Positions 1 to 64,000 of a DNA stretch of 64,000 nt are shown here, piece by piece. The position numbers and the translations under genes are program-made. Source of the stretch: Rikenellaceae bacterium (lineage in GTDB: Bacteria > Bacteroidota > Bacteroidia > Bacteroidales > Rikenellaceae); assembly GCA_020860245.1 (NCBI GenBank), contig JAJBUQ010000008.1, forward strand, positions 84,919 to 148,918, written 5' to 3'. Within the stretch, counting starts at the first letter, position 1. Every line of letters begins with the position of its first letter. The notes below the pieces were generated by a model. That model saw nothing but the letters and a program-made list of their open reading frames with translations. It was not told where the DNA came from and did no database searches.

Positions 1-16
1 TAAAATATATTTCATA

Positions 17-1627
17 ATGTCTAACATCGATTAAAGTAAGTACGGCATCAACGGTGTTACCGAGATCTTACACAATCCTTCTTACGACCAATTGTTCAAA
101 GAGGAAACGAACCCTGCCCTTCAGGGATTCGAAAAAGGTCAGGCTACCGACATGGGCGCGGTGAACGTTATGACAGGAGTCTACACAGGCCGCTCTCCTA
201 AGGACAAATTCTTCGTAATGGACGACACTACAAGAGATACCGTATGGTGGACATCGGAAGAATATAAAAACGACAACAAACCTCTGTCCGAAGAGACATG
301 GAAGATTCTTAAAGGTATTGCGACAGAAGAACTTTCCGGCAAACGTCTTTTCGTTGTGGACGCATTCTGCGGCGCTAACGAGAACACACGCCTTAAACTC
401 CGTTTCATCATGGAGGTCGCATGGCAGGCTCACTTCGTAAAAAATATGTTTATCCGTCCTACGGAAGAGGAACTCGCTAACTTCGGAGAGCCTGATTTCG
501 TTATCATGAACGCATCGAAAGCCAAAGCTCCTGCAAACTACAAAGAACTCGGTCTCAACTCTGAAACCGCAGTGGTTTTCAACCTTACCGAAAAAGTTCA
601 GATTATCCTCAACACATGGTACGGCGGTGAAATGAAAAAAGGTATGTTCTCTTACATGAACTATCTTCTTCCGCTCCAAGGCATCGCCTCGATGCACTGT
701 TCCGCTAACACAAGCATGGACGAAAAAGAGACAGCTATCTTCTTCGGTCTTTCAGGAACAGGTAAGACTACCCTTTCGACAGATCCTAAACGTAAACTCA
801 TCGGGGACGACGAGCACGGTTGGGACGATGACGGAGTGTTCAATTTCGAAGGCGGATGCTACGCTAAAGTTATAAATCTGAGCAAGGAGAACGAACCTGA
901 CATCTGGAATGCGATAACACGCGATGCTCTGCTCGAGAACGTAACAGTGGACGCTAACGGTAAAATAGATTTCGACGATAAATCGGTTACTGAAAACACT
1001 CGTGTATCTTATCCTATATATCACATCGAGAACATCGTTAAACCTGTATCGAAAGCAGGTCCGGCAAATAAAGTGATTTTCCTTTCAGCCGACGCGTTCG
1101 GAGTACTTCCTCCGGTTTCAATACTTACACCGGAGCAGACACAGTATTATTTCCTTTCAGGATTTACTGCCAAACTTGCAGGTACAGAGCGTGGTATTAC
1201 AGAACCTACTCCTACCTTCTCCGCATGTTTCGGAGCAGCGTTCCTTTCGCTCCACCCTACAAAATACGGGGAAGAACTCGTTAAAAGAATGAAGGCGAAC
1301 GGAGCGACGGCTTACCTTGTGAATACGGGTTGGAACGGATCGGGCAAACGTATATCGATCAAAGACACCAGAGGAATCATCGACGCTATCCTCGATGGAT
1401 CGATCGACAAAGCGGAAACCAAAGATATTCCATACTTCGGATTCAAAGTTCCTACGGCTCTTCCCGGAGTAGACCCTAAAATTCTCGATCCTCGCGACAC
1501 TTACTCCGATGCAGCGGAATGGGATACTAAAGCTAAAGATCTCGCAGGACGCTTCATCAAGAACTTCGAAAAATTCTGCGGCAACGATACCGGTAAGGCA
1601 TTAGTGGCAGCCGGTCCTAAATTGTAA
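17..1627 (+). CDS. pckA: ATP-dependent phosphoenolpyruvate carboxykinase, interrupted by in-frame TAA at codon 6
   Basis: Interconverts oxaloacetate plus ATP and PEP plus CO2; in fermentative Bacteroidota it commonly runs in the carboxylating direction. Seen: the substrate motif RSPKDKF, the P-loop GLSGTGKTT and the metal/ATP motif [11 protein letters not shown], with a full-length C-terminus. The natural start appears to be ATG at 17: the reading MSNID[15 protein letters not shown] matches the N-terminus expected of the family, and the frame is unbroken from 35 to the end. A TAA at 32-34 stands where a Leu codon (TTA) would be expected. No good restart is near: the next ATG is at 152, about 45 codons in, and 92 would need a TTG. 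It is either a fresh nonsense mutation or a base error. The family call is certain; whether the gene works is open. Confidence 0.9.
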
Positions 1628-1649
1628 GTTGTTTTTAACTCGATACTGA

Positions 1650-1678
1650 AAAGCGGTCTCCGGACCGCTTTATTTATT
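1650..1678 (+). terminator. Intrinsic terminator of pckA
   Basis: A 9-bp perfect stem (AAAGCGGTC / GACCGCTTT) with a TCCG loop, followed by a T-rich stretch. It lies 22 nt after the pckA stop. Confidence 0.85.
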
Positions 1679-1703
1679 TAATATGTACTCTTAAAATAAT
1701 TTA

Positions 1704-1711
1704 TAACTTTG
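1704..1711 (+). promoter_or_regulatory. Promoter -7 box of pyrD-cinA
   Basis: TAACTTTG fits the Bacteroidota -7 consensus TAnnTTTG and lies 22 nt before the pyrD ATG. No clear -33 TTTG was seen. Start-site position is inferred. Confidence 0.6.
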
Positions 1712-1733
1712 CAGGAATTTTAGGCTAAGAAAA

Positions 1734-2789
1734 ATGTATAATAAGATTATTCGTCCGCTGCTATTCAAAATCCCTCCGGAGCATATACACCACATTATAA
1801 TCGGGTTACTGAAATTCGGCCACTATATTCCGGGGTTCAAAACTGTCTTAAGCAGCATGTTTGCCGTAAGGGACAAGAGTCTGGAACGGGAAGTATTCGG
1901 AATAAAATTTTCTAATCCGGTAGGGCTTGCGGCAGGATTCGATAAAAATGCGGAAGTTTACGAAGAACTCGGAGCAATGGGATTCGGATTCGTCGAAGTA
2001 GGAACAGTCACACCCAAAGCCCAGCCGGGCAACCCTAAACCGCGTTTATTCCGTCTGCCTAAGGACATGGCCCTTATCAACAGGATGGGGTTCAATAACA
2101 AAGGCGTCGAAGCGATGGCGAAGAATCTCCGTAAACGGAAGCGTAACATGGTCATCGGAGGCAATCTGGGCAAGAATACAATAACTCCGAACGAGAAGGC
2201 TCCTGCGGACTATCTGAAGGATTTTAGATTACTGTACGATTCGGTAGATTATTTTGTGGTAAACATAAGCTGTCCGAATATAACCAATCTCCGTAAATTA
2301 CAGGATAAGGACAATATAAAGGAGATACTTACCGGTCTGACTGAATTCCGCAGGGGGCAGAACGAATACCGCCCTATCCTTCTTAAAATATCTCCGGATC
2401 TTACTTTCGAGCAGATCGACGACACTATCGAGGTAATGGAAGAGTGCGGGATCGACGGCATCGTAGCTACAAATACGACGACCAGCCGCGCAGCCTTAAT
2501 AACGGACAGTGATACCGTATCCAATCTTGGCAACGGAGGCCTTAGCGGCAAACCTCTCACGGAGAGATCGATCGAGATAGTACGCTATGTACACCGTAAG
2601 ACAGGCGCCTGCTTCCCTATTATAGGCGTAGGCGGGATTATGACAGAAGAGGATGCGCTCGCAATGCTCGAAGCAGGAGCGTCGCTGGTACAGATTTATA
2701 CCGGATTCGTATACAACGGACCGAAATTTGTAAAAAATATCTGTAAAAGACTCTGCTTAGAGGATCGGATCAAACAGGGAGTTTATTAA
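1734..2789 (+). CDS. pyrD: Dihydroorotate dehydrogenase (quinone), class 2
   Basis: Oxidises dihydroorotate to orotate in pyrimidine synthesis and passes electrons through FMN to membrane quinone. The 351-residue length and the N-terminal helical extension (about residues 1-45) before the barrel mark the membrane-bound class 2. Visible motifs include GLAAGFDKN near residue 64 and the FMN region GVGGI. The active-site segment reads NISCPNI, so Cys sits where E. coli PyrD has the base Ser; I recall SCPN as usual in Bacteroidota, so this is probably not a defect. It is followed after 2 nt by cinA, indicating translational coupling. Confidence 0.95.
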   Translation: MYNKIIRPLLFKIPPEHIHHIIIGLLKFGHYIPGFKTVLSSMFAVRDKSLEREVFGIKFSNPVGLAAGFDKNAEVYEELGAMGFGFVEVGTVTPKAQPGNPKPRLFRLPKDMALINRMGFNNKGVEAMAKNLRKRKRNMVIGGNLGKNTITPNEKAPADYLKDFRLLYDSVDYFVVNISCPNITNLRKLQDKDNIKEILTGLTEFRRGQNEYRPILLKISPDLTFEQIDDTIEVMEECGIDGIVATNTTTSRAALITDSDTVSNLGNGGLSGKPLTERSIEIVRYVHRKTGACFPIIGVGGIMTEEDALAMLEAGASLVQIYTGFVYNGPKFVKNICKRLCLEDRIKQGVY

Positions 2790-2791
2790 GT

Positions 2792-4030
2792 ATGACTGCA
2801 GAAATTATAACCATTGGAGATGAGATACTGATCGGACAGGTTGTGGATACGAATTCCGCATGGCTCGGACAAAAACTCAATGAATACGGAATTGCGGTCG
2901 GGCGAATAACTTCGGTGAGGGACGATAAGAACGAGATAATCGATGCTCTGAATTCCTCTCTCACAAATTCCGATCTCGTGCTCATAACCGGAGGGCTCGG
3001 CCCCACCAAAGACGATATTACCAAGAAGACTCTTGCCGGTTACTTCGACTGCGAGTGTGTAATTGACGAAGGAACCTATAAAAATATAGAGAAATTAGTG
3101 CGCGAGCGCGGGTTCGATTTCAACGAGCTCAACAAACAGCAGGCTTTGGTTCCGGAAAAATGTACTGTTATTCCCAATCTCCACGGGACCGCACCGGGCA
3201 TGTGGTTCGAAAAAGACGGCAAAGTAATAGTATCGATGCCAGGTGTGCCATTCGAAATGAAAGCAATGGTAGATAGCTATCTTATCGGAATGATAAAAGA
3301 TAAATTCTCCCTTAACGATATAATCCACAAAACAGCAATAACATACGGCATTCCTGAATCGGCGCTCGCGTTAAAAATCGAATCTTGGGAAGATTCTCTT
3401 CCTGATTACATAAAACTCGCATATCTGCCTAACCCGAATTGTATCCGTCTACGGCTCTCGGCTTATGAATCCGACAAAGAAGTAGCGGCAAAAATAATAG
3501 ACGAGAAATTCAAGGAACTGCAAAATATAATTCCCGATAATTTTCTCGGCTATGGAGAGACCTCTCTCGAAGGAATAGTTGCAGACAGGCTTATCGAACG
3601 TAAGGAGACGCTGTCGGTTGCCGAATCGTGTACCGGCGGTTACATTTCAAGTCTGTTCACGGCAATGAACGGTGCTTCCACCTACCTTCTTGCGGGGATA
3701 GTGTCGTATACCGTAGATGCAAAGGTAAACATATTGAACGTAAATCGCGGTGACATCGAGAAGTATGGCGTTGTAAGCGAAGAGACCGCAAGACAAATGG
3801 CCGAGGGTGTCCGCAAACTTACAAGAAGTACGTATGCAATATCCACCACCGGAATCGCAGGACCAACGGGTGGAACAGAAGAGACTCCGGTGGGAACCGT
3901 ATGTATCGGATTAACTACTCCGCACGGAACTATAACAAAAAGATTTATGTTCGGGAAACTCCGCAACGAAAATATCAAACGGGCGGCGGCAAACGCGATA
4001 AATATGCTGCGGATGGAGATAAAAGGATAA
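2792..4030 (+). CDS. cinA: CinA-family nicotinamide-nucleotide amidohydrolase
   Basis: Two-domain protein of 412 residues. The N-terminal MoCF-like (COG1058) domain, residues 1-170, shows GDEILIGQVVDTN and TGGLGPTKDD and is linked to ADP-ribose pyrophosphatase activity in other CinA proteins. The C-terminal PncC-type amidase domain (about 255-410) shows SVAESCTGG and deamidates nicotinamide mononucleotide in NAD salvage. It is the full two-domain form. The ATG lies 2 nt after the pyrD stop and the unit closes with a strong terminator, so pyrD-cinA is a two-gene operon. Confidence 0.93.
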   Translation: MTAEIITIGDEILIGQVVDTNSAWLGQKLNEYGIAVGRITSVRDDKNEIIDALNSSLTNSDLVLITGGLGPTKDDITKKTLAGYFDCECVIDEGTYKNIEKLVRERGFDFNELNKQQALVPEKCTVIPNLHGTAPGMWFEKDGKVIVSMPGVPFEMKAMVDSYLIGMIKDKFSLNDIIHKTAITYGIPESALALKIESWEDSLPDYIKLAYLPNPNCIRLRLSAYESDKEVAAKIIDEKFKELQNIIPDNFLGYGETSLEGIVADRLIERKETLSVAESCTGGYISSLFTAMNGASTYLLAGIVSYTVDAKVNILNVNRGDIEKYGVVSEETARQMAEGVRKLTRSTYAISTTGIAGPTGGTEETPVGTVCIGLTTPHGTITKRFMFGKLRNENIKRAAANAINMLRMEIKG

Positions 4031-4048
4031 TTACCCGGAATACTTCAC

Positions 4049-4080
4049 AATGCGGATAATATTTATCCGCATTTTTTATT
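4049..4080 (+). terminator. Intrinsic terminator of pyrD-cinA
   Basis: An 11-bp perfect stem (AATGCGGATAA / TTATCCGCATT) around a 3-nt loop, followed by TTTTATT. Confidence 0.9.
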
Positions 4081-4191
4081 GGATATATTTTTTATTTTTT
4101 GGATATAAATGTAAACTCGTAATAGTTACAATATTTGATATTTAATTTATTTTTGGTAATTTGGTCCAAACTAACTTTTAATTTTTTTACT

Positions 4192-4743
4192 ATGCTGAAG
4201 AAATTTATCAATTTTATCAAAAACTGTTCTTTCGAATTTTTGAACAGAATCGAATTATTCTTATTTAGAAAACAAATTACGGAGAAGTATACACCCGTAA
4301 GTTCTCGGATCGGACGGATTACTTTATTGACAGCAATATGTTTTATATCGCTGATAATAATAGTCAATATGTCCATTAGTGACATTGAAACCGCCCGTAC
4401 TACCTCCCTCATATTATTCTGGTCGGTATTTGGAATCTCATTTATTTACACAATGTATAAAATTTATCAGTCAGTGAGTGTACTTACCTCCGTCCGGATA
4501 CAGACTGGCGTTTATCTTTATTCTTCTATTCTATTTATGGTATTATCCTATATATTAAGCGCACTATTTATGTGGGCAATTATCGTAATCTCCTTGTTCT
4601 ATGCATGTAGATGGGTCTATCGATATTATACCGGATATTACGAACCGGACAGGATAACCGTTACGAACGCAGACGGGACCACTACCAATATGAGGAAATC
4701 CGGTCCGGGTATTATGGGACAAGCACCATATGAGAAAGAATAG
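4192..4743 (+). CDS. Uncharacterised inner-membrane protein
   Basis: Not recognised. The product is 183 residues from the ATG at 4192; an upstream in-frame extension exists but has no better start. It has a basic N-terminal amphipathic stretch, then hydrophobic segments at roughly residues 43-63, 74-97 and 106-150, the last long enough for two crossings. A polar tail of about 30 residues follows (ITVTNADGTTT and GPGIMGQAP). The tail's lack of charge clusters gives no hint of function. It stands alone between two terminators and faces the ribosomal protein operon. The AT-rich 110-nt leader shows no clear -7 box. A real gene is likely from the coherent membrane topology and normal codon use. 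Confidence 0.75.
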   Translation: MLKKFINFIKNCSFEFLNRIELFLFRKQITEKYTPVSSRIGRITLLTAICFISLIIIVNMSISDIETARTTSLILFWSVFGISFIYTMYKIYQSVSVLTSVRIQTGVYLYSSILFMVLSYILSALFMWAIIVISLFYACRWVYRYYTGYYEPDRITVTNADGTTTNMRKSGPGIMGQAPYEKE

Positions 4744-4745
4744 AA

Positions 4746-4809
4746 TAAATAGAAACAATAAAAGAAGGGGTAATCTTATGATTACCCCTTCTTTTATTGT
4801 TTCTATTTA
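4746..4809. terminator. Bidirectional terminator, 30-bp perfect stem
   Basis: Arms 4746-4775 and 4780-4809 are exact reverse complements (30 bp) around a TTAT loop. The AGAAGGGGTAATC core is flanked by A- and T-rich arms, giving a U-tract in both directions. It serves the membrane protein gene on the plus strand and rpsT on the minus strand. Confidence 0.93.
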
Positions 4810-4820
4810 ACAAATCTAAT

Positions 4821-5072
4821 TTACAAACTGTTTACATGTAATGTAAGACTGCTCTTGAGATTACCCGCTTTATTTTTGTGGATAATATTCTTTTTAGCAA
4901 GTTTATCCAACATCGAAGATACTTTAGGTAGAAGTTTTTCAGCAGCTTCTTTGTCCGATGTGTTCCTCAACGCTTTGACCGCGTTTCTTGTAGTTTTATG
5001 CTGATATCTGTTGCGCAGCCTTCTCTTCTCTGTCTGACGGATTCTTTTCTTAGCTGATTTATGGTTTGCCAT
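4821..5072 (-). CDS. rpsT: 30S ribosomal protein S20
   Basis: Binds 16S rRNA early in 30S assembly. The 83-residue, very basic protein begins [18 protein letters not shown], the classic S20 N-terminus. It is the last gene of rplU-rpmA-rpsT, 22 nt after rpmA, and ends in the long shared terminator. A GAGG about 8 nt before the ATG is a weak Shine-Dalgarno, more than most genes here have. Confidence 0.97.
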
Positions 5073-5094
5073 TTCTGATCCTCTTTAAAATTAA

Positions 5095-5355
5095 TTATTC
5101 CGCAACCGGGGTTACAGATACAAAAGATTTTCCTCCGGCCTTCTTCTTGAAAGATACGGTCCCGTTTACCAACGCAAACAGCGTGTGATCCTTACCCATA
5201 CCTACGTTATCGCCCGGATTGTGTACAGTACCCCTCTGGCGAACCAATATATTACCGGCCTTTGCGAATTGTCCTCCGAAAAGCTTAACACCTAAACGTT
5301 TGCTTTCCGATTCACGTCCGTTCTTCGAACTACCAACACCTTTTTTATGTGCCAT
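5095..5355 (-). CDS. rpmA: 50S ribosomal protein L27
   Basis: L27 reaches toward the peptidyl transferase centre. The 86-residue protein starts [19 protein letters not shown] and contains RQRGT and the NPGDNVGMG loop, all typical. It lies 18 nt downstream of rplU, the usual bacterial rplU-rpmA pair. There is no N-terminal Firmicutes-type pre-sequence. Confidence 0.97.
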
Positions 5356-5373
5356 TTCTCAAAATTTTAAACG

Positions 5374-5685
5374 TTAAGCAACTATTTCATCTATGACTAT
5401 CTGGGTAAGATACTGCCTGTGGCCGTTCTTAACCTTGTAGCCTTTTCTTCTCTTTTTCTTGAAAACGATTACTTTATCGTCTTTAAGATGTTTGAGAATC
5501 GTAGCGTTCACTTTGGCGTCTTCAATTACAGGTGCGCCAACACTAACCTGTCCGTCGTTGTCTACTAGCAGTACTTTGTCGAAGCTCAACGAGGAGTTTT
5601 CCTCGCCTTGGAGACGGTTTACATAAAGCTTACGACCTTTCTCAACTTTAAACTGTTGACCTGCGATCTCTACAATTGCGTACAT
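5374..5685 (-). CDS. rplU: 50S ribosomal protein L21
   Basis: 103-residue L21 starting [17 protein letters not shown], with the C-terminal basic [16 protein letters not shown] rRNA-binding segment. It is the first gene of the L21-L27-S20 operon and is preceded by a clear -7 box. Length and motifs are normal. Confidence 0.97.
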
Positions 5686-5726
5686 TCTTTAATCTTATGT
5701 TGATTAATGTGATTTCAATCAGGGTG

Positions 5727-5757
5727 CAAATATAATGAGATTATTTAATATCTGCAA
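5727..5757 (-). promoter_or_regulatory. Promoter of rplU-rpmA-rpsT
   Basis: Read on the minus strand: TTG (5755-5757), a 20-nt spacer, then TATATTTG (5727-5734), matching the Bacteroidota -33/-7 pattern. The predicted leader is about 35 nt. Confidence 0.7.
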
Positions 5758-5783
5758 GTTACGTAAGAATAATTACGCAACTA

Positions 5784-6272
5784 TTATTTTTTGCCGGATA
5801 GATTGTACCCTGTTTTACTTAAAAATTCCTCGACTTCGTACCTCAGTTCCGGAGATCCGAAGGATATTATAATAGTATTACCTATCCGCGTGCATGTTGA
5901 AAATATCTCCTCGTTTTCAACACTAAAGGACTGCATATTACCGTAAGCCCTCTTGGATCCCTGCATTTTTGCCGGTGCAAACTCCTCTTTATCCACTTCC
6001 CAGAGCATTAAATAGACCTCCTTAGCAAAATCTTCCGTGTAATATTCCTCAAATATCACATCGTAGCTGAGGCTGTCTACAGTCTTTGTTGCCATTATCA
6101 TAGCCGAGACCAAAGGAGAGAGCTCAGTATCGGATTCATATATTTCAAGTCCCGATTCCTCCGCGAACAGCGTAAACAATTCCCCGTTGATATACGGATA
6201 TTCGATTTTTCCACTACACGACGGCAGAACGACAATCCATGTAAGTATTAAAATTTTTAGGAATATTCTCAT
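5784..6272 (-). CDS. Small putative lipoprotein, unknown function
   Basis: Not recognised. The 162-residue product begins with a hydrophobic signal (MRIFLKILILTWIVVLPSC) ending in a lipobox-like LPSC, so it is probably lipidated at Cys19 and held in an envelope membrane. The mature part is acidic and contains no motif I can name. Its ATG overlaps the stop of the DUF4286 gene by 4 nt, so the two are translationally coupled. The end runs close to the rplU promoter region. Confidence 0.75.
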   Translation of the reverse strand: MRIFLKILILTWIVVLPSCSGKIEYPYINGELFTLFAEESGLEIYESDTELSPLVSAMIMATKTVDSLSYDVIFEEYYTEDFAKEVYLMLWEVDKEEFAPAKMQGSKRAYGNMQSFSVENEEIFSTCTRIGNTIIISFGSPELRYEVEEFLSKTGYNLSGKK

Positions 6273-6574
6273 AATTCCACTTTTTTAAGAAGGGACGTAA
6301 AATAAAGAGCCTTCTCGCCAAACACCGGAGCGCATATCGACGCGTACTCGGCGAGAATATCGTCCATGAACAAGCTGTAATGTGCGAGATCGTCCATTTC
6401 AACCTGCAGGGAATAAGTGTGATGCCCTCCATTGTCATTCGATATAACCTTTGTGAAGGTAAGATCAGGAAATCCTTTGGAACGGATATACGGAACGACC
6501 CTGTTTCGGATCATATCCAGCCATAGATCATGAACATCGTATTCCACCATAAAGGAAGTATTGAGTATATACAT
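6269..6574 (-). CDS. DUF4286 family protein
   Basis: 101 residues starting MYILNTSFMVEYDVHDLW. The short alpha/beta profile, with YSLQVEMDD centrally and FGEKALYFTSLLKKV at the end, resembles the Bacteroidota DUF4286 family, whose function is unknown. It has the feel of a ferredoxin-like dimeric fold (inference). It overlaps the following lipoprotein gene by 4 nt. A hairpin terminator for rubredoxin lies just upstream, so this pair is a separate transcription unit. Confidence 0.8.
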   Translation of the reverse strand: MYILNTSFMVEYDVHDLWLDMIRNRVVPYIRSKGFPDLTFTKVISNDNGGHHTYSLQVEMDDLAHYSLFMDDILAEYASICAPVFGEKALYFTSLLKKVEL

Positions 6575-6591
6575 ATTGAACGTATTAGAAA

Positions 6592-6613
6592 AAAGGGAGA
6601 TCGCTCTCCCTTT
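6592..6613 (-). terminator. Intrinsic terminator of the rubredoxin gene
   Basis: A 9-bp stem AAAGGGAGA / TCTCCCTTT with a 4-nt loop, followed by a T-run on the minus strand. Confidence 0.85.
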
Positions 6614-6623
6614 GATTATATGG

Positions 6624-6785
6624 TTACTCTTCTACCGCGAATTCGTCTTTGCCGGCTTGGCACAATGGGCAGACCCAATCTTCGGGAAGGTCTTCAAAGG
6701 CTGTTCCCGGCGCAATTCCGCTATCCGGATCCCCTTCTGCCGGATCATAAATATATCCGCATACTTCACATTTGTACTTTTTCAT
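6624..6785 (-). CDS. Rubredoxin
   Basis: One-iron electron carrier of 53 residues. The two knuckles that hold the Fe(SCys)4 centre are present: [10 protein letters not shown] at residues 6-15 and [11 protein letters not shown] near 39-49. The PEDWVCPLC block is standard. It stands alone, closed by its own terminator. With the rubrerythrin gene at the right end of the window it fits peroxide reduction in an anaerobe, though the two are far apart here. Confidence 0.95.
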
Positions 6786-6855
6786 AATAAACAGATTAAA
6801 TAGTTAAACATTAATAAAAAATACGCAACAATATAGTATATAATTTCATAAAATC

Positions 6856-8211
6856 CTAATATGTGAACCTCACGCCCGTGTAGGACTGTGGAGATAGCTT
6901 CCTCAACTCTTCTTTCACGTTCTCCGCCACGTCGAGTTGTTCGACGAACTGTGCTATGTCTTCGCGAGTAATACCCTTGTTGGTACGCGTAAGCGCTTTG
7001 AGCGCTTCGTACGGATTCGGATAATTTTCACGGCGGAGGATAGTCTGAATACCTTCAGCAACCACAGCCCAGTTATTCTCAAGATCTCTGTCGAAGGCAG
7101 AGGTATTGATTATTAGTTTGCCGAGTCCCTTCATTATAGACCTGAATGCAATCAATGAATGTGCCACGGGAACGCCCACGTTTCTCAGTACGGTAGAATC
7201 GGTAAGATCACGCTGAAGTCTCGACACAGGTAATTTAGCGGCCAGGTGTTCGAACACGGCATTTGCTATACCGAAGTTGCCTTCCGCATTTTCGAAATCT
7301 ATCGGATTGACCTTATGGGGCATTGCCGAAGATCCTACTTCTCCCTCTTTGATCTTCTGTTTAAAATATTCCATCGAAACATACGTCCATATATCGCGGC
7401 AGAAGTCGATAAGGATGTTGTTTATACGTTTCATGCAGTCGAAGATCGCGGCAAGATCGTCGTAATGTTCGATCTGCGTAGTTATCTGAGAGCGGTGGAG
7501 TCCCAGTGTTTCATTAACAAAATTGTTTGCGAACGCCACCCAATCTATTCCCGGATACGCGGCATTATGCGCATTGAAGTTACCGGTCGCCCCTCCGAAT
7601 TTTGCCGGAACTTTAACAGACTTCAGTTGTTCGATTTGCTTGTTCAATCTATCCACGAATACCATTATCTCTTTACCCAACCGTGTTGGAGAGGCGGGCT
7701 GTCCGTGTGTGCGCGCAAGCATCGCAACGTCTTCCCAATCGGAAGCTTTCAATTTGAGATCGTCGAGGATAGCATATACTTCCGGAAGATATACATTTTC
7801 TATCGCATCTTTAAGGCTCAGCGGAGTGGCCGTGTTGTTAATGTCCTGCGAAGTGAGTCCGAAGTGAACGAATTCTTTGCTATTGCCAAGACCGAGAATA
7901 TCCATTTTTTCTTTGATAAAATATTCCACAGCCTTAACATCGTGGTTGGTGGTGCGCTCGATCTCCTTAACTCTTTGTGCGTCAGTCTCAGTGAAATTCC
8001 GGTAAATACCGCGTAATTTTTCTGCGGTCGAGCCGTCGATGACCTTTAACTGATCGAGCGGAATCTCGCTTAAGGCAATAAAATACTCGATTTCCACAAG
8101 TACACGGTATTTTATAAGCGCGTATTCCGAAAAATATTGAGCAAGCTGCTGTGTATTACCCCTGTATCGTCCGTCTACGGGTGATATTGCGTTCAATTTA
8201 TTTAATTCCAT
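6856..8211 (-). CDS. purB: Adenylosuccinate lyase
   Basis: Splits SAICAR in purine synthesis and adenylosuccinate to AMP plus fumarate. The 451-residue protein is of the E. coli-like long type, starting MELNKLNAISPVDGRY. It shows TTNHDVKAVEYF, the THGQPASPT segment with its active-site His, and the fumarase-superfamily signature GSSAMPHKVNPIDFENAEGN. It is the last gene of a tightly packed minus-strand run (lipA, lipB, recJ, esterase, purB) with 4-nt overlap to 9-nt gaps. No GC-rich terminator follows in the 70 nt before rubredoxin. Confidence 0.97.
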   Translation of the reverse strand: MELNKLNAISPVDGRYRGNTQQLAQYFSEYALIKYRVLVEIEYFIALSEIPLDQLKVIDGSTAEKLRGIYRNFTETDAQRVKEIERTTNHDVKAVEYFIKEKMDILGLGNSKEFVHFGLTSQDINNTATPLSLKDAIENVYLPEVYAILDDLKLKASDWEDVAMLARTHGQPASPTRLGKEIMVFVDRLNKQIEQLKSVKVPAKFGGATGNFNAHNAAYPGIDWVAFANNFVNETLGLHRSQITTQIEHYDDLAAIFDCMKRINNILIDFCRDIWTYVSMEYFKQKIKEGEVGSSAMPHKVNPIDFENAEGNFGIANAVFEHLAAKLPVSRLQRDLTDSTVLRNVGVPVAHSLIAFRSIMKGLGKLIINTSAFDRDLENNWAVVAEGIQTILRRENYPNPYEALKALTRTNKGITREDIAQFVEQLDVAENVKEELRKLSPQSYTGVRFTY

Positions 8212-8218
8212 AATGTAA

Positions 8219-9682
8219 TTATTTCTTGTTATAATTCCACTCTAACCTGTCCTTAGTACGGAACGGAACAGCAGGCAGACCTTCACTATTTATGAGATTC
8301 GGCATAGCTGCCTCGCTCCATGCGAATCGAGCGGCAACCGGAGTCGCGACTTTGCCGTTAGATAAAACTACTTTATCTCCATCGATAACCGCATCGGCGC
8401 TATAATAAACTCCGTCCTCCCCGGCTATTTCGAACCAGTCGGGCGATTCTCCGTCGAGCGTAAATAACCCCTGGGCCGTATGATCGAATTCGATTACCAT
8501 TTTATTTGCCGACACGAAAGAATTTTGGAATACGGGACCGCTGTAAATTACATCGGTTTTACCATAGTCCTTCGCAAGGGCAAGACATGCGAATCTCTCG
8601 CCAACTATCCATTTATAAGGGGGATGAATATCTCTCGGTTCGTCCACTAAATCTGTCGTAACAATCATTCCCGTATTAGGTATACCTTGTGCAAGCGTCT
8701 GAGCTTTCCAGAATACGGGAAGAGTATAGATGTCGGGCTGAACCTTGTATTTTCTGTTGTGTTGAGAATAGGTATGCGGGGCTATCTGGGCATAATAGAA
8801 TGACATATCATTATTTTCATCACCCCATAGAGCACGCCAGCTATCCACCAACACCTTCATTTTGTTGGTATATCTCAAGGTATCGCCCTGAATGAGGTTC
8901 TGTTCCCCCTGATACCATAAAAATCCCTTTAATGTATACGGAACGAGCGGGCGCACCATTTTATCGAAGCGCTGTCCAACGGTTTGATCGTCCAGTTTGC
9001 CGCGGATAATTTCTTCTGCAAAATAGGAGTCGGCATAACCCTCCATAGGAGTCCATTGCTCGATTGGAGTTCCTCCCCACGAAGTGGAGATAATACCGAC
9101 CGGAATATTAAGCTCTTCGAATAATTTCTTAGCGAAGAAGTAAGCGAGTGCAGATACAGGTGCTATGGATAAGGTATCGGCCATTCTCCATCCGTCCGTA
9201 GGCAGGGTGTCCGATCTGATATCCTTTTTTACGTACAATACCCTTATATTCGGATTGTCTGTCTTAGTGTACTCTTTATAAAGATATTCGGGGTCTCCCT
9301 TCTTCGGTCTGAGGTATCTCGGATGTTCGTTCATCGAATACTCCATGTTGGATTGTCCGGACGCAAGCCATACTTCACCAACCTGAATATTGTTGATTAT
9401 TATGCTATTATTCGGACCCTCTATACGCATCGTCTGTAAATCGAAACTGGCCTCCATAGGTTCCAGTGTGACGATCCAGCTGCCTGACTCGTCCGTGACG
9501 GACGAGTAATTTTTCCCTGCGAAGCTGACCTCGACCATTTCTCCCGGATCGCCTGTACCCCAGATTTTCACCGGTTTACCGCGTTGAAGGATCATATTAT
9601 CGGTTATCGGCTTTGCCGGAATTATCTCCGCAAATACCGCAAAGGGTAAAACTAACAATAAAGATAACAACAGTTTTTTCAT
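8219..9682 (-). CDS. Secreted sialate O-acetylesterase-like SGNH hydrolase
   Basis: 487 residues with a clear Sec signal (MKKLLLSLLLVLPFAVFA). A beta-sandwich module at about 20-100 (MILQRGKPVKIWG) precedes an SGNH domain with the nucleophile motif ASGQSNMEYS near residue 110, SWGGTPIEQW near 200 and a His region DIHPPYKW near 355. Domain order matches sialate O-acetylesterases (SASA family), which remove acetyl groups from sialic acids or plant and host glycans. Its exact substrate cannot be read. It is a secreted enzyme inside a housekeeping operon, 5 nt after recJ and 7 nt before purB. Confidence 0.88.
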   Translation of the reverse strand: MKKLLLSLLLVLPFAVFAEIIPAKPITDNMILQRGKPVKIWGTGDPGEMVEVSFAGKNYSSVTDESGSWIVTLEPMEASFDLQTMRIEGPNNSIIINNIQVGEVWLASGQSNMEYSMNEHPRYLRPKKGDPEYLYKEYTKTDNPNIRVLYVKKDIRSDTLPTDGWRMADTLSIAPVSALAYFFAKKLFEELNIPVGIISTSWGGTPIEQWTPMEGYADSYFAEEIIRGKLDDQTVGQRFDKMVRPLVPYTLKGFLWYQGEQNLIQGDTLRYTNKMKVLVDSWRALWGDENNDMSFYYAQIAPHTYSQHNRKYKVQPDIYTLPVFWKAQTLAQGIPNTGMIVTTDLVDEPRDIHPPYKWIVGERFACLALAKDYGKTDVIYSGPVFQNSFVSANKMVIEFDHTAQGLFTLDGESPDWFEIAGEDGVYYSADAVIDGDKVVLSNGKVATPVAARFAWSEAAMPNLINSEGLPAVPFRTKDRLEWNYNKK

Positions 9683-9687
9683 CAGAA

Positions 9688-11439
9688 CTACTTTATTACG
9701 GGTTTAATATCTTTTATCCTCAATTGAGGAGTAACCACTCCACGGTAATGATTCTCTACCACGCAGTAGCATACATCGACAGCACCCCCTGAACGTACAT
9801 GTTCGAAGTGCTGAGGCTGCCCGAAGGCAATGGTAGATATCGAGGTGTTGGGCTTCTCGCCTTGAATAAGTTCCATTTTAAGATGTTCCTGCTCGTTGCC
9901 CACAAGGCGTGCGTCTCCGCTGTTGCTCGTATTCGTGGTCATAAATACCGGAGCCGGATTACCGGGACCGAACGGATGGAATTTACACAAAGTGGTACGG
10001 AATGCGGTATTTATATCGCTGAAGAGCAGCATTGAATCTATATCGACCTGAGGTATGAGCTTCTCCGGATCGATGTTCTCCTCCACGTATTTATGGAATC
10101 TCTCCTTAAACTTCTCCACATTCTCAGGCTTCATCGTAAGACCGGCAGCATAAGTATGCCCTCCGAAGTTCTCCAACAAGTCCGCACAAGATTCCACTGC
10201 CTGATAGAGATCGAAACCGGGAACACTCCTCGCTGAACCTGTAACGAGTCCGTTAGACATGGTAAGCACCACAGTAGGTCGGTAGTAGGTCTCGATAAGT
10301 CTCGACGCAACGATTCCTACGACACCTTTCATCCAGTTCGGATTATATATCACCGTACTTTTAAGACGCTTAAGTTCCGGATTATTTTCGATAAACTCAT
10401 GAGCTTCCTGAGTAATACTGCGGTCGATACTCTTTCTTTCATTATTACTTGTATCTATGGCATCCCCGTATACTCCGGCACGCTCTTCGGTAGTGGCGAT
10501 AAGAAGCCTGACAGCGGTATGTCCTCCGGACCGTGAATCGTCCTCCACCTCCATTCTTCCGGCTGCGTTTATGCGGGGACCTATCTTGAACACGATATCG
10601 TCGATCGTGATATTATGCTTATCCAGACCGCAAATCTTGATAATCGATTTAAGCCCTTTGCTGGGCTTGTGGTTTATCCGTTTAAGACCGTAATGGGCGA
10701 GAATTCTGTTCTCTCCCGTAAGCGGAACAATATCCGCGGCAATACTGACGACAACCATGTCCAGGAAGCACTCGACTTCGGAAAAAGGTATTTTTTTGTA
10801 CAGACAATACGCCTGCGCCATTTTAAATCCCACTCCGCAGCCTGACAACTCCTTGAACGGATACCGGCAGTCCGAACGCTTAGCATCCAGCACGGCTACC
10901 GCATCGGGAATCTCGTCTCCGGGCAAGTGGTGGTCGCAGATGATGAAATCAATACCCTTTTTTTTGGCGTACTCGACCTTCTCAACGGATTTTATTCCGC
11001 AGTCGAGGGCGATAATAAGTTTAACTCCGTTCTCTCCGGCATAATCGATACCCTTGACAGAGATGCCGTATCCTTCGTTATACCTGTCCGGTATGTAGAA
11101 GTACAGTTCTCTGTGCCCTATTCGGGCAAGGAACGAATACACCAAAGCGACAGCAGTGGTCCCGTCCACATCGTAATCCCCGTAGATCATAATTTTCTGA
11201 TTCTGTTCCAAAGCTGTCTCGATACGCTTGACAGCCTTGTCCATATCCTTCATCAGAAACGGATCGTGAAGATTTTCGAGCTTAGGGTTAAAGAACCTGT
11301 GCGCCTCTTCTTTAGTCTCTATGCCGCGCTGAACAAGTAGGTTGGCCAGAACAGCAGGTATGCCCATCTCGGCAGAGAGTTTCTCGACCTTAGCAGGATC
11401 GCCCTGTTCCTTCAGAACCCATCTTTTTTCTGCATGCAT
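9688..11439 (-). CDS. recJ: Single-stranded-DNA-specific exonuclease RecJ
   Basis: 5'-3' ssDNA exonuclease of recombination and mismatch repair. The 583-residue protein has the DHH motifs in order: YGDYDVDGTTA near residue 105, ALDCGIKS, CDHHLPG near 170, then GPRINAAGRM. The DHHA1 motif is GGHTYAAGLT near 420, and a C-terminal OB-type region follows. All metal-binding residues are visible. It sits 9 nt after lipB and 5 nt before the esterase. Confidence 0.96.
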   Translation of the reverse strand: MHAEKRWVLKEQGDPAKVEKLSAEMGIPAVLANLLVQRGIETKEEAHRFFNPKLENLHDPFLMKDMDKAVKRIETALEQNQKIMIYGDYDVDGTTAVALVYSFLARIGHRELYFYIPDRYNEGYGISVKGIDYAGENGVKLIIALDCGIKSVEKVEYAKKKGIDFIICDHHLPGDEIPDAVAVLDAKRSDCRYPFKELSGCGVGFKMAQAYCLYKKIPFSEVECFLDMVVVSIAADIVPLTGENRILAHYGLKRINHKPSKGLKSIIKICGLDKHNITIDDIVFKIGPRINAAGRMEVEDDSRSGGHTAVRLLIATTEERAGVYGDAIDTSNNERKSIDRSITQEAHEFIENNPELKRLKSTVIYNPNWMKGVVGIVASRLIETYYRPTVVLTMSNGLVTGSARSVPGFDLYQAVESCADLLENFGGHTYAAGLTMKPENVEKFKERFHKYVEENIDPEKLIPQVDIDSMLLFSDINTAFRTTLCKFHPFGPGNPAPVFMTTNTSNSGDARLVGNEQEHLKMELIQGEKPNTSISTIAFGQPQHFEHVRSGGAVDVCYCVVENHYRGVVTPQLRIKDIKPVIK

Positions 11440-11448
11440 GACTTTTAT

Positions 11449-12108
11449 TTATTTTATTTTACATTTAAAAACATCGCTAAAATGGCCGGCATACCGTTTT
11501 TTTACCTGGGCCATATCCGCCTCGCGCCCTATTTCCTTCCGGATAGACGTCACCCCTTTGTCCACAAATCCGCAGGGATTTATGTAGGAAAAATATTTAA
11601 GATCCGTATTGACGTTCAACGCAAATCCGTGCATCGTTACGAATCTCGACGCCTTAACGCCTATCGCGCAAATCTTTCGAGCATTTGCAGTATCCGGTTC
11701 GATCCATACTCCGGTAGCGCCTTCTAATCTCCGTCCCGTTATGCCATAATCCGCAACGGTACGGATTACCGTCTCTTCCAGCTTGTTTATATAATCCTTA
11801 AGCCCGGTTCCGAAATTATTCAGGTTTAATATCGGATAGCCTACCAGCTGTCCGTAACCGTGGTAAGTAATATCTCCCCCACGATCCGTTTTAAAATATG
11901 TAGCTCCTACCGAGTGTAAAAAATCTTCGTTTACGAGCAGATTATTCATATCGCCGCTTTTACCCAAAGTATAGACGTGCGGATGTTCGCAGAGCATAAG
12001 ATAGTTAAACTCCCCACCGTCCTGAATACGCGCGAAAAGTTTTTTCTGTCCCTCCCACGCCTCGCGATAGTCAACAGTCCCTTGATCTATGAGCAAAACG
12101 TCCCTCAT
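11449..12108 (-). CDS. lipB: Octanoyl-[acyl-carrier-protein]:protein N-octanoyltransferase
   Basis: Moves octanoyl from ACP to lipoyl domains. The 219-residue protein shows RGGDITYHGYGQLVGYP and the acyl-enzyme pair: Lys in KICAIGVKASR and Cys in INPCGF. Its ATG overlaps the lipA stop by 4 nt, so the lipoate synthesis pair is co-translated, LipB supplying the octanoyl chain that LipA sulfurates. Confidence 0.96.
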   Translation of the reverse strand: MRDVLLIDQGTVDYREAWEGQKKLFARIQDGGEFNYLMLCEHPHVYTLGKSGDMNNLLVNEDFLHSVGATYFKTDRGGDITYHGYGQLVGYPILNLNNFGTGLKDYINKLEETVIRTVADYGITGRRLEGATGVWIEPDTANARKICAIGVKASRFVTMHGFALNVNTDLKYFSYINPCGFVDKGVTSIRKEIGREADMAQVKKRYAGHFSDVFKCKIK

Positions 12109-12986
12109 CGGTTGGATATTTTAAATTTGGAAGCGGCACGGTCGGCCAGATAGGACGAACGCACCAATGGAGAACTTTCCACATGGGCCAATCCACGTTT
12201 CAAAGCTTCCTGTTTATAGTATTCGAATTTTTCCGGTTCCACATATCTTTCGACGGGCAAATGTCTTTTCGTAGGTTGCAGGTATTGTCCTATCGTAAGG
12301 ATACTGCATCCTGCCTCCGCAAGATCGTCGACCGTTTGCAGAATTTCTTCGTCGGTTTCTCCCAAACCAGCCATGATTCCGCTTTTGGCGGTAAATCCCG
12401 AAGAAGAAATATGTTTCAAAACATCGAGACTTGTTTTATAATCGGCTTTGCTGCGAGCAAGAGGCGTAAGTCTTCGTACCGTTTCGATGTTATGTCCTAT
12501 AACGTCCGGGGTAGATGCCATAACGACATCCAACAACGGTTTATTACCATCGAAGTCGGGAATTAAAATTTCTATCTGTGTATCTGGATTTTCTTTTCGG
12601 ACGGATCTTACGACTTCTGCCCAGTGTCCTGCGCCTTTATCGGCGAGATCGTCTCTGTCTACGGATGTAAGCACACAGTATTTCAGCTCTATTATTTTAA
12701 CGGAGCGGGCTATCTTTGCAGGTTCATGCGGGTCCGACGGCAACGGTTTACCGGTTTTGGTGGCGCAAAATTTACAAGCACGGGTGCAGATATCCCCTAA
12801 TATCATGAAGGTGGCCGTCCTGCGGCTCCAGCATTCTGCCTGATTAGGACATTTACCGCTGCTGCAAATCGTATGGAGGGAATTGTCCCTGACGATCTTA
12901 GCCACCTCGGCGAATCCTTGTCCTTCGTGTAGTCGTATTTTAAGCCAATCCGGTTTCCTGTTTACCTCACCATAAATTTTAGGCAT
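12105..12986 (-). CDS. lipA: Lipoyl synthase
   Basis: Radical SAM enzyme that inserts two sulfurs into protein-bound octanoate. The 293-residue protein has the auxiliary 4Fe-4S motif (CSSGKCPNQAECW, near 41-53), the radical SAM CTRACKFC near 67-74, and the C-terminal RSSY serine that ligates the auxiliary cluster. It heads the lipA-lipB-recJ-esterase-purB operon and has a -7 box just upstream. Confidence 0.97.
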   Translation of the reverse strand: MPKIYGEVNRKPDWLKIRLHEGQGFAEVAKIVRDNSLHTICSSGKCPNQAECWSRRTATFMILGDICTRACKFCATKTGKPLPSDPHEPAKIARSVKIIELKYCVLTSVDRDDLADKGAGHWAEVVRSVRKENPDTQIEILIPDFDGNKPLLDVVMASTPDVIGHNIETVRRLTPLARSKADYKTSLDVLKHISSSGFTAKSGIMAGLGETDEEILQTVDDLAEAGCSILTIGQYLQPTKRHLPVERYVEPEKFEYYKQEALKRGLAHVESSPLVRSSYLADRAASKFKISNR

Positions 12987-13014
12987 TTATGTTTTTATTA
13001 CTTTTCAATTGTTA

Positions 13015-13022
13015 CAAAGGTA
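13015..13022 (-). promoter_or_regulatory. Promoter -7 box of the lipA operon
   Basis: TACCTTTG on the minus strand, 28 nt before the lipA ATG, fits TAnnTTTG. No -33 element was recognised. Confidence 0.55.
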
Positions 13023-13061
13023 ATAAAAAATGGCAGTTTTCCTAAAATATAAACATGAAAC

Positions 13062-13092
13062 GAAAAAATAAGGGCACCCTTTATTGGCGCCC
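13062..13092 (-). terminator. Intrinsic terminator of xer-hpf
   Basis: On the minus strand GGGCGCC pairs with GGTGCCC (one G-U) around a 7-nt loop, followed by TTATTTTTT. It separates hpf from the lipA promoter. Confidence 0.8.
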
Positions 13093-13115
13093 ATTCCGAT
13101 AATGCTTAAGTATGT

Positions 13116-13409
13116 TTATTTATTCTTATTTTTGTGTTTCTCTATCTGTTTACGGATAGCATCGACTCCGAGATCGGTGGACTCTTCGAACGTTTTACTT
13201 CTGCGCTCCGCGACAAGATCCTCTCCTTTCACAAGAACTTTTATCGTAACTACCTTATTTCCGTTCTCTACGTCTTTATCGAGTTTAAGGAATACTTCAG
13301 CAGCAACGATCTCATCCGAATATCTTGATAATTTGTTTACTTTTTCTTCTACAAAATCGATCAGCTTTTTGTCCGCATCGAATTTTACGGATTGAATTTT
13401 AATGTCCAT
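13116..13409 (-). CDS. hpf: Short-form ribosome hibernation promoting factor
   Basis: Binds the decoding region of the 30S subunit in resting cells. The 97-residue protein has the beta-alpha-beta-beta-beta-alpha profile of HPF/RaiA, starting MDIKIQSVKF, with the basic C-terminal helix IRKQIEKHKNKNK and no C-terminal dimerisation domain. AGGAGG (13417-13422) lies 7 nt before the ATG and overlaps the xer stop, a rare strong Shine-Dalgarno for this phylum. It follows xer in one transcript and is closed by a terminator. Confidence 0.93.
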   Translation of the reverse strand: MDIKIQSVKFDADKKLIDFVEEKVNKLSRYSDEIVAAEVFLKLDKDVENGNKVVTIKVLVKGEDLVAERRSKTFEESTDLGVDAIRKQIEKHKNKNK

Positions 13410-13416
13410 AAAAAAT

Positions 13417-13422
13417 CCTCCT
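13417..13422 (-). promoter_or_regulatory. Strong Shine-Dalgarno of hpf
   Basis: AGGAGG with 7-nt spacing to ATG. Most starts in this window have no such element, so it decides the start and may reflect special control. Confidence 0.8.
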
Positions 13423-14326
13423 ACATCTTTTTGGCCCTTGGATGGGCTGAATTATACACTTCTTTTATATGTTCTATCGTGTTATGCGTATATATCTGAG
13501 TAGACATCAGGCTGGAGTGTCCCAGCAGTTCCTGTATGGTCTTTATATCCGCTCCGTTGTTTAGCATGTGGGTAGCGAACGTATGCCTCAAAACATGCGG
13601 GCTTTTTTTCCCCTGAACGCCTGACATTCCGAGCACCTGCGTCACTTTTCTATACACATAACTCCGACTTATCCTCTCTCCTTTCGCAGTTAAAAATAAG
13701 AATTTTTTATCATTTTTACAAGGAAGCATCTCATTTCTCAATGAAATATAATTCTGCATTTTTTTTATGACCCCGGCCACCAACGGAACGATCCTCTGCT
13801 TGCCGCCCTTACCGGTGACGCGAAGTTCCCCCCCATAGAGATCGTAATCGTTGTCAGTAATATCTAACAGTTCTGCAATCCTTATGCCCGTCGAATAAAA
13901 TAGCAATATAATTAGGGAATCGCGCTCCTTTTCGAAGTCTCCTGTATATGAGATTATCTCGTCCACGATATTTTTCATTCTCCCTTCATCCACAAAGACA
14001 GGAAGCCGTCCGGCGGTTTTCATCGAAGACACTTTATTAAACGGCAGGTTTTCAACGACACCGCACCTTCTGAGGTAGTCGAAATAAGCCCTGAGGGAGG
14101 ATAATTTACGGTTCACCGAGCGTGGATTGGCCCCTTGTTCCGAGAGACTCATGATCCAGCTTCTTACATCGGTGTGACGCACTTCGGAAGGATCGAATTC
14201 GTCGCGTCCGTAAAATTCGACAAACTGTTCGATGTCGCGTCCGTACGCTTTAGCCGTATTTTCGGAATATGCCTTCTCCGCACGAAGGTAAGTAAGGAAT
14301 TTCTTTATAGCTTCCGTGTACTCCAT
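13421..14326 (-). CDS. Tyrosine recombinase XerC/XerD family
   Basis: Likely resolves chromosome dimers at dif. The 301-residue protein has the N-terminal SAM-like core-binding domain (1-95) and the catalytic domain with all active residues: Arg in STGIRIAEL, Lys in VTGKGGKQR, HVLRHTFATH, and LGHSS followed by IYTH with the nucleophile Tyr. The complete set and a housekeeping context (rpsU upstream, hpf downstream) argue for a Xer protein rather than a phage integrase. XerC and XerD cannot be told apart from the sequence alone. Confidence 0.92.
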   Translation of the reverse strand: MEYTEAIKKFLTYLRAEKAYSENTAKAYGRDIEQFVEFYGRDEFDPSEVRHTDVRSWIMSLSEQGANPRSVNRKLSSLRAYFDYLRRCGVVENLPFNKVSSMKTAGRLPVFVDEGRMKNIVDEIISYTGDFEKERDSLIILLFYSTGIRIAELLDITDNDYDLYGGELRVTGKGGKQRIVPLVAGVIKKMQNYISLRNEMLPCKNDKKFLFLTAKGERISRSYVYRKVTQVLGMSGVQGKKSPHVLRHTFATHMLNNGADIKTIQELLGHSSLMSTQIYTHNTIEHIKEVYNSAHPRAKKM

Positions 14327-14393
14327 TTCACGCCCGACCGATAATTCATATTATTTTCCGAAAATTAGTAAATTTTCCCGGTAATACAATAAA

Positions 14394-14425
14394 AAAATAA
14401 GCCATACGTCCGCATGGCTTATTTT
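14394..14425 (-). terminator. Intrinsic terminator of rpsU
   Basis: A 12-bp perfect stem (AAAATAAGCCAT / ATGGCTTATTTT) with an 8-nt loop; it ends in a T-run on the minus strand. Confidence 0.88.
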
Positions 14426-14441
14426 AAATTGTTATATATAT

Positions 14442-14636
14442 CTACTGCTCTTCGTCGCGGCGCATACCTTCCACATAGATCGCATGAAGTTTTTTCACAC
14501 GGTTAGTTACAGATGGTTTTGTAAAATGCTGTCTGCGGCGAAGTTCTTTAAGAACTCCTGTTCTTTCGTATTTTCTTTTAAATTTTTTAAGGGCTTTTTC
14601 TATATTTTCACCCTCTTTTATCGGCATTATTATCAT
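14442..14636 (-). CDS. rpsU: 30S ribosomal protein S21
   Basis: 64 residues, basic, with IKEGENIEKALKKFKRKYE and KPSVTNRVKK typical of Bacteroidota S21. In this phylum bS21 helps occlude the anti-Shine-Dalgarno of 16S rRNA. Starts at 14636 (MIIMPIKEGE) or three codons later at MPIKEGE; the former matches related proteins better. No Shine-Dalgarno is visible upstream, unlike reports for rpsU of some Flavobacteria. Confidence 0.94.
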   Translation of the reverse strand: MIIMPIKEGENIEKALKKFKRKYERTGVLKELRRRQHFTKPSVTNRVKKLHAIYVEGMRRDEEQ

Positions 14637-14694
14637 TGCAATAAAATTTTACGGTAATTAAAAAATGATGAACAGAACAAATTCCATACAGAAA

Positions 14695-15561
14695 TTATTG
14701 TCCTTCGGTTCTGAAAACGATGTACGGAGCGATCTTCTCCGCCTCGTCCGGTAATAATATGTCGTTGTCCGTTAATTCCTTAAGTAGCTCCCAACCTCCT
14801 TTTATATTTCTGCTCCCCACTATCCTTTCAGCCATACTTCTGGTGATATAAGGATGCGACCTGAGCTGGTTTGCGGGTGCAAAGTTAATATCAATTTTTT
14901 GAATTTTATCCAAATCGATAAAAAATTGTTCACTTATCGACTTAAAGTTATCCTCATCTATCCCTTTAACCTCCAATAACTGCTCTTTGAATACGAACCC
15001 TCCGAGTTTTTCACGGTAAGTAATTATCCTTCGGGAGAGTACTTTTCCGATACCATATATCCGTTGAAGTTCATCGGCATCGGCACCGTTTATATCCACA
15101 GGAACGAATTCGTCCGGCGAATTTTCCGTATCAGTGTTCCTAACAATTGCCCTGTCTTCGATAACCATATACGGAATAAGTTTTTCAAGCATATATTCGG
15201 ATACTATAAAACTCTTACCGAAATCTTCAGGTTTGCGGAATACAGCACCGGATTTACGGTAATTATCGATAGCGTCTGCCTGCTTCTCCGTGAATCCCAA
15301 CTTCCGAAGATTTTCGACGGTTACCGTATTCGGGTCGAAATAAAAGAGGCTGTCCGCAATTAACCGTGTGTCCGGGATAATGGTATTTGGCAGCTCTATG
15401 TATAAAGGATTTATTTTTATGTTTTTGTTATTTTGGTATTCCATAAAAGAGAGGATTCCGAGGAGAATTACCGAGATAGCTATTATTGCCCTGCTTTCCC
15501 TTTTATCGTAGGATAACATAACGGAGAAGACCTCTTCGAGGAATTTGCGGAATTCGTTCAT
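14695..15561 (-). CDS. Membrane-anchored helix-hairpin-helix (ComEA-like) protein
   Basis: 288 residues from the ATG at 15561, chosen because it follows the preceding stop by 2 nt. One N-terminal membrane helix (around residues 29-46, IIAISVILLGILSFMEY) is followed by a periplasmic part with repeated HhH motifs: LRKLGFTEKQADAIDNYR near 95, LQRIYGIGKVLSRRIITYR near 165, and a third near 230-285 (SMAERIVGSRN). HhH pairs bind DNA backbone non-specifically, and ComEA uses them in DNA uptake. The role here is unproven. It is the last gene of a three-gene operon. Confidence 0.82.
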   Translation of the reverse strand: MNEFRKFLEEVFSVMLSYDKRESRAIIAISVILLGILSFMEYQNNKNIKINPLYIELPNTIIPDTRLIADSLFYFDPNTVTVENLRKLGFTEKQADAIDNYRKSGAVFRKPEDFGKSFIVSEYMLEKLIPYMVIEDRAIVRNTDTENSPDEFVPVDINGADADELQRIYGIGKVLSRRIITYREKLGGFVFKEQLLEVKGIDEDNFKSISEQFFIDLDKIQKIDINFAPANQLRSHPYITRSMAERIVGSRNIKGGWELLKELTDNDILLPDEAEKIAPYIVFRTEGQ

Positions 15562-15563
15562 CG

Positions 15564-16559
15564 CTATTCCGCGATCATTAGGTTGCACCCTCTTATATCG
15601 CTGTGGTCTATCCGGCCTGCGACAGTAAAACTTCCATCCTCGTGTAGTATTCCCAGATCTTCAGTCTGGATAAAAGAACAGGAATAGATATTGGCAAGAT
15701 CGATAATATTGATCCCTCCCTTCCCTCCGGAGTACCGTACGTCCAGCGGATCGTAAATATCACGCACCGCAATTCTCATCCACGGCGGGCAACGGAAGAG
15801 ACCGTCTCCGTCGGAATATGCCTGTGAAAGAAGCTCTGTCATTCCGTATTCGGAGTGGATCCTATCGACTCCGAGTCCATTGCTCAATATGTCATGGAGT
15901 TCTTTGCGCGTTATTTCCTCTCTTCGGCCCTTCATCCCTCCGGTCTCCATTACGGTAAGATTCGGTATATCCAGCGTGTAATTCTCCGCAAGATCCCACA
16001 AGGCATAGCTCACTCCGAGAAGAAGAATTCTTTTTCCGTCACGGGAAGCCTTCTCCATGTTCAGTATAAGTTCGTCGTAATTATTAAGATAGAATCCTCC
16101 ACCGTTGTTACCGGCTTTAATAAGTTCCTCTGCCATAAGCACGAGGGAAGACCCCTGACGTTCCAGATAACTCGGAAGGAGCGCGAAGATCACATAACCA
16201 TGAGGAGATCCGTAAAAATATTCGAATCCTCGCATGAAGGATTCGATATATATGGATAAATCGGCGACCTCATGTCGGCTGGATACCGAACCGGTGGTTC
16301 CGCTGCTGGTAAATACCGCCTCCGGTTCCTCGTTGCAGACATACACACGTCTCGATTTAAAAAATTCTATCGGTAAGTAAGGGATTCCCGCAAGTGAATC
16401 GACATTCTCCGGATCGAGATCCAAATATTTTAAAAATTCGGCATAAGGCGGACAGTTTTCTGCCTGAAACCGAAATACTTCCACTGCGCATCGTTCGAAT
16501 TCCGCGCGGGAATCTATATCAAATATTTTCCCAGGTATAGACTTGATTCCGTGAGACAT
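15564..16559 (-). CDS. LuxE-like acyl-protein synthetase / ANL-superfamily ligase
   Basis: 331 residues. The adenylate-forming superfamily P-loop reads FTSSGTTGSVSSRH near residue 85, and the A5-like motif SEYGMTELLSQAY lies near 240. The short length and the missing large C-terminal domain match the LuxE / PaaK-like group, which activates a fatty acid and transfers it to a protein or carrier. Its partner is not visible: no luxC/luxD or ACP gene is nearby. It lies 13 nt after the coiled-coil gene and 2 nt before the HhH gene. Confidence 0.8.
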   Translation of the reverse strand: MSHGIKSIPGKIFDIDSRAEFERCAVEVFRFQAENCPPYAEFLKYLDLDPENVDSLAGIPYLPIEFFKSRRVYVCNEEPEAVFTSSGTTGSVSSRHEVADLSIYIESFMRGFEYFYGSPHGYVIFALLPSYLERQGSSLVLMAEELIKAGNNGGGFYLNNYDELILNMEKASRDGKRILLLGVSYALWDLAENYTLDIPNLTVMETGGMKGRREEITRKELHDILSNGLGVDRIHSEYGMTELLSQAYSDGDGLFRCPPWMRIAVRDIYDPLDVRYSGGKGGINIIDLANIYSCSFIQTEDLGILHEDGSFTVAGRIDHSDIRGCNLMIAE

Positions 16560-16572
16560 CGAAGAAAGATGA

Positions 16573-17454
16573 CTATTTCAATATTATCTCGTTGGTGCCT
16601 ATCAACTTACCGTCCATGTAAACCGACACGGAGTATTTACCTCCCGTAATTCCTCCGCCGTTATAGTATATGTTCACTCCGAGATCTTCATTCTGGTAAT
16701 CTATCGATCGGGATGCGGAGTACGCAAGTCTTTCGCCCTCAAAATCGAATACATTATCCGAAGAATTAGCGAGAAGATATCCGTCCGGACCTATTATACG
16801 AACGTATACGGTTCTGTCGCCAGGAGTGGCAAGCTCGTTCGCGGTAAGAACAAAATCGGTTCTCAATCTTGCTGCACGGTTCGCACGCGTTACTTCTTTA
16901 TCGTTATTGTTGAGCGCAAGAAGCGCAATATTTCTTGCAAGTATAACGGAGCCCTGCTGTACTTTAACATCGAGTTCTTTAGCCCTCTCCTCGGCCATGG
17001 AAGCCCTGAGTTTCAATTCGTTTTCGTTACGGCGGTAGGTGAGATTCTCCTGAATAAGGGTTTGGTTGAGCGTATTGAGCGAGTCTATCTGACGGACATA
17101 GTTCTGCATAATAGTCCTTAGGGTGCCCAATTCTTTTTCGTACTGATTGATCTTGGCGTAACTCAGAGAACGCTCCTGCTGCAGTTTCTGTAAAATAGAA
17201 TCGGCCCTCTGCCTCTCTATCAAAAGGTTGGCGCTAATAGTATCGTTCTCGGTTTTGAGGCTGTCGAAGTCCGTCATAATGCCGGTAAGCCTGTTCACAA
17301 GAGTATCCCTCTGCACCATTAATTCCTGCCGGTCGCCTTTAAGTTCCTTAACCTGAGTAAAGTATAAGTATGTGAGTGCTGCCAGAATAACGGCAAGTAT
17401 AATAACGATTATCTTATATCCTTTTATCGAGTTATCAGATTGATATTCTGTCAT
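16573..17454 (-). CDS. Membrane-anchored coiled-coil protein, unknown function
   Basis: Not recognised by name. 293 residues: a short cytoplasmic N-terminus, one membrane helix (about 14-32), then a long coiled coil (about 33-165, rich in L/E/Q/R heptads) and a C-terminal beta domain (about 190-293, with DRTVYVRIIGPDGYLLANS and YSVSVYMDGKLIGTNEI) of Ig-like appearance. It could be a cell-envelope structural or sensing protein. It heads an operon with the LuxE-like and HhH genes and has a good promoter match. Confidence 0.78.
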   Translation of the reverse strand: MTEYQSDNSIKGYKIIVIILAVILAALTYLYFTQVKELKGDRQELMVQRDTLVNRLTGIMTDFDSLKTENDTISANLLIERQRADSILQKLQQERSLSYAKINQYEKELGTLRTIMQNYVRQIDSLNTLNQTLIQENLTYRRNENELKLRASMAEERAKELDVKVQQGSVILARNIALLALNNNDKEVTRANRAARLRTDFVLTANELATPGDRTVYVRIIGPDGYLLANSSDNVFDFEGERLAYSASRSIDYQNEDLGVNIYYNGGGITGGKYSVSVYMDGKLIGTNEIILK

Positions 17455-17475
17455 GAGTGCGTAGTATTAGTTTTA

Positions 17476-17506
17476 CAAATATAAAACTTTTTACCCATTC
17501 GTCAAA
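17476..17506 (-). promoter_or_regulatory. Promoter of the coiled-coil / LuxE-like / HhH operon
   Basis: On the minus strand TTTG (17503-17506), a 19-nt spacer and TATATTTG (17476-17483). Both Bacteroidota elements are present at near-ideal spacing, 21 nt before the ATG. Confidence 0.75.
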
Positions 17507-17524
17507 AACGGATAGTATTTTGAT

Positions 17525-17532
17525 TATATTTG
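17525..17532 (+). promoter_or_regulatory. Promoter -7 box of rpiB
   Basis: TATATTTG, 30 nt before the rpiB ATG and diverging from the promoter at 17476. No clear -33 element. Confidence 0.6.
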
Positions 17533-17562
17533 TTCAACGAAACATCTATAAAAACAGTGTTT

Positions 17563-18024
17563 ATGAACTCATTCACGATAGGTTTTGCCAGCGATCACGT
17601 AGGCTTCGACCTTAAAGAGAATCTTGTGGAATATCTTTTGAAATCGGGATATTCGGTAAAAGACTTCGGCTGCTACTCCTCGGACAGCTGCGACTATCCG
17701 GATTTCGCTCATCCTCTTGCGGAGGCTATCGTCAAGGGGGAGTGTAAAATGGGTATATCCGTATGCTTCACAGCCAACGGCATCAGCATGACCCTGAACA
17801 AACATACGGGAATACGCGCGGCTATATGTTGGAACGAGGATATTGCGGAGCTCGCGCGCGCGCACAACGACGCGAATGTCTGTTCGCTTCCGGCAAAATA
17901 TCTAAATGTCGAAGAAACTGTAAAAATAGTCAATAAATTCCTCTCTACCGACTTCGAAGGCGGACGCCACAAGAGGCGCATAGACAAGATAGAATCATAT
18001 TTCAACGACAAAAAGTGCCGATAA
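17563..18024 (+). CDS. rpiB: Ribose-5-phosphate isomerase B / RpiB-LacAB family
   Basis: Interconverts ribose-5-P and ribulose-5-P. 153 residues from the ATG at 17563 (MNSFTIGFASDHVGF); the longer upstream frame would start inside the promoter. Seen: ASDHVGFDLK with its His, the catalytic Cys in GISVCFTANG, NKHTGIRAA, and RAHNDANVCSL with its His. The loop usually written CG(T/S)GxG is CFTANG here, losing two glycines; the Cys itself is kept. It is followed after 11 nt by the broken phosphatase gene. Confidence 0.9.
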   Translation: MNSFTIGFASDHVGFDLKENLVEYLLKSGYSVKDFGCYSSDSCDYPDFAHPLAEAIVKGECKMGISVCFTANGISMTLNKHTGIRAAICWNEDIAELARAHNDANVCSLPAKYLNVEETVKIVNKFLSTDFEGGRHKRRIDKIESYFNDKKCR

Positions 18025-18035
18025 AATTTTAAGAT

Positions 18036-19668
18036 ATGCGATTACTACGACCTCTCATATCGCTGGCGCTTTTTTTTTATCGCCTCGATATCCGCTGATG
18101 CGGAGACAGTTAAGAACGTAATATTCATGATACCGGACGGCACCTCTCTTCCGGTAGTATCGCTGACACGCTGGTATCAGTGGTACATTCTCGGAGGCGA
18201 AGAAAAACTCGCCATGGATCCGTACTTCTGCGGATTGGTTAAGATCCATTCTTCCAATGCTCCTATCGGGGACTCGGCTCCGACAACATCGACATACATG
18301 ACCGGATACTATTCCATGACCGGTTTTGTAAGTACATATCCGAAGTCCGACCCTGAGAACGACATATACCCTACGGACAGTCTGCGTCAGTATCAACCCC
18401 TCGCAACTCTTGCGGAGGCAGCTAAGATTATTCAGAATAAGTCGATAGGGGTCGTTGCGACGTGCTTTTTCCCGCATGCCACGCCTGCGGATGTAACAGC
18501 ACACAATTTTAACCGCAACGACTATGTTGCTCTTGCTCGCGTAATGGCGCATAATAATTTAGATGTCGTAATATCGGGAGGAACGAACTATCTGCGAGAT
18601 ATAGAACGCAGAGAGCTGGAGTCTACCGGTACGCAGATTATAACGGATGACATCACTGCCTTCCGAGAAGCGGACGGCAACAAATTATAGGCGCTGTTCT
18701 GCGGGGAGGACGTCCCCTATGATTTCGACCGCGACCCTGAGATAATACCGTCTCTCGCGGAGATGACGGCGAAAAGCCTTGAGGTACTATCCAAGAACGA
18801 CAACGGATTCTTCCTTATGGTCGAAGGGAGCAAAGTGGACTGGGCTGCGCATGCTAATGATCCGGTTGGACTTATTTCCGAATTTCTCGCATTCGACCGC
18901 GCAGTGGAAGTAGCCATAGAATTCGCAAAGAACAACGGCGAGACGATGGTCGTAGTCGTTCCTGACCACGGCAACAGCGGTATAAGCATAGGACACTATA
19001 ATCTTCCGAGATACGATAAGGCATCGCTTGAAGAGATAATAGGTCCGTTCAGAGACTTTAAGCTCACGGCTGAAGGACTCGGAATTATTCTTAACGATAA
19101 TCCTGTCGACAGCATTAGACCGATGTTCAAACGCTACATGAACATCGACCTGTCGGAGAAGGAGTACGAATCGGTGCTCGCTGCCGCTAATTATAAACCA
19201 AGCGACCTTCCGAAGGATAAACGGAGTTGGATGAACTTGCAGTATACCATTGCCAAGATCATTACTTCGCGAACTTATATTGGCTTCACAACGCACGGAC
19301 ACACCGGAGAGGACGTATTTCTCGCCGTATACCATCCTCGCAACGGTCAGCCGCAAGGAATGCTGACAGGGGTCGAACTGAATTCGTACGTCAAGAAACA
19401 GATGGGATTGGATGAAAATTCCCTCGACGAACTTACGGATAGGATATTTGCTCCGCATCAAGATGTTTTTGCCGGGGCGGACTACCGTATAGAGAATCTA
19501 GGCGGACTCGACGCGACGCTTATCGTAAACGGCAGCATACGTATTCCGGCGTATATGAATAAAATATTTGTGGACGGACGACTTATTGAGATCGAGAGTA
19601 CGGCAATATATTCGAGCGCTAACGAGACATTCTACATTCCGCGGGAATTGGCCAAATTGATAGAATAA
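18036..19668 (+). pseudogene. Broken alkaline phosphatase: frameshift in T9 tract plus in-frame TAG
   Basis: An alkaline phosphatase-superfamily metalloenzyme of about 543 residues if repaired. The ATG at 18036 begins a signal peptide (MRLLRPLISLALFF) that leaves frame at nine Ts (18070-18078); removing one base restores FIASISADAETVKNVIFMIPDG. A second lesion, TAG at 18688-18690, splits the same frame between ADGNKL and ALFCGEDVP. Otherwise the active site is whole: PDGTS, nucleophile Ser in DSAPTTST, EGSKVDWAAHAND, VVPDHGNSG and THGHTGED. Two independent lesions argue for a recent pseudogene rather than slippage control. The frame from 18763 to the stop codes for the C-terminal half. Confidence 0.85.
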
Positions 19669-19695
19669 TCCTCCGGAATCCGGTACGGACAAAGT

Positions 19696-19724
19696 AATAA
19701 GGTTGAGTCTGACTCAGCCTTATT
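19696..19724. terminator. Bidirectional terminator between phosphatase pseudogene and spoIID-like gene
   Basis: A 13-bp stem (AATAAGGTTGAGT / ACTCAGCCTTATT, one T-G) with a 3-nt loop. A/T-rich ends suit convergent genes. Confidence 0.85.
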
Positions 19725-21032
19725 TTAATATATATTTTCCACGATTGCATCCGGATAGTAATGCTCCAGTATCTTCTTGTAACCGTATCCCTTCTCCGCC
19801 ATTGCAGCCGCACCTATCTGGCATAGCCCCACACCGTGCCCCCAGCCTGCACCGTGCAGAATAAAACGCATACCATCCGGAGTTTCAGTTTTATCCACAT
19901 AGAACGCAGAACTGTAAAGATGCGACTCCGACAAGGCCTGACGTATAAAGAGTTCCTTACCTATGGTCATAGTCCGTTCGCTTCCGATTATTTCGAGGCG
20001 GATTATTCTTCCGGAATCCCCTCTCTCCACCGGAATTATACCGGTTACCGTTCCGAAGTCTACCCCCGTACGATTTTTTAGAAGTTCAGACAATTCGTAT
20101 TGTCCGTATTCCACCTTCCAACGAAAAAAATCGTCAGTCTCCGTATCGTAATCGTTCAGTATTCTGCTTAAAATTTCTTTGTCCGCTACATTACAGAATA
20201 CGTCCGGCGAACTGTCGATCCATTCCTTTAATTTCTCTTCGGTGTCGGGGTGCGGATGTTCGGGAGTGGGGGAATCGGATACTGCGCGCAGGTATTGACG
20301 TGGGTTATTCTCCCATACATTCTCGTAATTTTCGGATATTCCACCGCAGCACTTAGAGTAACGTGCATCGCATACCTCTCCGCCATAAGTCAGGACTACA
20401 CCCCTTGTCGCTTCCACCGCCTCTACCGCCTGAGACATATAGACCTTAGTTATCCCCTGATACCGCTGGCAGTGATCGTCCGCACATACGTCATAGTTGT
20501 CATGTGCTTCGCGGTCGAACCATTTAATGATCTCGGTATCGGTGCAGACAGGTATGGAGGTAAGTTCGGGCTTAGCCTTGCTTTTGAGTTGAGACATCAA
20601 CCAGCTCCGCGATATAACCGCATGGGCTTTAAGCGATTCCGGGTGCGCTCCGGCATTCATCTCCGAAGAGATCACGCTCTTTAGATAGTCTTCCAAATGA
20701 ATACAGTTTACAGCTGTGATTTGTCCGGTTTCAGGCACGATCTTGAATATTCCCCTGAACTCCTGATCTTCCGGACGTTCCCAGTGGAATCCTTTACCAA
20801 TTAAAACACCTTTAATGATGAAGCTAGAATTTTGTTTGTCTGAGGGGACAATTTTAATTTCACCTTCAATTTCCTCCGCAGTAAATTCCACAAGACCGGA
20901 ATATCCCCTCCCATCGTCATTAGAACGATATCCGCCCTTAAATTCCACCATTATTTTATCCGCAGTGAAGATCCCTATGTCGATCACAGGACCGTTCACA
21001 TTCTTCTTATCATTTTTTTTATTTCTTTCCAT
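19725..21032 (-). CDS. SpoIID/LytB domain protein
   Basis: 435 residues from the ATG at 21032 ([10 protein letters not shown]). The frame runs further upstream but only inside the DUF4922 gene. The SpoIID/LytB domain occupies about 130-435: LKSVISSEMNAGAHPESLKAHAVISR, and the closing HGAGWGHGVGLCQIGA / MAEKGYGYKKILEHYYP. SpoIID of sporulating bacteria is a lytic transglycosylase acting on stemless glycan; LytB enhances amidase. In this non-sporulating Gram-negative context a peptidoglycan role is inferred. No signal peptide is obvious. The start overlaps the DUF4922 gene by 37 nt, so the two are coupled. Confidence 0.9.
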   Translation of the reverse strand: MERNKKNDKKNVNGPVIDIGIFTADKIMVEFKGGYRSNDDGRGYSGLVEFTAEEIEGEIKIVPSDKQNSSFIIKGVLIGKGFHWERPEDQEFRGIFKIVPETGQITAVNCIHLEDYLKSVISSEMNAGAHPESLKAHAVISRSWLMSQLKSKAKPELTSIPVCTDTEIIKWFDREAHDNYDVCADDHCQRYQGITKVYMSQAVEAVEATRGVVLTYGGEVCDARYSKCCGGISENYENVWENNPRQYLRAVSDSPTPEHPHPDTEEKLKEWIDSSPDVFCNVADKEILSRILNDYDTETDDFFRWKVEYGQYELSELLKNRTGVDFGTVTGIIPVERGDSGRIIRLEIIGSERTMTIGKELFIRQALSESHLYSSAFYVDKTETPDGMRFILHGAGWGHGVGLCQIGAAAMAEKGYGYKKILEHYYPDAIVENIY

Positions 21033-21925
21033 TTCAAATAATCGATTATTACCTGCAGGAACATGTCCATCAGCAATTCCTTGTCTATTATATCGTAATC
21101 TTCTTCGCGGACAGTAACGATCATTCCCCCTATATCCACTGCTCCGGGGCTGAACAAGACCGGATCTTTCTCCGCATAATACTGCCACGGACGGTGTCCG
21201 GCACGGGGAACAGCAATAAATTTATATCGTCCTTCACTGAATTCGCAATAAGCATTTAATCTCGGTTCATCCTCCCCGTAACTGTTATAACAGTTAATAA
21301 CATCCATAATATCGTATACCGCACTCTCCATTCCAGCCTCACTCTCCCCTTCGATTATTATAAACTTCCGGAGTACATCCGCAGCGGAAGTTACCGTTAT
21401 CCCGTCCTTCCGGAACAGCATTTCCATGTCAGCATATCCGCTACGGATAAACGGGATATCGCCCTTCGGCACCGCCTGAAAATGGTGATGGTCAGGGGCA
21501 GAGGCTCCGCTCTCCGGTCCGTTGTAAAATACGGTGTATTCTTCGAGTTCCTTCGCAAATGTAAGCATATTACCGGCTTCGCCATATAACGCCTGTGGAA
21601 TATGTTCTATTTTAGCGATAGTCAGATGCTTTGCAAATATAGGGAACGGATTTACGAGTATATCGTAACCGCAGCATTCGATACTCCGTTGCTGAGGGGG
21701 TCTATTATTCCTGCACAGGAAGCATTTACGGTCCTTTAACTTCTGCGGATTTATATCCGCAGTGGTAGAACGGACTCTTCCGGGATTGAATTGAACGAAC
21801 ATTTCAAAGCGTTCAAAATCTATCGCCCTCGAACGGACGTCGTGCAGTTCTTCCACATGGTGTCTGTAGGCGCTCCACAGAAGTAACTGCGCAGCTATAA
21901 ACAAATCTATATCTTTACTTTGCAT
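20996..21925 (-). CDS. DUF4922 protein, GalT/HIT-like fold
   Basis: 309 residues. CFLC near residue 68 and DHHHFQ near 165 (the HxHxQ pattern) match the Zn-knuckle and catalytic histidine triad of the GalT / Ap4A phosphorylase branch of the HIT superfamily. DUF4922 is a Bacteroidota family without an established reaction. A nucleotidyl transferase or phosphorylase acting on a sugar nucleotide is the likely chemistry (inference). It overlaps the GT2 gene by 11 nt and the SpoIID gene by 37 nt, a tightly coupled three-gene set. Confidence 0.82.
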
Positions 21926-23240
21926 CGCGCATGATTTTCTGTCTGGCGGAGAGTTCGATTGTCCGGATAGTATCCTTATAAAAATTATTCCTGTTTATTT
22001 TTTCCTGCGGAAGAGTAGCATCCGTATTACCTTCCCACCTTCGGCAGTAGTATAAAGAATTGTAAATTCGTCCTATTCTGTAACTGCGCGATATTGCCAA
22101 CGCCACAGCGTAATCTTCACCGTAGGAGACATCGGGAAACAGAATATCCCTCAACACAGGTGTGTAGAATGCTCTCGGAGCACCCAGTCCGTTAATCCTG
22201 AGCGCATTGTTATGTCCGTTGGTATCGGTCCATTCCTTGTGGTCGATAAGTCCGGGAGGGAGTGGGTTCATCTCGAAATCCACAAGGCTGTAAGACCCTA
22301 CGACCATAGCGCAATGGTCATCGGAGAATTTATCGTATATCCGTTGCAGAACATCATCGCCGTTATATATGTCGTCGCTGTCGAGCTGTACGCAGAATTT
22401 ACCGCATGAAGGATCGGTAACGGCGCGGTTCCAACATCCGCCTATTCCGAGATTTTTTTCTTCCGGTATTATGTGGACAAGATTTTTATACCTAAGGGAT
22501 AATTCCTTTAAGGCTTTCGTCGTTCCGTCGTTCGAATGATTATCGACTACTATGACATTAAAATTTCCAACAAATTTTTGCCGGACAGCAGACATAACAG
22601 CATCGGCTATGGTCCGGACTCGATTGCGGACAGGAATTATTACGGAAATTTCGGTATTAAAATATTCGTCGAATGTGATTTTTTCCTGGATCGGAGGAAG
22701 CAGTCCTCCGATATACTTAAGATAGTCAGTACATGCCTCTTCCATTTCAAACTGCACGGCCCTGTTGCGGGGATCCACATAGGCAAAATGGCTGTTGGAA
22801 TCCTCGGTGTGGGCAACATTCACCGTATATAAATATTCCGGTAGGTGAAACAGCTCTCCTATACACGATAATCTTAAACGAAGCGCATATAATCCTGCAT
22901 AATTGTATTCCTTTTCGATCGACAGGACAGCTTTTTTAAACGCGTTAGTACTGAATAACAGCACGTTTCCAAAATCAAAATCATCTCTGAGGCTCCCTTT
23001 ACGGCATATTATCAAGGGATGAGGACTCAAAACGTCTCCGTCGAATTCGAAAAAGTCCGAATACAGCATCACGGCATCCGTATTTCGCGCAGTATCAAGG
23101 AATCTTTTCTCCATTCCCTCCGACGGGATAACAGGCATATTAGTTGTATAAATTATTATAAAATCCTGCTCGGCCTTGAGGGCAATATCTCTCAGGCATG
23201 AAACAGAACAGAGCTTACTGATTTGGAAGCATTCGATCAT
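21915..23240 (-). CDS. Family 2 glycosyltransferase with N-terminal extension
   Basis: 441 residues from the ATG at 23240; earlier in-frame codons run into the divergent kinase gene. The GT-A domain (about 195-430) starts [11 protein letters not shown] and has [11 protein letters not shown] and the metal-binding DSDD in [14 protein letters not shown]. About 190 residues before it look like a second, degenerate GT-A-like unit ([15 protein letters not shown]), so this may be a tandem fold. Donor and acceptor are unknown. It heads the GT2-DUF4922-SpoIID operon, divergent from a kinase and murQ. Confidence 0.85.
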
Positions 23241-23245
23241 CAATA

Positions 23246-23253
23246 CAAATTTA
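23246..23253 (-). promoter_or_regulatory. Possible promoter -7 box of the GT2 operon
   Basis: TAAATTTG on the minus strand ends only 5 nt before the ATG, so transcription would begin at about the start codon (leaderless) if it is used. Confidence 0.35.
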
Positions 23254-23316
23254 CATTCGGGTCCACCAAAAATAATAAAATAAATATTATTTTTACATAT
23301 CAATAAAATATACCCT

Positions 23317-24147
23317 ATGCTACTAATTGCCGACAGCGGTTCCACCAAGACAGACTGGGCGCTTATAGACGGTCCACAGGTCAGAACGTTCTCTACGGAC
23401 GGCATAAATCCCGTATACGTCAGCGGCGACCTCATAAAAAAAATTGTCGAGAAAGAATTACCGTTCAACCGTGAGAATATTGTAGCGGTATATTTTTATG
23501 GCGCAGGGTGCATACAAGGTAAGACCGGAACTCTGGGACGTAATCTCGCGGAGATATTCGGCAAGGCTAAAGTCAGCGTAAACAGCGATCTTCTGGGAGC
23601 TGCGCGGTCACTGTACGGGGAACGGACAGGTATCGCATCGATACTCGGAACCGGCTCCAATACAGGCTACTACAACGGCAAAAAAATTACCGACTCGATC
23701 CCGTCCATGGGATACATTCTCGGCGATGAGGGGAGCGGAGCGGTTATGGGGAAAAAATTAGTGTCGGCTATTTACAAGAGGCGCATGTCGCAGGAGATCA
23801 CGGATCTCTTCTTCTCCGAATATACGATTTCTTACCCTAAATTGATAGAATTTGTCTATCGACAACCCCTTCCTAACCGGTTCCTCGCTCAATTTACGCG
23901 ATTCATAAGCAAGAATATATCCCATCCGGAGATCCGCGAACTCGTCAAGAATTGTTTTATGGAATTCATTGAGTTTAATCTGTTAAAGTACGATAACGTC
24001 GAGGATACTCCGGTATCGTTTACGGGGAGCATAGCCTACCATTTCTCAGACCAGCTGCGTGAATCTCTCGCACAGTACTCCATAACCGTCGGAGAGATAA
24101 CACGCACTCCTATCGAAGGGTTGATTAAATACCACACAAAAATCTGA
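23317..24147 (+). CDS. murK: BadF-type sugar kinase (N-acetylmuramate / N-acetylglucosamine kinase)
   Basis: 276 residues of the ASKHA fold: phosphate-1 [13 protein letters not shown] at 4-16, phosphate-2 [12 protein letters not shown] near 108-119, and [14 protein letters not shown] near 131-144. The match is to the BadF/BadG/BcrA family that includes N-acetylglucosamine kinases and the MurNAc kinase MurK. MurNAc is favoured because murQ, which needs MurNAc-6-P, starts 8 nt downstream in the same operon. Symbol is by context, not proof. The divergent GT2-DUF4922-SpoIID operon shares the 76-nt upstream region. Confidence 0.85.
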
Positions 24148-24155
24148 CAACGCTA

Positions 24156-24971
24156 ATGATAAATTACACGGAAGAGTCGTCTCCATACGACAACGCGTCG
24201 GAGATGTCCGTAAAGGAGCTGCTTACTGCAATAAATAAGGAAGATGCCAAAGTACACGAGGCAGTCCGGCAAGCGATACCACAGATAGAAGAACTAATAG
24301 AGGCCATACTTCCGGGAATGAGGTCAGGAGGAAGATTATTTTACATAGGGGCGGGTACCAGCGGACGGCTGGGAGTTCTCGACGCTTCCGAGATGCCGCC
24401 GACCTACGGAGTGTCACCGCAGACCATTACAGGACTTATCGCCGGAGGAGACGGAGCCATACGCAAGGCTGTTGAGGGAGCGGAAGACGATACAGAACTG
24501 GCATGGAAGGACCTGATTTACAACGGAATCAAACAGGGCGATGCGGTTATAGGAATCGCGGCGTCAGGAACGACCCCGTACGTTATCGGAGGGCTCGAAC
24601 GGGCGCGGGCGGAAGGAATCGTAACGGGATCGGTAACCTGTAATCCGGGTTCTCCCGTAACTAAAGCCGCTGAACATCCGATAGTTGTCATAACCGGTCC
24701 GGAATTTATTACGGGCAGTACGCGCATGAAGGCAGGGACTGCACAAAAGATGGTGCTCAATATGATCTCCACCTCGCTTATGGTTCAACTGGGGCGCGTC
24801 GAAGGCAACAGAATGGTAAACATGCAGCTTACCAATAAAAAACTCGTTGCACGGGGAGCACGCATGATAACGGCGCAGACAGGGAGAGCGGAGGAAGAAT
24901 CCCGGGAACTCCTTCTCCGACACGGATCGGTAAAAAACGTACTGGATTATCTTAAAAACGAGGCACAATAA
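24156..24971 (+). CDS. murQ: N-acetylmuramic acid 6-phosphate etherase
   Basis: Cleaves the lactyl ether of MurNAc-6-P, giving GlcNAc-6-P and D-lactate in peptidoglycan recycling. 271 residues, slightly shorter than the E. coli protein, with the SIS fold: FYIGAGTSGRLGVLDASEMPP near 64 (including the catalytic Glu region), AVEGAEDDTEL with the second Glu, and ITGSTRMKAGTAQK near 186. It follows the kinase by 8 nt. No 1,6-anhydro-MurNAc kinase or NagA is in the window. Confidence 0.95.
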   Translation: MINYTEESSPYDNASEMSVKELLTAINKEDAKVHEAVRQAIPQIEELIEAILPGMRSGGRLFYIGAGTSGRLGVLDASEMPPTYGVSPQTITGLIAGGDGAIRKAVEGAEDDTELAWKDLIYNGIKQGDAVIGIAASGTTPYVIGGLERARAEGIVTGSVTCNPGSPVTKAAEHPIVVITGPEFITGSTRMKAGTAQKMVLNMISTSLMVQLGRVEGNRMVNMQLTNKKLVARGARMITAQTGRAEEESRELLLRHGSVKNVLDYLKNEAQ

Positions 24972-24981
24972 AAAATTAATC

Positions 24982-24989
24982 TATATTTG
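24982..24989 (+). promoter_or_regulatory. Promoter -7 box of panB
   Basis: TATATTTG, 19 nt before the ATG, directly after murQ. Suggests panB is a separate unit. Confidence 0.6.
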
Positions 24990-25008
24990 CCTGTAAAATC
25001 ACAAGATT

Positions 25009-25824
25009 ATGTCTACACAAGGTAAAATAAGGGCGGTAACGACTTATCGTCTGACTGAAATGAAGGAGAAGGGCGAAAAGATCAGCATGCTGACGGCTTA
25101 CGACTATTCTATGGCGAGGATTCTGGATGAAGCGGGTATCGATGTAATATTGTGCGGCGATTCCGCGGCAAACGTAATGGCAGGATACGAGACCACGATC
25201 CCCATGACACTCGAACAAATGATCTACCACGGCAGGTCGGTGAAGAGAGCGGTCAAGAGGGCACTGGTAGTGGTAGATCTACCCTTCGGAACTTATCAGG
25301 GGAACTCAAGGAGGGCTTTAGCCTCAGCTATACGCATCATGAAGGAGACCGAAGCGGATGCGATAAAACTCGAAGGGGGCGCGGAAGTTATCGACTCCGT
25401 GAACAGAATACTGTCTGCGGGGATTCCGGTAATGGGCCACTTAGGGCTTACTCCACAATCGATCAATAAATTCGGGACCTATACCGTACGGGCGCGGGAA
25501 CAGGACGAAGCTGACAAACTCTTCAACGACGCGATATTATTGCAAGATGCAGGATGCTTCGCGATAGTTCTCGAAAAAATACCGGCCGCACTCGGAACTA
25601 TGGTCGCGCGGGAACTTAAAATTCCGATGATAGGTATTGGCGGCGGCAATGGGGTGGACGGACAGGTGCTCGTGATACACGATATGCTCGGCATCACGAA
25701 CGAATTCTCTCCGCGATTCCTTCGTAGATATGCTGATCTCTATTCCGTCATGTCAGGAGCGGTACAACAGTATATCTCCGACGTGAAGTCCGGCGACTTC
25801 CCTAACGAGAAAGAACAGTACTAA
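25009..25824 (+). CDS. panB: 3-methyl-2-oxobutanoate hydroxymethyltransferase
   Basis: First step of pantothenate synthesis: ketoisovalerate plus methylene-THF to ketopantoate. 271 residues with the (beta/alpha)8 motifs [19 protein letters not shown] (start), [14 protein letters not shown], the Mg/active site region LEGG near 125, and GHLGLTPQS near 143. It is complete. Its own -7 box and terminator make it a single-gene unit. Confidence 0.96.
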
Positions 25825-25826
25825 AT

Positions 25827-25854
25827 AAAAAGGAGCCTTTGAGGGCTCCTTTTT
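25827..25854. terminator. Bidirectional terminator between panB and the pectin locus
   Basis: An 11-bp perfect stem (AAAAAGGAGCC / GGCTCCTTTTT) with a 6-nt loop. The A and T ends give a U-tract in both directions. Confidence 0.9.
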
Positions 25855-25883
25855 ATCGCAGTTTTAGTTAAATGGAGTGAATT

Positions 25884-27548
25884 CTATTTCAAATAATTCT
25901 TCAATCCGCAGTCGGAATCTTTTATGCCTTCGACTATGCTCTCCGCATTTAGCAGAGCGCCTTTGAAGGATGTATGAGTATGGTCACCTTTAAAGTATTC
26001 CGCAGCAGCCTCACGGCCCATATTTTCAAGTTTAACCGCGGAGATCTCGTTAAGATCGATGAAACACGCCCCGGTTGCTTCGGCAGCTTCCTTAGCCCAC
26101 AGGCCGTAAGAGCTGGAATTTCGGATGACTTTGCCCTCTTCCGTCCACTGATTGCGCGGGATATGGCTGAGAATAACAGGTACAGCTTCCTTCTCCTGAA
26201 CGTCCATAATAAATTTTCTCAGATACCATCCGAAGGTGTATATTACCTGATATTTCCCTGTAGATTCCATAAGAAGCACCTTGCTGTCGTCGCCTGATCC
26301 TTTAAAGACTCCTCGAGCTTTGCCTGTATTTATCTCGCCTCCTTCATTATGCCCGAACTGTATCAGGACATAGTCACCGGGGCGCAGGGCTTCGTAAACT
26401 TTGTCCCAGCGGCCTTCGTCAAGGAAGGTCCTCGTACTTCTGCCTGCCATCGCCTGATTATCCACTGTGATCTTACCGTCGTCAAAGAATCTTCCTATCA
26501 CGCTTCCCCAGCTAAAAGGACCGTCCTCATCGTTATCGGCATTTTTTACCGTCGAATCCCCCACCGTAAATATTACCGGATTATCTCCTACGCGTGCAGG
26601 AGAGTCATACGGTATTTTTTCCGGTAGAAGATAATCCGCAAGTTCGAGTCCGGGATAATTTCTTATACCTTCCACAGCAGACTCCGCATTAACTTTCGCT
26701 CCGAATGCACTGGTATGGATTTTATCGAGGTAGAACATATAATCGACCTTTTCCGGTCCGAACTTCTCATACTTCCGAGCAGTGATCTCATTCAAATCGA
26801 TAAACGGAACCCCCTTCTCCTCGGCAACCTGTTTAGCCCACAGTCCGAATGTTTTATCGACACGAGTTATAGTTCCGTCCTCTTCCCACGAATTACGCGG
26901 AGTAAGAGACATAAGTATCGGATAGGCACCTTTAGCCCTTACTTCATCGATATATTTACGCATATATTCACCATACGAATATACCGTCTCCTGTTGTCCT
27001 GTTTCCTGAATAGTTACAACAAGGCTGTCTTTATCTATTCCGCGGATAGTAGCACGGGCACGTCCGGAGTCGTAAGGACCGTTATCGTTATGACCCAATT
27101 CGATTATAACCCAATCACCGGGTTTCACACCTTCGAGAACCTCAGCCCACAAATGGTTGTAAAAAGTACGAGTACTCATACCTCCAAGCGCATGATTCTC
27201 GACAGTTATTTTTTCCGGATCGAAGAAGTCCGGAGCAAAATATCCCCATCCCCACTGTCCATTGCTGCCATTACCTAATGTTCCTGTCCGCATTGTGGAA
27301 TTTCCGACCAGGAACAAGACCGGATTGTCACCTACACGTGTGGAACCGGATACAGGCCTCGCAGTACGCGCTTTGTTAATACTGTCGAAGGTATTATCCA
27401 CTACTTTATTGACATCTTCCACCGGCGGCGGGACCGATTCGCTCTGCCGATTGTTCTCTCTGTTTCCACGATCACGCTGCTGTCTGTCCTGTGCCATCGC
27501 AGATATGACAAGCAGTACGGCTGTAATTAATAAAATACCCTTTTTCAT
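25884..27548 (-). CDS. Tandem rhamnogalacturonan acetylesterase (two CE12-type SGNH domains)
   Basis: 554 residues from the ATG at 27548 (MKKGILLITAVLL), chosen for its signal peptide; the upstream extension lies in the previous gene. Two full SGNH units follow a Gln/Arg-rich linker. Unit 1 (about 72-320) has GNSTM, ELGHNDNGP and DKIHTSAFG. Unit 2 (about 325-554) has GDSTV, QFGHNEGGE and GDHTHTS. Both keep Ser, Asn and Asp/His. CE12 enzymes deacetylate rhamnogalacturonan I, opening it to lyases. Unit 1 has Asn for Asp beside the nucleophile. Last gene of the pectin locus. Confidence 0.88.
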   Translation of the reverse strand: MKKGILLITAVLLVISAMAQDRQQRDRGNRENNRQSESVPPPVEDVNKVVDNTFDSINKARTARPVSGSTRVGDNPVLFLVGNSTMRTGTLGNGSNGQWGWGYFAPDFFDPEKITVENHALGGMSTRTFYNHLWAEVLEGVKPGDWVIIELGHNDNGPYDSGRARATIRGIDKDSLVVTIQETGQQETVYSYGEYMRKYIDEVRAKGAYPILMSLTPRNSWEEDGTITRVDKTFGLWAKQVAEEKGVPFIDLNEITARKYEKFGPEKVDYMFYLDKIHTSAFGAKVNAESAVEGIRNYPGLELADYLLPEKIPYDSPARVGDNPVIFTVGDSTVKNADNDEDGPFSWGSVIGRFFDDGKITVDNQAMAGRSTRTFLDEGRWDKVYEALRPGDYVLIQFGHNEGGEINTGKARGVFKGSGDDSKVLLMESTGKYQVIYTFGWYLRKFIMDVQEKEAVPVILSHIPRNQWTEEGKVIRNSSSYGLWAKEAAEATGACFIDLNEISAVKLENMGREAAAEYFKGDHTHTSFKGALLNAESIVEGIKDSDCGLKNYLK

Positions 27549-27562
27549 ATATATAATTTTTT

Positions 27563-30334
27563 TTACTGGTTTCTTCCCTGAACCGGCGGGACACCTCTCA
27601 TTTCCCACATTTGTTCACGTCTTATCCGTTTCTCTTCCGCTGCTTTTGCCAAATCCTCTACCGACGGTATCTGATCCCCGATAAGTTCGAGCATTATAAT
27701 CGCGTTCAAATTCCATTGCGCTGTTCCGTTTGTACCGATGTTGGCTCCCTCTTCCAACGGATAAAGAACATCAGGGGTCATTATTGTCTGCGTTTGTGTA
27801 AGATTGCGCAAGTCTCCTTCCCTATCGACCGCATTCATGAGGAGTTCGTTCCATGCCAGTTTAGCAAGGTACGGATCGTTCAATTCACGCGCGGCAAATG
27901 CTCCCAAACGCGGAGTAATGAAGTGTTCCCACCAATTCGTATACGGTAAATTTTCAGGTTGTTTTCTTATTTCGTCATCCTGCGGAAGTCCGTAATATTT
28001 ACTGTAAAGTAAATAAATATTATTGAATTCTTCGTGCCCGACGCCGTCGTAAACTTCCATCATAACTTCGAATCCGCCCATAAGATTCGCAAGATGATTG
28101 CTGTTGTCGATCCAATCCAATTCCCCCTCATAATATATTTTACCGGTCTGTGGATCGTATCCGAGAGGGCCTCGTCCGGTGTATAGTCCGTTTGGCAGTG
28201 TTGCAAGAGAGGACATCCCTTCTTTGATCTTATTGAGATATTTTTCATTACCTGTCCGTTCCCATTCAGTGTACCAGTTGCCTACGAATGCAATCCAGTC
28301 GGGTCCCCATCTGAGACGCGCAGGCTGCTCCGACGGATATTGCTCTCTCGGACGCGCCAAACGCAATGGATCCCAGTTTATCATCTGGTAATCCGCATCG
28401 ACAGCTTCGTGCATGATGTCCCCCATACGCTCGTCCGTCGTTAAATAGTAGTAGAATCGCTTCCACCATGCCTGACCTATACGCGCTTCTTTGGCACCGC
28501 AGCCCCAGTGGGACACATTGTGCCTCGTACCCAGCCCTGCCATATCCCCAATGTGATACATATCGACTTCGGAAGTATGTCTTGTCATGGCCTGAGCCAT
28601 TTTAAATATATCGGCACGTCCAGTCCTTATGAAGCTGTACCACAGCCATAAATCCGGCGAGAGTTCGGTATTAGCCCATGCGTTGCCTCCGATATCGTAG
28701 TTCCACATGTGGCGTCCAGTATTGTAAGAGTGCATGACGTCGCCGTAATTCCAGAATCCGTACCATTTATGTTCGTCTATCGCTCCCTGGTAAAATTCTA
28801 TATATCCGTCGATCTGATCCTCCAGCCAAGTCTTGATCTCAGTGGAACGGTCCGGCAGAGACCACACTCCGAACGCTCCGACTGCATGCAGATATTCCGG
28901 TGATGCCATCAGTTGTACCGACCGTTGAGCCTCCTGCGCCATATCCGCAGTCTGTTGTTTAGAAGGCAGTTCGTCGAACGGATAGAGGGTGAGTTCACTC
29001 GTGCGTGCAACCCCGTAAGGAGTGGCAAGTCCCTCCTGATAGTCTTCATAAGCAGCTTCGAGATCATGTCCTATTATATCGTAATGCCTGAGGTCCATAG
29101 CCTCTCCACGCGGGCTCCACATCCATACCCTCATCTTAGCCGCATCATTGCCCATTCCTTCAACCTCCAGTTCAGTGGGATACGACTGCCAGAAATTTTT
29201 CAGCGATATAGCAAGGCCACCGCTAACATCTCCGGCAAGAATCAGCCCGGAAGCCCGGTTGGAGCCTGCGGTTCCTATCCATGAACTCTGGTCGTTAGTC
29301 CGCTTCCTCACGGTGAATCCGTCCGGAGACAGCTGCGTGAGCCTGTAATCGCTCCATATTGCCCAATGTGATATAAGGTACTGCCCTCTCTCATCGAATT
29401 TTTCCTTATCGGGAATGCGTTTACCCTCGACCTGGTCGTTGTACACATTCTCGCGCGAACGGTCGGGATATTGTATCTGGCGTCTTCCGAACAGCGGCTG
29501 AACCGGCTCGCTCCATAATCCATCACCCTCGCCTGAGAATCGGACGTGTCTGTTATGAGGCTCCTCGCGCAGGGGAATTTCAAATTCCACACCGAGTCCT
29601 TTAATAAAATCCGCCTCTTGATCCCCGTCGTAAATTATGGTATGCACCATTTTTACCTGTTCCAAATCGTGATAGATATAGAATCGAACTACGAACGGCA
29701 GCCATTCGCGATCCCCATCCACAGCCTTATGTCTTCCTTCTACTTTAACGACGGCACGCACAGGTCCGTTCTGTTCCAACGTAACTTTGTCGATATTACT
29801 TTCAAATTCGGGATAAGAAATAATATTGGAGTTGCCGCGCGAGCGGTCTTCCAAAATAAGGATCAGCCTTCCGTTTTTCGATACTTCCGTTTTACCGATT
29901 TTAATGCTCTTTAGCAAAATATTCCCGGTTTTGGCAAATATATACTCTCCAACGCCATTGTCGATCCGGATCTCGGAAGCAGACTCAGAAGTATTTATAC
30001 CGGAAGGATTTGCAGAGTTATCCGCAACCTGTAATTTCAGTCCGGAAGAGTGTCCGGCCGGAACGGAGGCCGCGAATCCGATCCATTTTGCAGAACCGTC
30101 CCCATGGCGCGCCATAACCCAAGACTGCACCGGAATATTTGATCCCCGCGCATCGACAAGAAAGAACTGTCGATCGGATTTTATTTCCCCTTTTTCGAAG
30201 GGCATGCCCCAACTCACTCCCGTATTAACGAGAGGCGGTTCGCCGATCCATTGAAGATCGGCAGTTTGCGCAACGGCAGCTGTAAACATCGTGACTGCAG
30301 CACAAATTGCGCAGGCTAAAGTTTTAAGTTTCAT
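27563..30334 (-). CDS. Exo-rhamnogalacturonan lyase-like protein (PL26 / YetA-like)
   Basis: 923 residues with a Sec signal peptide (MKLKTLACAICAAVTMFTAAVAQ). An N-terminal beta (RIFT-barrel-like) region of about 24-130 is followed by a large beta-sandwich and an alpha-helical toroid near 480-800 (HMWNYDIGGNAW and WGPDWIAFVGNW, typical of (alpha/alpha) barrels). The order matches the PcRGLX/YetA-type proteins (PL26), which remove unsaturated residues from the end of rhamnogalacturonan I. The catalytic residues cannot be fixed without an alignment. It lies 14 nt before the CE12 gene and 104 nt after the GH28 gene. Confidence 0.7.
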   Translation of the reverse strand: MKLKTLACAICAAVTMFTAAVAQTADLQWIGEPPLVNTGVSWGMPFEKGEIKSDRQFFLVDARGSNIPVQSWVMARHGDGSAKWIGFAASVPAGHSSGLKLQVADNSANPSGINTSESASEIRIDNGVGEYIFAKTGNILLKSIKIGKTEVSKNGRLILILEDRSRGNSNIISYPEFESNIDKVTLEQNGPVRAVVKVEGRHKAVDGDREWLPFVVRFYIYHDLEQVKMVHTIIYDGDQEADFIKGLGVEFEIPLREEPHNRHVRFSGEGDGLWSEPVQPLFGRRQIQYPDRSRENVYNDQVEGKRIPDKEKFDERGQYLISHWAIWSDYRLTQLSPDGFTVRKRTNDQSSWIGTAGSNRASGLILAGDVSGGLAISLKNFWQSYPTELEVEGMGNDAAKMRVWMWSPRGEAMDLRHYDIIGHDLEAAYEDYQEGLATPYGVARTSELTLYPFDELPSKQQTADMAQEAQRSVQLMASPEYLHAVGAFGVWSLPDRSTEIKTWLEDQIDGYIEFYQGAIDEHKWYGFWNYGDVMHSYNTGRHMWNYDIGGNAWANTELSPDLWLWYSFIRTGRADIFKMAQAMTRHTSEVDMYHIGDMAGLGTRHNVSHWGCGAKEARIGQAWWKRFYYYLTTDERMGDIMHEAVDADYQMINWDPLRLARPREQYPSEQPARLRWGPDWIAFVGNWYTEWERTGNEKYLNKIKEGMSSLATLPNGLYTGRGPLGYDPQTGKIYYEGELDWIDNSNHLANLMGGFEVMMEVYDGVGHEEFNNIYLLYSKYYGLPQDDEIRKQPENLPYTNWWEHFITPRLGAFAARELNDPYLAKLAWNELLMNAVDREGDLRNLTQTQTIMTPDVLYPLEEGANIGTNGTAQWNLNAIIMLELIGDQIPSVEDLAKAAEEKRIRREQMWEMRGVPPVQGRNQ

Positions 30335-30438
30335 TTTAATAAGTCAGTTTTAGTCGGTAGGTAAATCGTATCACTAATTTATCGGATTAAGGGATTTCCC
30401 GTCTCCCTCCCCATCCGGGTTCGAAATCGTAGATTTAT

Positions 30439-31860
30439 TTAATATACAATATTTTCAGAGTCGGTTATTGTCACAGAACCGTTGGTTATAAGTTCCGAAT
30501 CCTCAGCGGTCCAGTTTCTTGCGAAGGATATTTTGCCTCCATTCCTGGCCTCAATCCTTACGTTGTCGAAATTAAAATTATCTATCGTTGATTTTTCATA
30601 TCCTGCGACATTAAAAGCAGTTCCCGCGTTTTTAATAACGACATCAGATATGTAGACATTCCTCAAGAACGGGATTCCTTTCTCCTTAGGTTCGACCTGA
30701 GTAAGCAATTTCACCCAATGGGCCGGGACTTCCTTACCTTCGTACTCCGCAGGGAGTGTGGAGTAGCTGTATGCCGGATTCCAGTTTACGGTGGCATTCA
30801 GAGCCGTCCGCACGCTATCCATTTCGATATTTTTAAGATATATATTCTCGATTCCTCCTCCGCGTGTAAGTGCGGATTTGAACATAAAACCGGAACTGGT
30901 ACCCTTCGCCACCATGTCGTGTACCAATATGTAGCGGATTCCTCCTGACGTCTCGCTTCCGCAGGTCATTAGTCCGGCACCGGAGCGGGAGATGCAATTG
31001 CGTATTACGACATATTCGGTGGGCCTGTTTACACGGAGTCCGTCCGCGTCGCGTCCTGCCTTGAGACAGTAATTGTCGTCGTTGCAGTCTATATCGCAGT
31101 TCTCTATAAGTATCTTCGTCGATGAATCTATATCGATCCCGTCGGTGCTTGGTCCATGTCCGTCTATATTGTTTTGTATGGTGACTCCGTCCACGGTACA
31201 GTGAGAGGAGTATAACAATTGCACTGTCCAGAAGCCGGCCTGTTGGAACGTGAGGTCTTTAACCGTAACATCCTCAGATTCGGACACCAGTAGTGTCCGA
31301 GGACGGTCGCAGTCGTAGTCCACGATCCACCTTAGCCCACGTGCCTCGTAGTCCTTGCGCATAGTCCAGTATTTATCCCAGAATATTTTACCCTGAGCAA
31401 ACACGGTTCCTTTACCCCCTATCATAACATTCTTGGAATCCAAAACATTTATAAGAGCGGACGGCCACTGCATCTCGATACCTGCCACACGGGTGTCGAT
31501 CACCGGATAATCCTCTATATCCATACTGCCATATATGGTCGTCCCTTCGGGTATTTCAAGATAAACTCCGTCTTTAACGTAAATCGATCCGGTTAGATAG
31601 CTGCCCGGATTGAAGGTAACTTTGCCTCCTCCGTTCTCATAACATGCGTCGACCGCTGCCTGTATGGCTTTGGTCTCCATCGCCACACCATCGCCTTTGG
31701 CTCCGTATGCGGAGACGTTATATACTTTTTTTATATCAGGAGTCTCTCTCGCCCCCACATCCTTAGCCCATTCGAGATCAGCTATCTCGAATCCGGCAGC
31801 CATTAGGTTTAAAGCTGAAAAAATTAACAGTCCTGATAATAAAAGTCGTTTGATAATCAT
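30439..31860 (-). CDS. GH28 family polygalacturonase / rhamnogalacturonase
   Basis: 473 residues with a signal peptide (MIIKRLLLSGLLIFSALNLMAAG) and a right-handed parallel beta-helix. GH28 marks: VSAYGAKGDG near 49, the catalytic aspartates in STDGIDIDSS near 240 and NDDNYCLKAG near 262. The usual GHG motif reads GAG here (SGAGLMTCGSETSGG); I recall that form in Bacteroidota rhamnogalacturonan GH28 members. Probably cuts alpha-1,4 or alpha-1,2 galacturonosyl bonds in pectin outside the cytoplasm. An intercistronic hairpin separates it from rhaM. Confidence 0.9.
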   Translation of the reverse strand: MIIKRLLLSGLLIFSALNLMAAGFEIADLEWAKDVGARETPDIKKVYNVSAYGAKGDGVAMETKAIQAAVDACYENGGGKVTFNPGSYLTGSIYVKDGVYLEIPEGTTIYGSMDIEDYPVIDTRVAGIEMQWPSALINVLDSKNVMIGGKGTVFAQGKIFWDKYWTMRKDYEARGLRWIVDYDCDRPRTLLVSESEDVTVKDLTFQQAGFWTVQLLYSSHCTVDGVTIQNNIDGHGPSTDGIDIDSSTKILIENCDIDCNDDNYCLKAGRDADGLRVNRPTEYVVIRNCISRSGAGLMTCGSETSGGIRYILVHDMVAKGTSSGFMFKSALTRGGGIENIYLKNIEMDSVRTALNATVNWNPAYSYSTLPAEYEGKEVPAHWVKLLTQVEPKEKGIPFLRNVYISDVVIKNAGTAFNVAGYEKSTIDNFNFDNVRIEARNGGKISFARNWTAEDSELITNGSVTITDSENIVY

Positions 31861-31898
31861 TGGCAGAATTTTTAACTAAAACTTATTTGAATGAGTAT

Positions 31899-31929
31899 CC
31901 GATACCCCGCGAATTCCGCGGAGCATCGG
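31899..31929 (-). promoter_or_regulatory. Intercistronic RNA hairpin in the pectin locus
   Basis: On the minus strand CCGATGCTCCGCG pairs over 13 bp with CGCGGGGTATCGG around a short loop, two pairs being G-U. On the plus strand those two would be A-C mismatches. It lies between rhaM and GH28. May stabilise, process or partly terminate the message. Confidence 0.65.
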
Positions 31930-31943
31930 TATAATCGAATAAA

Positions 31944-32258
31944 TTATTCCATATAGAACAATTCCGGCAGCGGAATCGATACGGGAGAATTATCCGGATT
32001 GGTTTTCATAATGTCGGCCATATAAGCCCACCATCTTTGTACTATCTCCGTACCTCCGAGATCCTGAGATCCGCCTTCTCCGCTTACTTTCTGAACTGCA
32101 AACAGAATATTGGTATCCTTATCCCAGAAGATCGAATAATCCGATACGCCTGCCTCCTTTAAAAGAGCCTTAAGTTCAGGCCATATTGCATTATGTCTTT
32201 TTTCATACTCTGCCTCCATTCCTGGATTCAAAAACATTTTAAACGCTTCTCTTTTCAT
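31944..32258 (-). CDS. rhaM: L-rhamnose mutarotase
   Basis: Interconverts alpha- and beta-L-rhamnose. 104 residues, typical for Rha[13 protein letters not shown] at the start, [11 protein letters not shown] with the catalytic His at residue 22, SIFWD, and [11 protein letters not shown]. It has no signal peptide, so it acts in the cytoplasm on rhamnose released from rhamnogalacturonan. It follows the GH43-like gene by 12 nt. No rhaA, rhaB or rhaD is in the window. Confidence 0.93.
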
Positions 32259-32270
32259 AGCTTATAAGTT

Positions 32271-33302
32271 TTAGTTAATTAAGTTAAGATTTATATATAC
32301 CGGTTTATCGCGGTCGCACGTCAGGATACCGTCGATGTATTCCAGTTCTGCGACCTGGATCGAACTTCTACGCGATCCGTATCCCTGCTCATTTCCTGCA
32401 TGACCGGGATGGGTGAAATAAAATATGTACGCTCTGTCTCCGGCGACGACAACATCGGCATGGTTGCCAATTACTCCATCGTCCGCACCGGTTCCTGGCG
32501 CGCTGAGGAGACGCTCGTACTGTCTCTCCCACTTTACCATATCGTCGGAAGAGTAGACTCCGAATCCCTTCCATTCATCGACTACGAGGAAGTATTTACC
32601 ATTCCAGAAGAATACCTTGGGTCCTTCTCCGGGAGGGAAGTCGCCCTGTAATTTCCCCTTATCTTCCCAAGAATACAGGTCGCCGCTGACGGCATAGTAT
32701 ATAGACTTGCTGTCCTTCTCGTTATTATAATAGAGGTACCACGTTCCGTCGGGATTTCTTGCGATTCCTGCATCTATCACTTTGTCAGAAGCAAGATTGA
32801 GTACGGATTCAAAATGCCAATCGATAAGATTCATACTTATCAAATGTACTATGTCTCTCGGATGGTTCCAGTCGGTAAATGTTCCGGGAACTACCGTAAG
32901 ATACATGTGATACCTACCGTCGTGTTCGATAATATCCGGAGCACAGAAGGTATAATCCTCCTCTCCGTATAAAATGTTCGCATCGCAGAGATAGCTCCAT
33001 GTCGCGCCTCCGTCCACGGACTCGGCGATACCGATAGGGGTTCCGTGAACCCAATCGACACCATTGACGCTATGCATATTAGCACGCCTGTTGGTGTAGA
33101 ACATCAACCATTTTCTCTCTGCCTCATTCCACACCAGTACAGGATCTGCGGCACCGTCGTAAATCGTATCCCTGAACAAAGGCTTGTCCGCAAGATTCAA
33201 TACTTCGTCTCCAGCTCTGCCTCCTCTGCATCCTCCGAAGGAGATCATCAGGAAGAACACCATCAGCGGGAGGATAAAATAGAGTTTCCTCGTGTAACCC
33301 AT
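32271..33302 (-). CDS. GH43-like five-bladed beta-propeller lipoprotein
   Basis: 343 residues. A signal peptide ends in FGGC, a lipobox, so it is probably surface or periplasmic and lipidated. Blade motifs repeat: YDGAADPVLVW near 48, GIAESVDGGATWSY near 90, YTFCAPDIIEHDGRYHMY near 110-130, VIDAGIARNPDGTWYLYYN near 165. This matches the GH43/GH62-type propeller with Asp at the blade-1 base position. Its substrate is unknown; an arabinosidase, galactosidase or similar side-chain remover of pectin fits the location. 11 nt after GH105. Confidence 0.75.
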   Translation of the reverse strand: MGYTRKLYFILPLMVFFLMISFGGCRGGRAGDEVLNLADKPLFRDTIYDGAADPVLVWNEAERKWLMFYTNRRANMHSVNGVDWVHGTPIGIAESVDGGATWSYLCDANILYGEEDYTFCAPDIIEHDGRYHMYLTVVPGTFTDWNHPRDIVHLISMNLIDWHFESVLNLASDKVIDAGIARNPDGTWYLYYNNEKDSKSIYYAVSGDLYSWEDKGKLQGDFPPGEGPKVFFWNGKYFLVVDEWKGFGVYSSDDMVKWERQYERLLSAPGTGADDGVIGNHADVVVAGDRAYIFYFTHPGHAGNEQGYGSRRSSIQVAELEYIDGILTCDRDKPVYINLNLIN

Positions 33303-33313
33303 TTACGAATATT

Positions 33314-34711
33314 TTAGAATGACAGTTCGTTTTCGTTAAATATCGGATTAGGCGATACTTGCGCCTCTCTGTAAAATTGTACGGCACTGTCGTTCATCAT
33401 AGGGTGTGCGTTCTGCATAAGTTTTATCATCTCGGCGCCTGCCCACACAACCGGACCGTAACCGTGAGCCGCGTATACATTCACCGGACGGTAATAGTAA
33501 AACGCAGGATCAAATCCCATTCCCGTACCCACGCAGGTTCCCGCGACCTGTCCGTCCTCGGTGATTTGAGTCGAGACGGCATTCCATCCGAGCGTTACAA
33601 CGGGCCCATAAGCCATCGCATCGATCCATCCTTTATTTATGGCATGAGCCATACAATAGACATATATCGCCGTCGCGGATGTTTCAAGATAGGAATCGTT
33701 TCTATCGAGGAGCTGGTGCCAGAATCCTTCGCCCGACTGGCATGCAGCAAGCCCTTTTACATGTGCTTTAAACTGAGCCATAACTTTATCCCTTCCCGGA
33801 TAATTTTCAGGAAGGACGTCGAGAACTTCCACCATTGTCAGTATAGCCCAACCGTTAGCGCGTCCCCAGTGGAATGCAGGGTGATCCTCCATAGATTCGA
33901 TCCATCCGTGAAGGTATAGCCCTTTATCCTTTACGAACATTCTCTCCGAGAACTGAAGTATCTGTTTAACGGCTTCGTCATAATATCTGGTATCGCCCGT
34001 GTATCTTCCCATCTGAACTATTGCCGGAACTGACATAAACATATCGTCGAGCCACACCGCGTTAATGAACGGGCGCAGGCGGGCAAACGTACCGTCCGAG
34101 AGCCTGTGCTCCTTGTTCATGATGAAGTCCATATAATTCTCTATCTGCGCGCGGTTATCGAGTTCGCTGTTTACCAGATTGGCTTTAATCATAGCTGCAC
34201 AAACCGCTCCGGCATCGTCTAACGCGCGGGGATTAATCACGGACCTCAACACTCCATCCATGTTACCTGCCTCGGCAAACTTCGGTGTAACCTCCGCAAG
34301 GAACTTGAAGCGGTCGTAAGTGTAATTCGTGTATCTCGCGTCTCCGGTAGCTTCTCCAGCTGCAAGCATAGCGGCGTACGTCACCCCCCATTCGTAGCTT
34401 GTAAGACGGAAGTCTCCGCGGTCTACCTGAGAATTTTTATCAATTTTAGAATAATCGGTTATTGTCTCTTTGGTCGTTTTGTCGATAACTCTCGTAGGGG
34501 TTTCACGTTCGAGATAAGCCAATATACGGTCGAGATCGTTTTTAATGTCATCGACGGAGACAATACCGTACGGCACCTGATAGTCGGGTTGAAGAAGATG
34601 CAACGCAGTGTTCGAATCGTTGATTTTCGTCTCCTTTACCGTACCTTCACCGGTGGAACAACCCGATACAGCCAAAGCTGCCGCCGATAGAAGAATTAAA
34701 GTTTTTTTCAT
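33314..34711 (-). CDS. GH105 unsaturated rhamnogalacturonyl hydrolase lipoprotein
   Basis: 465 residues from the ATG at 34711 (MKKTLILLSAAALAVSGC), giving a lipoprotein signal. The (alpha/alpha)6 barrel of GH88/GH105 shows VWLDDMFMSVPAIVQMG, whose Asp is the usual catalytic residue, and HWGRANGWAIL. GH105 removes the delta-4,5-unsaturated galacturonate from the end of rhamnogalacturonan fragments made by lyases. First gene of the six-gene locus, with a promoter match about 70 nt upstream. Confidence 0.88.
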   Translation of the reverse strand: MKKTLILLSAAALAVSGCSTGEGTVKETKINDSNTALHLLQPDYQVPYGIVSVDDIKNDLDRILAYLERETPTRVIDKTTKETITDYSKIDKNSQVDRGDFRLTSYEWGVTYAAMLAAGEATGDARYTNYTYDRFKFLAEVTPKFAEAGNMDGVLRSVINPRALDDAGAVCAAMIKANLVNSELDNRAQIENYMDFIMNKEHRLSDGTFARLRPFINAVWLDDMFMSVPAIVQMGRYTGDTRYYDEAVKQILQFSERMFVKDKGLYLHGWIESMEDHPAFHWGRANGWAILTMVEVLDVLPENYPGRDKVMAQFKAHVKGLAACQSGEGFWHQLLDRNDSYLETSATAIYVYCMAHAINKGWIDAMAYGPVVTLGWNAVSTQITEDGQVAGTCVGTGMGFDPAFYYYRPVNVYAAHGYGPVVWAGAEMIKLMQNAHPMMNDSAVQFYREAQVSPNPIFNENELSF

Positions 34712-34780
34712 CAGTTTATTTATTAAGGTTTTTAGTACAAACACAAAGACAGCCAGAGGTAATTTTGCAGGCTATCTTTA

Positions 34781-34810
34781 CAAAAATAATTAAAAATCGC
34801 ACCTTTCAAA
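34781..34810 (-). promoter_or_regulatory. Promoter of the pectin locus
   Basis: On the minus strand TTTG (34807-34810), an 18-nt spacer and TATTTTTG (34781-34788), about 70 nt before the GH105 ATG. Matches the -33/-7 pattern. No operator was recognised. Confidence 0.65.
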
Positions 34811-34875
34811 CAGCGCAACACCTCAAATCCAATGATTTTAAACATATTCTAATCTTGCTGAATTCTACAAATAAA

Positions 34876-34901
34876 AACGGCACCCTTAACCGGATGCCGT
34901 T
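34876..34901 (-). terminator. Terminator of pdxA-ddh
   Basis: Stem AACGGCA / TGCCGTT with a partly paired loop, followed on the minus strand by a T-run. About 20 nt past the ddh stop. Confidence 0.8.
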
Positions 34902-34922
34902 TCGTATTTATATTTAGTAAGA

Positions 34923-35822
34923 TTATACCAGTCTCTTTATTAGATCGTCCCTGTCCCCGTAGAGATAATCGATAAGCGGAATCTCAATCATGGTATATGC
35001 TCCGGGAGCCTGCGACATAGTCGCTCTTGCGGAACCTACCATTATCTGGGCTGTCAGCGCAGGGTTGTTGATGCTCATATTGAATTCGAAGCGCTGATTC
35101 TGGGTAACTCCGGACACCCCTTTTCTCACGAGGTTTACACCGTGCCCCATATCGAGAAGTTCGTCTACCGAATCCACTTTGATTACATGAGTTTCGTCGT
35201 GTACAAAGTAATCGTCTGCCTTGATCGCAGCTGCGACATCCTCGAAATTATGTCCGTCCTGAAGTTCGATATAAACCATACGCCTGTGAATGCCTGTTCC
35301 GGTCGGTATCGTCATGGACAGAGCCGCCTTTACACCTTTAACCGCCTTAACCGCAACGGTATGTCCCATGCTCATACCGGGACCGAAGTTGGTATATGTT
35401 ACGCCTTTGGGGGCGCAGATTTCAAGAAGTGCACGTACGACAGAATCGCTTCCCGGATCCCAACCTGCGGAGATCACCGATACGGCTTTAAATTTTTTAG
35501 CGATAGCATCGAGACGGCTTCTGAGACCCACGATATCTCCGTGGATATCGAAGCTGTCTACGGTATTTATTCCGAGTTCGAGAGACTTGGCTGCATTCTC
35601 TTCCACGCTTCTCGTAGGTGTACACAACAGTGCCACATGAACGTTTTCGAGTTTTGCGATAGAATCCACAACCTTATATTTTTTCAATTCATCAGGTACA
35701 TTATCCGCATTACGGCGTACTACTCCTGCCATCTCGAAGTCAGGCGCGGCTTCGATAGCTTCGATCACAAACCTGCCAATGTTGCCGTATCCCACTACGG
35801 CAGCCCTTATTTTCTTCATCAC
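34923..35822 (-). CDS. ddh: meso-Diaminopimelate dehydrogenase
   Basis: One-step NADPH route from tetrahydrodipicolinate to meso-DAP, for lysine and the cell wall. 299 residues: Rossmann GYGNIGRFVIEAI at 11-23, FDIHGDI near 92, SAGWDPGSDS near 117-126 (the Ddh signature) and GPGMSMGHTVAVKA near 149. Complete. It lies 10 nt after pdxA in a two-gene operon. Confidence 0.95.
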   Translation of the reverse strand: MMKKIRAAVVGYGNIGRFVIEAIEAAPDFEMAGVVRRNADNVPDELKKYKVVDSIAKLENVHVALLCTPTRSVEENAAKSLELGINTVDSFDIHGDIVGLRSRLDAIAKKFKAVSVISAGWDPGSDSVVRALLEICAPKGVTYTNFGPGMSMGHTVAVKAVKGVKAALSMTIPTGTGIHRRMVYIELQDGHNFEDVAAAIKADDYFVHDETHVIKVDSVDELLDMGHGVNLVRKGVSGVTQNQRFEFNMSINNPALTAQIMVGSARATMSQAPGAYTMIEIPLIDYLYGDRDDLIKRLV

Positions 35823-35832
35823 TTAAATTTAT

Positions 35833-36939
35833 TTAGTTTTCTTCCTCTGTTTCTATATCCTTCACCGATATATCCGCTCCTCCTTCGACCTTATAGTGTT
35901 TTAGTGGATTTGCAGTGATGCGGTTATAAATATTCCTGTTGTTCCAAATATCAACGGCTGAATATACCGCAGCCCTGAAAGAGGACGGATCTGCAAGATT
36001 TTTTCCGGCTATATCGTATCCTACCCCATGTGCAGGCGATGTTCTTACGATAGAGAGTCCGGCAGTAAAATTCACGCCTGATTCCGGACAAAGCGCCTTG
36101 AACGGTGCCAGACCTTGATCGTGATACATTGCAAGTACGGCATCGTATTTTGCGAAGGCTCCCGAACCGAAAAATCCGTCTGCGGCGAACGGTCCGAAGG
36201 CCAGTATCCCTTCGTCATTGGCTGATATTACAGCAGGGGATATCACTTCCTTCTCTTCGCTGCCCAGAAGTCCGTCGTCTCCGGCATGCGGATTAAGGCT
36301 TAGAACAGCTATTTTGGGATCCCGAATACTAAAATCGCTGACAAGCGATCTTTTAATCGCTCTTAATTTTTTAAGTATCAGTTCGGAATTAACACGCGAA
36401 GAGACTTCCGATAACGGAATGTGGATAGTTGTCAGTCCAACTCTCACCGAATCTCCCACCATCATCATAAGCGGCTCGGTATCGTGAAAATTAGCATCGA
36501 GGAATTCGGTATGTCCGGTAAAATCGAACTCGTCGCATTGTATATTGGCCTTGTTTATCGGAGCAGTAACGAGAACGTCAATCTTCCCCTCCCGAATATC
36601 CCTGACGGCGGCATTCAGCGAAGCGGCTGCGGCCTGTCCGGCAACCACGTCGGATTTGCCCGGTTCCACACGGATATTGTCCTCAACACAATTCAAGAGG
36701 TTCACTTTGCGCGGCAACGCATCTTCAGCATTACGTATCTGATTAAACGAGAGCGACTCTCCTCCGGGAATATTCTTCTTATAATATCTCAACACCTTTG
36801 AAGAACCGTAGATCACAGGGGTACAGATATCCAGCGTCCGCTGATCCATAAAAGTTTTGACTATTATCTCGTATCCTATTCCGTTAATATCTCCATGGGT
36901 AATCCCTACCCTTATTTTTCCATCCATAGTTAAATTCAT
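35833..36939 (-). CDS. pdxA: 4-hydroxythreonine-4-phosphate dehydrogenase
   Basis: NAD-dependent step of DXP-dependent pyridoxal phosphate synthesis. 368 residues with the PdxA marks GITHGDINGIGYEI near 13, TAPINKANI near 128, GHTEFL near 145, LNPHAGDDGLLG near 222 and YHDQGLAPFK near 280. Metal-binding His residues are present. The ATG at 36939 or one four codons later is possible; a hairpin ends 4 nt before the first. Three TAnnTTTG-like boxes lie upstream. Partner ddh is unrelated by pathway except for PLP-using steps. Confidence 0.95.
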   Translation of the reverse strand: MNLTMDGKIRVGITHGDINGIGYEIIVKTFMDQRTLDICTPVIYGSSKVLRYYKKNIPGGESLSFNQIRNAEDALPRKVNLLNCVEDNIRVEPGKSDVVAGQAAAASLNAAVRDIREGKIDVLVTAPINKANIQCDEFDFTGHTEFLDANFHDTEPLMMMVGDSVRVGLTTIHIPLSEVSSRVNSELILKKLRAIKRSLVSDFSIRDPKIAVLSLNPHAGDDGLLGSEEKEVISPAVISANDEGILAFGPFAADGFFGSGAFAKYDAVLAMYHDQGLAPFKALCPESGVNFTAGLSIVRTSPAHGVGYDIAGKNLADPSSFRAAVYSAVDIWNNRNIYNRITANPLKHYKVEGGADISVKDIETEEEN

Positions 36940-37222
36940 TGGAACCGGAAAAATTTCCGGTAAATTGGTAATAGCGCAAATATAGTGAGTAGGTAACTGA
37001 CAAGGTCAAACTTGCTTATGACTTGTCCGAACCGCATTCTATATTTTACAAATATAGTTAAAACCGATTGTAATCGTGTAAAAATTGTTTACAAAGATTA
37101 CGAGGGTGCATAACACTATATTCTATAAAATATAACGAAGGCCGATAGATACCGTCCGAGTTCTCTCAAAGGTTATCCGAGGCATATTCCGTATTCTGCA
37201 AAGATAACTAAAAATATAAAAA
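36940..37222 (-). other. Intergenic region with three promoter-like boxes and a start-proximal hairpin
   Basis: No gene seen. On the minus strand TAnnTTTG matches lie at 36977-36984 (TATATTTG), 37050-37057 (TATATTTG) and 37199-37206 (TATCTTTG), all reading toward pdxA. An inverted repeat, ACCGGAAA / TTTCCGGT at 36944-36961, forms a hairpin 4 nt before the pdxA ATG. Confidence 0.45.
36977..36984 (-). promoter_or_regulatory. Promoter -7 box nearest pdxA
   Basis: TATATTTG on the minus strand, 37 nt before the ATG; the short leader would be mostly the hairpin at 36944-36961. Confidence 0.55.
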
Positions 37223-37245
37223 CAGGGATCATAGAATGATCCCTG
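37223..37245 (-). terminator. Terminator of thrS-infC
   Basis: A 10-bp perfect stem CAGGGATCAT / ATGATCCCTG with an AGA loop and a T-rich tail on the minus strand, 15 nt past the infC stop. Confidence 0.88.
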
Positions 37246-37260
37246 CATATATTCCGGTTA

Positions 37261-37833
37261 TTATTTTTTGGCTTTAGGGGCCAGAATGAGTATCATCCTC
37301 TTGCCCTCCAGACGCGGCATTTGTTCGACTTTGGCAAGATCCTCGAGGTCGGTGGCAAACTTCAGCAGAAGTATCTCTCCTTGATCTTTAAACACGATCT
37401 CCCTTCCCCTGAAGAATACATAAGCTTTTACCTTCGCTCCGTCCTTGAGAAAATTTTCAGCGTGCTTGAGTTTGAAGTTATAATCATGGTCGTCCGTATT
37501 CGGACCGAATCTGATTTCTTTAACAACAACCTTCAAAGATTTGGCTTTTATTTCCTTAGCTTTTTTCTTCTGCTGGTACAAAAATTTTTGGTAATCGCCA
37601 ATCCGGCACACCGGCGGGTCGGCCTTAGGCGATATCTCAATAAGATCCAATCCCATATCGTCAGCCATTTTTATAGCTTCTTGTATCGATACAACCTTAG
37701 ATTCCTCGATATTATCTCCGACGAGACGGACCTGTCGAGCTGTGATTTTTTCGTTAATGCGGTGAGCCGCTTCTTTTTCTACGGGCCTTCTTCCATAACC
37801 GCCCGGTCGTGGCCTTGGTTTAAACGTGTTTAT
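37261..37833 (-). CDS. infC: Translation initiation factor IF-3, apparent AUA start
   Basis: Keeps 30S subunits apart and checks start codons. 190 residues: basic N-terminal tail ([16 protein letters not shown]), [36 protein letters not shown] linker and the C-terminal domain ending [16 protein letters not shown]. No ATG/GTG/TTG sits at the natural beginning; the first ATG would remove about 55 residues. AAGGAGG with an 8-nt spacer points to ATA at 37831-37833. IF-3 genes commonly use AUU, AUA or AUC so that IF-3 limits its own synthesis. An in-frame ATT six codons earlier overlaps the Shine-Dalgarno and is less likely. It follows thrS by 56 nt; rpmI and rplT do not follow. Confidence 0.92.
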
Positions 37834-37841
37834 AACTTTGT

Positions 37842-37848
37842 CCTCCTT
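37842..37848 (-). promoter_or_regulatory. Strong Shine-Dalgarno of infC
   Basis: AAGGAGG on the minus strand, 8 nt before the ATA start. It decides the start and is one of only two such sites I found in this window. Confidence 0.8.
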
Positions 37849-37889
37849 AATTTGTTAATACTAAATGCAAATATGTAAAAAAAATTTAT

Positions 37890-39821
37890 TTATCCAATTT
37901 CTTTCGCAACTTTTCCCTGTACGAACGTGACGAATTCTTCGACTGTCATTGCCCCTTGATCTCCCTCACCCTGTATCCGGACGGAGACCTTGCCTTCCGC
38001 CTGTTCTTTCTCTCCCACGATCAGAAGGAATGGAATGCGTTTGATCTCGTTATCTCGTATTTTACGTCCTATCTTTTCGTTCCGGTCGTCAATTTGAGTC
38101 CTCACGTCAGCAATATTCAATTTATTTGCCACTTCTGAAGCATACTCATTAAATTTTTCACTGATCGGTAAAATTACCGCTTGTTCCGGCGACAGCCACA
38201 ACGGTAATTTCCCTGCGGTATGTTCGAGAAGAACGGCAACGAATCGTTCCATCGAACCAAACGGCGCGCGGTGTATCATTATAGGGCGATGCGGTTTGTC
38301 GTCAGCACCGGTGTACGACAGGTCGAATCGCTCAGGAAGGTTGTAGTCTACCTGTATCGTTCCCAACTGCCACTTACGTCCAAGAGCGTCCTTAACCATG
38401 AAGTCGAGCTTCGGACCATAGAAGGCTGCCTCGCCGTATTCCACAGTAGTATTCAATCCTTTTTCCTGAGTGGCTTCGATGATGGCACTCTCCGCTTTTT
38501 CCCAGTTTTCGTCGGAACCGATATATTTTTCTCTGTTTTCAGGGTCTCTCAACGATATTTGCGCTGTAAAATTCTCAAAACTCAGGGTTTTGAAAATGTA
38601 TAGAACTATATCGATAACTTTTTTAAATTCGTCCTTAAGCTGGTCCGGACGGCAGAATATATGCGCGTCGTCCTGAGTGAAGCCCCTTACGCGGGTAAGT
38701 CCATGAAGTTCACCGCTTTGTTCATAACGGTAGACCGTTCCGAATTCCGCGAGCCTTACCGGAAGTTCCTTATAGGAACGCGGTTTCGCGCGATATATTT
38801 CACAGTGGTGAGGGCAGTTCATAGGCTTCAGCAAGAATTCTTCGTTCTCGTCCGGAGTACGGATCGGCTGGAACGAATCCTTGCCGTATTTGGCATAGTG
38901 ACCGGAAGTTACGTATAACTCTTTCGATCCGATATGCGGAGTTATAACCTGAAGATATCCATGCTGTTTCTGAACGTTGCGAAGGAAGTTCTCGAGCCTC
39001 TCCCTCAATGCAGCCCCTTTGGGGAGCCACAACGGCAGACCCTGACCGACCCTGTTGGAGAACATAAACAGTTCCAGTTCCTTGCCTATCTTACGGTGGT
39101 CGCGTTTTTTCGCCTCTTCGACCATGTGAAGATATTCGTCGAGCATGGATTTTTTAGGGAATGTTATACCGTATATGCGGGTAAGCATCTTATTTTTTTC
39201 ATTGCCCCTCCAGTATGCCCCGGCGATGGAGGTCAGTTTTATCGCTTTGATATAGCCCACATTCGGCAGGTGAGGTCCGCGACAGAGGTCGGTAAAATTG
39301 CCGTTCGAATAGAAGGTTATAGTTCCGTCTTCCAGATCACCGATAAGTTCGGTTTTATATTGGTCGCCTTTATCGGTATAGGTCTGCATGGCTTCCGCCT
39401 TAGAGACTTCACGGCGTATGAGTTCCGATTTGGTACGGGCAAGCTCCGTCATTTTCGCTTCGATCTTTGGCAGATCGGTCTCCAGAATAGGCGTCGGAGA
39501 ATCTACATCGTAATAAAACCCGTTTTCGATGCTCGGTCCTATACCGAATTTTATACCCGGATACAGCTCTTCCAAGGCCTCGGCAAGAAGGTGCGAGGAG
39601 GTGTGCCAGAATGTCTTCCTGGCTTCTTCGTCTTCCCATTTATGGAGCTTTATTTCAGCGTCTTCATTAATCGGCAGATTCAGATCCGTCACTTTGCCGT
39701 TCACGGTAGCAGCCAGCACCTCCTGAGCAAGGCGTGGACTGATGCTCTCCGCAATCTGGTAAGCAGTCGTGCCTCGAGGGTATTCCTTAGTGTTTCCGTC
39801 AGGGAATATTATTTTTATCAT
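37890..39821 (-). CDS. thrS: Threonyl-tRNA synthetase
   Basis: Charges tRNA-Thr. 643 residues with the N-terminal TGS domain (1-62), the editing domain ([16 protein letters not shown] near 73 and RGPHLPNVG near 180) and the class II core: motif 2 [20 protein letters not shown] near 360 and motif 3 in [11 protein letters not shown] near 515, then the anticodon-binding domain. Complete. Promoter box 33 nt upstream; infC is co-transcribed. Confidence 0.97.
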
Positions 39822-39853
39822 TGTTCTTTTATTATATTCTCGCTAATAACGTG

Positions 39854-39861
39854 CAAAGATA
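39854..39861 (-). promoter_or_regulatory. Promoter -7 box of thrS-infC
   Basis: TATCTTTG on the minus strand, about 32 nt before the thrS ATG. No clear -33. Confidence 0.6.
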
Positions 39862-39914
39862 TAATTTTTTGATCTTATTCTTATACACGGTTGATTATTT
39901 GCGCATAAAAGAAA

Positions 39915-39936
39915 AAGCATCCTTATAAGGATGCTT
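39915..39936 (-). terminator. Terminator of the kdu/kdg/exuT operon
   Basis: Palindrome AAGCATCCTTA / TAAGGATGCTT with a T-run on the minus strand, 10 nt past the exuT stop. Confidence 0.85.
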
Positions 39937-39945
39937 CTCTTGAAG

Positions 39946-41406
39946 TTAGTCTATCTGAATAGGCTTATATTTCGGTACGAGAATTTTCATAATTATCCAT
40001 CCGATAAGATACGCTACTGCACAAATAGAGAATATGATAAAATATCCTGAATTTATACCCTCGAATCCCATAAATTTCATGTTGGTTTCAGCGGAGTAAT
40101 CGAATAACACGCCTGAACCTTTATTTATCAGGAACGAACCGATACCTCCTGCCATACCGCCGATTCCCGTAATCGTTGCGATAACCGATTTAGGGAACAT
40201 ATCGCCGATAGTCGAGAATATATTCGCAGACCATGCCTGGTGGGTAGCACCTGCGATACCGATAATTATAACCGGGATCCAGTATGTTATAGTTCCCAAC
40301 GGCTGTGCGAGAAGCGCGAGAAGAGGGAAGAACGCAAAGATTAACATCGCGCGCATACGGCCTGCGTAAGGATTCATGCCTTTTTTGATAAAGAATTCCG
40401 GCAGCCATCCTCCGATGATCGACAATAGCGTTATCATATATAGTATGAACAGCGGGAACGCAACCTGTGTAGAATTCATTCCATAAACTGAGCTAAGGTA
40501 TGCAGGCGCCCAGAAGAGATAGAACCACCATACACCGTCGGTCATGAACTTACCCACGGCGAACGCCCAGGTCTGTTTGTATTTGAAGCACTGTGCGAAC
40601 GAGATTTTCTTTTTATCGTGCTGAGCCTGCTCAACCTGCTCTTCGGTAGGATTGTCCGACACGCTGTCCTGCTGGATATAAGCAAGTTCGGCCTTACTTA
40701 CTTTAGGGTGTTTCTCCGGTTTATTATACATAAACTGCCAGAATCCCATCCATATAAAGCCGACTCCACCAATGATAATGAATGCCACTTCCCAACCCCA
40801 TGCTTTGGCAATAAAAGGAATGGTAACAGGTGCTGCAAGAGCACCTATTGTAGCCCCTGCGTTGAATATACTGGTAGCGAGAGCGCGGTCTTTTTTAGGG
40901 AAGAACTCCGCAGTGGTCTTGATGGCAGCCGGGAAGTTCCCCGCCTCACCGACCGCAAGAACAAGTCTTGCCAGTACGAACAATGCCACACTCACATTGA
41001 CAACTTTGGATATATCGGTAACGGTAGCGATAGCTTCTCTCGCACCTTCGAATCCGACGAACCAGTTACCTGTTGTGATTCCCGATGTAGCGATACCGCA
41101 GAACGCGTGAAGACATGCACCGAACGACCATACTCCGATAGCCCAAAGAAATCCTTTTTTTGTGTCCATCCAGTCTACAAAACGTCCTGCGAACAACATG
41201 CTTATAGCATAGAAGAGAGAGAACAAAGAGGTAATTGTACCGTAGTGATTATTGGTCCAATGGAACTCTGGAGCGATAAACTCAACCCATGTCAACGACA
41301 GAACCTGACGGTCCATGTAGTTTATGGTCGTGGCGAAGAACAGCAGGGAACAGATAGCCCAACGGTAATTGGTCATCTTTTGCCCCGGCACTTTAATTGA
41401 ACTCAT
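39946..41406 (-). CDS. exuT: MFS hexuronate transporter (ExuT-like, ACS family)
   Basis: 486 residues, 12 predicted membrane segments in two halves. MDRQVLSLTW after helix 1, the loop 2-3 motif FAGRFVDWMDTKKG, and GEAGNFPAAIKTTAEFFPKKDRALATS near 152 are typical of the anion:cation symporter family that takes up glucuronate and galacturonate. Located downstream of kduI-kduD-kdgK-kdgA, 42 nt after kdgA, so uronate uptake is the likely task. It is the last gene before the terminator. Confidence 0.88.
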   Translation of the reverse strand: MSSIKVPGQKMTNYRWAICSLLFFATTINYMDRQVLSLTWVEFIAPEFHWTNNHYGTITSLFSLFYAISMLFAGRFVDWMDTKKGFLWAIGVWSFGACLHAFCGIATSGITTGNWFVGFEGAREAIATVTDISKVVNVSVALFVLARLVLAVGEAGNFPAAIKTTAEFFPKKDRALATSIFNAGATIGALAAPVTIPFIAKAWGWEVAFIIIGGVGFIWMGFWQFMYNKPEKHPKVSKAELAYIQQDSVSDNPTEEQVEQAQHDKKKISFAQCFKYKQTWAFAVGKFMTDGVWWFYLFWAPAYLSSVYGMNSTQVAFPLFILYMITLLSIIGGWLPEFFIKKGMNPYAGRMRAMLIFAFFPLLALLAQPLGTITYWIPVIIIGIAGATHQAWSANIFSTIGDMFPKSVIATITGIGGMAGGIGSFLINKGSGVLFDYSAETNMKFMGFEGINSGYFIIFSICAVAYLIGWIIMKILVPKYKPIQID

Positions 41407-41448
41407 ATTTTCAGTTTTAAGTTTAAATTAGTACTGTCTTTAGCGTGT

Positions 41449-42117
41449 TTATTTATATTTTTCTATTATCGCGAACGCGTTTTTACACAGGTCAGTAATC
41501 TTACCCCACTCTTTAGCGTCGATAACTTCTTTAGGGAATAGGTTCGAACCCATACCTACACAAGTAACACCTGCCTTAAACCAAGCGGAGAGATTATCTT
41601 CAGTCGGTTCCACTGCACCTGTTACCATCAGCATAGACCACGGCATCGGAGCTTTTACATTCTTCACAAACGACGGTCCTCCTACGTTGCCTGCGGGGAA
41701 TACTTTGCAGAGATCACATCCGGCTTCCTGAGCGAATCCTATCTCGGATACCGATCCGCATCCCGGAGTATAAGATACGAGCCTGCGGTTACATATCTTA
41801 GCCACTTCCGGATTGAACAACGGACCCACGACGAAGTTAGCGCCCAACTGAAGGTAGAGCGCGGCAGTAGCGGGATCGACTATGGAACCTATACCGATTA
41901 TCATATCCGGACATTCCTTTGCAGCCCACTTTACCAGTTCGCCGAATACCTCCTGAGCGAAGTCTCCGCGATTTGTAAATTCGAATGCACGGACACCTCC
42001 GTCATAACAAGCCTTCACGACATTTTTTGCTGTTTCAAGGTCTTTATTGTAGAAAACCGGAACCATGCCTGTTTTAGTCATGGTGTCCAGTACTTGTATT
42101 TTTGTAAATCTTGCCAT
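41449..42117 (-). CDS. kdgA: KDPG / 4-hydroxy-2-oxoglutarate aldolase
   Basis: Splits 2-keto-3-deoxy-6-phosphogluconate to pyruvate and glyceraldehyde-3-P. 222 residues of the class I aldolase barrel: FEFTNRGDF with Glu near 47, [11 protein letters not shown] near 75, and the Schiff-base Lys in [11 protein letters not shown] near 138. Follows the KDG kinase by 18 nt, so it consumes that enzyme's product. Confidence 0.94.
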
Positions 42118-42135
42118 TTTATTCTATTTAACAAA

Positions 42136-43176
42136 TTATCTCGATACGCGGCCTGATCCGTCCCCTTTCATAAGATTTTCTACTTCAGCAACCGTAACGA
42201 GGTTGAAGTCTCCGTATATGGTATGTTTTAGGTTAGATGCAGCAACTGCGAAGTTCAATGCCTTCTGGTCGTCTCCCGGATAAGAAATAAGACCATATAT
42301 AAGTCCTCCCATGAACGAATCGCCTCCGCCTACACGGTCTACGATGTGGGTAATATCGTATCTCGGAGACTGATATAGAGTGGTTCCGTTATAAAGAACT
42401 CCACCCCATGTGTTGTGGTTGGCATTGATAGAACCGCGAAGGGTTATGATTACCTTCTTAGCACGCGGGAATTTTTTCATAAGTTGTGTGCATACAGACT
42501 CGAATTCAGCGGCATTCACCTCTCCTGAAGTCTGTGTGACATCGAATCCTTCAGGTTTGATTCCGAATACTTTTTCTGCATCCTCTTCGTTGCCGAGGAT
42601 TACATCGCAGCCTTCCACCAGAGCAGGCATAATCTCCGATGCGCTTTTGCCGTACTTCCACAGATTTTTGCGGTAATTAAGGTCGGTAGATACGGTAATA
42701 CCCATTTTATTAGCTACTTTAATAGCTTCTAAACAGGCGTCAGCAGCACCCTGCGACAACGCTGGGGTAATTCCTGTCCAGTGGAACCATTCGGCCCCTT
42801 GGAATACCTCTTCCCAATTTATCATGCCCGGCTGTATCTCTGCGATAGCTGAATTAGCACGGTCGTAAACTACCTTGCTCGCGCGCGCAACGGCACCGGT
42901 TTCGAGGAAGTAAATACCTACACGGTCTCCGCCGCGAACGATATGATCGGTTTTAACGCCGTATTTGTGGAGATCCATGATACAGGACTCTGCAATGTCG
43001 TTTTTGGGAAGTCTCGTAACAAATTCCGCGTTAAGCCCGTAATTAGCGAGCGACACTGCGACGTTAGCCTCGCCTCCACCGAACGTAGCTGTAAATTCTT
43101 TAGCCTGGCTGAACCTCAAATATCCCGGTGTAGCAAGGCGGAGCATGATCTCACCGAAGGTAACTACTTTTTTCAT
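42136..43176 (-). CDS. kdgK: 2-keto-3-deoxygluconate kinase (PfkB family)
   Basis: Phosphorylates KDG to KDPG. 346 residues, ribokinase fold: the N-terminal GGGEANVAVSLANYGL near 32-47 and the C-terminal DRVGGGDSFMGGLIYG near 280 with the catalytic Asp. The assignment within PfkB rests on the operon (between kduD and kdgA). A long hairpin lies in the 114 nt upstream. Confidence 0.9.
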   Translation of the reverse strand: MKKVVTFGEIMLRLATPGYLRFSQAKEFTATFGGGEANVAVSLANYGLNAEFVTRLPKNDIAESCIMDLHKYGVKTDHIVRGGDRVGIYFLETGAVARASKVVYDRANSAIAEIQPGMINWEEVFQGAEWFHWTGITPALSQGAADACLEAIKVANKMGITVSTDLNYRKNLWKYGKSASEIMPALVEGCDVILGNEEDAEKVFGIKPEGFDVTQTSGEVNAAEFESVCTQLMKKFPRAKKVIITLRGSINANHNTWGGVLYNGTTLYQSPRYDITHIVDRVGGGDSFMGGLIYGLISYPGDDQKALNFAVAASNLKHTIYGDFNLVTVAEVENLMKGDGSGRVSR

Positions 43177-43220
43177 GTTTTATTTTATGTTTCTGATTTA
43201 TTTGGGTTTATAAAAGCAAA

Positions 43221-43263
43221 TATCCCCACTATTCCGGCCGTTTAAACCGGAATAGCAGGGATA
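43221..43263 (-). promoter_or_regulatory. 17-bp RNA hairpin between kduD and kdgK
   Basis: On the minus strand arms 43247-43263 and 43221-43237 pair over 17 bp with two adjacent G-U pairs, loop 9 nt, followed by a moderately T-rich stretch (ATTTGCTTTTAT). On the plus strand the G-U positions would be mismatches, so the RNA is on the operon strand. Could be an internal partial terminator or a stabilising 3' end. Confidence 0.75.
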
Positions 43264-43290
43264 GTATTTCATATTATTTTTATTGTCGGA

Positions 43291-44079
43291 TTATTTAGGT
43301 TGTTTGCCTATATAAGCGAGAATTCCTCCGTCCACATATAAAACGTGTCCGTTCACGAAGTTCGAAGCATCCGACGCAAGAAATATCGCCGGACCTTTGA
43401 GGTCTTCCGGGGTTCCCCATCTCGCGGCAGGAGTTTTAGCTATGATGAACGAATTAAACGGATGTCCGTCCTCGCGGAGCGGAGCGGTCTGCGGTGTTGC
43501 GATGTATCCCGGACCTATACCGTTACACTGTATGTTATATTCGCCGTATTCCGAAGCGATGTTACGAGTAAGCATCTTAAGTCCGCCTTTAGCAGCAGCG
43601 TAAGCGGATACTGTTTCACGACCGAGTTCAGACATCATCGAACAGATATTTATAATCTTACCGTGCCCTTTTTTTATCATTCCCGGAATAACTGCCTTAG
43701 AGACAATAAACGGAGCGTTAAGATCCACGTCGATAACCTGACGGAATTCGGCAGCGCTCATCTCAACCATCGGGATACGCTTGATTATGCCTGCGTTGTT
43801 CACTAAAATGTCGATAACCCCCACTTCTTTCTCGATCTGAGCTACCATCGCGTTTACCTGATCCTCATCAGTCACGTCGCAAATATATCCGTGGGCGGTT
43901 ATTCCGTTTTCCTTGTAGGCTGCAACACCCTTATCTACAAGGTCCTGTTTGATATCGTTGAAGACAATTGTCGCTCCTGCCTCTGCAAGCGCAGACGCCA
44001 TCGCAAACCCGATTCCGTAAGACGCGCCTGTTACCAACGCAACTTTGCCTTTAAGGCAGAATGAATCCATCATAGACAT
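43291..44079 (-). CDS. kduD: 2-dehydro-3-deoxy-D-gluconate 5-dehydrogenase (SDR)
   Basis: Reduces 2,5-diketo-3-deoxygluconate (DKII) to KDG. 262 residues, short-chain dehydrogenase: cofactor loop TGASYGIGFAMASALAEAG at 18-36, NNAGI near 93, catalytic Ser in INICSMMSE and YAAAK near 160. Position after kduI supports KduD rather than gluconate 5-dehydrogenase, which looks alike. The start is MSMMDSF; one of the nearby Met codons could also serve. Confidence 0.92.
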   Translation of the reverse strand: MSMMDSFCLKGKVALVTGASYGIGFAMASALAEAGATIVFNDIKQDLVDKGVAAYKENGITAHGYICDVTDEDQVNAMVAQIEKEVGVIDILVNNAGIIKRIPMVEMSAAEFRQVIDVDLNAPFIVSKAVIPGMIKKGHGKIINICSMMSELGRETVSAYAAAKGGLKMLTRNIASEYGEYNIQCNGIGPGYIATPQTAPLREDGHPFNSFIIAKTPAARWGTPEDLKGPAIFLASDASNFVNGHVLYVDGGILAYIGKQPK

Positions 44080-44108
44080 ATCGTTATATTTTTTAGTTAA
44101 GAATTTTT

Positions 44109-44951
44109 TTATTTAAGATCAACTGTCTGGCAAGTATCCATATCGTTATAGTCGAGATTCTCGCCTGTCATACCCCAGATGAATGTGTACGCGCTCGTAG
44201 CACATGCGGAGTGGATAGACCACTGAGGAGAAATTACCGCTTCTTCGCACTTCATCCATACGTGGCGTGTCTCCTGAGGTTCACCCATGAAGTGGCATAC
44301 AGCCTGATCCGAAGGAAGATCGAAATAAAAATAAGCCTCCATACGGCGGTTGTGAGTGTGAGCCGGCATGGTATTCCAAACGCTTCCCGGCTGAAGTTCG
44401 GTCATACCCATCTGAAGCTGGCACGTAGGAAGAACTTCTTTAACGATCATACGATTGATGATGCGGTGGTTGCTGCCTTCGAGCGAACCTAATTCAAGAA
44501 CGACGGCATCCTTCTTAGTCACCTTCTTCGTAGGATAAGATGCGTGCGCAGGTGCGGAATTGAAATAAAATTTTGCAGGATTAGCAGCATCCACACTTTT
44601 GAATATAACCTTTTTAACCCCGCGTTCGATATAGAGAGCCTCTTTATAGTCGATGTCGTAAGTTTCACCGTCTGCAACTACCTGTCCGGCACCGCCTACG
44701 TTGATAAGTCCGAGTTCCCTCCTTTCAAGGAAATAATCTGTGCGAATCTCTTCCGGCGCAGTAAGTTCGAGTTCTTCACCGGCAGGAACCGCTCCTCCGA
44801 CGACGAGCCTGTCATACATGGTATAGACCATATTAATCTCGTTAGGGATCATAAGATTCTCTACGAGGAAGTGCTCACGTATGGTTTCTGTGTCGTAGAA
44901 CATGAAGTCATTCTGATGACTTGCATACCTGATCTCAAAATTCTGTTTCAT
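44109..44951 (-). CDS. kduI: 5-dehydro-4-deoxy-D-glucuronate isomerase
   Basis: Isomerises 5-keto-4-deoxyuronate, the open form of the unsaturated uronates released by pectin lyases and GH105, to DKII. 280 residues, cupin fold with the metal-binding PAHTHNRRMEAYFYFD near 195 (two His and a Glu). Family-typical length. First gene of kduI-kduD-kdgK-kdgA-exuT. Confidence 0.96.
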   Translation of the reverse strand: MKQNFEIRYASHQNDFMFYDTETIREHFLVENLMIPNEINMVYTMYDRLVVGGAVPAGEELELTAPEEIRTDYFLERRELGLINVGGAGQVVADGETYDIDYKEALYIERGVKKVIFKSVDAANPAKFYFNSAPAHASYPTKKVTKKDAVVLELGSLEGSNHRIINRMIVKEVLPTCQLQMGMTELQPGSVWNTMPAHTHNRRMEAYFYFDLPSDQAVCHFMGEPQETRHVWMKCEEAVISPQWSIHSACATSAYTFIWGMTGENLDYNDMDTCQTVDLK

Positions 44952-45010
44952 AATATCTTTGTTTTAATTTCAATCCTTACTCTTGGGACGGAACAATCCA
45001 TTCCATATTA

Positions 45011-45018
45011 CAAAAATA
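45011..45018 (-). promoter_or_regulatory. Promoter -7 box of the kduI operon
   Basis: TATTTTTG on the minus strand, 59 nt before the kduI ATG. Confidence 0.5.
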
Positions 45019-45088
45019 TGCAATTTTTTCGTATTTGTAAATGGATACCGTATTTTAAAATTTTTTATTAAAACATGCGGACAATCAA

Positions 45089-46033
45089 TTACATAATACC
45101 GTAAAATTTTTTTATGTTATCCGCTACTTTTTCAACCAGAAGTTCCCGTGCCTCACGCGATGCCCAACCGCTATGCGGAGCGATTATCAACTTATCCCGA
45201 TTTTTAACATTAAGCAACGGATTATCAGCGCTTAACGGCTCGTTTTCGAACACATCGAGACCTGCTCCTGCGATGCGGTCTTGATCCAGCGCTTCGGCTA
45301 AGGCGTCTTCCACGACGATACCCCCTCTGCCCATATTTACGATAACAGCTGTTTTTTTCATAACATTAAGTTCCGGGGCTCCTATGAGACCTTTAGTGTC
45401 CTTATTCAACGGAGCGTGGATCGTAATGATATCCGACTCTTCCAACAGTAGTTCAAGAGTTTTATGCGGATATTCCGCTTTGGTATTTTTTCCCGATGTA
45501 GAGTGATACGACACCTCCGCTCCGAATACCTTGGCGATCTCCGCCACACGTCTGCCTATATTCCCCAAACCGATAATTCCCCATTTTTTCCCATTAATTT
45601 CGGATATATTTCTTGCGGTGTGGAACGTCAGACCGCTTCTGGAATAGCTTCCGTCTTTTACATAACGGTCGTAATAAAGTATGTTCCGCAACAGTGCGAG
45701 CACATAGGCTAACGTGGCTTCCGCAACGCTCTCAGTTGAATACGCTGGAACATTTCTGACGGCAATGCCCTTCCTCTCCGCGTACTCCACGTCCACATTA
45801 TTAACCCCTGTCGCGGATACGCATACCAGTTTTAAATTCGGAAGTACGTCCATTATCTCCTTTGTAATAAGAACCTTATTAACGATAATGACATCAGCAT
45901 TCTTAGCGCGGTATATGACATCCTGCGCTAAGGTGTTGTCATAATCGGTAAATTCTCCCAGCTCTGCCAACGGCGAGAGGTCAATCCCTTCGAGCGGATA
46001 GGCATCGAGGTATACTATATTTATTTTCTCCAT
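45089..46033 (-). CDS. D-isomer 2-hydroxyacid dehydrogenase (glycerate dehydrogenase-like)
   Basis: 314 residues from the ATG at 46033, 4 nt past the preceding gene's stop. NAD-binding GLGNIGRRVAEIAK near 155, active Arg in VNMGRGGIV, Glu in DVFENEPL and His in APHSGWAS. The best fit is HprA/glycerate (hydroxypyruvate) dehydrogenase, but the exact acid cannot be read. Cotranscribed with the phosphodiesterase gene. No terminator was recognised after it. Confidence 0.88.
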   Translation of the reverse strand: MEKINIVYLDAYPLEGIDLSPLAELGEFTDYDNTLAQDVIYRAKNADVIIVNKVLITKEIMDVLPNLKLVCVSATGVNNVDVEYAERKGIAVRNVPAYSTESVAEATLAYVLALLRNILYYDRYVKDGSYSRSGLTFHTARNISEINGKKWGIIGLGNIGRRVAEIAKVFGAEVSYHSTSGKNTKAEYPHKTLELLLEESDIITIHAPLNKDTKGLIGAPELNVMKKTAVIVNMGRGGIVVEDALAEALDQDRIAGAGLDVFENEPLSADNPLLNVKNRDKLIIAPHSGWASREARELLVEKVADNIKKFYGIM

Positions 46034-46037
46034 ACGA

Positions 46038-46535
46038 TTATTTTTTTCTTCTCCATTCACCGACTTCGAGGTCGCGTATATCGTTTCCGTCGATTGTGAA
46101 CCTTATAGCCGTCCGCACGTTATGGAATCCATAATGCCCACATGCTCCGGGATTTATATGAAGCATGTTCCGTTTACGGTCGGGCATGACTTTCAGAATA
46201 TGCGAATGTCCGCTGATGAAAATTTTTGGACGGAATTCATCTATCTTGACAAGGGCCTCTTTATCGTAGCGTCCGGGATATCCTCCGATATGGGTCATGA
46301 GAATCTTCACCTCCTCGCATTTAAAACACTGGTATTTAGGATAAACCACGCGAACTTTCGCATCGTCGATATTGCCGTACACTCCTATTAACGGTTTGAA
46401 GGCAGCGATCCTGTCCGCGGTTTCAAGGTTTCCGAAGTCGCCTGCATGAAGTATAACGTCCACATCTTTAAGAAATTCCATTACATCCGTGTCAAATCCG
46501 CAATGAGTATCCGATATTAAACCTACAATAGTCAT
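46038..46535 (-). CDS. YfcE/MJ0936-type metallophosphoesterase
   Basis: 165 residues from the ATG at 46535 (MTIVGLISDTHC); the frame continues upstream only through the nrdJ terminator. Calcineurin-like metal motifs: SDTHCGFD, HAGDFGN, GNIDD, MTHIGGYPG, SGHSH and NPGACG. Small members of this family hydrolyse phosphodiesters; the substrate is unknown. Follows nrdJ after the terminator and precedes the dehydrogenase gene by 4 nt. Confidence 0.93.
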   Translation of the reverse strand: MTIVGLISDTHCGFDTDVMEFLKDVDVILHAGDFGNLETADRIAAFKPLIGVYGNIDDAKVRVVYPKYQCFKCEEVKILMTHIGGYPGRYDKEALVKIDEFRPKIFISGHSHILKVMPDRKRNMLHINPGACGHYGFHNVRTAIRFTIDGNDIRDLEVGEWRRKK

Positions 46536-46552
46536 AAGAAATAAAAATAAAA

Positions 46553-46576
46553 TCGGTCGGCATAGGCACCGACCGA
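46553..46576 (-). terminator. Terminator of nrdJ
   Basis: Stem TCGGTCGG / CCGACCGA with an 8-nt loop and a long T-rich tail on the minus strand. Confidence 0.88.
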
Positions 46577-46597
46577 CAATATAACATTTTTTTCGGA

Positions 46598-49159
46598 TTA
46601 TCCGCACTTGGAATGTCCGCAGGACTGGCAGACGAGGCACCCTTCCTGATAGACAAGACTATCCTGACCACATTCGGGACAGATATTGTTCTTTGGTTTT
46701 GTCCCGTTTGGGATATACCTGTGCAATGCACGCTCCACACCGTTCTTCCATGTGTTGATTGTCGAACTATTTAGTCTCAATCCCGACACGAGATTTACGA
46801 CATCCACAATCAGCATTCCGTTCCTCAGCACTCCTGAGATAAGTTTTGCGTAATTCCAGAACTCCTCGTCGAAGAGTCGGGATATACCTCCGATAGTGTT
46901 TTTATATCCGTATTTATCCTCATACTGGAAGTCATACCGTTTAGTTCCGTCTGCCTCTTTGACTTGTACGATCCAGCCCTTTTTTATACGTTTGGGAATA
47001 TACATCGCATCCTCTTCAATCTTACCGGTAAATATCTCGTACGGGCGTTCGTTGTAGATGCCCACGAACGCGATCCAGTCCTCGTGGCCGTTCTTAAAAC
47101 GCACGATGTCCGCTTCGAGTTCTTTCGGGCGCTTCAACGGCGGTTTGTAATCAGTGCTTTTATCTTTTTTATCCTTGGCAACGAGAACCCCTGCGCGCGA
47201 TCCGTCGCGATAAACGGTCACTCCCTTGCATCCGCACTCCCACGCAGTCTGGTAAACTTTGCCTACGAGCTTCTCCGATACGTTGTTAGGCAGGTTCACG
47301 GTCACGGATATGGAGTGGTCCACCCATTTCTGGATAGCTCCCTGCATTTTTACTTTACTTACCCAGTCGATATCGTTCGAAGTAGCCTCGTAATAAGGCG
47401 ATTTTTTCACGAGTTCCTCGACCTGTTCATCGGTAAGATTTTCGATCTGCTCTTTAGTGTAACCGTTTACCTCCAGCCACACCACGAATTTATGATGGAA
47501 TACGTTGTATTCTTCCCATGAATCACCGACCTCGTCCACAAACGTAATCTTGACATCCTTATCGTTAGGATTCACCTTCCTTCTACGTTTATATACGGGA
47601 AGGAATACCGGTTCTATTCCCGAAGTGGTCTGCGACATAAGGCTGGTTGTTCCGGTCGGAGCAATAGTAAGCATAGCCACATTGCGCCTTCCGTGTTTAA
47701 CCATATCCTCATACAGCGCAGGGTCGGCATCCTTGATCCTGTTTATCATTGGATTCCGAGCTTCTTTTTCGGCATTGTACATTTGGAAGGGTCCGCGCTC
47801 TTTAGCGAGTTCGACAGATGCTCTGTATGCTTCGACGGCGAGCGTCTTCTGAATCTCGACCGCAAATTCCGTCGCTTCGTCCGTACCGTATTTATATCCG
47901 AGAGCTGCGAGCATATCCCCTTCGGCAGTTATTCCCAAACCGGTGCGTCGTCCCTGAAGGGCTTTTTCCTGTATCTTTTTCCAAAGGTTAAGTTCCACGT
48001 AACGGATATCGTTATCCTCAGGATCATGAGATATTTTCTTGATTATAGCTTCTATTTTTTCTAATTCAAGGTCGATTATGTCGTCCATCATCCTCATAGC
48101 TTTACCTACATGTATGCGGAACTTATCCATATCGAATCTGGCCTGCGGAGTAAACGGATCGTCTACATAACCGTAGAGGTTTAGCGCAAGCAGACGACAG
48201 CTGTCGTAAGGGCATAACGGAATCTCCCCGCACGGATTGGTGGATACGGTGCGGAATCCCTCGGCAGCGTAACAATCGGGCACGGATTCGCGTATGATCG
48301 TATCCCAGAACAATATTCCCGGTTCTGCGGACTTCCATGCGTTATGGACGATCTTATTCCAGAGCGAGCGGGCGTCTATCTGTTTGGTATACGTGGGATC
48401 TTCCGAGTCGATAGGGAACTTTTGAATATATTTTTTTCCGGCAACGACAGCCTTCATGAATTCGTCGTCGATCTTAACCGATACGTTAGCTCCCGTAACT
48501 TTGCCTGTCTCGACCTTTGCATCTATAAAATTTTCAGCATCGGGATGTTTTATAGACAAGGACAGCATCAACGCTCCACGCCTTCCGTCCTGCGCAACCT
48601 CACGTGTGGAATTGGAATATCTTTCCATAAAGGGAACTATACCCGTAGAGGTCAGCGCACTGTTGAGCACAGGGCTCCCGGTAGGACGAATATGAGACAA
48701 GTCGTGCCCTACTCCTCCGCGACGCTTCATAAGCTGAACCTGTTCTTCGTCTATTCTGATTATTCCTCCGTATGAATCCGCCGGATTTTTATGCCCTATA
48801 ACGAAACAGTTCGAGAGAGAAGCGATCTGAAGATTATTCCCGATTCCCGTCATGGGCCCGCCCTGCGGAATAATATATTTAAAATCCTTTAACAAACCGT
48901 GGATCTCGGCAGATTCCATTCCATTCGGATATTTACTCTCGATACGGGCAATTTCACCAGCGATGCGCCAGTGCATTTGTTCGGGCGATTTTTCATAGAT
49001 TTTACCCATCGAATCCTTTAACGCATATTTGCTCACCCATACGGTACCTGCAAGTTCGTCGCCTTTAAAATAATTTCTGGCTTCTTCCACAGCCTCGGCA
49101 TAGGTATATTCCTTTAGGTCTTCGTTTACCTTTTTTTCGGATGTTGTTTTAGCGGACAT
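46598..49159 (-). CDS. nrdJ: Adenosylcobalamin-dependent ribonucleotide reductase, class II
   Basis: Makes deoxyribonucleotides using B12, without need for or harm from oxygen. 853 residues: radical-site motifs SNCFVIGHKN, STNPCGEIPL near 305 (Cys and Glu), GLGITAEGDMLAALGY and MLTIAPTGTTSLMSQTTSG near 495. The C-terminus has a TSCPD-like region followed by a zinc ribbon (CPECGQDS ... CLVCQSCGHSKC). No cobalamin riboswitch is visible in the 187 nt upstream. No class Ia or III enzyme is in the window. Confidence 0.95.
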   Translation of the reverse strand: MSAKTTSEKKVNEDLKEYTYAEAVEEARNYFKGDELAGTVWVSKYALKDSMGKIYEKSPEQMHWRIAGEIARIESKYPNGMESAEIHGLLKDFKYIIPQGGPMTGIGNNLQIASLSNCFVIGHKNPADSYGGIIRIDEEQVQLMKRRGGVGHDLSHIRPTGSPVLNSALTSTGIVPFMERYSNSTREVAQDGRRGALMLSLSIKHPDAENFIDAKVETGKVTGANVSVKIDDEFMKAVVAGKKYIQKFPIDSEDPTYTKQIDARSLWNKIVHNAWKSAEPGILFWDTIIRESVPDCYAAEGFRTVSTNPCGEIPLCPYDSCRLLALNLYGYVDDPFTPQARFDMDKFRIHVGKAMRMMDDIIDLELEKIEAIIKKISHDPEDNDIRYVELNLWKKIQEKALQGRRTGLGITAEGDMLAALGYKYGTDEATEFAVEIQKTLAVEAYRASVELAKERGPFQMYNAEKEARNPMINRIKDADPALYEDMVKHGRRNVAMLTIAPTGTTSLMSQTTSGIEPVFLPVYKRRRKVNPNDKDVKITFVDEVGDSWEEYNVFHHKFVVWLEVNGYTKEQIENLTDEQVEELVKKSPYYEATSNDIDWVSKVKMQGAIQKWVDHSISVTVNLPNNVSEKLVGKVYQTAWECGCKGVTVYRDGSRAGVLVAKDKKDKSTDYKPPLKRPKELEADIVRFKNGHEDWIAFVGIYNERPYEIFTGKIEEDAMYIPKRIKKGWIVQVKEADGTKRYDFQYEDKYGYKNTIGGISRLFDEEFWNYAKLISGVLRNGMLIVDVVNLVSGLRLNSSTINTWKNGVERALHRYIPNGTKPKNNICPECGQDSLVYQEGCLVCQSCGHSKCG

Positions 49160-49304
49160 AATTTTATTTCATTTATATCGGTCGGGAATTAATACTTTTC
49201 AATTCATGCAAGTTTATTACATTTTTCGTGCAATCGGCATCGATTTGAAATAAAGTTACTAACAATCCACACCATATTGACAATCAGATTATTACAAAAT
49301 AATA

Positions 49305-49332
49305 GCTGTTGCACGTTACATTTTCAACAGCT
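49305..49332 (-). terminator. Possible weak terminator of folB
   Basis: AGCTGTTG / CAACAGCT inverted repeat (8 bp, 12-nt loop) followed by ATTATTTTG on the minus strand, 15 nt past the folB stop. Confidence 0.45.
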
Positions 49333-49346
49333 TATGAAAAAAGTTA

Positions 49347-49703
49347 TTAACAAGAGAGCGTCACGCTTGTTTTTTCCACTTTTCCTCCTAACGGCGGGAA
49401 TTTTTTGGAAACTTTTACAGTTACTTTTTCAATACCCGGAAATTTAGCACGAACGGAATTCGCGATACGAAAAGCGACATTTTCGAGAATCCGCGATTTT
49501 ACCGCCATCTGCTCCGCGACAGTGTTGTATACTTCAAGGTAATTTATAGTCGAATTAATGTCGTCCGTCTCTGCCGGAAGGGTAATATCGGCTACAATGC
49601 TAATATCTACCGTGAATTCGTTGCCCATAATTTGTTCCGTATCATAACAACCGTGATAGGCATAGAATTCCATGCCTTCTATCTCAATAATACCTTTTTT
49701 CAT
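49347..49703 (-). CDS. folB: Dihydroneopterin aldolase
   Basis: Folate synthesis: dihydroneopterin to 6-hydroxymethyl-dihydropterin plus glycolaldehyde. 118 residues, single FolB domain: EGMEFYAYHGCYDTEQ at 9-24 with Tyr and His, NYLEVYNTV near 69, and VKVSKKFPPLGGKVE with the catalytic Lys near 103. Complete and alone in its unit. Confidence 0.94.
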   Translation of the reverse strand: MKKGIIEIEGMEFYAYHGCYDTEQIMGNEFTVDISIVADITLPAETDDINSTINYLEVYNTVAEQMAVKSRILENVAFRIANSVRAKFPGIEKVTVKVSKKFPPLGGKVEKTSVTLSC

Positions 49704-50008
49704 TCAATAGAATTTTCACAAAATAAATTAAAAACGGAGTATATTACAAATCTAAGGGCAGCGTGGTATATCTAAAATTCTTATATTAATTTAAGACGAT
49801 CCGGTAATCCAAGCACATCATTTCATTGCGCTCTATTCATTATAGTTTAATATGGAGGCGGCACGGAATTTTTTACGTGTGAAGCCGCACGATACTATTA
49901 ACTTTTCTTACATTCCAAGAATATGGTATGCGTTTCGGGAACAGTCACGAATAAATTCGCACGATGCCTCTCAACTTTCACTATATTTGCATTTACAATC
50001 GAAGAGAT
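49704..50008. other. Divergent intergenic region between folB and ribD
   Basis: 305 nt with a folB -7 box (TAGATTTG, minus, 49747-49754) and a ribD -7 box (TATATTTG, plus, 49982-49989). The middle is AT-rich with no recognisable gene; a 75-codon frame at 49852-50079 crosses the ribD start and is judged spurious. Confidence 0.5.
49982..49989 (+). promoter_or_regulatory. Promoter -7 box of ribD
   Basis: TATATTTG, 19 nt before the ATG. Same short spacing as at panB. Confidence 0.6.
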
Positions 50009-51091
50009 ATGAGCGACGAATTATATATGAGAAGATGCCTCGAACTTGCATCTCTTGGGGAGAGCTACGCAGCCCCTAATCCTATGGTGGGTTCAGTAAT
50101 AGCACATGACGGCAGAATAATCGGGGAAGGATATCATCGGAGATGCGGAGGTCCGCACGCGGAAGTGAATGCGGTAAATTCAGTAACTGATAAGGAACTT
50201 CTCGAACGAAGCACTCTGTATGTAAATCTGGAACCATGCAGCCATTGGGGTAAGACACCTCCGTGTGCGGATATGATAATCGAGAGTAAAATCCCAAAGG
50301 TAGTGGTAGGAATGGTCGATCCTTTCGCAAAGGTGTGCGGTGAAGGAATCCGCAAATTAAAGGGTGCGGGCGTGGATGTTACTGTGGGGGTGTTGGAAGA
50401 AGAATGCAGGTTCCTGAATCGTAAATTTATAACGTTCCACGAAAAAAAACGTCCTTATATCACACTCAAATGGGCGCAGACGATAGACGGGTATTTAGAT
50501 AACAACAGAGATGCGGAGATTCCGGCGACATGGATGACGGGGCCAATATGCAGGAAGCTCGTTCACCGGATGCGCACCACGCACATGGGAATCCTTGCGG
50601 GTACGAATACTATAATCCGTGATAATCCGTCCTTTACCGCAAGAGAGTGGTCGGGAAGACAACCACTAAGGGTGGTTTTAGACCGCAGGCTCCGACTGAA
50701 TAAGAGTTCTAATGTATTCAACGACAAAGCGGAAACAGTTTTATTTACTTACGATGATAATCTCCCCGGAGCGGAAAAATTATTTTCAGGTATTGCCATA
50801 ACCGGATGGATCAGGGGTAAAGACGATATTACACAAGTTATGGACGGACTTTATAAAATGAATATCCAGTCCTTGTTTGTAGAGGGAGGCGCGGAATTAT
50901 TCAGAACTCTGATCTCGAGTAATCTTTGGGATGAAGCGAAAGTATTCGTTTCACAACTCTCTGTCAGGGATCTTGCAGGGGGACTGGACACTGATCCTAC
51001 CGGAATCAAGGCTCCGGATCTTCCTGACAGGGTATGCGGACGTGAAATTATAGACGGCTCAACACTATTGACCATTTACAACCGGAATTAA
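50009..51091 (+). CDS. ribD: Bifunctional riboflavin synthesis deaminase/reductase
   Basis: Two steps of riboflavin synthesis. 360 residues from the ATG at 50009 (MSDELYMRRCLELA); the frame upstream overlaps the promoter. The N-terminal deaminase (1-140) carries HAEVNAV and PCSHWGKTPPC (Zn ligands). The C-terminal reductase (150-360) shows THMGILAGTNTIIRDNPSF and VEGGAELFRTL. Single gene, convergent with trmN6 over 74 nt that show no clear terminator. Confidence 0.95.
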   Translation: MSDELYMRRCLELASLGESYAAPNPMVGSVIAHDGRIIGEGYHRRCGGPHAEVNAVNSVTDKELLERSTLYVNLEPCSHWGKTPPCADMIIESKIPKVVVGMVDPFAKVCGEGIRKLKGAGVDVTVGVLEEECRFLNRKFITFHEKKRPYITLKWAQTIDGYLDNNRDAEIPATWMTGPICRKLVHRMRTTHMGILAGTNTIIRDNPSFTAREWSGRQPLRVVLDRRLRLNKSSNVFNDKAETVLFTYDDNLPGAEKLFSGIAITGWIRGKDDITQVMDGLYKMNIQSLFVEGGAELFRTLISSNLWDEAKVFVSQLSVRDLAGGLDTDPTGIKAPDLPDRVCGREIIDGSTLLTIYNRN

Positions 51092-51165
51092 GGGTCAGGA
51101 CGCTTATAGCGACGACAGTTACGTACCATACGATTTTTCGGGAATAATTCGGAATAGACCTGCTA

Positions 51166-51882
51166 TTAGAATTTAATGTAAAAATCAGCTGTGAGGCGTC
51201 TGTATTCCTCCGTATATGAATGGCGGATATTTTTTTCTATCGTCAGGGCATCATGGATGCATTCAGATACCTTTAACGAGAACTCCATTAACACGCGTTT
51301 GACTGGTCCACCTTCAAGCGGCCGTATATCGGTCCGACGGATACAGTACAGTCCGCAGCTATTTGCGGATCTGATAAAGATCTCCGCCTCCGTTAAAGGA
51401 TAAATTACAGCAAACCTGCCTTTATCCGCAAGAAGTTCCTTAGCTGCCTGCAATAATTCTTCCTGGGTAAGACAATCCGTATGGCGTGCGGAAGTTCGTC
51501 CGGCATACGGCGATTTAAGGGAATTTATAAAATACGGGGGATTAGATATTATAAGATCATATTTTTGAGTGGTACGGCGTGCAAAATCCTGAATAGAACT
51601 ATTGAATACAGTCAATCTTCGGTTCCACGGGGAGAGTTCGAAATTAATTTCAGCCTGATTACAGGAATCCTCCTCTATCTCCACCGCATCGATTTCAGAA
51701 TCGGGATTTCTCTGGGCCATCATAAGTGCGATAACTCCGGTACCGGTTCCTATATCGAGAATTTTAGTAAAATTTCCGGGAGTTACCCATGCACCTAAAA
51801 GGACACCGTCCGTACCGACTTTCATCGCGCACTTATCCTGGCGGACGGTGAATTGTTTGAATCGGAAATAATCGTTAGGCAT
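51166..51882 (-). CDS. trmN6: tRNA1(Val) (adenine(37)-N6)-methyltransferase
   Basis: 238 residues from the ATG at 51882 (MPNDYFRFKQFTVRQDKCAM). A longer frame upstream reads through the tRNA gene and is rejected. SAM-binding LDIGTGTGVIALMMAQRNP near 50 and the N6-adenine motif SNPPYFINSL near 122. The YfiC/TrmN6 family methylates A37 of tRNA-Val1 in E. coli; the target here could differ. A tRNA-Arg gene ends 5 nt upstream on the same strand, which implies a shared transcript. Confidence 0.9.
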   Translation of the reverse strand: MPNDYFRFKQFTVRQDKCAMKVGTDGVLLGAWVTPGNFTKILDIGTGTGVIALMMAQRNPDSEIDAVEIEEDSCNQAEINFELSPWNRRLTVFNSSIQDFARRTTQKYDLIISNPPYFINSLKSPYAGRTSARHTDCLTQEELLQAAKELLADKGRFAVIYPLTEAEIFIRSANSCGLYCIRRTDIRPLEGGPVKRVLMEFSLKVSECIHDALTIEKNIRHSYTEEYRRLTADFYIKF

Positions 51883-51887
51883 AGGAG

Positions 51888-51959
51888 TGACCTCGACGGG
51901 AATCGAACCCATATCATCAGAACCGGAATCTGACGTTCTATCCATTGAACTACGAGGCC
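51888..51959 (-). tRNA. tRNA-Arg (anticodon CCG)
   Basis: Cloverleaf read by eye on the minus strand: acceptor GGCCTCG / CGAGGTC (one G-U), D-arm GTTC ... GAAC, anticodon stem TCAGA / TCTGA with loop TTCCGGT (anticodon CCG), T-arm ATGGG-TTCGATT-CCCGT, discriminator A. 72 nt; CCA is not encoded. It sits 33 nt past the alpha-oxoamine synthase stop and 5 nt before the trmN6 ATG. Confidence 0.93.
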
Positions 51960-51966
51960 TGACAAA

Positions 51967-51985
51967 GGACCGTACCGGACGGCCC
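51967..51985 (-). terminator. Hairpin between the oxoamine synthase gene and tRNA-Arg
   Basis: Minus strand GGGCCGT / ACGGTCC (7 bp, one U-G) with a CCGGT loop, followed by TTTGT. Too short a U-tract for a strong terminator; it may mark tRNA precursor processing or partial termination. Confidence 0.45.
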
Positions 51986-51992
51986 CCTTTAT

Positions 51993-53240
51993 TTATTCAG
52001 CCATTGAAGGCATAGGTTTCTGATATTCACCCGCTTCCAGCTTGCCACGGCACTTAGCGAAGCAATCGAGAGTATATTTGACATCATCAAGAGTGTGAAC
52101 GGCAGTAGGTATTATACGAAGAATAATCTCCCCCTTGGGGATAACCGGATAAACCACAACCGAACAAAACAGATTGTAAGTCTCGCGAAGATCCACTACA
52201 AGGTTGGTAGCCTCGTCCACACCGCCCTTCATATATACGGGAGTAACAGGGGACAAGGTACACCCTATATCGAATCCGTTATCGCGGAATCCGTTCTGAA
52301 GCGCATTCACGATAGTCCAAAGTTTCTCTCTGAGCTCAGGCTGAGTCTGAATTAGCTCCAGACGCTTCAATGCTCCTATAACCATCGGCATAGGGAGCGA
52401 TTTGGCGTATGTCTGCGAGCGCATGTTATATCGCAGGAAGTCTACGATCTCTTTATCGGCGGCGATAAATCCGCCTATCCCTGCCATCGATTTAGCGAAT
52501 GTAGAAAAATGGAGGTCTACCTGATCTTCCACTCCGTAGTGCTCCGCGACACCGGCACCTGTTCTACCCATCGTACCGAATCCGTGTGCGTCGTCCACGA
52601 GAAGTCTGAAGTTATAATCTTTTTTAAATTTTACTATCTCGTCCAGCCTGCCCAGATCGCCCTTCATTCCGAATACCCCTTCGGTAATTACGAGGATACC
52701 CCCTTTGGTCTGCTCTGCAACCTTGGTCGCATGGTCGAACTGCGCTTTGAAGCTGTCCATATCGTTGTGCGCAAACACGAACCGTTTGCCCGTATGCATA
52801 CGAAGTCCGTCGATAATGCAGGCGTGGGATTCCGAATCATATACCACTACGTCATGTCTGCTGAGGATAGTATCGATAACCGAGATCATCCCCTGATAAC
52901 CGAAATTAAGGAGGAAGGCATCTTCTTTTTTTACGAACGCAGCGAGGTTTCTCTCGAGCTCTTCGTGCCAAACAGTCTGTCCGCTCATCATTCGCGCCCC
53001 CATAGGAGCTGCCATTCCGAACCGCACGGCCCCTTCTGCATCGGCTTTTCTAACTTCCGGGTGGTTCGCAAGACCAAGATAATTGTTAAGGCTCCAGTTG
53101 AGAACTTCGCGTCCGCGGAAGTTCATTCTGGGACCAATCTCGCCTTCCAGTTTAGGGAAGGTAAAATATCCGTGGCTCTGTCTTTGGTATTTACCAATCG
53201 GACCGCCCGAATTTTTTTTTATTCTTTCAAATATATCCAC
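51993..53240 (-). CDS. Alpha-oxoamine synthase (serine palmitoyltransferase / cysteate acyltransferase / KBL-like)
   Basis: PLP enzyme that condenses an amino acid with an acyl-CoA or acyl-ACP. 415 residues: LNNYLGLANHPEVRKA near 51, YDSESHACIIDG near 134, DDAHGFGTMGRTGAG near 215, and the PLP-Lys in FSTFAKSMAGIGG near 245. In Bacteroidota such proteins make 3-ketosphinganine (from serine), sulfonolipid precursors (from cysteate) or aminoketobutyrate; the sequence does not decide. A -7 box (TACTTTTG, 53298-53305) precedes it. Head of a unit that may run on into tRNA-Arg and trmN6. Confidence 0.85.
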   Translation of the reverse strand: MDIFERIKKNSGGPIGKYQRQSHGYFTFPKLEGEIGPRMNFRGREVLNWSLNNYLGLANHPEVRKADAEGAVRFGMAAPMGARMMSGQTVWHEELERNLAAFVKKEDAFLLNFGYQGMISVIDTILSRHDVVVYDSESHACIIDGLRMHTGKRFVFAHNDMDSFKAQFDHATKVAEQTKGGILVITEGVFGMKGDLGRLDEIVKFKKDYNFRLLVDDAHGFGTMGRTGAGVAEHYGVEDQVDLHFSTFAKSMAGIGGFIAADKEIVDFLRYNMRSQTYAKSLPMPMVIGALKRLELIQTQPELREKLWTIVNALQNGFRDNGFDIGCTLSPVTPVYMKGGVDEATNLVVDLRETYNLFCSVVVYPVIPKGEIILRIIPTAVHTLDDVKYTLDCFAKCRGKLEAGEYQKPMPSMAE

Positions 53241-53297
53241 AACTGTATTACTTTATTATTAAGTTTGAAGCCGGCAATATTTTGCCATGTAAGGTTA

Positions 53298-53305
53298 CAA
53301 AAGTA
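53298..53305 (-). promoter_or_regulatory. Promoter -7 box of the alpha-oxoamine synthase unit
   Basis: TACTTTTG on the minus strand, 57 nt before the ATG. Confidence 0.5.
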
Positions 53306-53366
53306 TAATTTTATTTTTAGCGATGAAAATTTATAATATATTTTTTTTCTATTCGTTAAAAACGTG

Positions 53367-53374
53367 TAACTTTG
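53367..53374 (+). promoter_or_regulatory. Promoter -7 box of the bamD operon
   Basis: TAACTTTG, followed by a leader of about 95 nt holding a 9-bp inverted repeat (ATTCCGGAT at 53411-53419, ATCCGGAAT at 53446-53454). Confidence 0.6.
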
Positions 53375-53475
53375 CCCGGTTATCCGTCTTTAGCAGATGC
53401 TATACAGGATATTCCGGATGCTCGGTTCTCTTTATTAACAGTTATATCCGGAATTAAACAAACCAATATAATTCT

Positions 53476-54333
53476 ATGACGACACGGAAAAAAATAAAAA
53501 ATCTTCTGATCATTGCGGCAGTGGCGGTCACGGTAGCCTCATGCGGATCGTATCAGAAGATCATAAGCGGTGAGGATAACGATCTGAAGTATCAGACAGC
53601 ACTGGAATTTTATTCGCAGAAAAAGAACAACAAAGCAATAAATCTTTTTAATTCTATTGCCCCTTATTACCGCACCAGCTCCAGAGAGGATACCATAAGC
53701 TTTTACACGGCGGTAAGCTATTTCCGATCCGGGAATTACCTGATAAGCAGCGAGCTGCTGAACGAGTTTAAAAGAAATTTTCCGCGCAGTCCGTTCACAG
53801 AGGAATCCGAATATCTTTTGGCCATGAGTTATTATTATGCTTCACCGAAGGCAGCCCGCGACCAATATACCACAAGACTCGCTATTATGTCCTTCAGCGA
53901 ATTTCTTTCGAGATACCCTAATTCACCGAGAGAGGAAGAATGCCATGAGCATATTATCGAACTCACCCAAAAATTATACGATAAGGAGCTGCTTAACGCT
54001 CGTGTGTATTACGATATAGAATATTACAGATCGGCAATACATGCCTTAAAAGTTGCTCTGGAGGATTATCCGGAGACCAATCACAGAGAGGAGATTCTCT
54101 ACCTTATACTAAGATCGCACTATCTTTATGCGGAGAACAGTATCGAATCTCTCCAGAGAGGCAGGTACCTCAATATGATCGACGCATACTACAACCTTAT
54201 ATATGAGTTCCCTGATACACCATATATGAAGGACGCTCAGAAAATGTACACCTCCGTAAGGAAAAAACTCGGAATGGAGAACGACGAAGAAGTTATAGAG
54301 GCAGCAGCGGAGAATCTCAACGAGAACAGCTAA
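53476..54333 (+). CDS. bamD: Outer membrane protein assembly lipoprotein BamD
   Basis: Part of the BAM complex that folds beta-barrel proteins into the outer membrane. 285 residues: signal peptide with lipobox (VASCGSYQK, Cys at about 22), then TPR-type helical repeats (LEFYSQKKNNKAINLFN, FRSGNYLISSELLNEFKRNFP, then FLSRYPNSPREEECHEHI). Typical length and fold. First gene of a six-gene plus-strand run with rpoZ, coaBC, recN, DUF4831 and galM. Confidence 0.94.
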   Translation: MTTRKKIKNLLIIAAVAVTVASCGSYQKIISGEDNDLKYQTALEFYSQKKNNKAINLFNSIAPYYRTSSREDTISFYTAVSYFRSGNYLISSELLNEFKRNFPRSPFTEESEYLLAMSYYYASPKAARDQYTTRLAIMSFSEFLSRYPNSPREEECHEHIIELTQKLYDKELLNARVYYDIEYYRSAIHALKVALEDYPETNHREEILYLILRSHYLYAENSIESLQRGRYLNMIDAYYNLIYEFPDTPYMKDAQKMYTSVRKKLGMENDEEVIEAAAENLNENS

Positions 54334-54366
54334 TAAAAACAGTAAAATTATAAATTACATACCGGA

Positions 54367-54687
54367 ATGGAAATCAAAAAGAACATCCCTACGAACACGG
54401 TAACCCGTAAGATCTCGGACCTCGACGCTCCGACCGGAAATATATACGAATCGGTCGTGATAATTTCTAAAAGAGCGAACCAGATCAATTCTGAGATCAA
54501 ACAGGAATTGACGCGCAAACTTGCGGAATTTTCCTCAACAACGGATACTCTGGAGGAGACTTTCGAGAACAGGGAGCAGATAGAGATATCCAAATACTAT
54601 GAAAAAATGCCTAAAGCGGCGCTGATCGCCACTGAAGAATTTCTTGAAGGGAATATTTATTATAGGAACAAATCGGAAGAACAATAA
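54367..54687 (+). CDS. rpoZ: RNA polymerase omega subunit, Bacteroidota type
   Basis: 106 residues. TGNIYESVVIISKRANQIN near 23-41 matches the omega/RPB6 helix; then KQELTRKLAEFSS and the C-terminal SKYYEKMPKAALIATEEFL. This longer, divergent omega is usual in Bacteroidota and is found next to bamD and coaBC. It helps fold the beta-prime subunit. Confidence 0.9.
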   Translation: MEIKKNIPTNTVTRKISDLDAPTGNIYESVVIISKRANQINSEIKQELTRKLAEFSSTTDTLEETFENREQIEISKYYEKMPKAALIATEEFLEGNIYYRNKSEEQ

Positions 54688-54705
54688 TCTGAAATTAAAT
54701 AACAG

Positions 54706-55908
54706 ATGGTATCTCTGAACGGCAAAAATATAGTCGTGGGAGTAACGGGAAGTATAGCAGTTTTTAAGGCTGCTATATTGGTTAGACTGCTTACCGGCGA
54801 AGGTGCGAACGTGAAAGTCGTCATGACCCCTCTCGCGAAGGAGTTCATCACACCTCTTACCATGGCTACCGTATCCAAAAATCCTATTCTCGTAGATTTT
54901 TTCAATCCGGAGAACGGAGAATGGAACAGCCATGTATCTCTCGGCGAATGGGCGGACGCATATCTTATTGCACCTGCGACGGCAAACACCATAGCGAAAA
55001 TGGCTGGCGGTATAGCAGATAATCTGCTTCTTACGACATATCTCTCGGCAAAATGCCCGGTTTTCATAGCCCCTGCGATGGATCTTGACATGTATGCCCA
55101 CACGGCGACTCAGGATAATATCGCCAGACTCAAAACTTACGGTAATCATATTATCGAACCTGGCGTCGGCGAGCTCGCCAGCGGACTGGTAGGTAAGGGA
55201 CGTATGGCGGAACCTGTGGATATAGTCGGATATCTCAACGAATATTTTTGCAAATGCACGACCCTCACAGGTAAAAAAATTATGGTCACCGCGGGAGGCA
55301 CCATTGAGGCAATCGATCCCGTAAGATTTATTTCGAACCATTCGTCGGGTAAAATGGGCGTGGCAATCGCAGAAGAGCTCGCCTCCCGGGGAGCAGAGGT
55401 AACTTTGATAAAGGGAAATATTACTGTTCCTGTTACGGACAGGAGGATTAAAATAATTGAAGCGCTGTCTGCAGAGGGTATGTACAAAGCATGTACGGAG
55501 ATTTTTCCAAATACCGATGCGGCGGTGATGTGTGCGGCAGTTGCGGACTATACCCCCTCCGAAGTAAGCGGAGAGAAGATAAAAAAGGATGAAAGTAATT
55601 GGCTGCTTCCGCTTAAACGCACCAAAGACATCGCGGGTGAGCTCGGAAAATTAAAACAGGGACGCTTACTTGTCGGATTTGCCCTCGAGACGACCGACGA
55701 GGACAGGAATGCCCTCCGTAAACTCAAAGAAAAGAATCTTGATTTTATATTACTCAATTCTTTAAGGGATGAGGGTGCCGGATTCGGACACGATACTAAT
55801 AAGATAGCTATACTCCACCAAAACGGAAGCAGGCAGGATTACCCTGTGGCTGCAAAAAAGGATCTCGCTAAAAATATTGCCGATACTATCGAAAATTACC
55901 TTCTCTGA
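54706..55908 (+). CDS. coaBC: Bifunctional phosphopantothenoylcysteine decarboxylase / phosphopantothenate-cysteine ligase
   Basis: Two coenzyme A steps in one protein of 400 residues. CoaC domain (1-180, FMN): VGVTGSIAVFKAA, APATANTIAKMAGGIADNLL near 86 and APAMDLDMY near 122. CoaB domain (185-400): VTAGGTIEAIDPVRFISNHSSGKMG near 194. Complete. panB, of the same pathway, lies elsewhere in the window. Confidence 0.96.
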   Translation: MVSLNGKNIVVGVTGSIAVFKAAILVRLLTGEGANVKVVMTPLAKEFITPLTMATVSKNPILVDFFNPENGEWNSHVSLGEWADAYLIAPATANTIAKMAGGIADNLLLTTYLSAKCPVFIAPAMDLDMYAHTATQDNIARLKTYGNHIIEPGVGELASGLVGKGRMAEPVDIVGYLNEYFCKCTTLTGKKIMVTAGGTIEAIDPVRFISNHSSGKMGVAIAEELASRGAEVTLIKGNITVPVTDRRIKIIEALSAEGMYKACTEIFPNTDAAVMCAAVADYTPSEVSGEKIKKDESNWLLPLKRTKDIAGELGKLKQGRLLVGFALETTDEDRNALRKLKEKNLDFILLNSLRDEGAGFGHDTNKIAILHQNGSRQDYPVAAKKDLAKNIADTIENYLL

Positions 55909-55930
55909 AATATAAAAAATTCCTTACCGG

Positions 55931-57586
55931 ATGCTGCGCAGGATAACGATACAAAATTATGCCCTGATCGATAATCTCGAAGTGGAATTCGACGAAGAAC
56001 TTAATACAATCACGGGTGAGACCGGAGCGGGCAAGTCGCTTATTCTGGGAGCATTGTCTATCGCTTTGGGAGACCGGCCGGGCAACCGTGCTATGCGTGA
56101 CGAATCGCGGCCCTGCATTATTGAAATCGAATTCTCCCTCCGCGGACTCTGCCTGGCAAATCTGTTCGAAGAGCTCGAACTGGAATACGGTGACGACACA
56201 ATAATACGGCGAACGATATCTTCTAACGGTAAAATACGAAGTTTTATTAATGACATTCCCGTACCCGTATCCTCTCTTAAGATCTTAGGCTCTAAATTGA
56301 TAGACATTCATTCCCAACATCAGACATTATTATTGCAGGATCCCGTATTCCGAATGGACGCAGTGGATTCGATGGCCGGAAATTCCGATATTCTCAATAA
56401 ATACACCGTATTCTATAAACGACTGCGCGAGGCGGAGAAAAAATTAACTGATCTTGAGAATAACGTCAGGAATTCGGAGAGAGAGATGGAGTTTTTAAAA
56501 TACCAATACGAAGAGTTCAAGGCGGCAAATCTTAAAGAAGGCGAATACGAGGAATTGGAGGAGAATGTGAATATAATGTCCAACGCATCGGAGATCCGGG
56601 AGAGTTTTATCTTGTCGGAGAAGCTGCTGACGGACGACGAGTGCGGAGTCCTGGTTTCATTAAAACAAATAGAGAACAGTCTTAGCCATATTCAGGATTA
56701 TTCCCATGCGGCAGCGGAATTAAACGAACGTATCCGCAGCGTATCGTACGAACTTAAAGATATTGCAGGAGAACTCTTCTCGCAGGGTGAGTCCGTATAT
56801 TCCGACTCCGGTAAACTGGAAATCTTAGTACAACGACTGGATATGATAAACTCCCTGATGCAGAAATACAAAACCAGGAATTACGAAGAACTATTCGCCC
56901 TAAAATCCAGTATTGAAGAAAAAATTTCGGTAACCGTGGAACCGGAAGAACAAATAAACCGCATTAAGAGCGAAATTGCAGAACTGCGCAGACACTGCCT
57001 GTCCCTTGCCGGACAGATCAGCAATAGCAGAAAAAATTCCGCCGGGGAGATCGGGAAGTATATCTGCAAGGCAGCATCTAAACTCGGAATGCCGAACATA
57101 AGTTTTATTGTCTCCGTGGACAAAACGGAAGAACTGACGCCATCCGGATACGATAATATAAGATTTTTGTTCTCTTCCAATAAAAATGTCGAACCGGGCC
57201 CTGTCGAGAAGATTGCGTCGGGCGGAGAGATGTCGCGCCTCATGCTTTGTCTCAAGTCGCTGGTCGCAACGAACAAGAAGCTGCCAACGATCATATTTGA
57301 CGAGATCGACACCGGAATTTCCGGCGAGACAGCGGACAAAACAGGAGAAATAATAGAATCTCTCTCCGGATATATCCAAATCCTTAACATCACACATCTC
57401 CCGCAAGTCGCAGCCAAAGGGAATTCCCACTATTCCGTGTATAAAGAGGATACCGCAACTGCGACCAATACAAAAATACGCAAATTATCCGATGAAGACA
57501 GAATAAGCGAGATTGCCAAAATGCTGAGCGGAAGCGATGTTACGGACGCAGCCATATCCCAGGCTCGAACCCTTCTCGGCAAATAG
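55931..57586 (+). CDS. recN: DNA repair protein RecN
   Basis: SMC-like ATPase of double-strand break repair. 551 residues: Walker A GETGAGKSLILGAL near 30-43, IDIHSQHQTLLLQDP near 130, a central coiled coil (about 150-380), then the signature ASGGEMSRLMLCLKSL near 430 and Walker B IIFDEIDTGISGETADK near 455. Complete. Follows coaBC by 22 nt, a common pairing. Confidence 0.96.
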   Translation: MLRRITIQNYALIDNLEVEFDEELNTITGETGAGKSLILGALSIALGDRPGNRAMRDESRPCIIEIEFSLRGLCLANLFEELELEYGDDTIIRRTISSNGKIRSFINDIPVPVSSLKILGSKLIDIHSQHQTLLLQDPVFRMDAVDSMAGNSDILNKYTVFYKRLREAEKKLTDLENNVRNSEREMEFLKYQYEEFKAANLKEGEYEELEENVNIMSNASEIRESFILSEKLLTDDECGVLVSLKQIENSLSHIQDYSHAAAELNERIRSVSYELKDIAGELFSQGESVYSDSGKLEILVQRLDMINSLMQKYKTRNYEELFALKSSIEEKISVTVEPEEQINRIKSEIAELRRHCLSLAGQISNSRKNSAGEIGKYICKAASKLGMPNISFIVSVDKTEELTPSGYDNIRFLFSSNKNVEPGPVEKIASGGEMSRLMLCLKSLVATNKKLPTIIFDEIDTGISGETADKTGEIIESLSGYIQILNITHLPQVAAKGNSHYSVYKEDTATATNTKIRKLSDEDRISEIAKMLSGSDVTDAAISQARTLLGK

Positions 57587-57670
57587 TCCCTGACCGCAAT
57601 ATTTGATATAGTTGGGAATAAATATTGTGATTAAAAAAAATAAATGTAATTTTATAAAGTTTTTAATAAT

Positions 57671-58609
57671 ATGTCTATGACTGGATCGAGATATTTATTC
57701 GTGTTAATCATGGTTCTACTGACCGGGGCTCCGGCAGTGGTATACGGACAGAAGATTGATAACATTTCTACGCTCGAAGGATATGTACTTCCCCGTACTT
57801 CATTCACAATCGAGATAACACAGCGTAAAGAAACGATTAAGAGGGGTCCTTACGCACGTTTCTCCCAGAAATATCTCGGAGTAGCGGCACCGTTATCCGA
57901 TAAAGAGCAATACTCCATCGTTACCGCACGCATCGATTACCATGAAGAACCGGACGTAACAACGGTTTACGGAGGCAGTGCAGGCAATACCATTAGTAAT
58001 TTCGAATCGAGTACTCCGGTATTACGCGAAGACACGGCATACGTTAAATCGAATACTTACGACGCGTCAGGCTTTGTAGAAATATCCCCGGATAAATATT
58101 CCACAACAGATTACAGTCTCGAGGAGATGGCGGCAATGGCGGCGGAGAGGATTTTCACTATCCGCAAGAGAAGATTCGATCTCGTTACCGGAGAGGCGGG
58201 AGAGAACGTATTTGGCGCAGGCCTCAAAGACGCGATAGAGGAGATGCTGAGAATGGAGGAGGAATATCTGGCGCTCTTCCTCGGCAAGACGATAATCGAA
58301 GAGAATACGAATAGATACACCGTGACGCCTGCCAAGAATGCCCAAACAACCATAATATGTCGTTTCACAGAGGCCAAGGGGGTGGTTCCGGATTCGGATC
58401 TCAGCGGACGCCCTGTTACTCTCGATATAACGAAGATCGACGGCGATTCGGCAAGAACAGGCAGGGACAGCAAAGACAACATAACTCTCCGCATTCCGGC
58501 CTACTGCAACTGCGTCGTTAAAGAGGGCAGTAATATCTACGCGGCCGAACGGGCTCCCGTCTATCAGTTTGGAACCGATATGGAATTACCGGCTGCAAAT
58601 AAAAAATAA
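57671..58609 (+). CDS. DUF4831 family protein
   Basis: 312 residues with a signal peptide (ending about VVYGQ, residue 27). The mature part includes RGPYARFSQKYLGV near 56, AERIFTIRKRRFDLVTGE near 153 and RMEEEYLALFLGK near 195, matching the Bacteroidota family DUF4831, of unknown function. Secreted or periplasmic by signal. 84 nt follow recN with no clear promoter or terminator, so it may or may not be in the same transcript. galM follows after 20 nt. Confidence 0.82.
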   Translation: MSMTGSRYLFVLIMVLLTGAPAVVYGQKIDNISTLEGYVLPRTSFTIEITQRKETIKRGPYARFSQKYLGVAAPLSDKEQYSIVTARIDYHEEPDVTTVYGGSAGNTISNFESSTPVLREDTAYVKSNTYDASGFVEISPDKYSTTDYSLEEMAAMAAERIFTIRKRRFDLVTGEAGENVFGAGLKDAIEEMLRMEEEYLALFLGKTIIEENTNRYTVTPAKNAQTTIICRFTEAKGVVPDSDLSGRPVTLDITKIDGDSARTGRDSKDNITLRIPAYCNCVVKEGSNIYAAERAPVYQFGTDMELPAANKK

Positions 58610-58629
58610 AACTACCTAACAGTTCTGAT

Positions 58630-59772
58630 ATGAAAAAACTTAAAACACTGGCTATCGTAATGGCAGCGCTTATGGTCGTTGCCTGCGGAAGCGAAGAGAA
58701 GAAAGAGAGCGGTATAGCTATAATACCTGCGGAAAATTTCCAGAAAAACATCGGAGGCAAGGAGGTCGTCCTGATGACCATTAAGAACAACAACGGACTC
58801 ACCGCGCAGATAACTAACTACGGAGCGCGTCTAGTAAGCCTGTGGGTTCCGGACAAGGACGGTAAATTTATCGACGTCGTTCAGGGTCAGAACACCATAG
58901 ACAGCTATATGAATGCCTACGAATTATATTACGGTGCGACCGTAGGACGTTATGCTAACCGTATCGCCAACGGGCAGTTCACTCTCGACGGCGAAGAGTA
59001 TCAGCTCGATATCAACGACGGAGAGAATCACCTTCACGGAGGAAGCAAGGGTTTCTTCACCGTAGTGTGGGATGCGGAACAGGTATCGGATAATACCGTA
59101 AGGCTGGCTTACAGGGCGATGGACGGAGAGATGGGCTACCCCGGCAATCTGGACGTAGTGCTCAACTATTCGCTCGACGACGACAACACATTACGAATCA
59201 CCTATGAAGCGGAAACGGATAAACCAACGATCGTGAACCTGTCGCATCACTCTTATTTCAACCTGAGCGGTGCGGGCAAAGAGACTATCAACGATCACAT
59301 GCTCAAGCTGTATGCTTCAAACTTCACTCCTACGGACGAGAATCTTATCCCTACAGGAGAGATATGGACCGTGTACGACACTCCTATGGATTTCACAGAG
59401 TTCCATGCTATCGGCGACCGCGTGGAAGAGGATTACGAGCCGCTGGTGATAGCAGGCGGTTATGACCACAACTGGGTTCTCGACCAGGCGGACGGGGTCA
59501 AAGTAGCGGCAGAGATCTATTCGCCTGAGAGCGGAATTCTTATGACAGTATATACCGATGAACCGGGCATACAGTTCTACGGAGGCAATTTCATCAACGG
59601 TACGGATAGGACCAAAGACGGCAATGGCACACACGGCTTCCGTTCTGCGTTTTGTCTGGAGACACAGAATTTCCCTGACGCACCCAATCATGAAAACTTC
59701 CCTTCTGCGGTTCTCAGACCGGGAGAAAAGTACGAGAGAGTCTGTTATTACGCCTTTGGTATAAAAAAATAA
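58630..59772 (+). CDS. galM: Secreted aldose 1-epimerase (galactose mutarotase) lipoprotein
   Basis: 380 residues. Lipoprotein signal with VVACGSEE (Cys about 20), so it is on the envelope side. GalM fold: TNYGARLVSLWVPDK near 61, GRYANRIANGQF near 105, HLHGGSKGFF near 139, catalytic His in NLSHHSYFNLSG near 201-212 and the Glu in CLETQNFPDAPNH near 345. Interconverts sugar anomers, here likely outside the cytoplasm before uptake. Ends at a strong terminator. Confidence 0.93.
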   Translation: MKKLKTLAIVMAALMVVACGSEEKKESGIAIIPAENFQKNIGGKEVVLMTIKNNNGLTAQITNYGARLVSLWVPDKDGKFIDVVQGQNTIDSYMNAYELYYGATVGRYANRIANGQFTLDGEEYQLDINDGENHLHGGSKGFFTVVWDAEQVSDNTVRLAYRAMDGEMGYPGNLDVVLNYSLDDDNTLRITYEAETDKPTIVNLSHHSYFNLSGAGKETINDHMLKLYASNFTPTDENLIPTGEIWTVYDTPMDFTEFHAIGDRVEEDYEPLVIAGGYDHNWVLDQADGVKVAAEIYSPESGILMTVYTDEPGIQFYGGNFINGTDRTKDGNGTHGFRSAFCLETQNFPDAPNHENFPSAVLRPGEKYERVCYYAFGIKK

Positions 59773-59786
59773 GAATCGGTGTAACA

Positions 59787-59833
59787 CATAAAATAATATC
59801 GACTGCTCTGTGATCAGTCGATATTATTTTATG
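59787..59833. terminator. Terminator of the bamD-galM run
   Basis: A 19-bp perfect stem (arms 59787-59805 and 59815-59833), loop 9 nt, A/T-rich ends; bidirectional in principle. Confidence 0.88.
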
Positions 59834-59858
59834 AGGTTATCCGAAAAGGGATAAAATT

Positions 59859-59885
59859 AGGAGGGTGTTTTCCCTCCTTATTTTA
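59859..59885 (-). terminator. Terminator of leuS
   Basis: AGGAGGG / CCCTCCT, 7 bp with a TGTTTT loop, and TAATTTTAT on the minus strand. Also readable on the plus strand (TTATTTTAT tail). Confidence 0.85.
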
Positions 59886-59901
59886 TAAATAGCAATCCGG
59901 C

Positions 59902-62664
59902 TCAGACCACTATATTGATTATTTTGCCCGGAACAACAATTACTTTTTTAGCCTCTTTGCCGTCAAGGTATTTCTCAGCAGACTTATTTCGCAGGACCTC
60001 CGCTTTAACAGCTTCCGCTCCCATATCCGTAGGCAGCGCCATTTTAAATCTTACTTTACCGTTGAACGATACCGGATATTCGACCGTACTTTCAACCAGA
60101 TACTTCTCCTCGTATACCGGAAATTCAGCGTAAACAATCGACTTTTCGTGTCCGAGACGGGACCATATCTCTTCCGTAATATGCGGAGCGAACGGAGAGA
60201 GTAATACCGTAAGAGGTTCGAGAATAGACCTCTTACTGCACCTATATTCGGTCAATTCATTAACACAGACCATAAATGCGCTGACAGAGGTATTGAACGA
60301 AAAGTTCTCAATATCCTCGGTCACTTTTTTAATAGTCTTATGCAGCGTCTTTAGTTCTTTGTCGTCGGGCTCTTCGTCCGTAACGAGAAATTTACCGTCC
60401 CGGTTAAAGAACAGCCTCCAGTAACGGCGAAGGAATTTAAATACTCCGTCGATTCCGTTGGTATCCCACGGTTTGGCCTGCTCGACCGGTCCGAGGAACA
60501 TTTCGTACATTCTGAGCGTATCCGCACCGTAACGCTCTACGATATAATCCGGATTTACGACATTGTACATCGACTTCGACATCTTCTCGACCGCCCAGCC
60601 GCATATATATTTACCGTCTTCAAGGATAAACTCCGCGTCTTTAAAATCAGGCCTCCAGTTGAGGAACGCCTCGGTATCGAGAATATCGTTTTTAACTATA
60701 TTCACATCGACGTGTATCTCCTGTATATCGTATTGGTCTTTTAATCCGTGCGATACGAACCTGTTCGTTCCCTTGATACGGTAAACGAAGTTCGAACGCC
60801 CCTGAATCATCCCTTGATTAATGAGCTTTCTGAACGGTTCCTCTTCGACCACATAATCTATATCGAATAGGAACTTGTTCCAGTAACGGGAATACATAAG
60901 ATGTCCTGTCGCATGCTCTATACCTCCGACATAGAGATCGACACTTCTCCAATATTCGTCCGCCTCTCTGGATACGAGTTCGTTCTCGTTGCACGGATCC
61001 ATGTAACGAAGATAGTATGCCGACGATCCTGCGAATCCAGGCATGGTACTTTTTTCGTATTCCCAACCATCCGCGGTCTTCCATTCCTTAGCACGTGCCA
61101 ACGGCGGTTCACCCTCTTCGGTAGGACCGTAATCCTGAATCTGAGGAAGTTCGAGCGGAAGCTGCGACTCGTCCACCATGTAGGGCTGTCCGTTAATATA
61201 ATAAACCGGGAACGGTTCCCCCCAATATCTCTGGCGGCTGAAGATAGCGTCCCTCAACCTGTAATTTACCTGTTTTTTACCGATGCCCCTGTTTTCGATT
61301 TCTACAAATATTTTCTGAATGGCCTCCTTGACCTCCAGTCCGTTAAGGAACTCCGAATTAATCAATTTACCGCTCTTGGCATCGTAAGAAGATTCGGATA
61401 TATTTCCGCCTTCGACCACAGGAATTATCGGGATATTAAAATGTTTTGCAAATGCGTAGTCCCTGCTGTCGTGCGCGGGAACTGCCATGATCGCACCTGT
61501 TCCATAACCGTACAACACATAATCGCTGGTGTATACAGGTATCTCGCCTCCGGTAAACGGATTCACGGCGTACGCTCCGGTAAACTGTCCACTGACCCGT
61601 TTTGTTTCGGTCATACGTTCACGCTCGGAACGTTTTTTCGTTTCCTCGAGGTAACTTTCAACCTGCGATCTGTATTCGTCCGTGGTTATTATATCTATCA
61701 TCGGATGTTCCGGCGCGAGAACCATGAAGGTAGCACCGAAGATAGTATCGGCACGGGTGGTGAATATTTCGAGCTGTGCGTCGTGTCCTTTAATATCGAA
61801 GAATACCTGCGCGCCTTCCGAACGTCCTATCCAGTTCTTCTGTATCTCTTTTAAAGATTCGCTCCATTCCACGGTATCAAGTCCGTCCAACAATCTCTGA
61901 GCATACGCAGAGACGCGGAGAAGCCACTGCTTCATTTTTTTCTGCACGACGGGGAACCCTCCCCTCTCCGATAATCCGTCCTTGACTTCGTCGTTTGCGA
62001 GAACGGTTCCGAGCTCGGCACACCAGTTCACCATAGTATCCGCGCGGTAAGCGAGACGGTAGTTCTGCAATACCTCCTCTTTTGCCTGCTCGTCCATACT
62101 ATTCCATTCTTCGGCGGTAAACGACATATTTTTGGTATTGGCAGCGTTAACACCGTCAGTTCCGGATCGTTCAAAATTTGCGATAAGATTCTCTATCGGC
62201 ACAGCGCGATTTACCGTCTTATCGTAATAATGATTATACATCTGGATGAAGGCCCACTGTGTCCATTTATAATAAACCGGATCGCAAGTCCGGATTTCAC
62301 GATCCCAATCGTATGAGAATCCTATTTTATCGAGCTGTTCGCGGTATCGAGCAATGTTCTGTTCCGTTGTGATAGCGGGGTGTTGTCCTGTCTGTATAGC
62401 GTACTGCTCTGCCGGCAGTCCGAAGGCATCGTAACCCATCGGATGAAGGACGTTGAACCCTTTAAGCCTTTTATAACGGCTGTAAATGTCCGAAGCTATA
62501 TATCCGAGTGGATGCCCTACGTGAAGGCCTGCTCCCGAAGGATACGGGAACATATCGAGGACGTAAAATTTTGGTTTCGAATGGTCGATCTCAGTTTTAT
62601 AAACTTTATCTTCATTCCATTTTTTCTGCCACTTGGTTTCTATTTCTTTAAAGTTATATTCCAT
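59902..62664 (-). CDS. leuS: Leucyl-tRNA synthetase
   Basis: Charges tRNA-Leu and edits mischarged products. 920 residues from the ATG at 62664 ([16 protein letters not shown]). An extra 22-codon upstream frame exists, but a -7 box (TAACTTTG) lies inside it, so transcription would start below it. HIGH motif in [16 protein letters not shown] near 40-56 and KMSKS in [10 protein letters not shown] near 700, with the CP1 editing domain between. Complete single-gene unit. Confidence 0.97.
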
Positions 62665-62693
62665 TGGTTTTATTACTTTTCCGAGTTGATTTG

Positions 62694-62701
62694 CAAAGTT
62701 A
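62694..62701 (-). promoter_or_regulatory. Promoter -7 box of leuS
   Basis: TAACTTTG on the minus strand, 29 nt before the ATG at 62664. Supports the shorter leuS start. Confidence 0.6.
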
Positions 62702-62819
62702 ATCTTTTTTATATTCATATAAAATTCCATACTTAAGTCAAACCTTACCGGGTGAATTCCGTAATTATATTTTCATAAAATATTGTAATCTTCAAATTAT
62801 TACATTATGTAATTGCCAA

Positions 62820-62827
62820 TACATTTG
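62820..62827 (+). promoter_or_regulatory. Promoter -7 box of the small lipoprotein gene
   Basis: TACATTTG, 57 nt before the ATG at 62885, in a very AT-rich region. Confidence 0.5.
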
Positions 62828-62884
62828 TTTATTATAAAATTATAATGTATTTTTATATGACTAAATCATAAAATATTTCAAACT

Positions 62885-63448
62885 ATGAAGAAACCATTTT
62901 TATTTTTCGCAGCTATATGCTGTTTAGTCACAGGATGCACAAAGGAGTCGGCTGAAGAAGCCGTTACTGAAGAAGTTTCGGCTGCTGCCAACAGGGCTTT
63001 GGGCTCAATACCTTTAATTTGCGGTGTCGATCTGTTTAATTTATCCGGAACCGGTACACAGGAATGGTCGATAAACAGCATTACTTTCAACGGAGTTAAT
63101 GAAAGCGGTAATTCAGTCACAAGAACATTGACCGCGGGTACCGCAGGATTTACGAGCACGGGAAATACCATCGGCACGAGTACAATATATAACAACAGTT
63201 CGTTCACATGGGGAATTTATCAATTAAATTCGGTTGAGGTTGATTTTCAGTCTCTGAAATTTAATGTTCCGGCGGCTACCGAACATTATACTTTTATCCA
63301 TATCGAAGATTATCCGGGAGACTACGGAGCTGTATTATTCACCAGCATCACCGATAAATTAAATCAACGGTTCAGTTTGGAGGTACAAACTCCGGATGCT
63401 ATCGACCTTCAACAGGTTCAAGTGGTGATTAAACTCGAATCATTATAG
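62885..63448 (+). CDS. Putative lipoprotein, unknown function
   Basis: Not recognised. 187 residues with the signal MKKPFLFFAAICCLVTGC, a lipobox-like VTGC and then an acidic linker (ESAEEAVTEE). The mature part is rich in Thr, Ser, Asn and Gly with alternating polar and hydrophobic residues (IPLICGVDLFNLSGTGTQEW and TAGFTSTGNTIGTST), suggesting a beta-sandwich. It may be a surface or secreted envelope protein. It has its own promoter box and terminator. Confidence 0.75.
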   Translation: MKKPFLFFAAICCLVTGCTKESAEEAVTEEVSAAANRALGSIPLICGVDLFNLSGTGTQEWSINSITFNGVNESGNSVTRTLTAGTAGFTSTGNTIGTSTIYNNSSFTWGIYQLNSVEVDFQSLKFNVPAATEHYTFIHIEDYPGDYGAVLFTSITDKLNQRFSLEVQTPDAIDLQQVQVVIKLESL

Positions 63449-63466
63449 TTATCTATTGTATTATAA

Positions 63467-63505
63467 AAAATAGCGAGTTGCATAATAGCTTCTCGCTATT
63501 TTATT
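63467..63505 (+). terminator. Terminator of the small lipoprotein gene
   Basis: AAAATAGCGAG pairs with CTCGCTATTTT (11 bp, 14-nt loop), then TATTTTTC. Confidence 0.85.
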
Positions 63506-63629
63506 TTTCTGCTCATTCATTCGCTCAGTAGATCGTTTTTATATCTCTTAAGAACACATTTGTTTAGTATTAATATATGTGGCTCTTAATTTGCGGTTAC
63601 AGCGGTAAATAATCCGTAAATCGAATAAT

Positions 63630-64000
63630 ATGAAACCAAACATCACGGGTTCCAAAACGGAACAGAATCTTCTGAAGGCATTCGCCGGAGAGTCTCAGGC
63701 AAGAGGACGCTACACCTTTTTCGCCAAGCAGACTAAGAAGGAGGGGTATGAAGAGATAGCTAAATATTTTGCCAAGACCGCTATTAACGAAGAAGAACAC
63801 AGCAAGATCTTCTTCAAATATCTCGAACGCAATGGGCTTTTAGAGATAACGGCGGCATATCCTGCGGGAGTGATCGGAAGCACTCTCGATAACCTCAAGC
63901 ACGCTGCGGAGAGCGAATACGACGAGTGGTACAATATTTATCCATACTTCGCACAAGTCGCAAAGGAGGAGGGATTCGACGAGATCGCAAGAACCTTTAA
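63630..64000 (+). CDS. Rubrerythrin (N-terminal part, cut by window end)
   Basis: Non-haem di-iron peroxidase of anaerobes. The first 123 residues are seen (MKPNITGSKTEQNLLKAFAG): ferritin-like helices with GESQARGRYTFFAK, NEEEHSKIFF and KHAAESEYDEWY giving the Glu and His iron ligands. The C-terminal rubredoxin-like domain would lie beyond the window. A separate rubredoxin gene at 6624-6785 could serve as its electron donor. A TTAATTTG in the upstream region is a poor -7 match. Confidence 0.95.
   Translation, partial: MKPNITGSKTEQNLLKAFAGESQARGRYTFFAKQTKKEGYEEIAKYFAKTAINEEEHSKIFFKYLERNGLLEITAAYPAGVIGSTLDNLKHAAESEYDEWYNIYPYFAQVAKEEGFDEIARTF

Follow-up and report, generated by a model that had tools for sequence, protein, structure and literature searches.

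The window, by which we mean the whole 64,000-nucleotide stretch of Rikenellaceae contig JAJBUQ010000008.1 that was analysed, carries on its minus strand a group of uronate genes in the order kduI, reductase, kdgK, kdgA and MFS transporter, followed by a terminator-like hairpin (39939-39912) and one further gene, which we take to be thrS. The hairpin that is the subject of this analysis lies between the reductase gene and kdgK. The features are as follows.

45011-45018, minus strand: TATTTTTG, a Bacteroidetes-type -7 element upstream of kduI (motif scan; also in the sister species)
44109-44951, minus strand: kduI, 5-dehydro-4-deoxy-D-glucuronate isomerase (specific family model passed)
43291-44079, minus strand: SDR reductase, named kduD in the original prediction, probably DhuD-type (family models and literature)
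43266-43275, minus strand: upstream block ATATGAAATA (identical to the sister in alignment, except at the alignment ends)
43221-43263, minus strand: hairpin of 17 continuous pairs, 19 in the minimum-energy fold, with loop UAAAC (direct reading, RNAfold and the sister copy)
43211-43220, minus strand: T-rich tail TTTGCTTTTA, interrupted by GC (direct reading; the sister tail is GCTTTTTTT)
42136-43176, minus strand: kdgK, PfkB-family sugar kinase (family model)
41449-42117, minus strand: kdgA, KDPG/KHG aldolase (specific family model passed)
39946-41406, minus strand: MFS transporter, named exuT in the original prediction (family model)
39912-39939, minus strand: terminator-like hairpin behind the transporter gene, likely the operon end (sequence; kept in the sister)

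The gene names first proposed for this locus were retained in part. KduI and the KDPG aldolase passed specific models, whereas the reductase fell below the cut-off for KduD models (TIGR01832, 241.6 versus 338.85 bits) and, among 25 listed models, exceeded the cut-off only for PRK07097 'gluconate 5-dehydrogenase'. As an excerpt of a 2025 study reports a hybrid kduI-dhuD pair in Bacteroidota (PMC12838403), the reductase is more probably DhuD-type and dhuD appears a likelier name than kduD. For the kinase, a member of the PfkB family, no specific NCBIfam model exceeded its cut-off, and the proposed exuT product was placed among the MFS transporters, also with no specific model above cut-off.

Positions 43263 to 43221 of the minus strand read TATCCCTGCTATTCCGG-TTTAAACGG-CCGGAATAGTGGGGATA, and direct reading confirmed the predicted 17 continuous pairs including two G-U pairs. 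These two pairs are adjacent (U-G at 43257/43227 and G-U at 43256/43228), and read on the plus strand the same positions give the two mismatches that had been claimed, both A-C. RNAfold extended the stem by two U-G pairs next to the loop to 19 pairs, with four G-U pairs in total, and in this fold UAUGAAA of the upstream block also paired with UUUUAUA of the tail. Between the reductase stop codon and the hairpin are 27 nt, and 44 nt separate the hairpin from the kdgK ATG. Folding of 111 nt of the minus strand gave -31.8 kcal/mol (z -5.67) with none of 200 shuffles equally low, in comparison to -27.7 kcal/mol (z -2.72) with 1 of 200 shuffles equally low for the plus strand. Continuous stems of at least 17 pairs did not occur in 5000 dinucleotide shuffles of the 114-nt gap, where the longest shuffled stem had 14 pairs. 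The focal hairpin is far beyond chance, and as a G-C containing hairpin on the transcribed strand it has a feature of intrinsic terminators.

Conservation within the genus was assessed by comparing two genomes, those of the window species and one sister. In the sister the hairpin occupies the corresponding position, with 13 of the 17 stem pairs unchanged, two changed on one side (C-G and G-C in the sister, U-G and G-U here), two broken and none changed on both sides. Identity between the species was 30/34 in the stem arms versus 6/9 in the loop, 47/73 columns in the flanks and 79/168 at fourfold sites of kdgK. The excess of arm identity over flanks and fourfold sites indicated that the stem has clearly been constrained. 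Identities of nine orthologous hairpins, hand-picked out of 22 gaps with the focal one included, ranged from 50% to 84%, where the focal hairpin had the highest value and two others reached 82-83%. A separate hairpin in the gap 36928-37260 keeps its pairing in the sister though its stem letters differ (AGGGATC here, AGGGTTC there), and illustrates compensatory change better than the focal stem does.

The wider contig of 363,289 bases was surveyed using 282 genes called by our own script, which also sets the gaps. The scan covered 126 co-directional gaps of 20-600 nt in 50-nt fold windows, in which longer hairpins are missed, and 61 hairpins reached -12 kcal/mol. At -29.4 kcal/mol the focal hairpin was the most stable in co-directional gaps and second among all gap types in these windows. 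Continuous stems of at least 17 pairs were no rarity: one strand had 10 and the other 11, for the most part AT-rich sites that enter both counts. A hairpin of -15 kcal/mol or below with no TAnnTTTG behind it and the next gene within 100 nt was present in 16 of the 126 gaps, focal gap included. A hairpin within a gene run is thus common in this contig, and the focal one differs from the others only in strength. Two further structures were recorded on the contig. The longest stem found, at positions 4746-4809 and outside called genes, is an inverted repeat of 30 uninterrupted pairs around a 4-nt loop. A terminator-like hairpin at 46552-46577 (minus strand), kept in the sister, lies within a listed 200-aa open reading frame and would be intergenic if that frame began at a later ATG (about 46534).

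The original prediction held that the strand asymmetry of the stem indicates pairing in RNA and not symmetry of the DNA. For the focal stem alone the ratio of G-U to A-C was 2:0, a weak sign, as equal odds for either outcome would give it with a probability of 0.25. Taken together, the 35 hairpins with nine or more Watson-Crick pairs in the 126 co-directional gaps showed a sense-strand G-U:A-C ratio of 33:6, with 21 leaning to G-U and three to A-C (focal hairpin counted). Since 20 shuffles of the same gaps gave 86:92, RNA-level pairing seems to be selected generally in the hairpins of this contig. The bias shrank in weaker stems, to 46:22 at eight pairs, 73:38 at seven and 112:73 at six, where shuffles gave 1397:1219, and G-U:A-C was 1:1 in convergent and 2:3 in divergent gaps. 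The inference of RNA pairing was therefore a fair one, yet it is not special to the focal site. The principle of strand asymmetry is already known from RNAstrand, as an excerpt of that work describes (PMC1892782), and in genomes without annotation a contig-wide G-U bias offers a cheap means to set RNA hairpins apart from palindromes of DNA.

Transcription of the locus was examined through the motif TAnnTTTG, presumably the -7 promoter element. The kduI copy, TATTTTTG, lies 67 and 66 nt upstream of the kduI start in the window species and the sister, respectively. In both species an exact TAnnTTTG was absent from the gap between hairpin and kdgK and from the final 300 nt of the reductase coding sequence; in the window it was likewise absent between kduI and the reductase gene, between kdgK and kdgA and between kdgA and the transporter gene. 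The hairpin therefore has co-directional genes on both sides and no TAnnTTTG, the one motif scanned, on its 3' side, as is required of an internal terminator. Since the motif precedes kduI and is missing between hairpin and kdgK, read-through is the probable route to kdgK, kdgA and the transporter gene, and the placement of the hairpin within a uronate operon, as originally proposed, is favoured in that the genes probably form one transcription unit in this genus. The absence of TAnnTTTG is in itself weak evidence, as the motif is seldom seen in short gaps (2 of 30 contig gaps of 20-60 nt versus 16 of 37 of 60-120 nt). An excerpt of a B. thetaiotaomicron transcriptome paper contains the string TAnnTTTG once (PMC7366714).

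Among the relatives read, kdgK directly followed the reductase at eight loci, of which seven were from the family and one was from elsewhere in the order. Four of these gaps, of 22-46 nt, had no hairpin of -9 kcal/mol or better; of the other four, one reached only -9.8, one had an unrelated stem of -16.2 and two belonged to the genus members with the focal hairpin. Of at least 80 named loci, none passed a filter for kdgK directly behind the reductase, and L058 and L086, the two in which the gene order was inverted and the gap short, had no hairpin between the genes. Among the loci of relatives that were read the hairpin is confined to a single genus and so does not represent a broadly conserved switch. 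A model of the two sequences (R1) gave weak matches in five further genomes of 61 under Infernal's stricter filters. A homologous hairpin in other genera was rejected on the best R1 match, the one of the five genomes' matches that was read (G017, E 5e-4), which is an unrelated terminator-like stem. Other identities were also discarded. A riboswitch, leader or known sRNA had no Rfam match at gathering score, at which the window gave only a tRNA at 51888-51959; a permissive scan gave 12 matches, each below gathering score. A mobile or REP-like repeat was rejected as the hairpin is single copy, with one full match in genome G000 and six others that were pieces of 14-27 nt at E 0.17 or worse, and in both G000 and G001 R1 at E 1 returned the focal locus alone.

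Hairpins of -15 kcal/mol or below were also counted at the junctions of the pathway among relatives, and occurred in 15 of 51 kdgK-kdgA, 4 of 11 kduI-reductase, 3 of 8 reductase-kdgK and 2 of 44 kdgA-transporter gaps; these are raw counts without a shuffle control, and some of the gaps are long and GC-rich. Two loci of one genus (L142, L143) had a common kdgK-kdgA stem, and L141 had a 19-pair stem in the same gap followed by TTTTTT. This may be interpreted as repeated acquisition of unrelated hairpins by the operon of this pathway, the junction differing between genera (reductase-kdgK in this one, kdgK-kdgA in others), whereby each lineage would remodel internal terminators and not promoters to tune how much isomerase and reductase it makes relative to kinase and aldolase, an interpretation that we consider unlikely. 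In L156 and L157 the gap between kdgK and the reductase contains a stretch with TGTCATTCTGACCGG, which we assume to resemble a widespread repeated element.

We give an even chance to the reading that the focal hairpin acts as a leaky intrinsic terminator inside the kduI-reductase-kdgK-kdgA-transporter operon and would also cap the kduI-reductase mRNA; the likelihoods given to this and all other readings are judgements and were not computed. The hairpin itself, its conservation in the sister, the strand bias of its class and the lack of TAnnTTTG before kdgK are observed; termination and its efficiency, end protection and the expression ratio are inferred, as follows. RNA polymerase that started upstream of kduI would form the stem just past the reductase stop codon, where the long stem and imperfect T-rich tail would release some polymerases while the remainder would continue through kdgK, kdgA and the transporter gene. 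At the end of the resulting short kduI-reductase mRNA, the stem may also act as a shield against 3' exonucleases. The outcome would be more mRNA for isomerase and reductase than for kinase, aldolase and transporter. Partial termination or 3'-end protection with such an imbalance had been originally proposed, an interpretation supported in part, namely by the hairpin on the operon strand, the probable single transcription unit and the sister copy.

The tail bears directly on this reading. Past the outermost G-C pair it has four T in eight bases, compared to a median of five in eight for 12 contig hairpins followed by TAnnTTTG, and because it is interrupted in this way it may hardly terminate. 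Over 12 bases it has eight T versus a median of six in the same 12 hairpins, so its U content is not clearly low either, and the sister tail GCTTTTTTT has seven T in a row. A leaky terminator is also opposed by the lack of two-sided pair changes with 2 of 17 pairs broken in the sister, and by the 3 of 8 loci with a reductase-kdgK hairpin of -15 kcal/mol or below, two of which are genus members.

A somewhat unlikely alternative is a protective or processing stem of the malE-malF kind, which would act without termination; the full transcript would be cut downstream, 3' exonucleases would be halted at the stem and the kduI-reductase part would be longer-lived. Like the leaky terminator, such a stem would leave more kduI-reductase mRNA than kdgK mRNA. 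A very stable stem directly after the upstream gene with no TAnnTTTG behind it is consistent with this alternative, and according to an excerpt of PMC5927463, 26 of 34 upstream-stabilised gene pairs of E. coli end just past a stable hairpin. The same excerpt describes stems of this kind as lacking a uridine tract, and the T-rich tail that follows the focal stem in both species weakens the alternative.

It is doubtful that the hairpin fully terminates a kduI-reductase unit, with kdgK, kdgA and the transporter gene transcribed from a promoter that the TAnnTTTG scan missed. This arrangement draws support from the family, where kdgK was found at E 1e-120 in 57 of 268 genomes and the stretch upstream of it was scanned in all 57. 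TAnnTTTG was present upstream of kdgK in 24 of the 50 genomes in which no reductase gene directly precedes it, so the family does contain separate kdgK units. In the seven with an adjacent reductase gene the motif was found in none, which favours a single unit in the genus of the window; three of these seven adjacent gaps measure just 22-27 nt, where the motif hardly fits, the scan was limited by a crude ORF call (61 of 240 nt in L140, 51 of 69 nt in L141), and others of the 57 stretches may also be cut or missing. In the window, GATATTTG (43217-43224, minus strand) is one mismatch from TAnnTTTG and lies at a plausible distance from the kdgK ATG, overlapping the 3' arm and tail of the hairpin. 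The sister has no such match at that place, its only one-mismatch match being in the end of the reductase gene, and the lack of an exact motif in the gap and in the reductase gene's end of both species further argues against full termination.

That the hairpin is a relic without function is very improbable, since the stem is far more conserved than flanks and fourfold sites, even though its restriction to one genus among the loci read would suit a relic. Least probable of all is a DNA palindrome serving as the operator of a regulator with incidental RNA pairing: stem arms 88% identical between the species, 15 of 17 positions Watson-Crick in each, and an inner core (TTCCGG-N4..11-CCGGAA) with 11 sites in G000 and 19 in G001 versus 0 and 1 in the control would agree with it, but of 10 core sites read among the 30, seven lay inside open frames of at least 100 codons and only the focal site had the outer arms, the class-wide G-U bias points to RNA, and the location, 27 nt past the end of a gene and remote from the kduI promoter, also speaks against it.

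If the focal hairpin terminates in part, as the leaky terminator reading proposes, it would provide a small testable case of a gut-type bacterium that sets enzyme ratios within a catabolic operon and needs no additional promoters to do so. Among the best matches listed from the open-licence literature, no paper addressed a hairpin at the reductase-kdgK junction. The hairpin was compared with four known systems, each as described in excerpts of the papers cited. Internal termination sites of Methanococcus maripaludis likewise lie between operon genes and leave less transcript and protein downstream (PMC10450193), but this organism is an archaeon with a different polymerase. The cip-cel processing stem-loops of Ruminiclostridium cellulolyticum are also intergenic and set the stoichiometry of flanking transcripts, with cleavage beside the stem demonstrated (PMC10311766), whereas the focal stem is known from sequence alone. 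Differential operon decay at malE-malF in E. coli involves a stable stem after an upstream operon gene which, like the focal stem, may block 3' exonucleases, but malE-malF stems have no uridine tract and the focal stem has a T-rich tail (PMC5927463). In ABC-importer operons of cellulolytic Clostridia, internal intrinsic terminators set the ratio of upstream to downstream transcript and have longer GC-rich stems and fewer U, with the tract pairing to 5' sequence (PMC9045158). The focal hairpin resembles these in its long stem within an operon gap and in an imperfect U tract, part of which pairs with 5' flanking sequence, and differs in phylum and pathway, in a U content that is not clearly low, and in that the clostridial efficiencies (20.7-96.1%) were measured whereas any activity of its own is a prediction. 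In summary, the hairpin is most likely a further example of an ordinary and already described way of making the first gene products of an operon in greater amount than the last.
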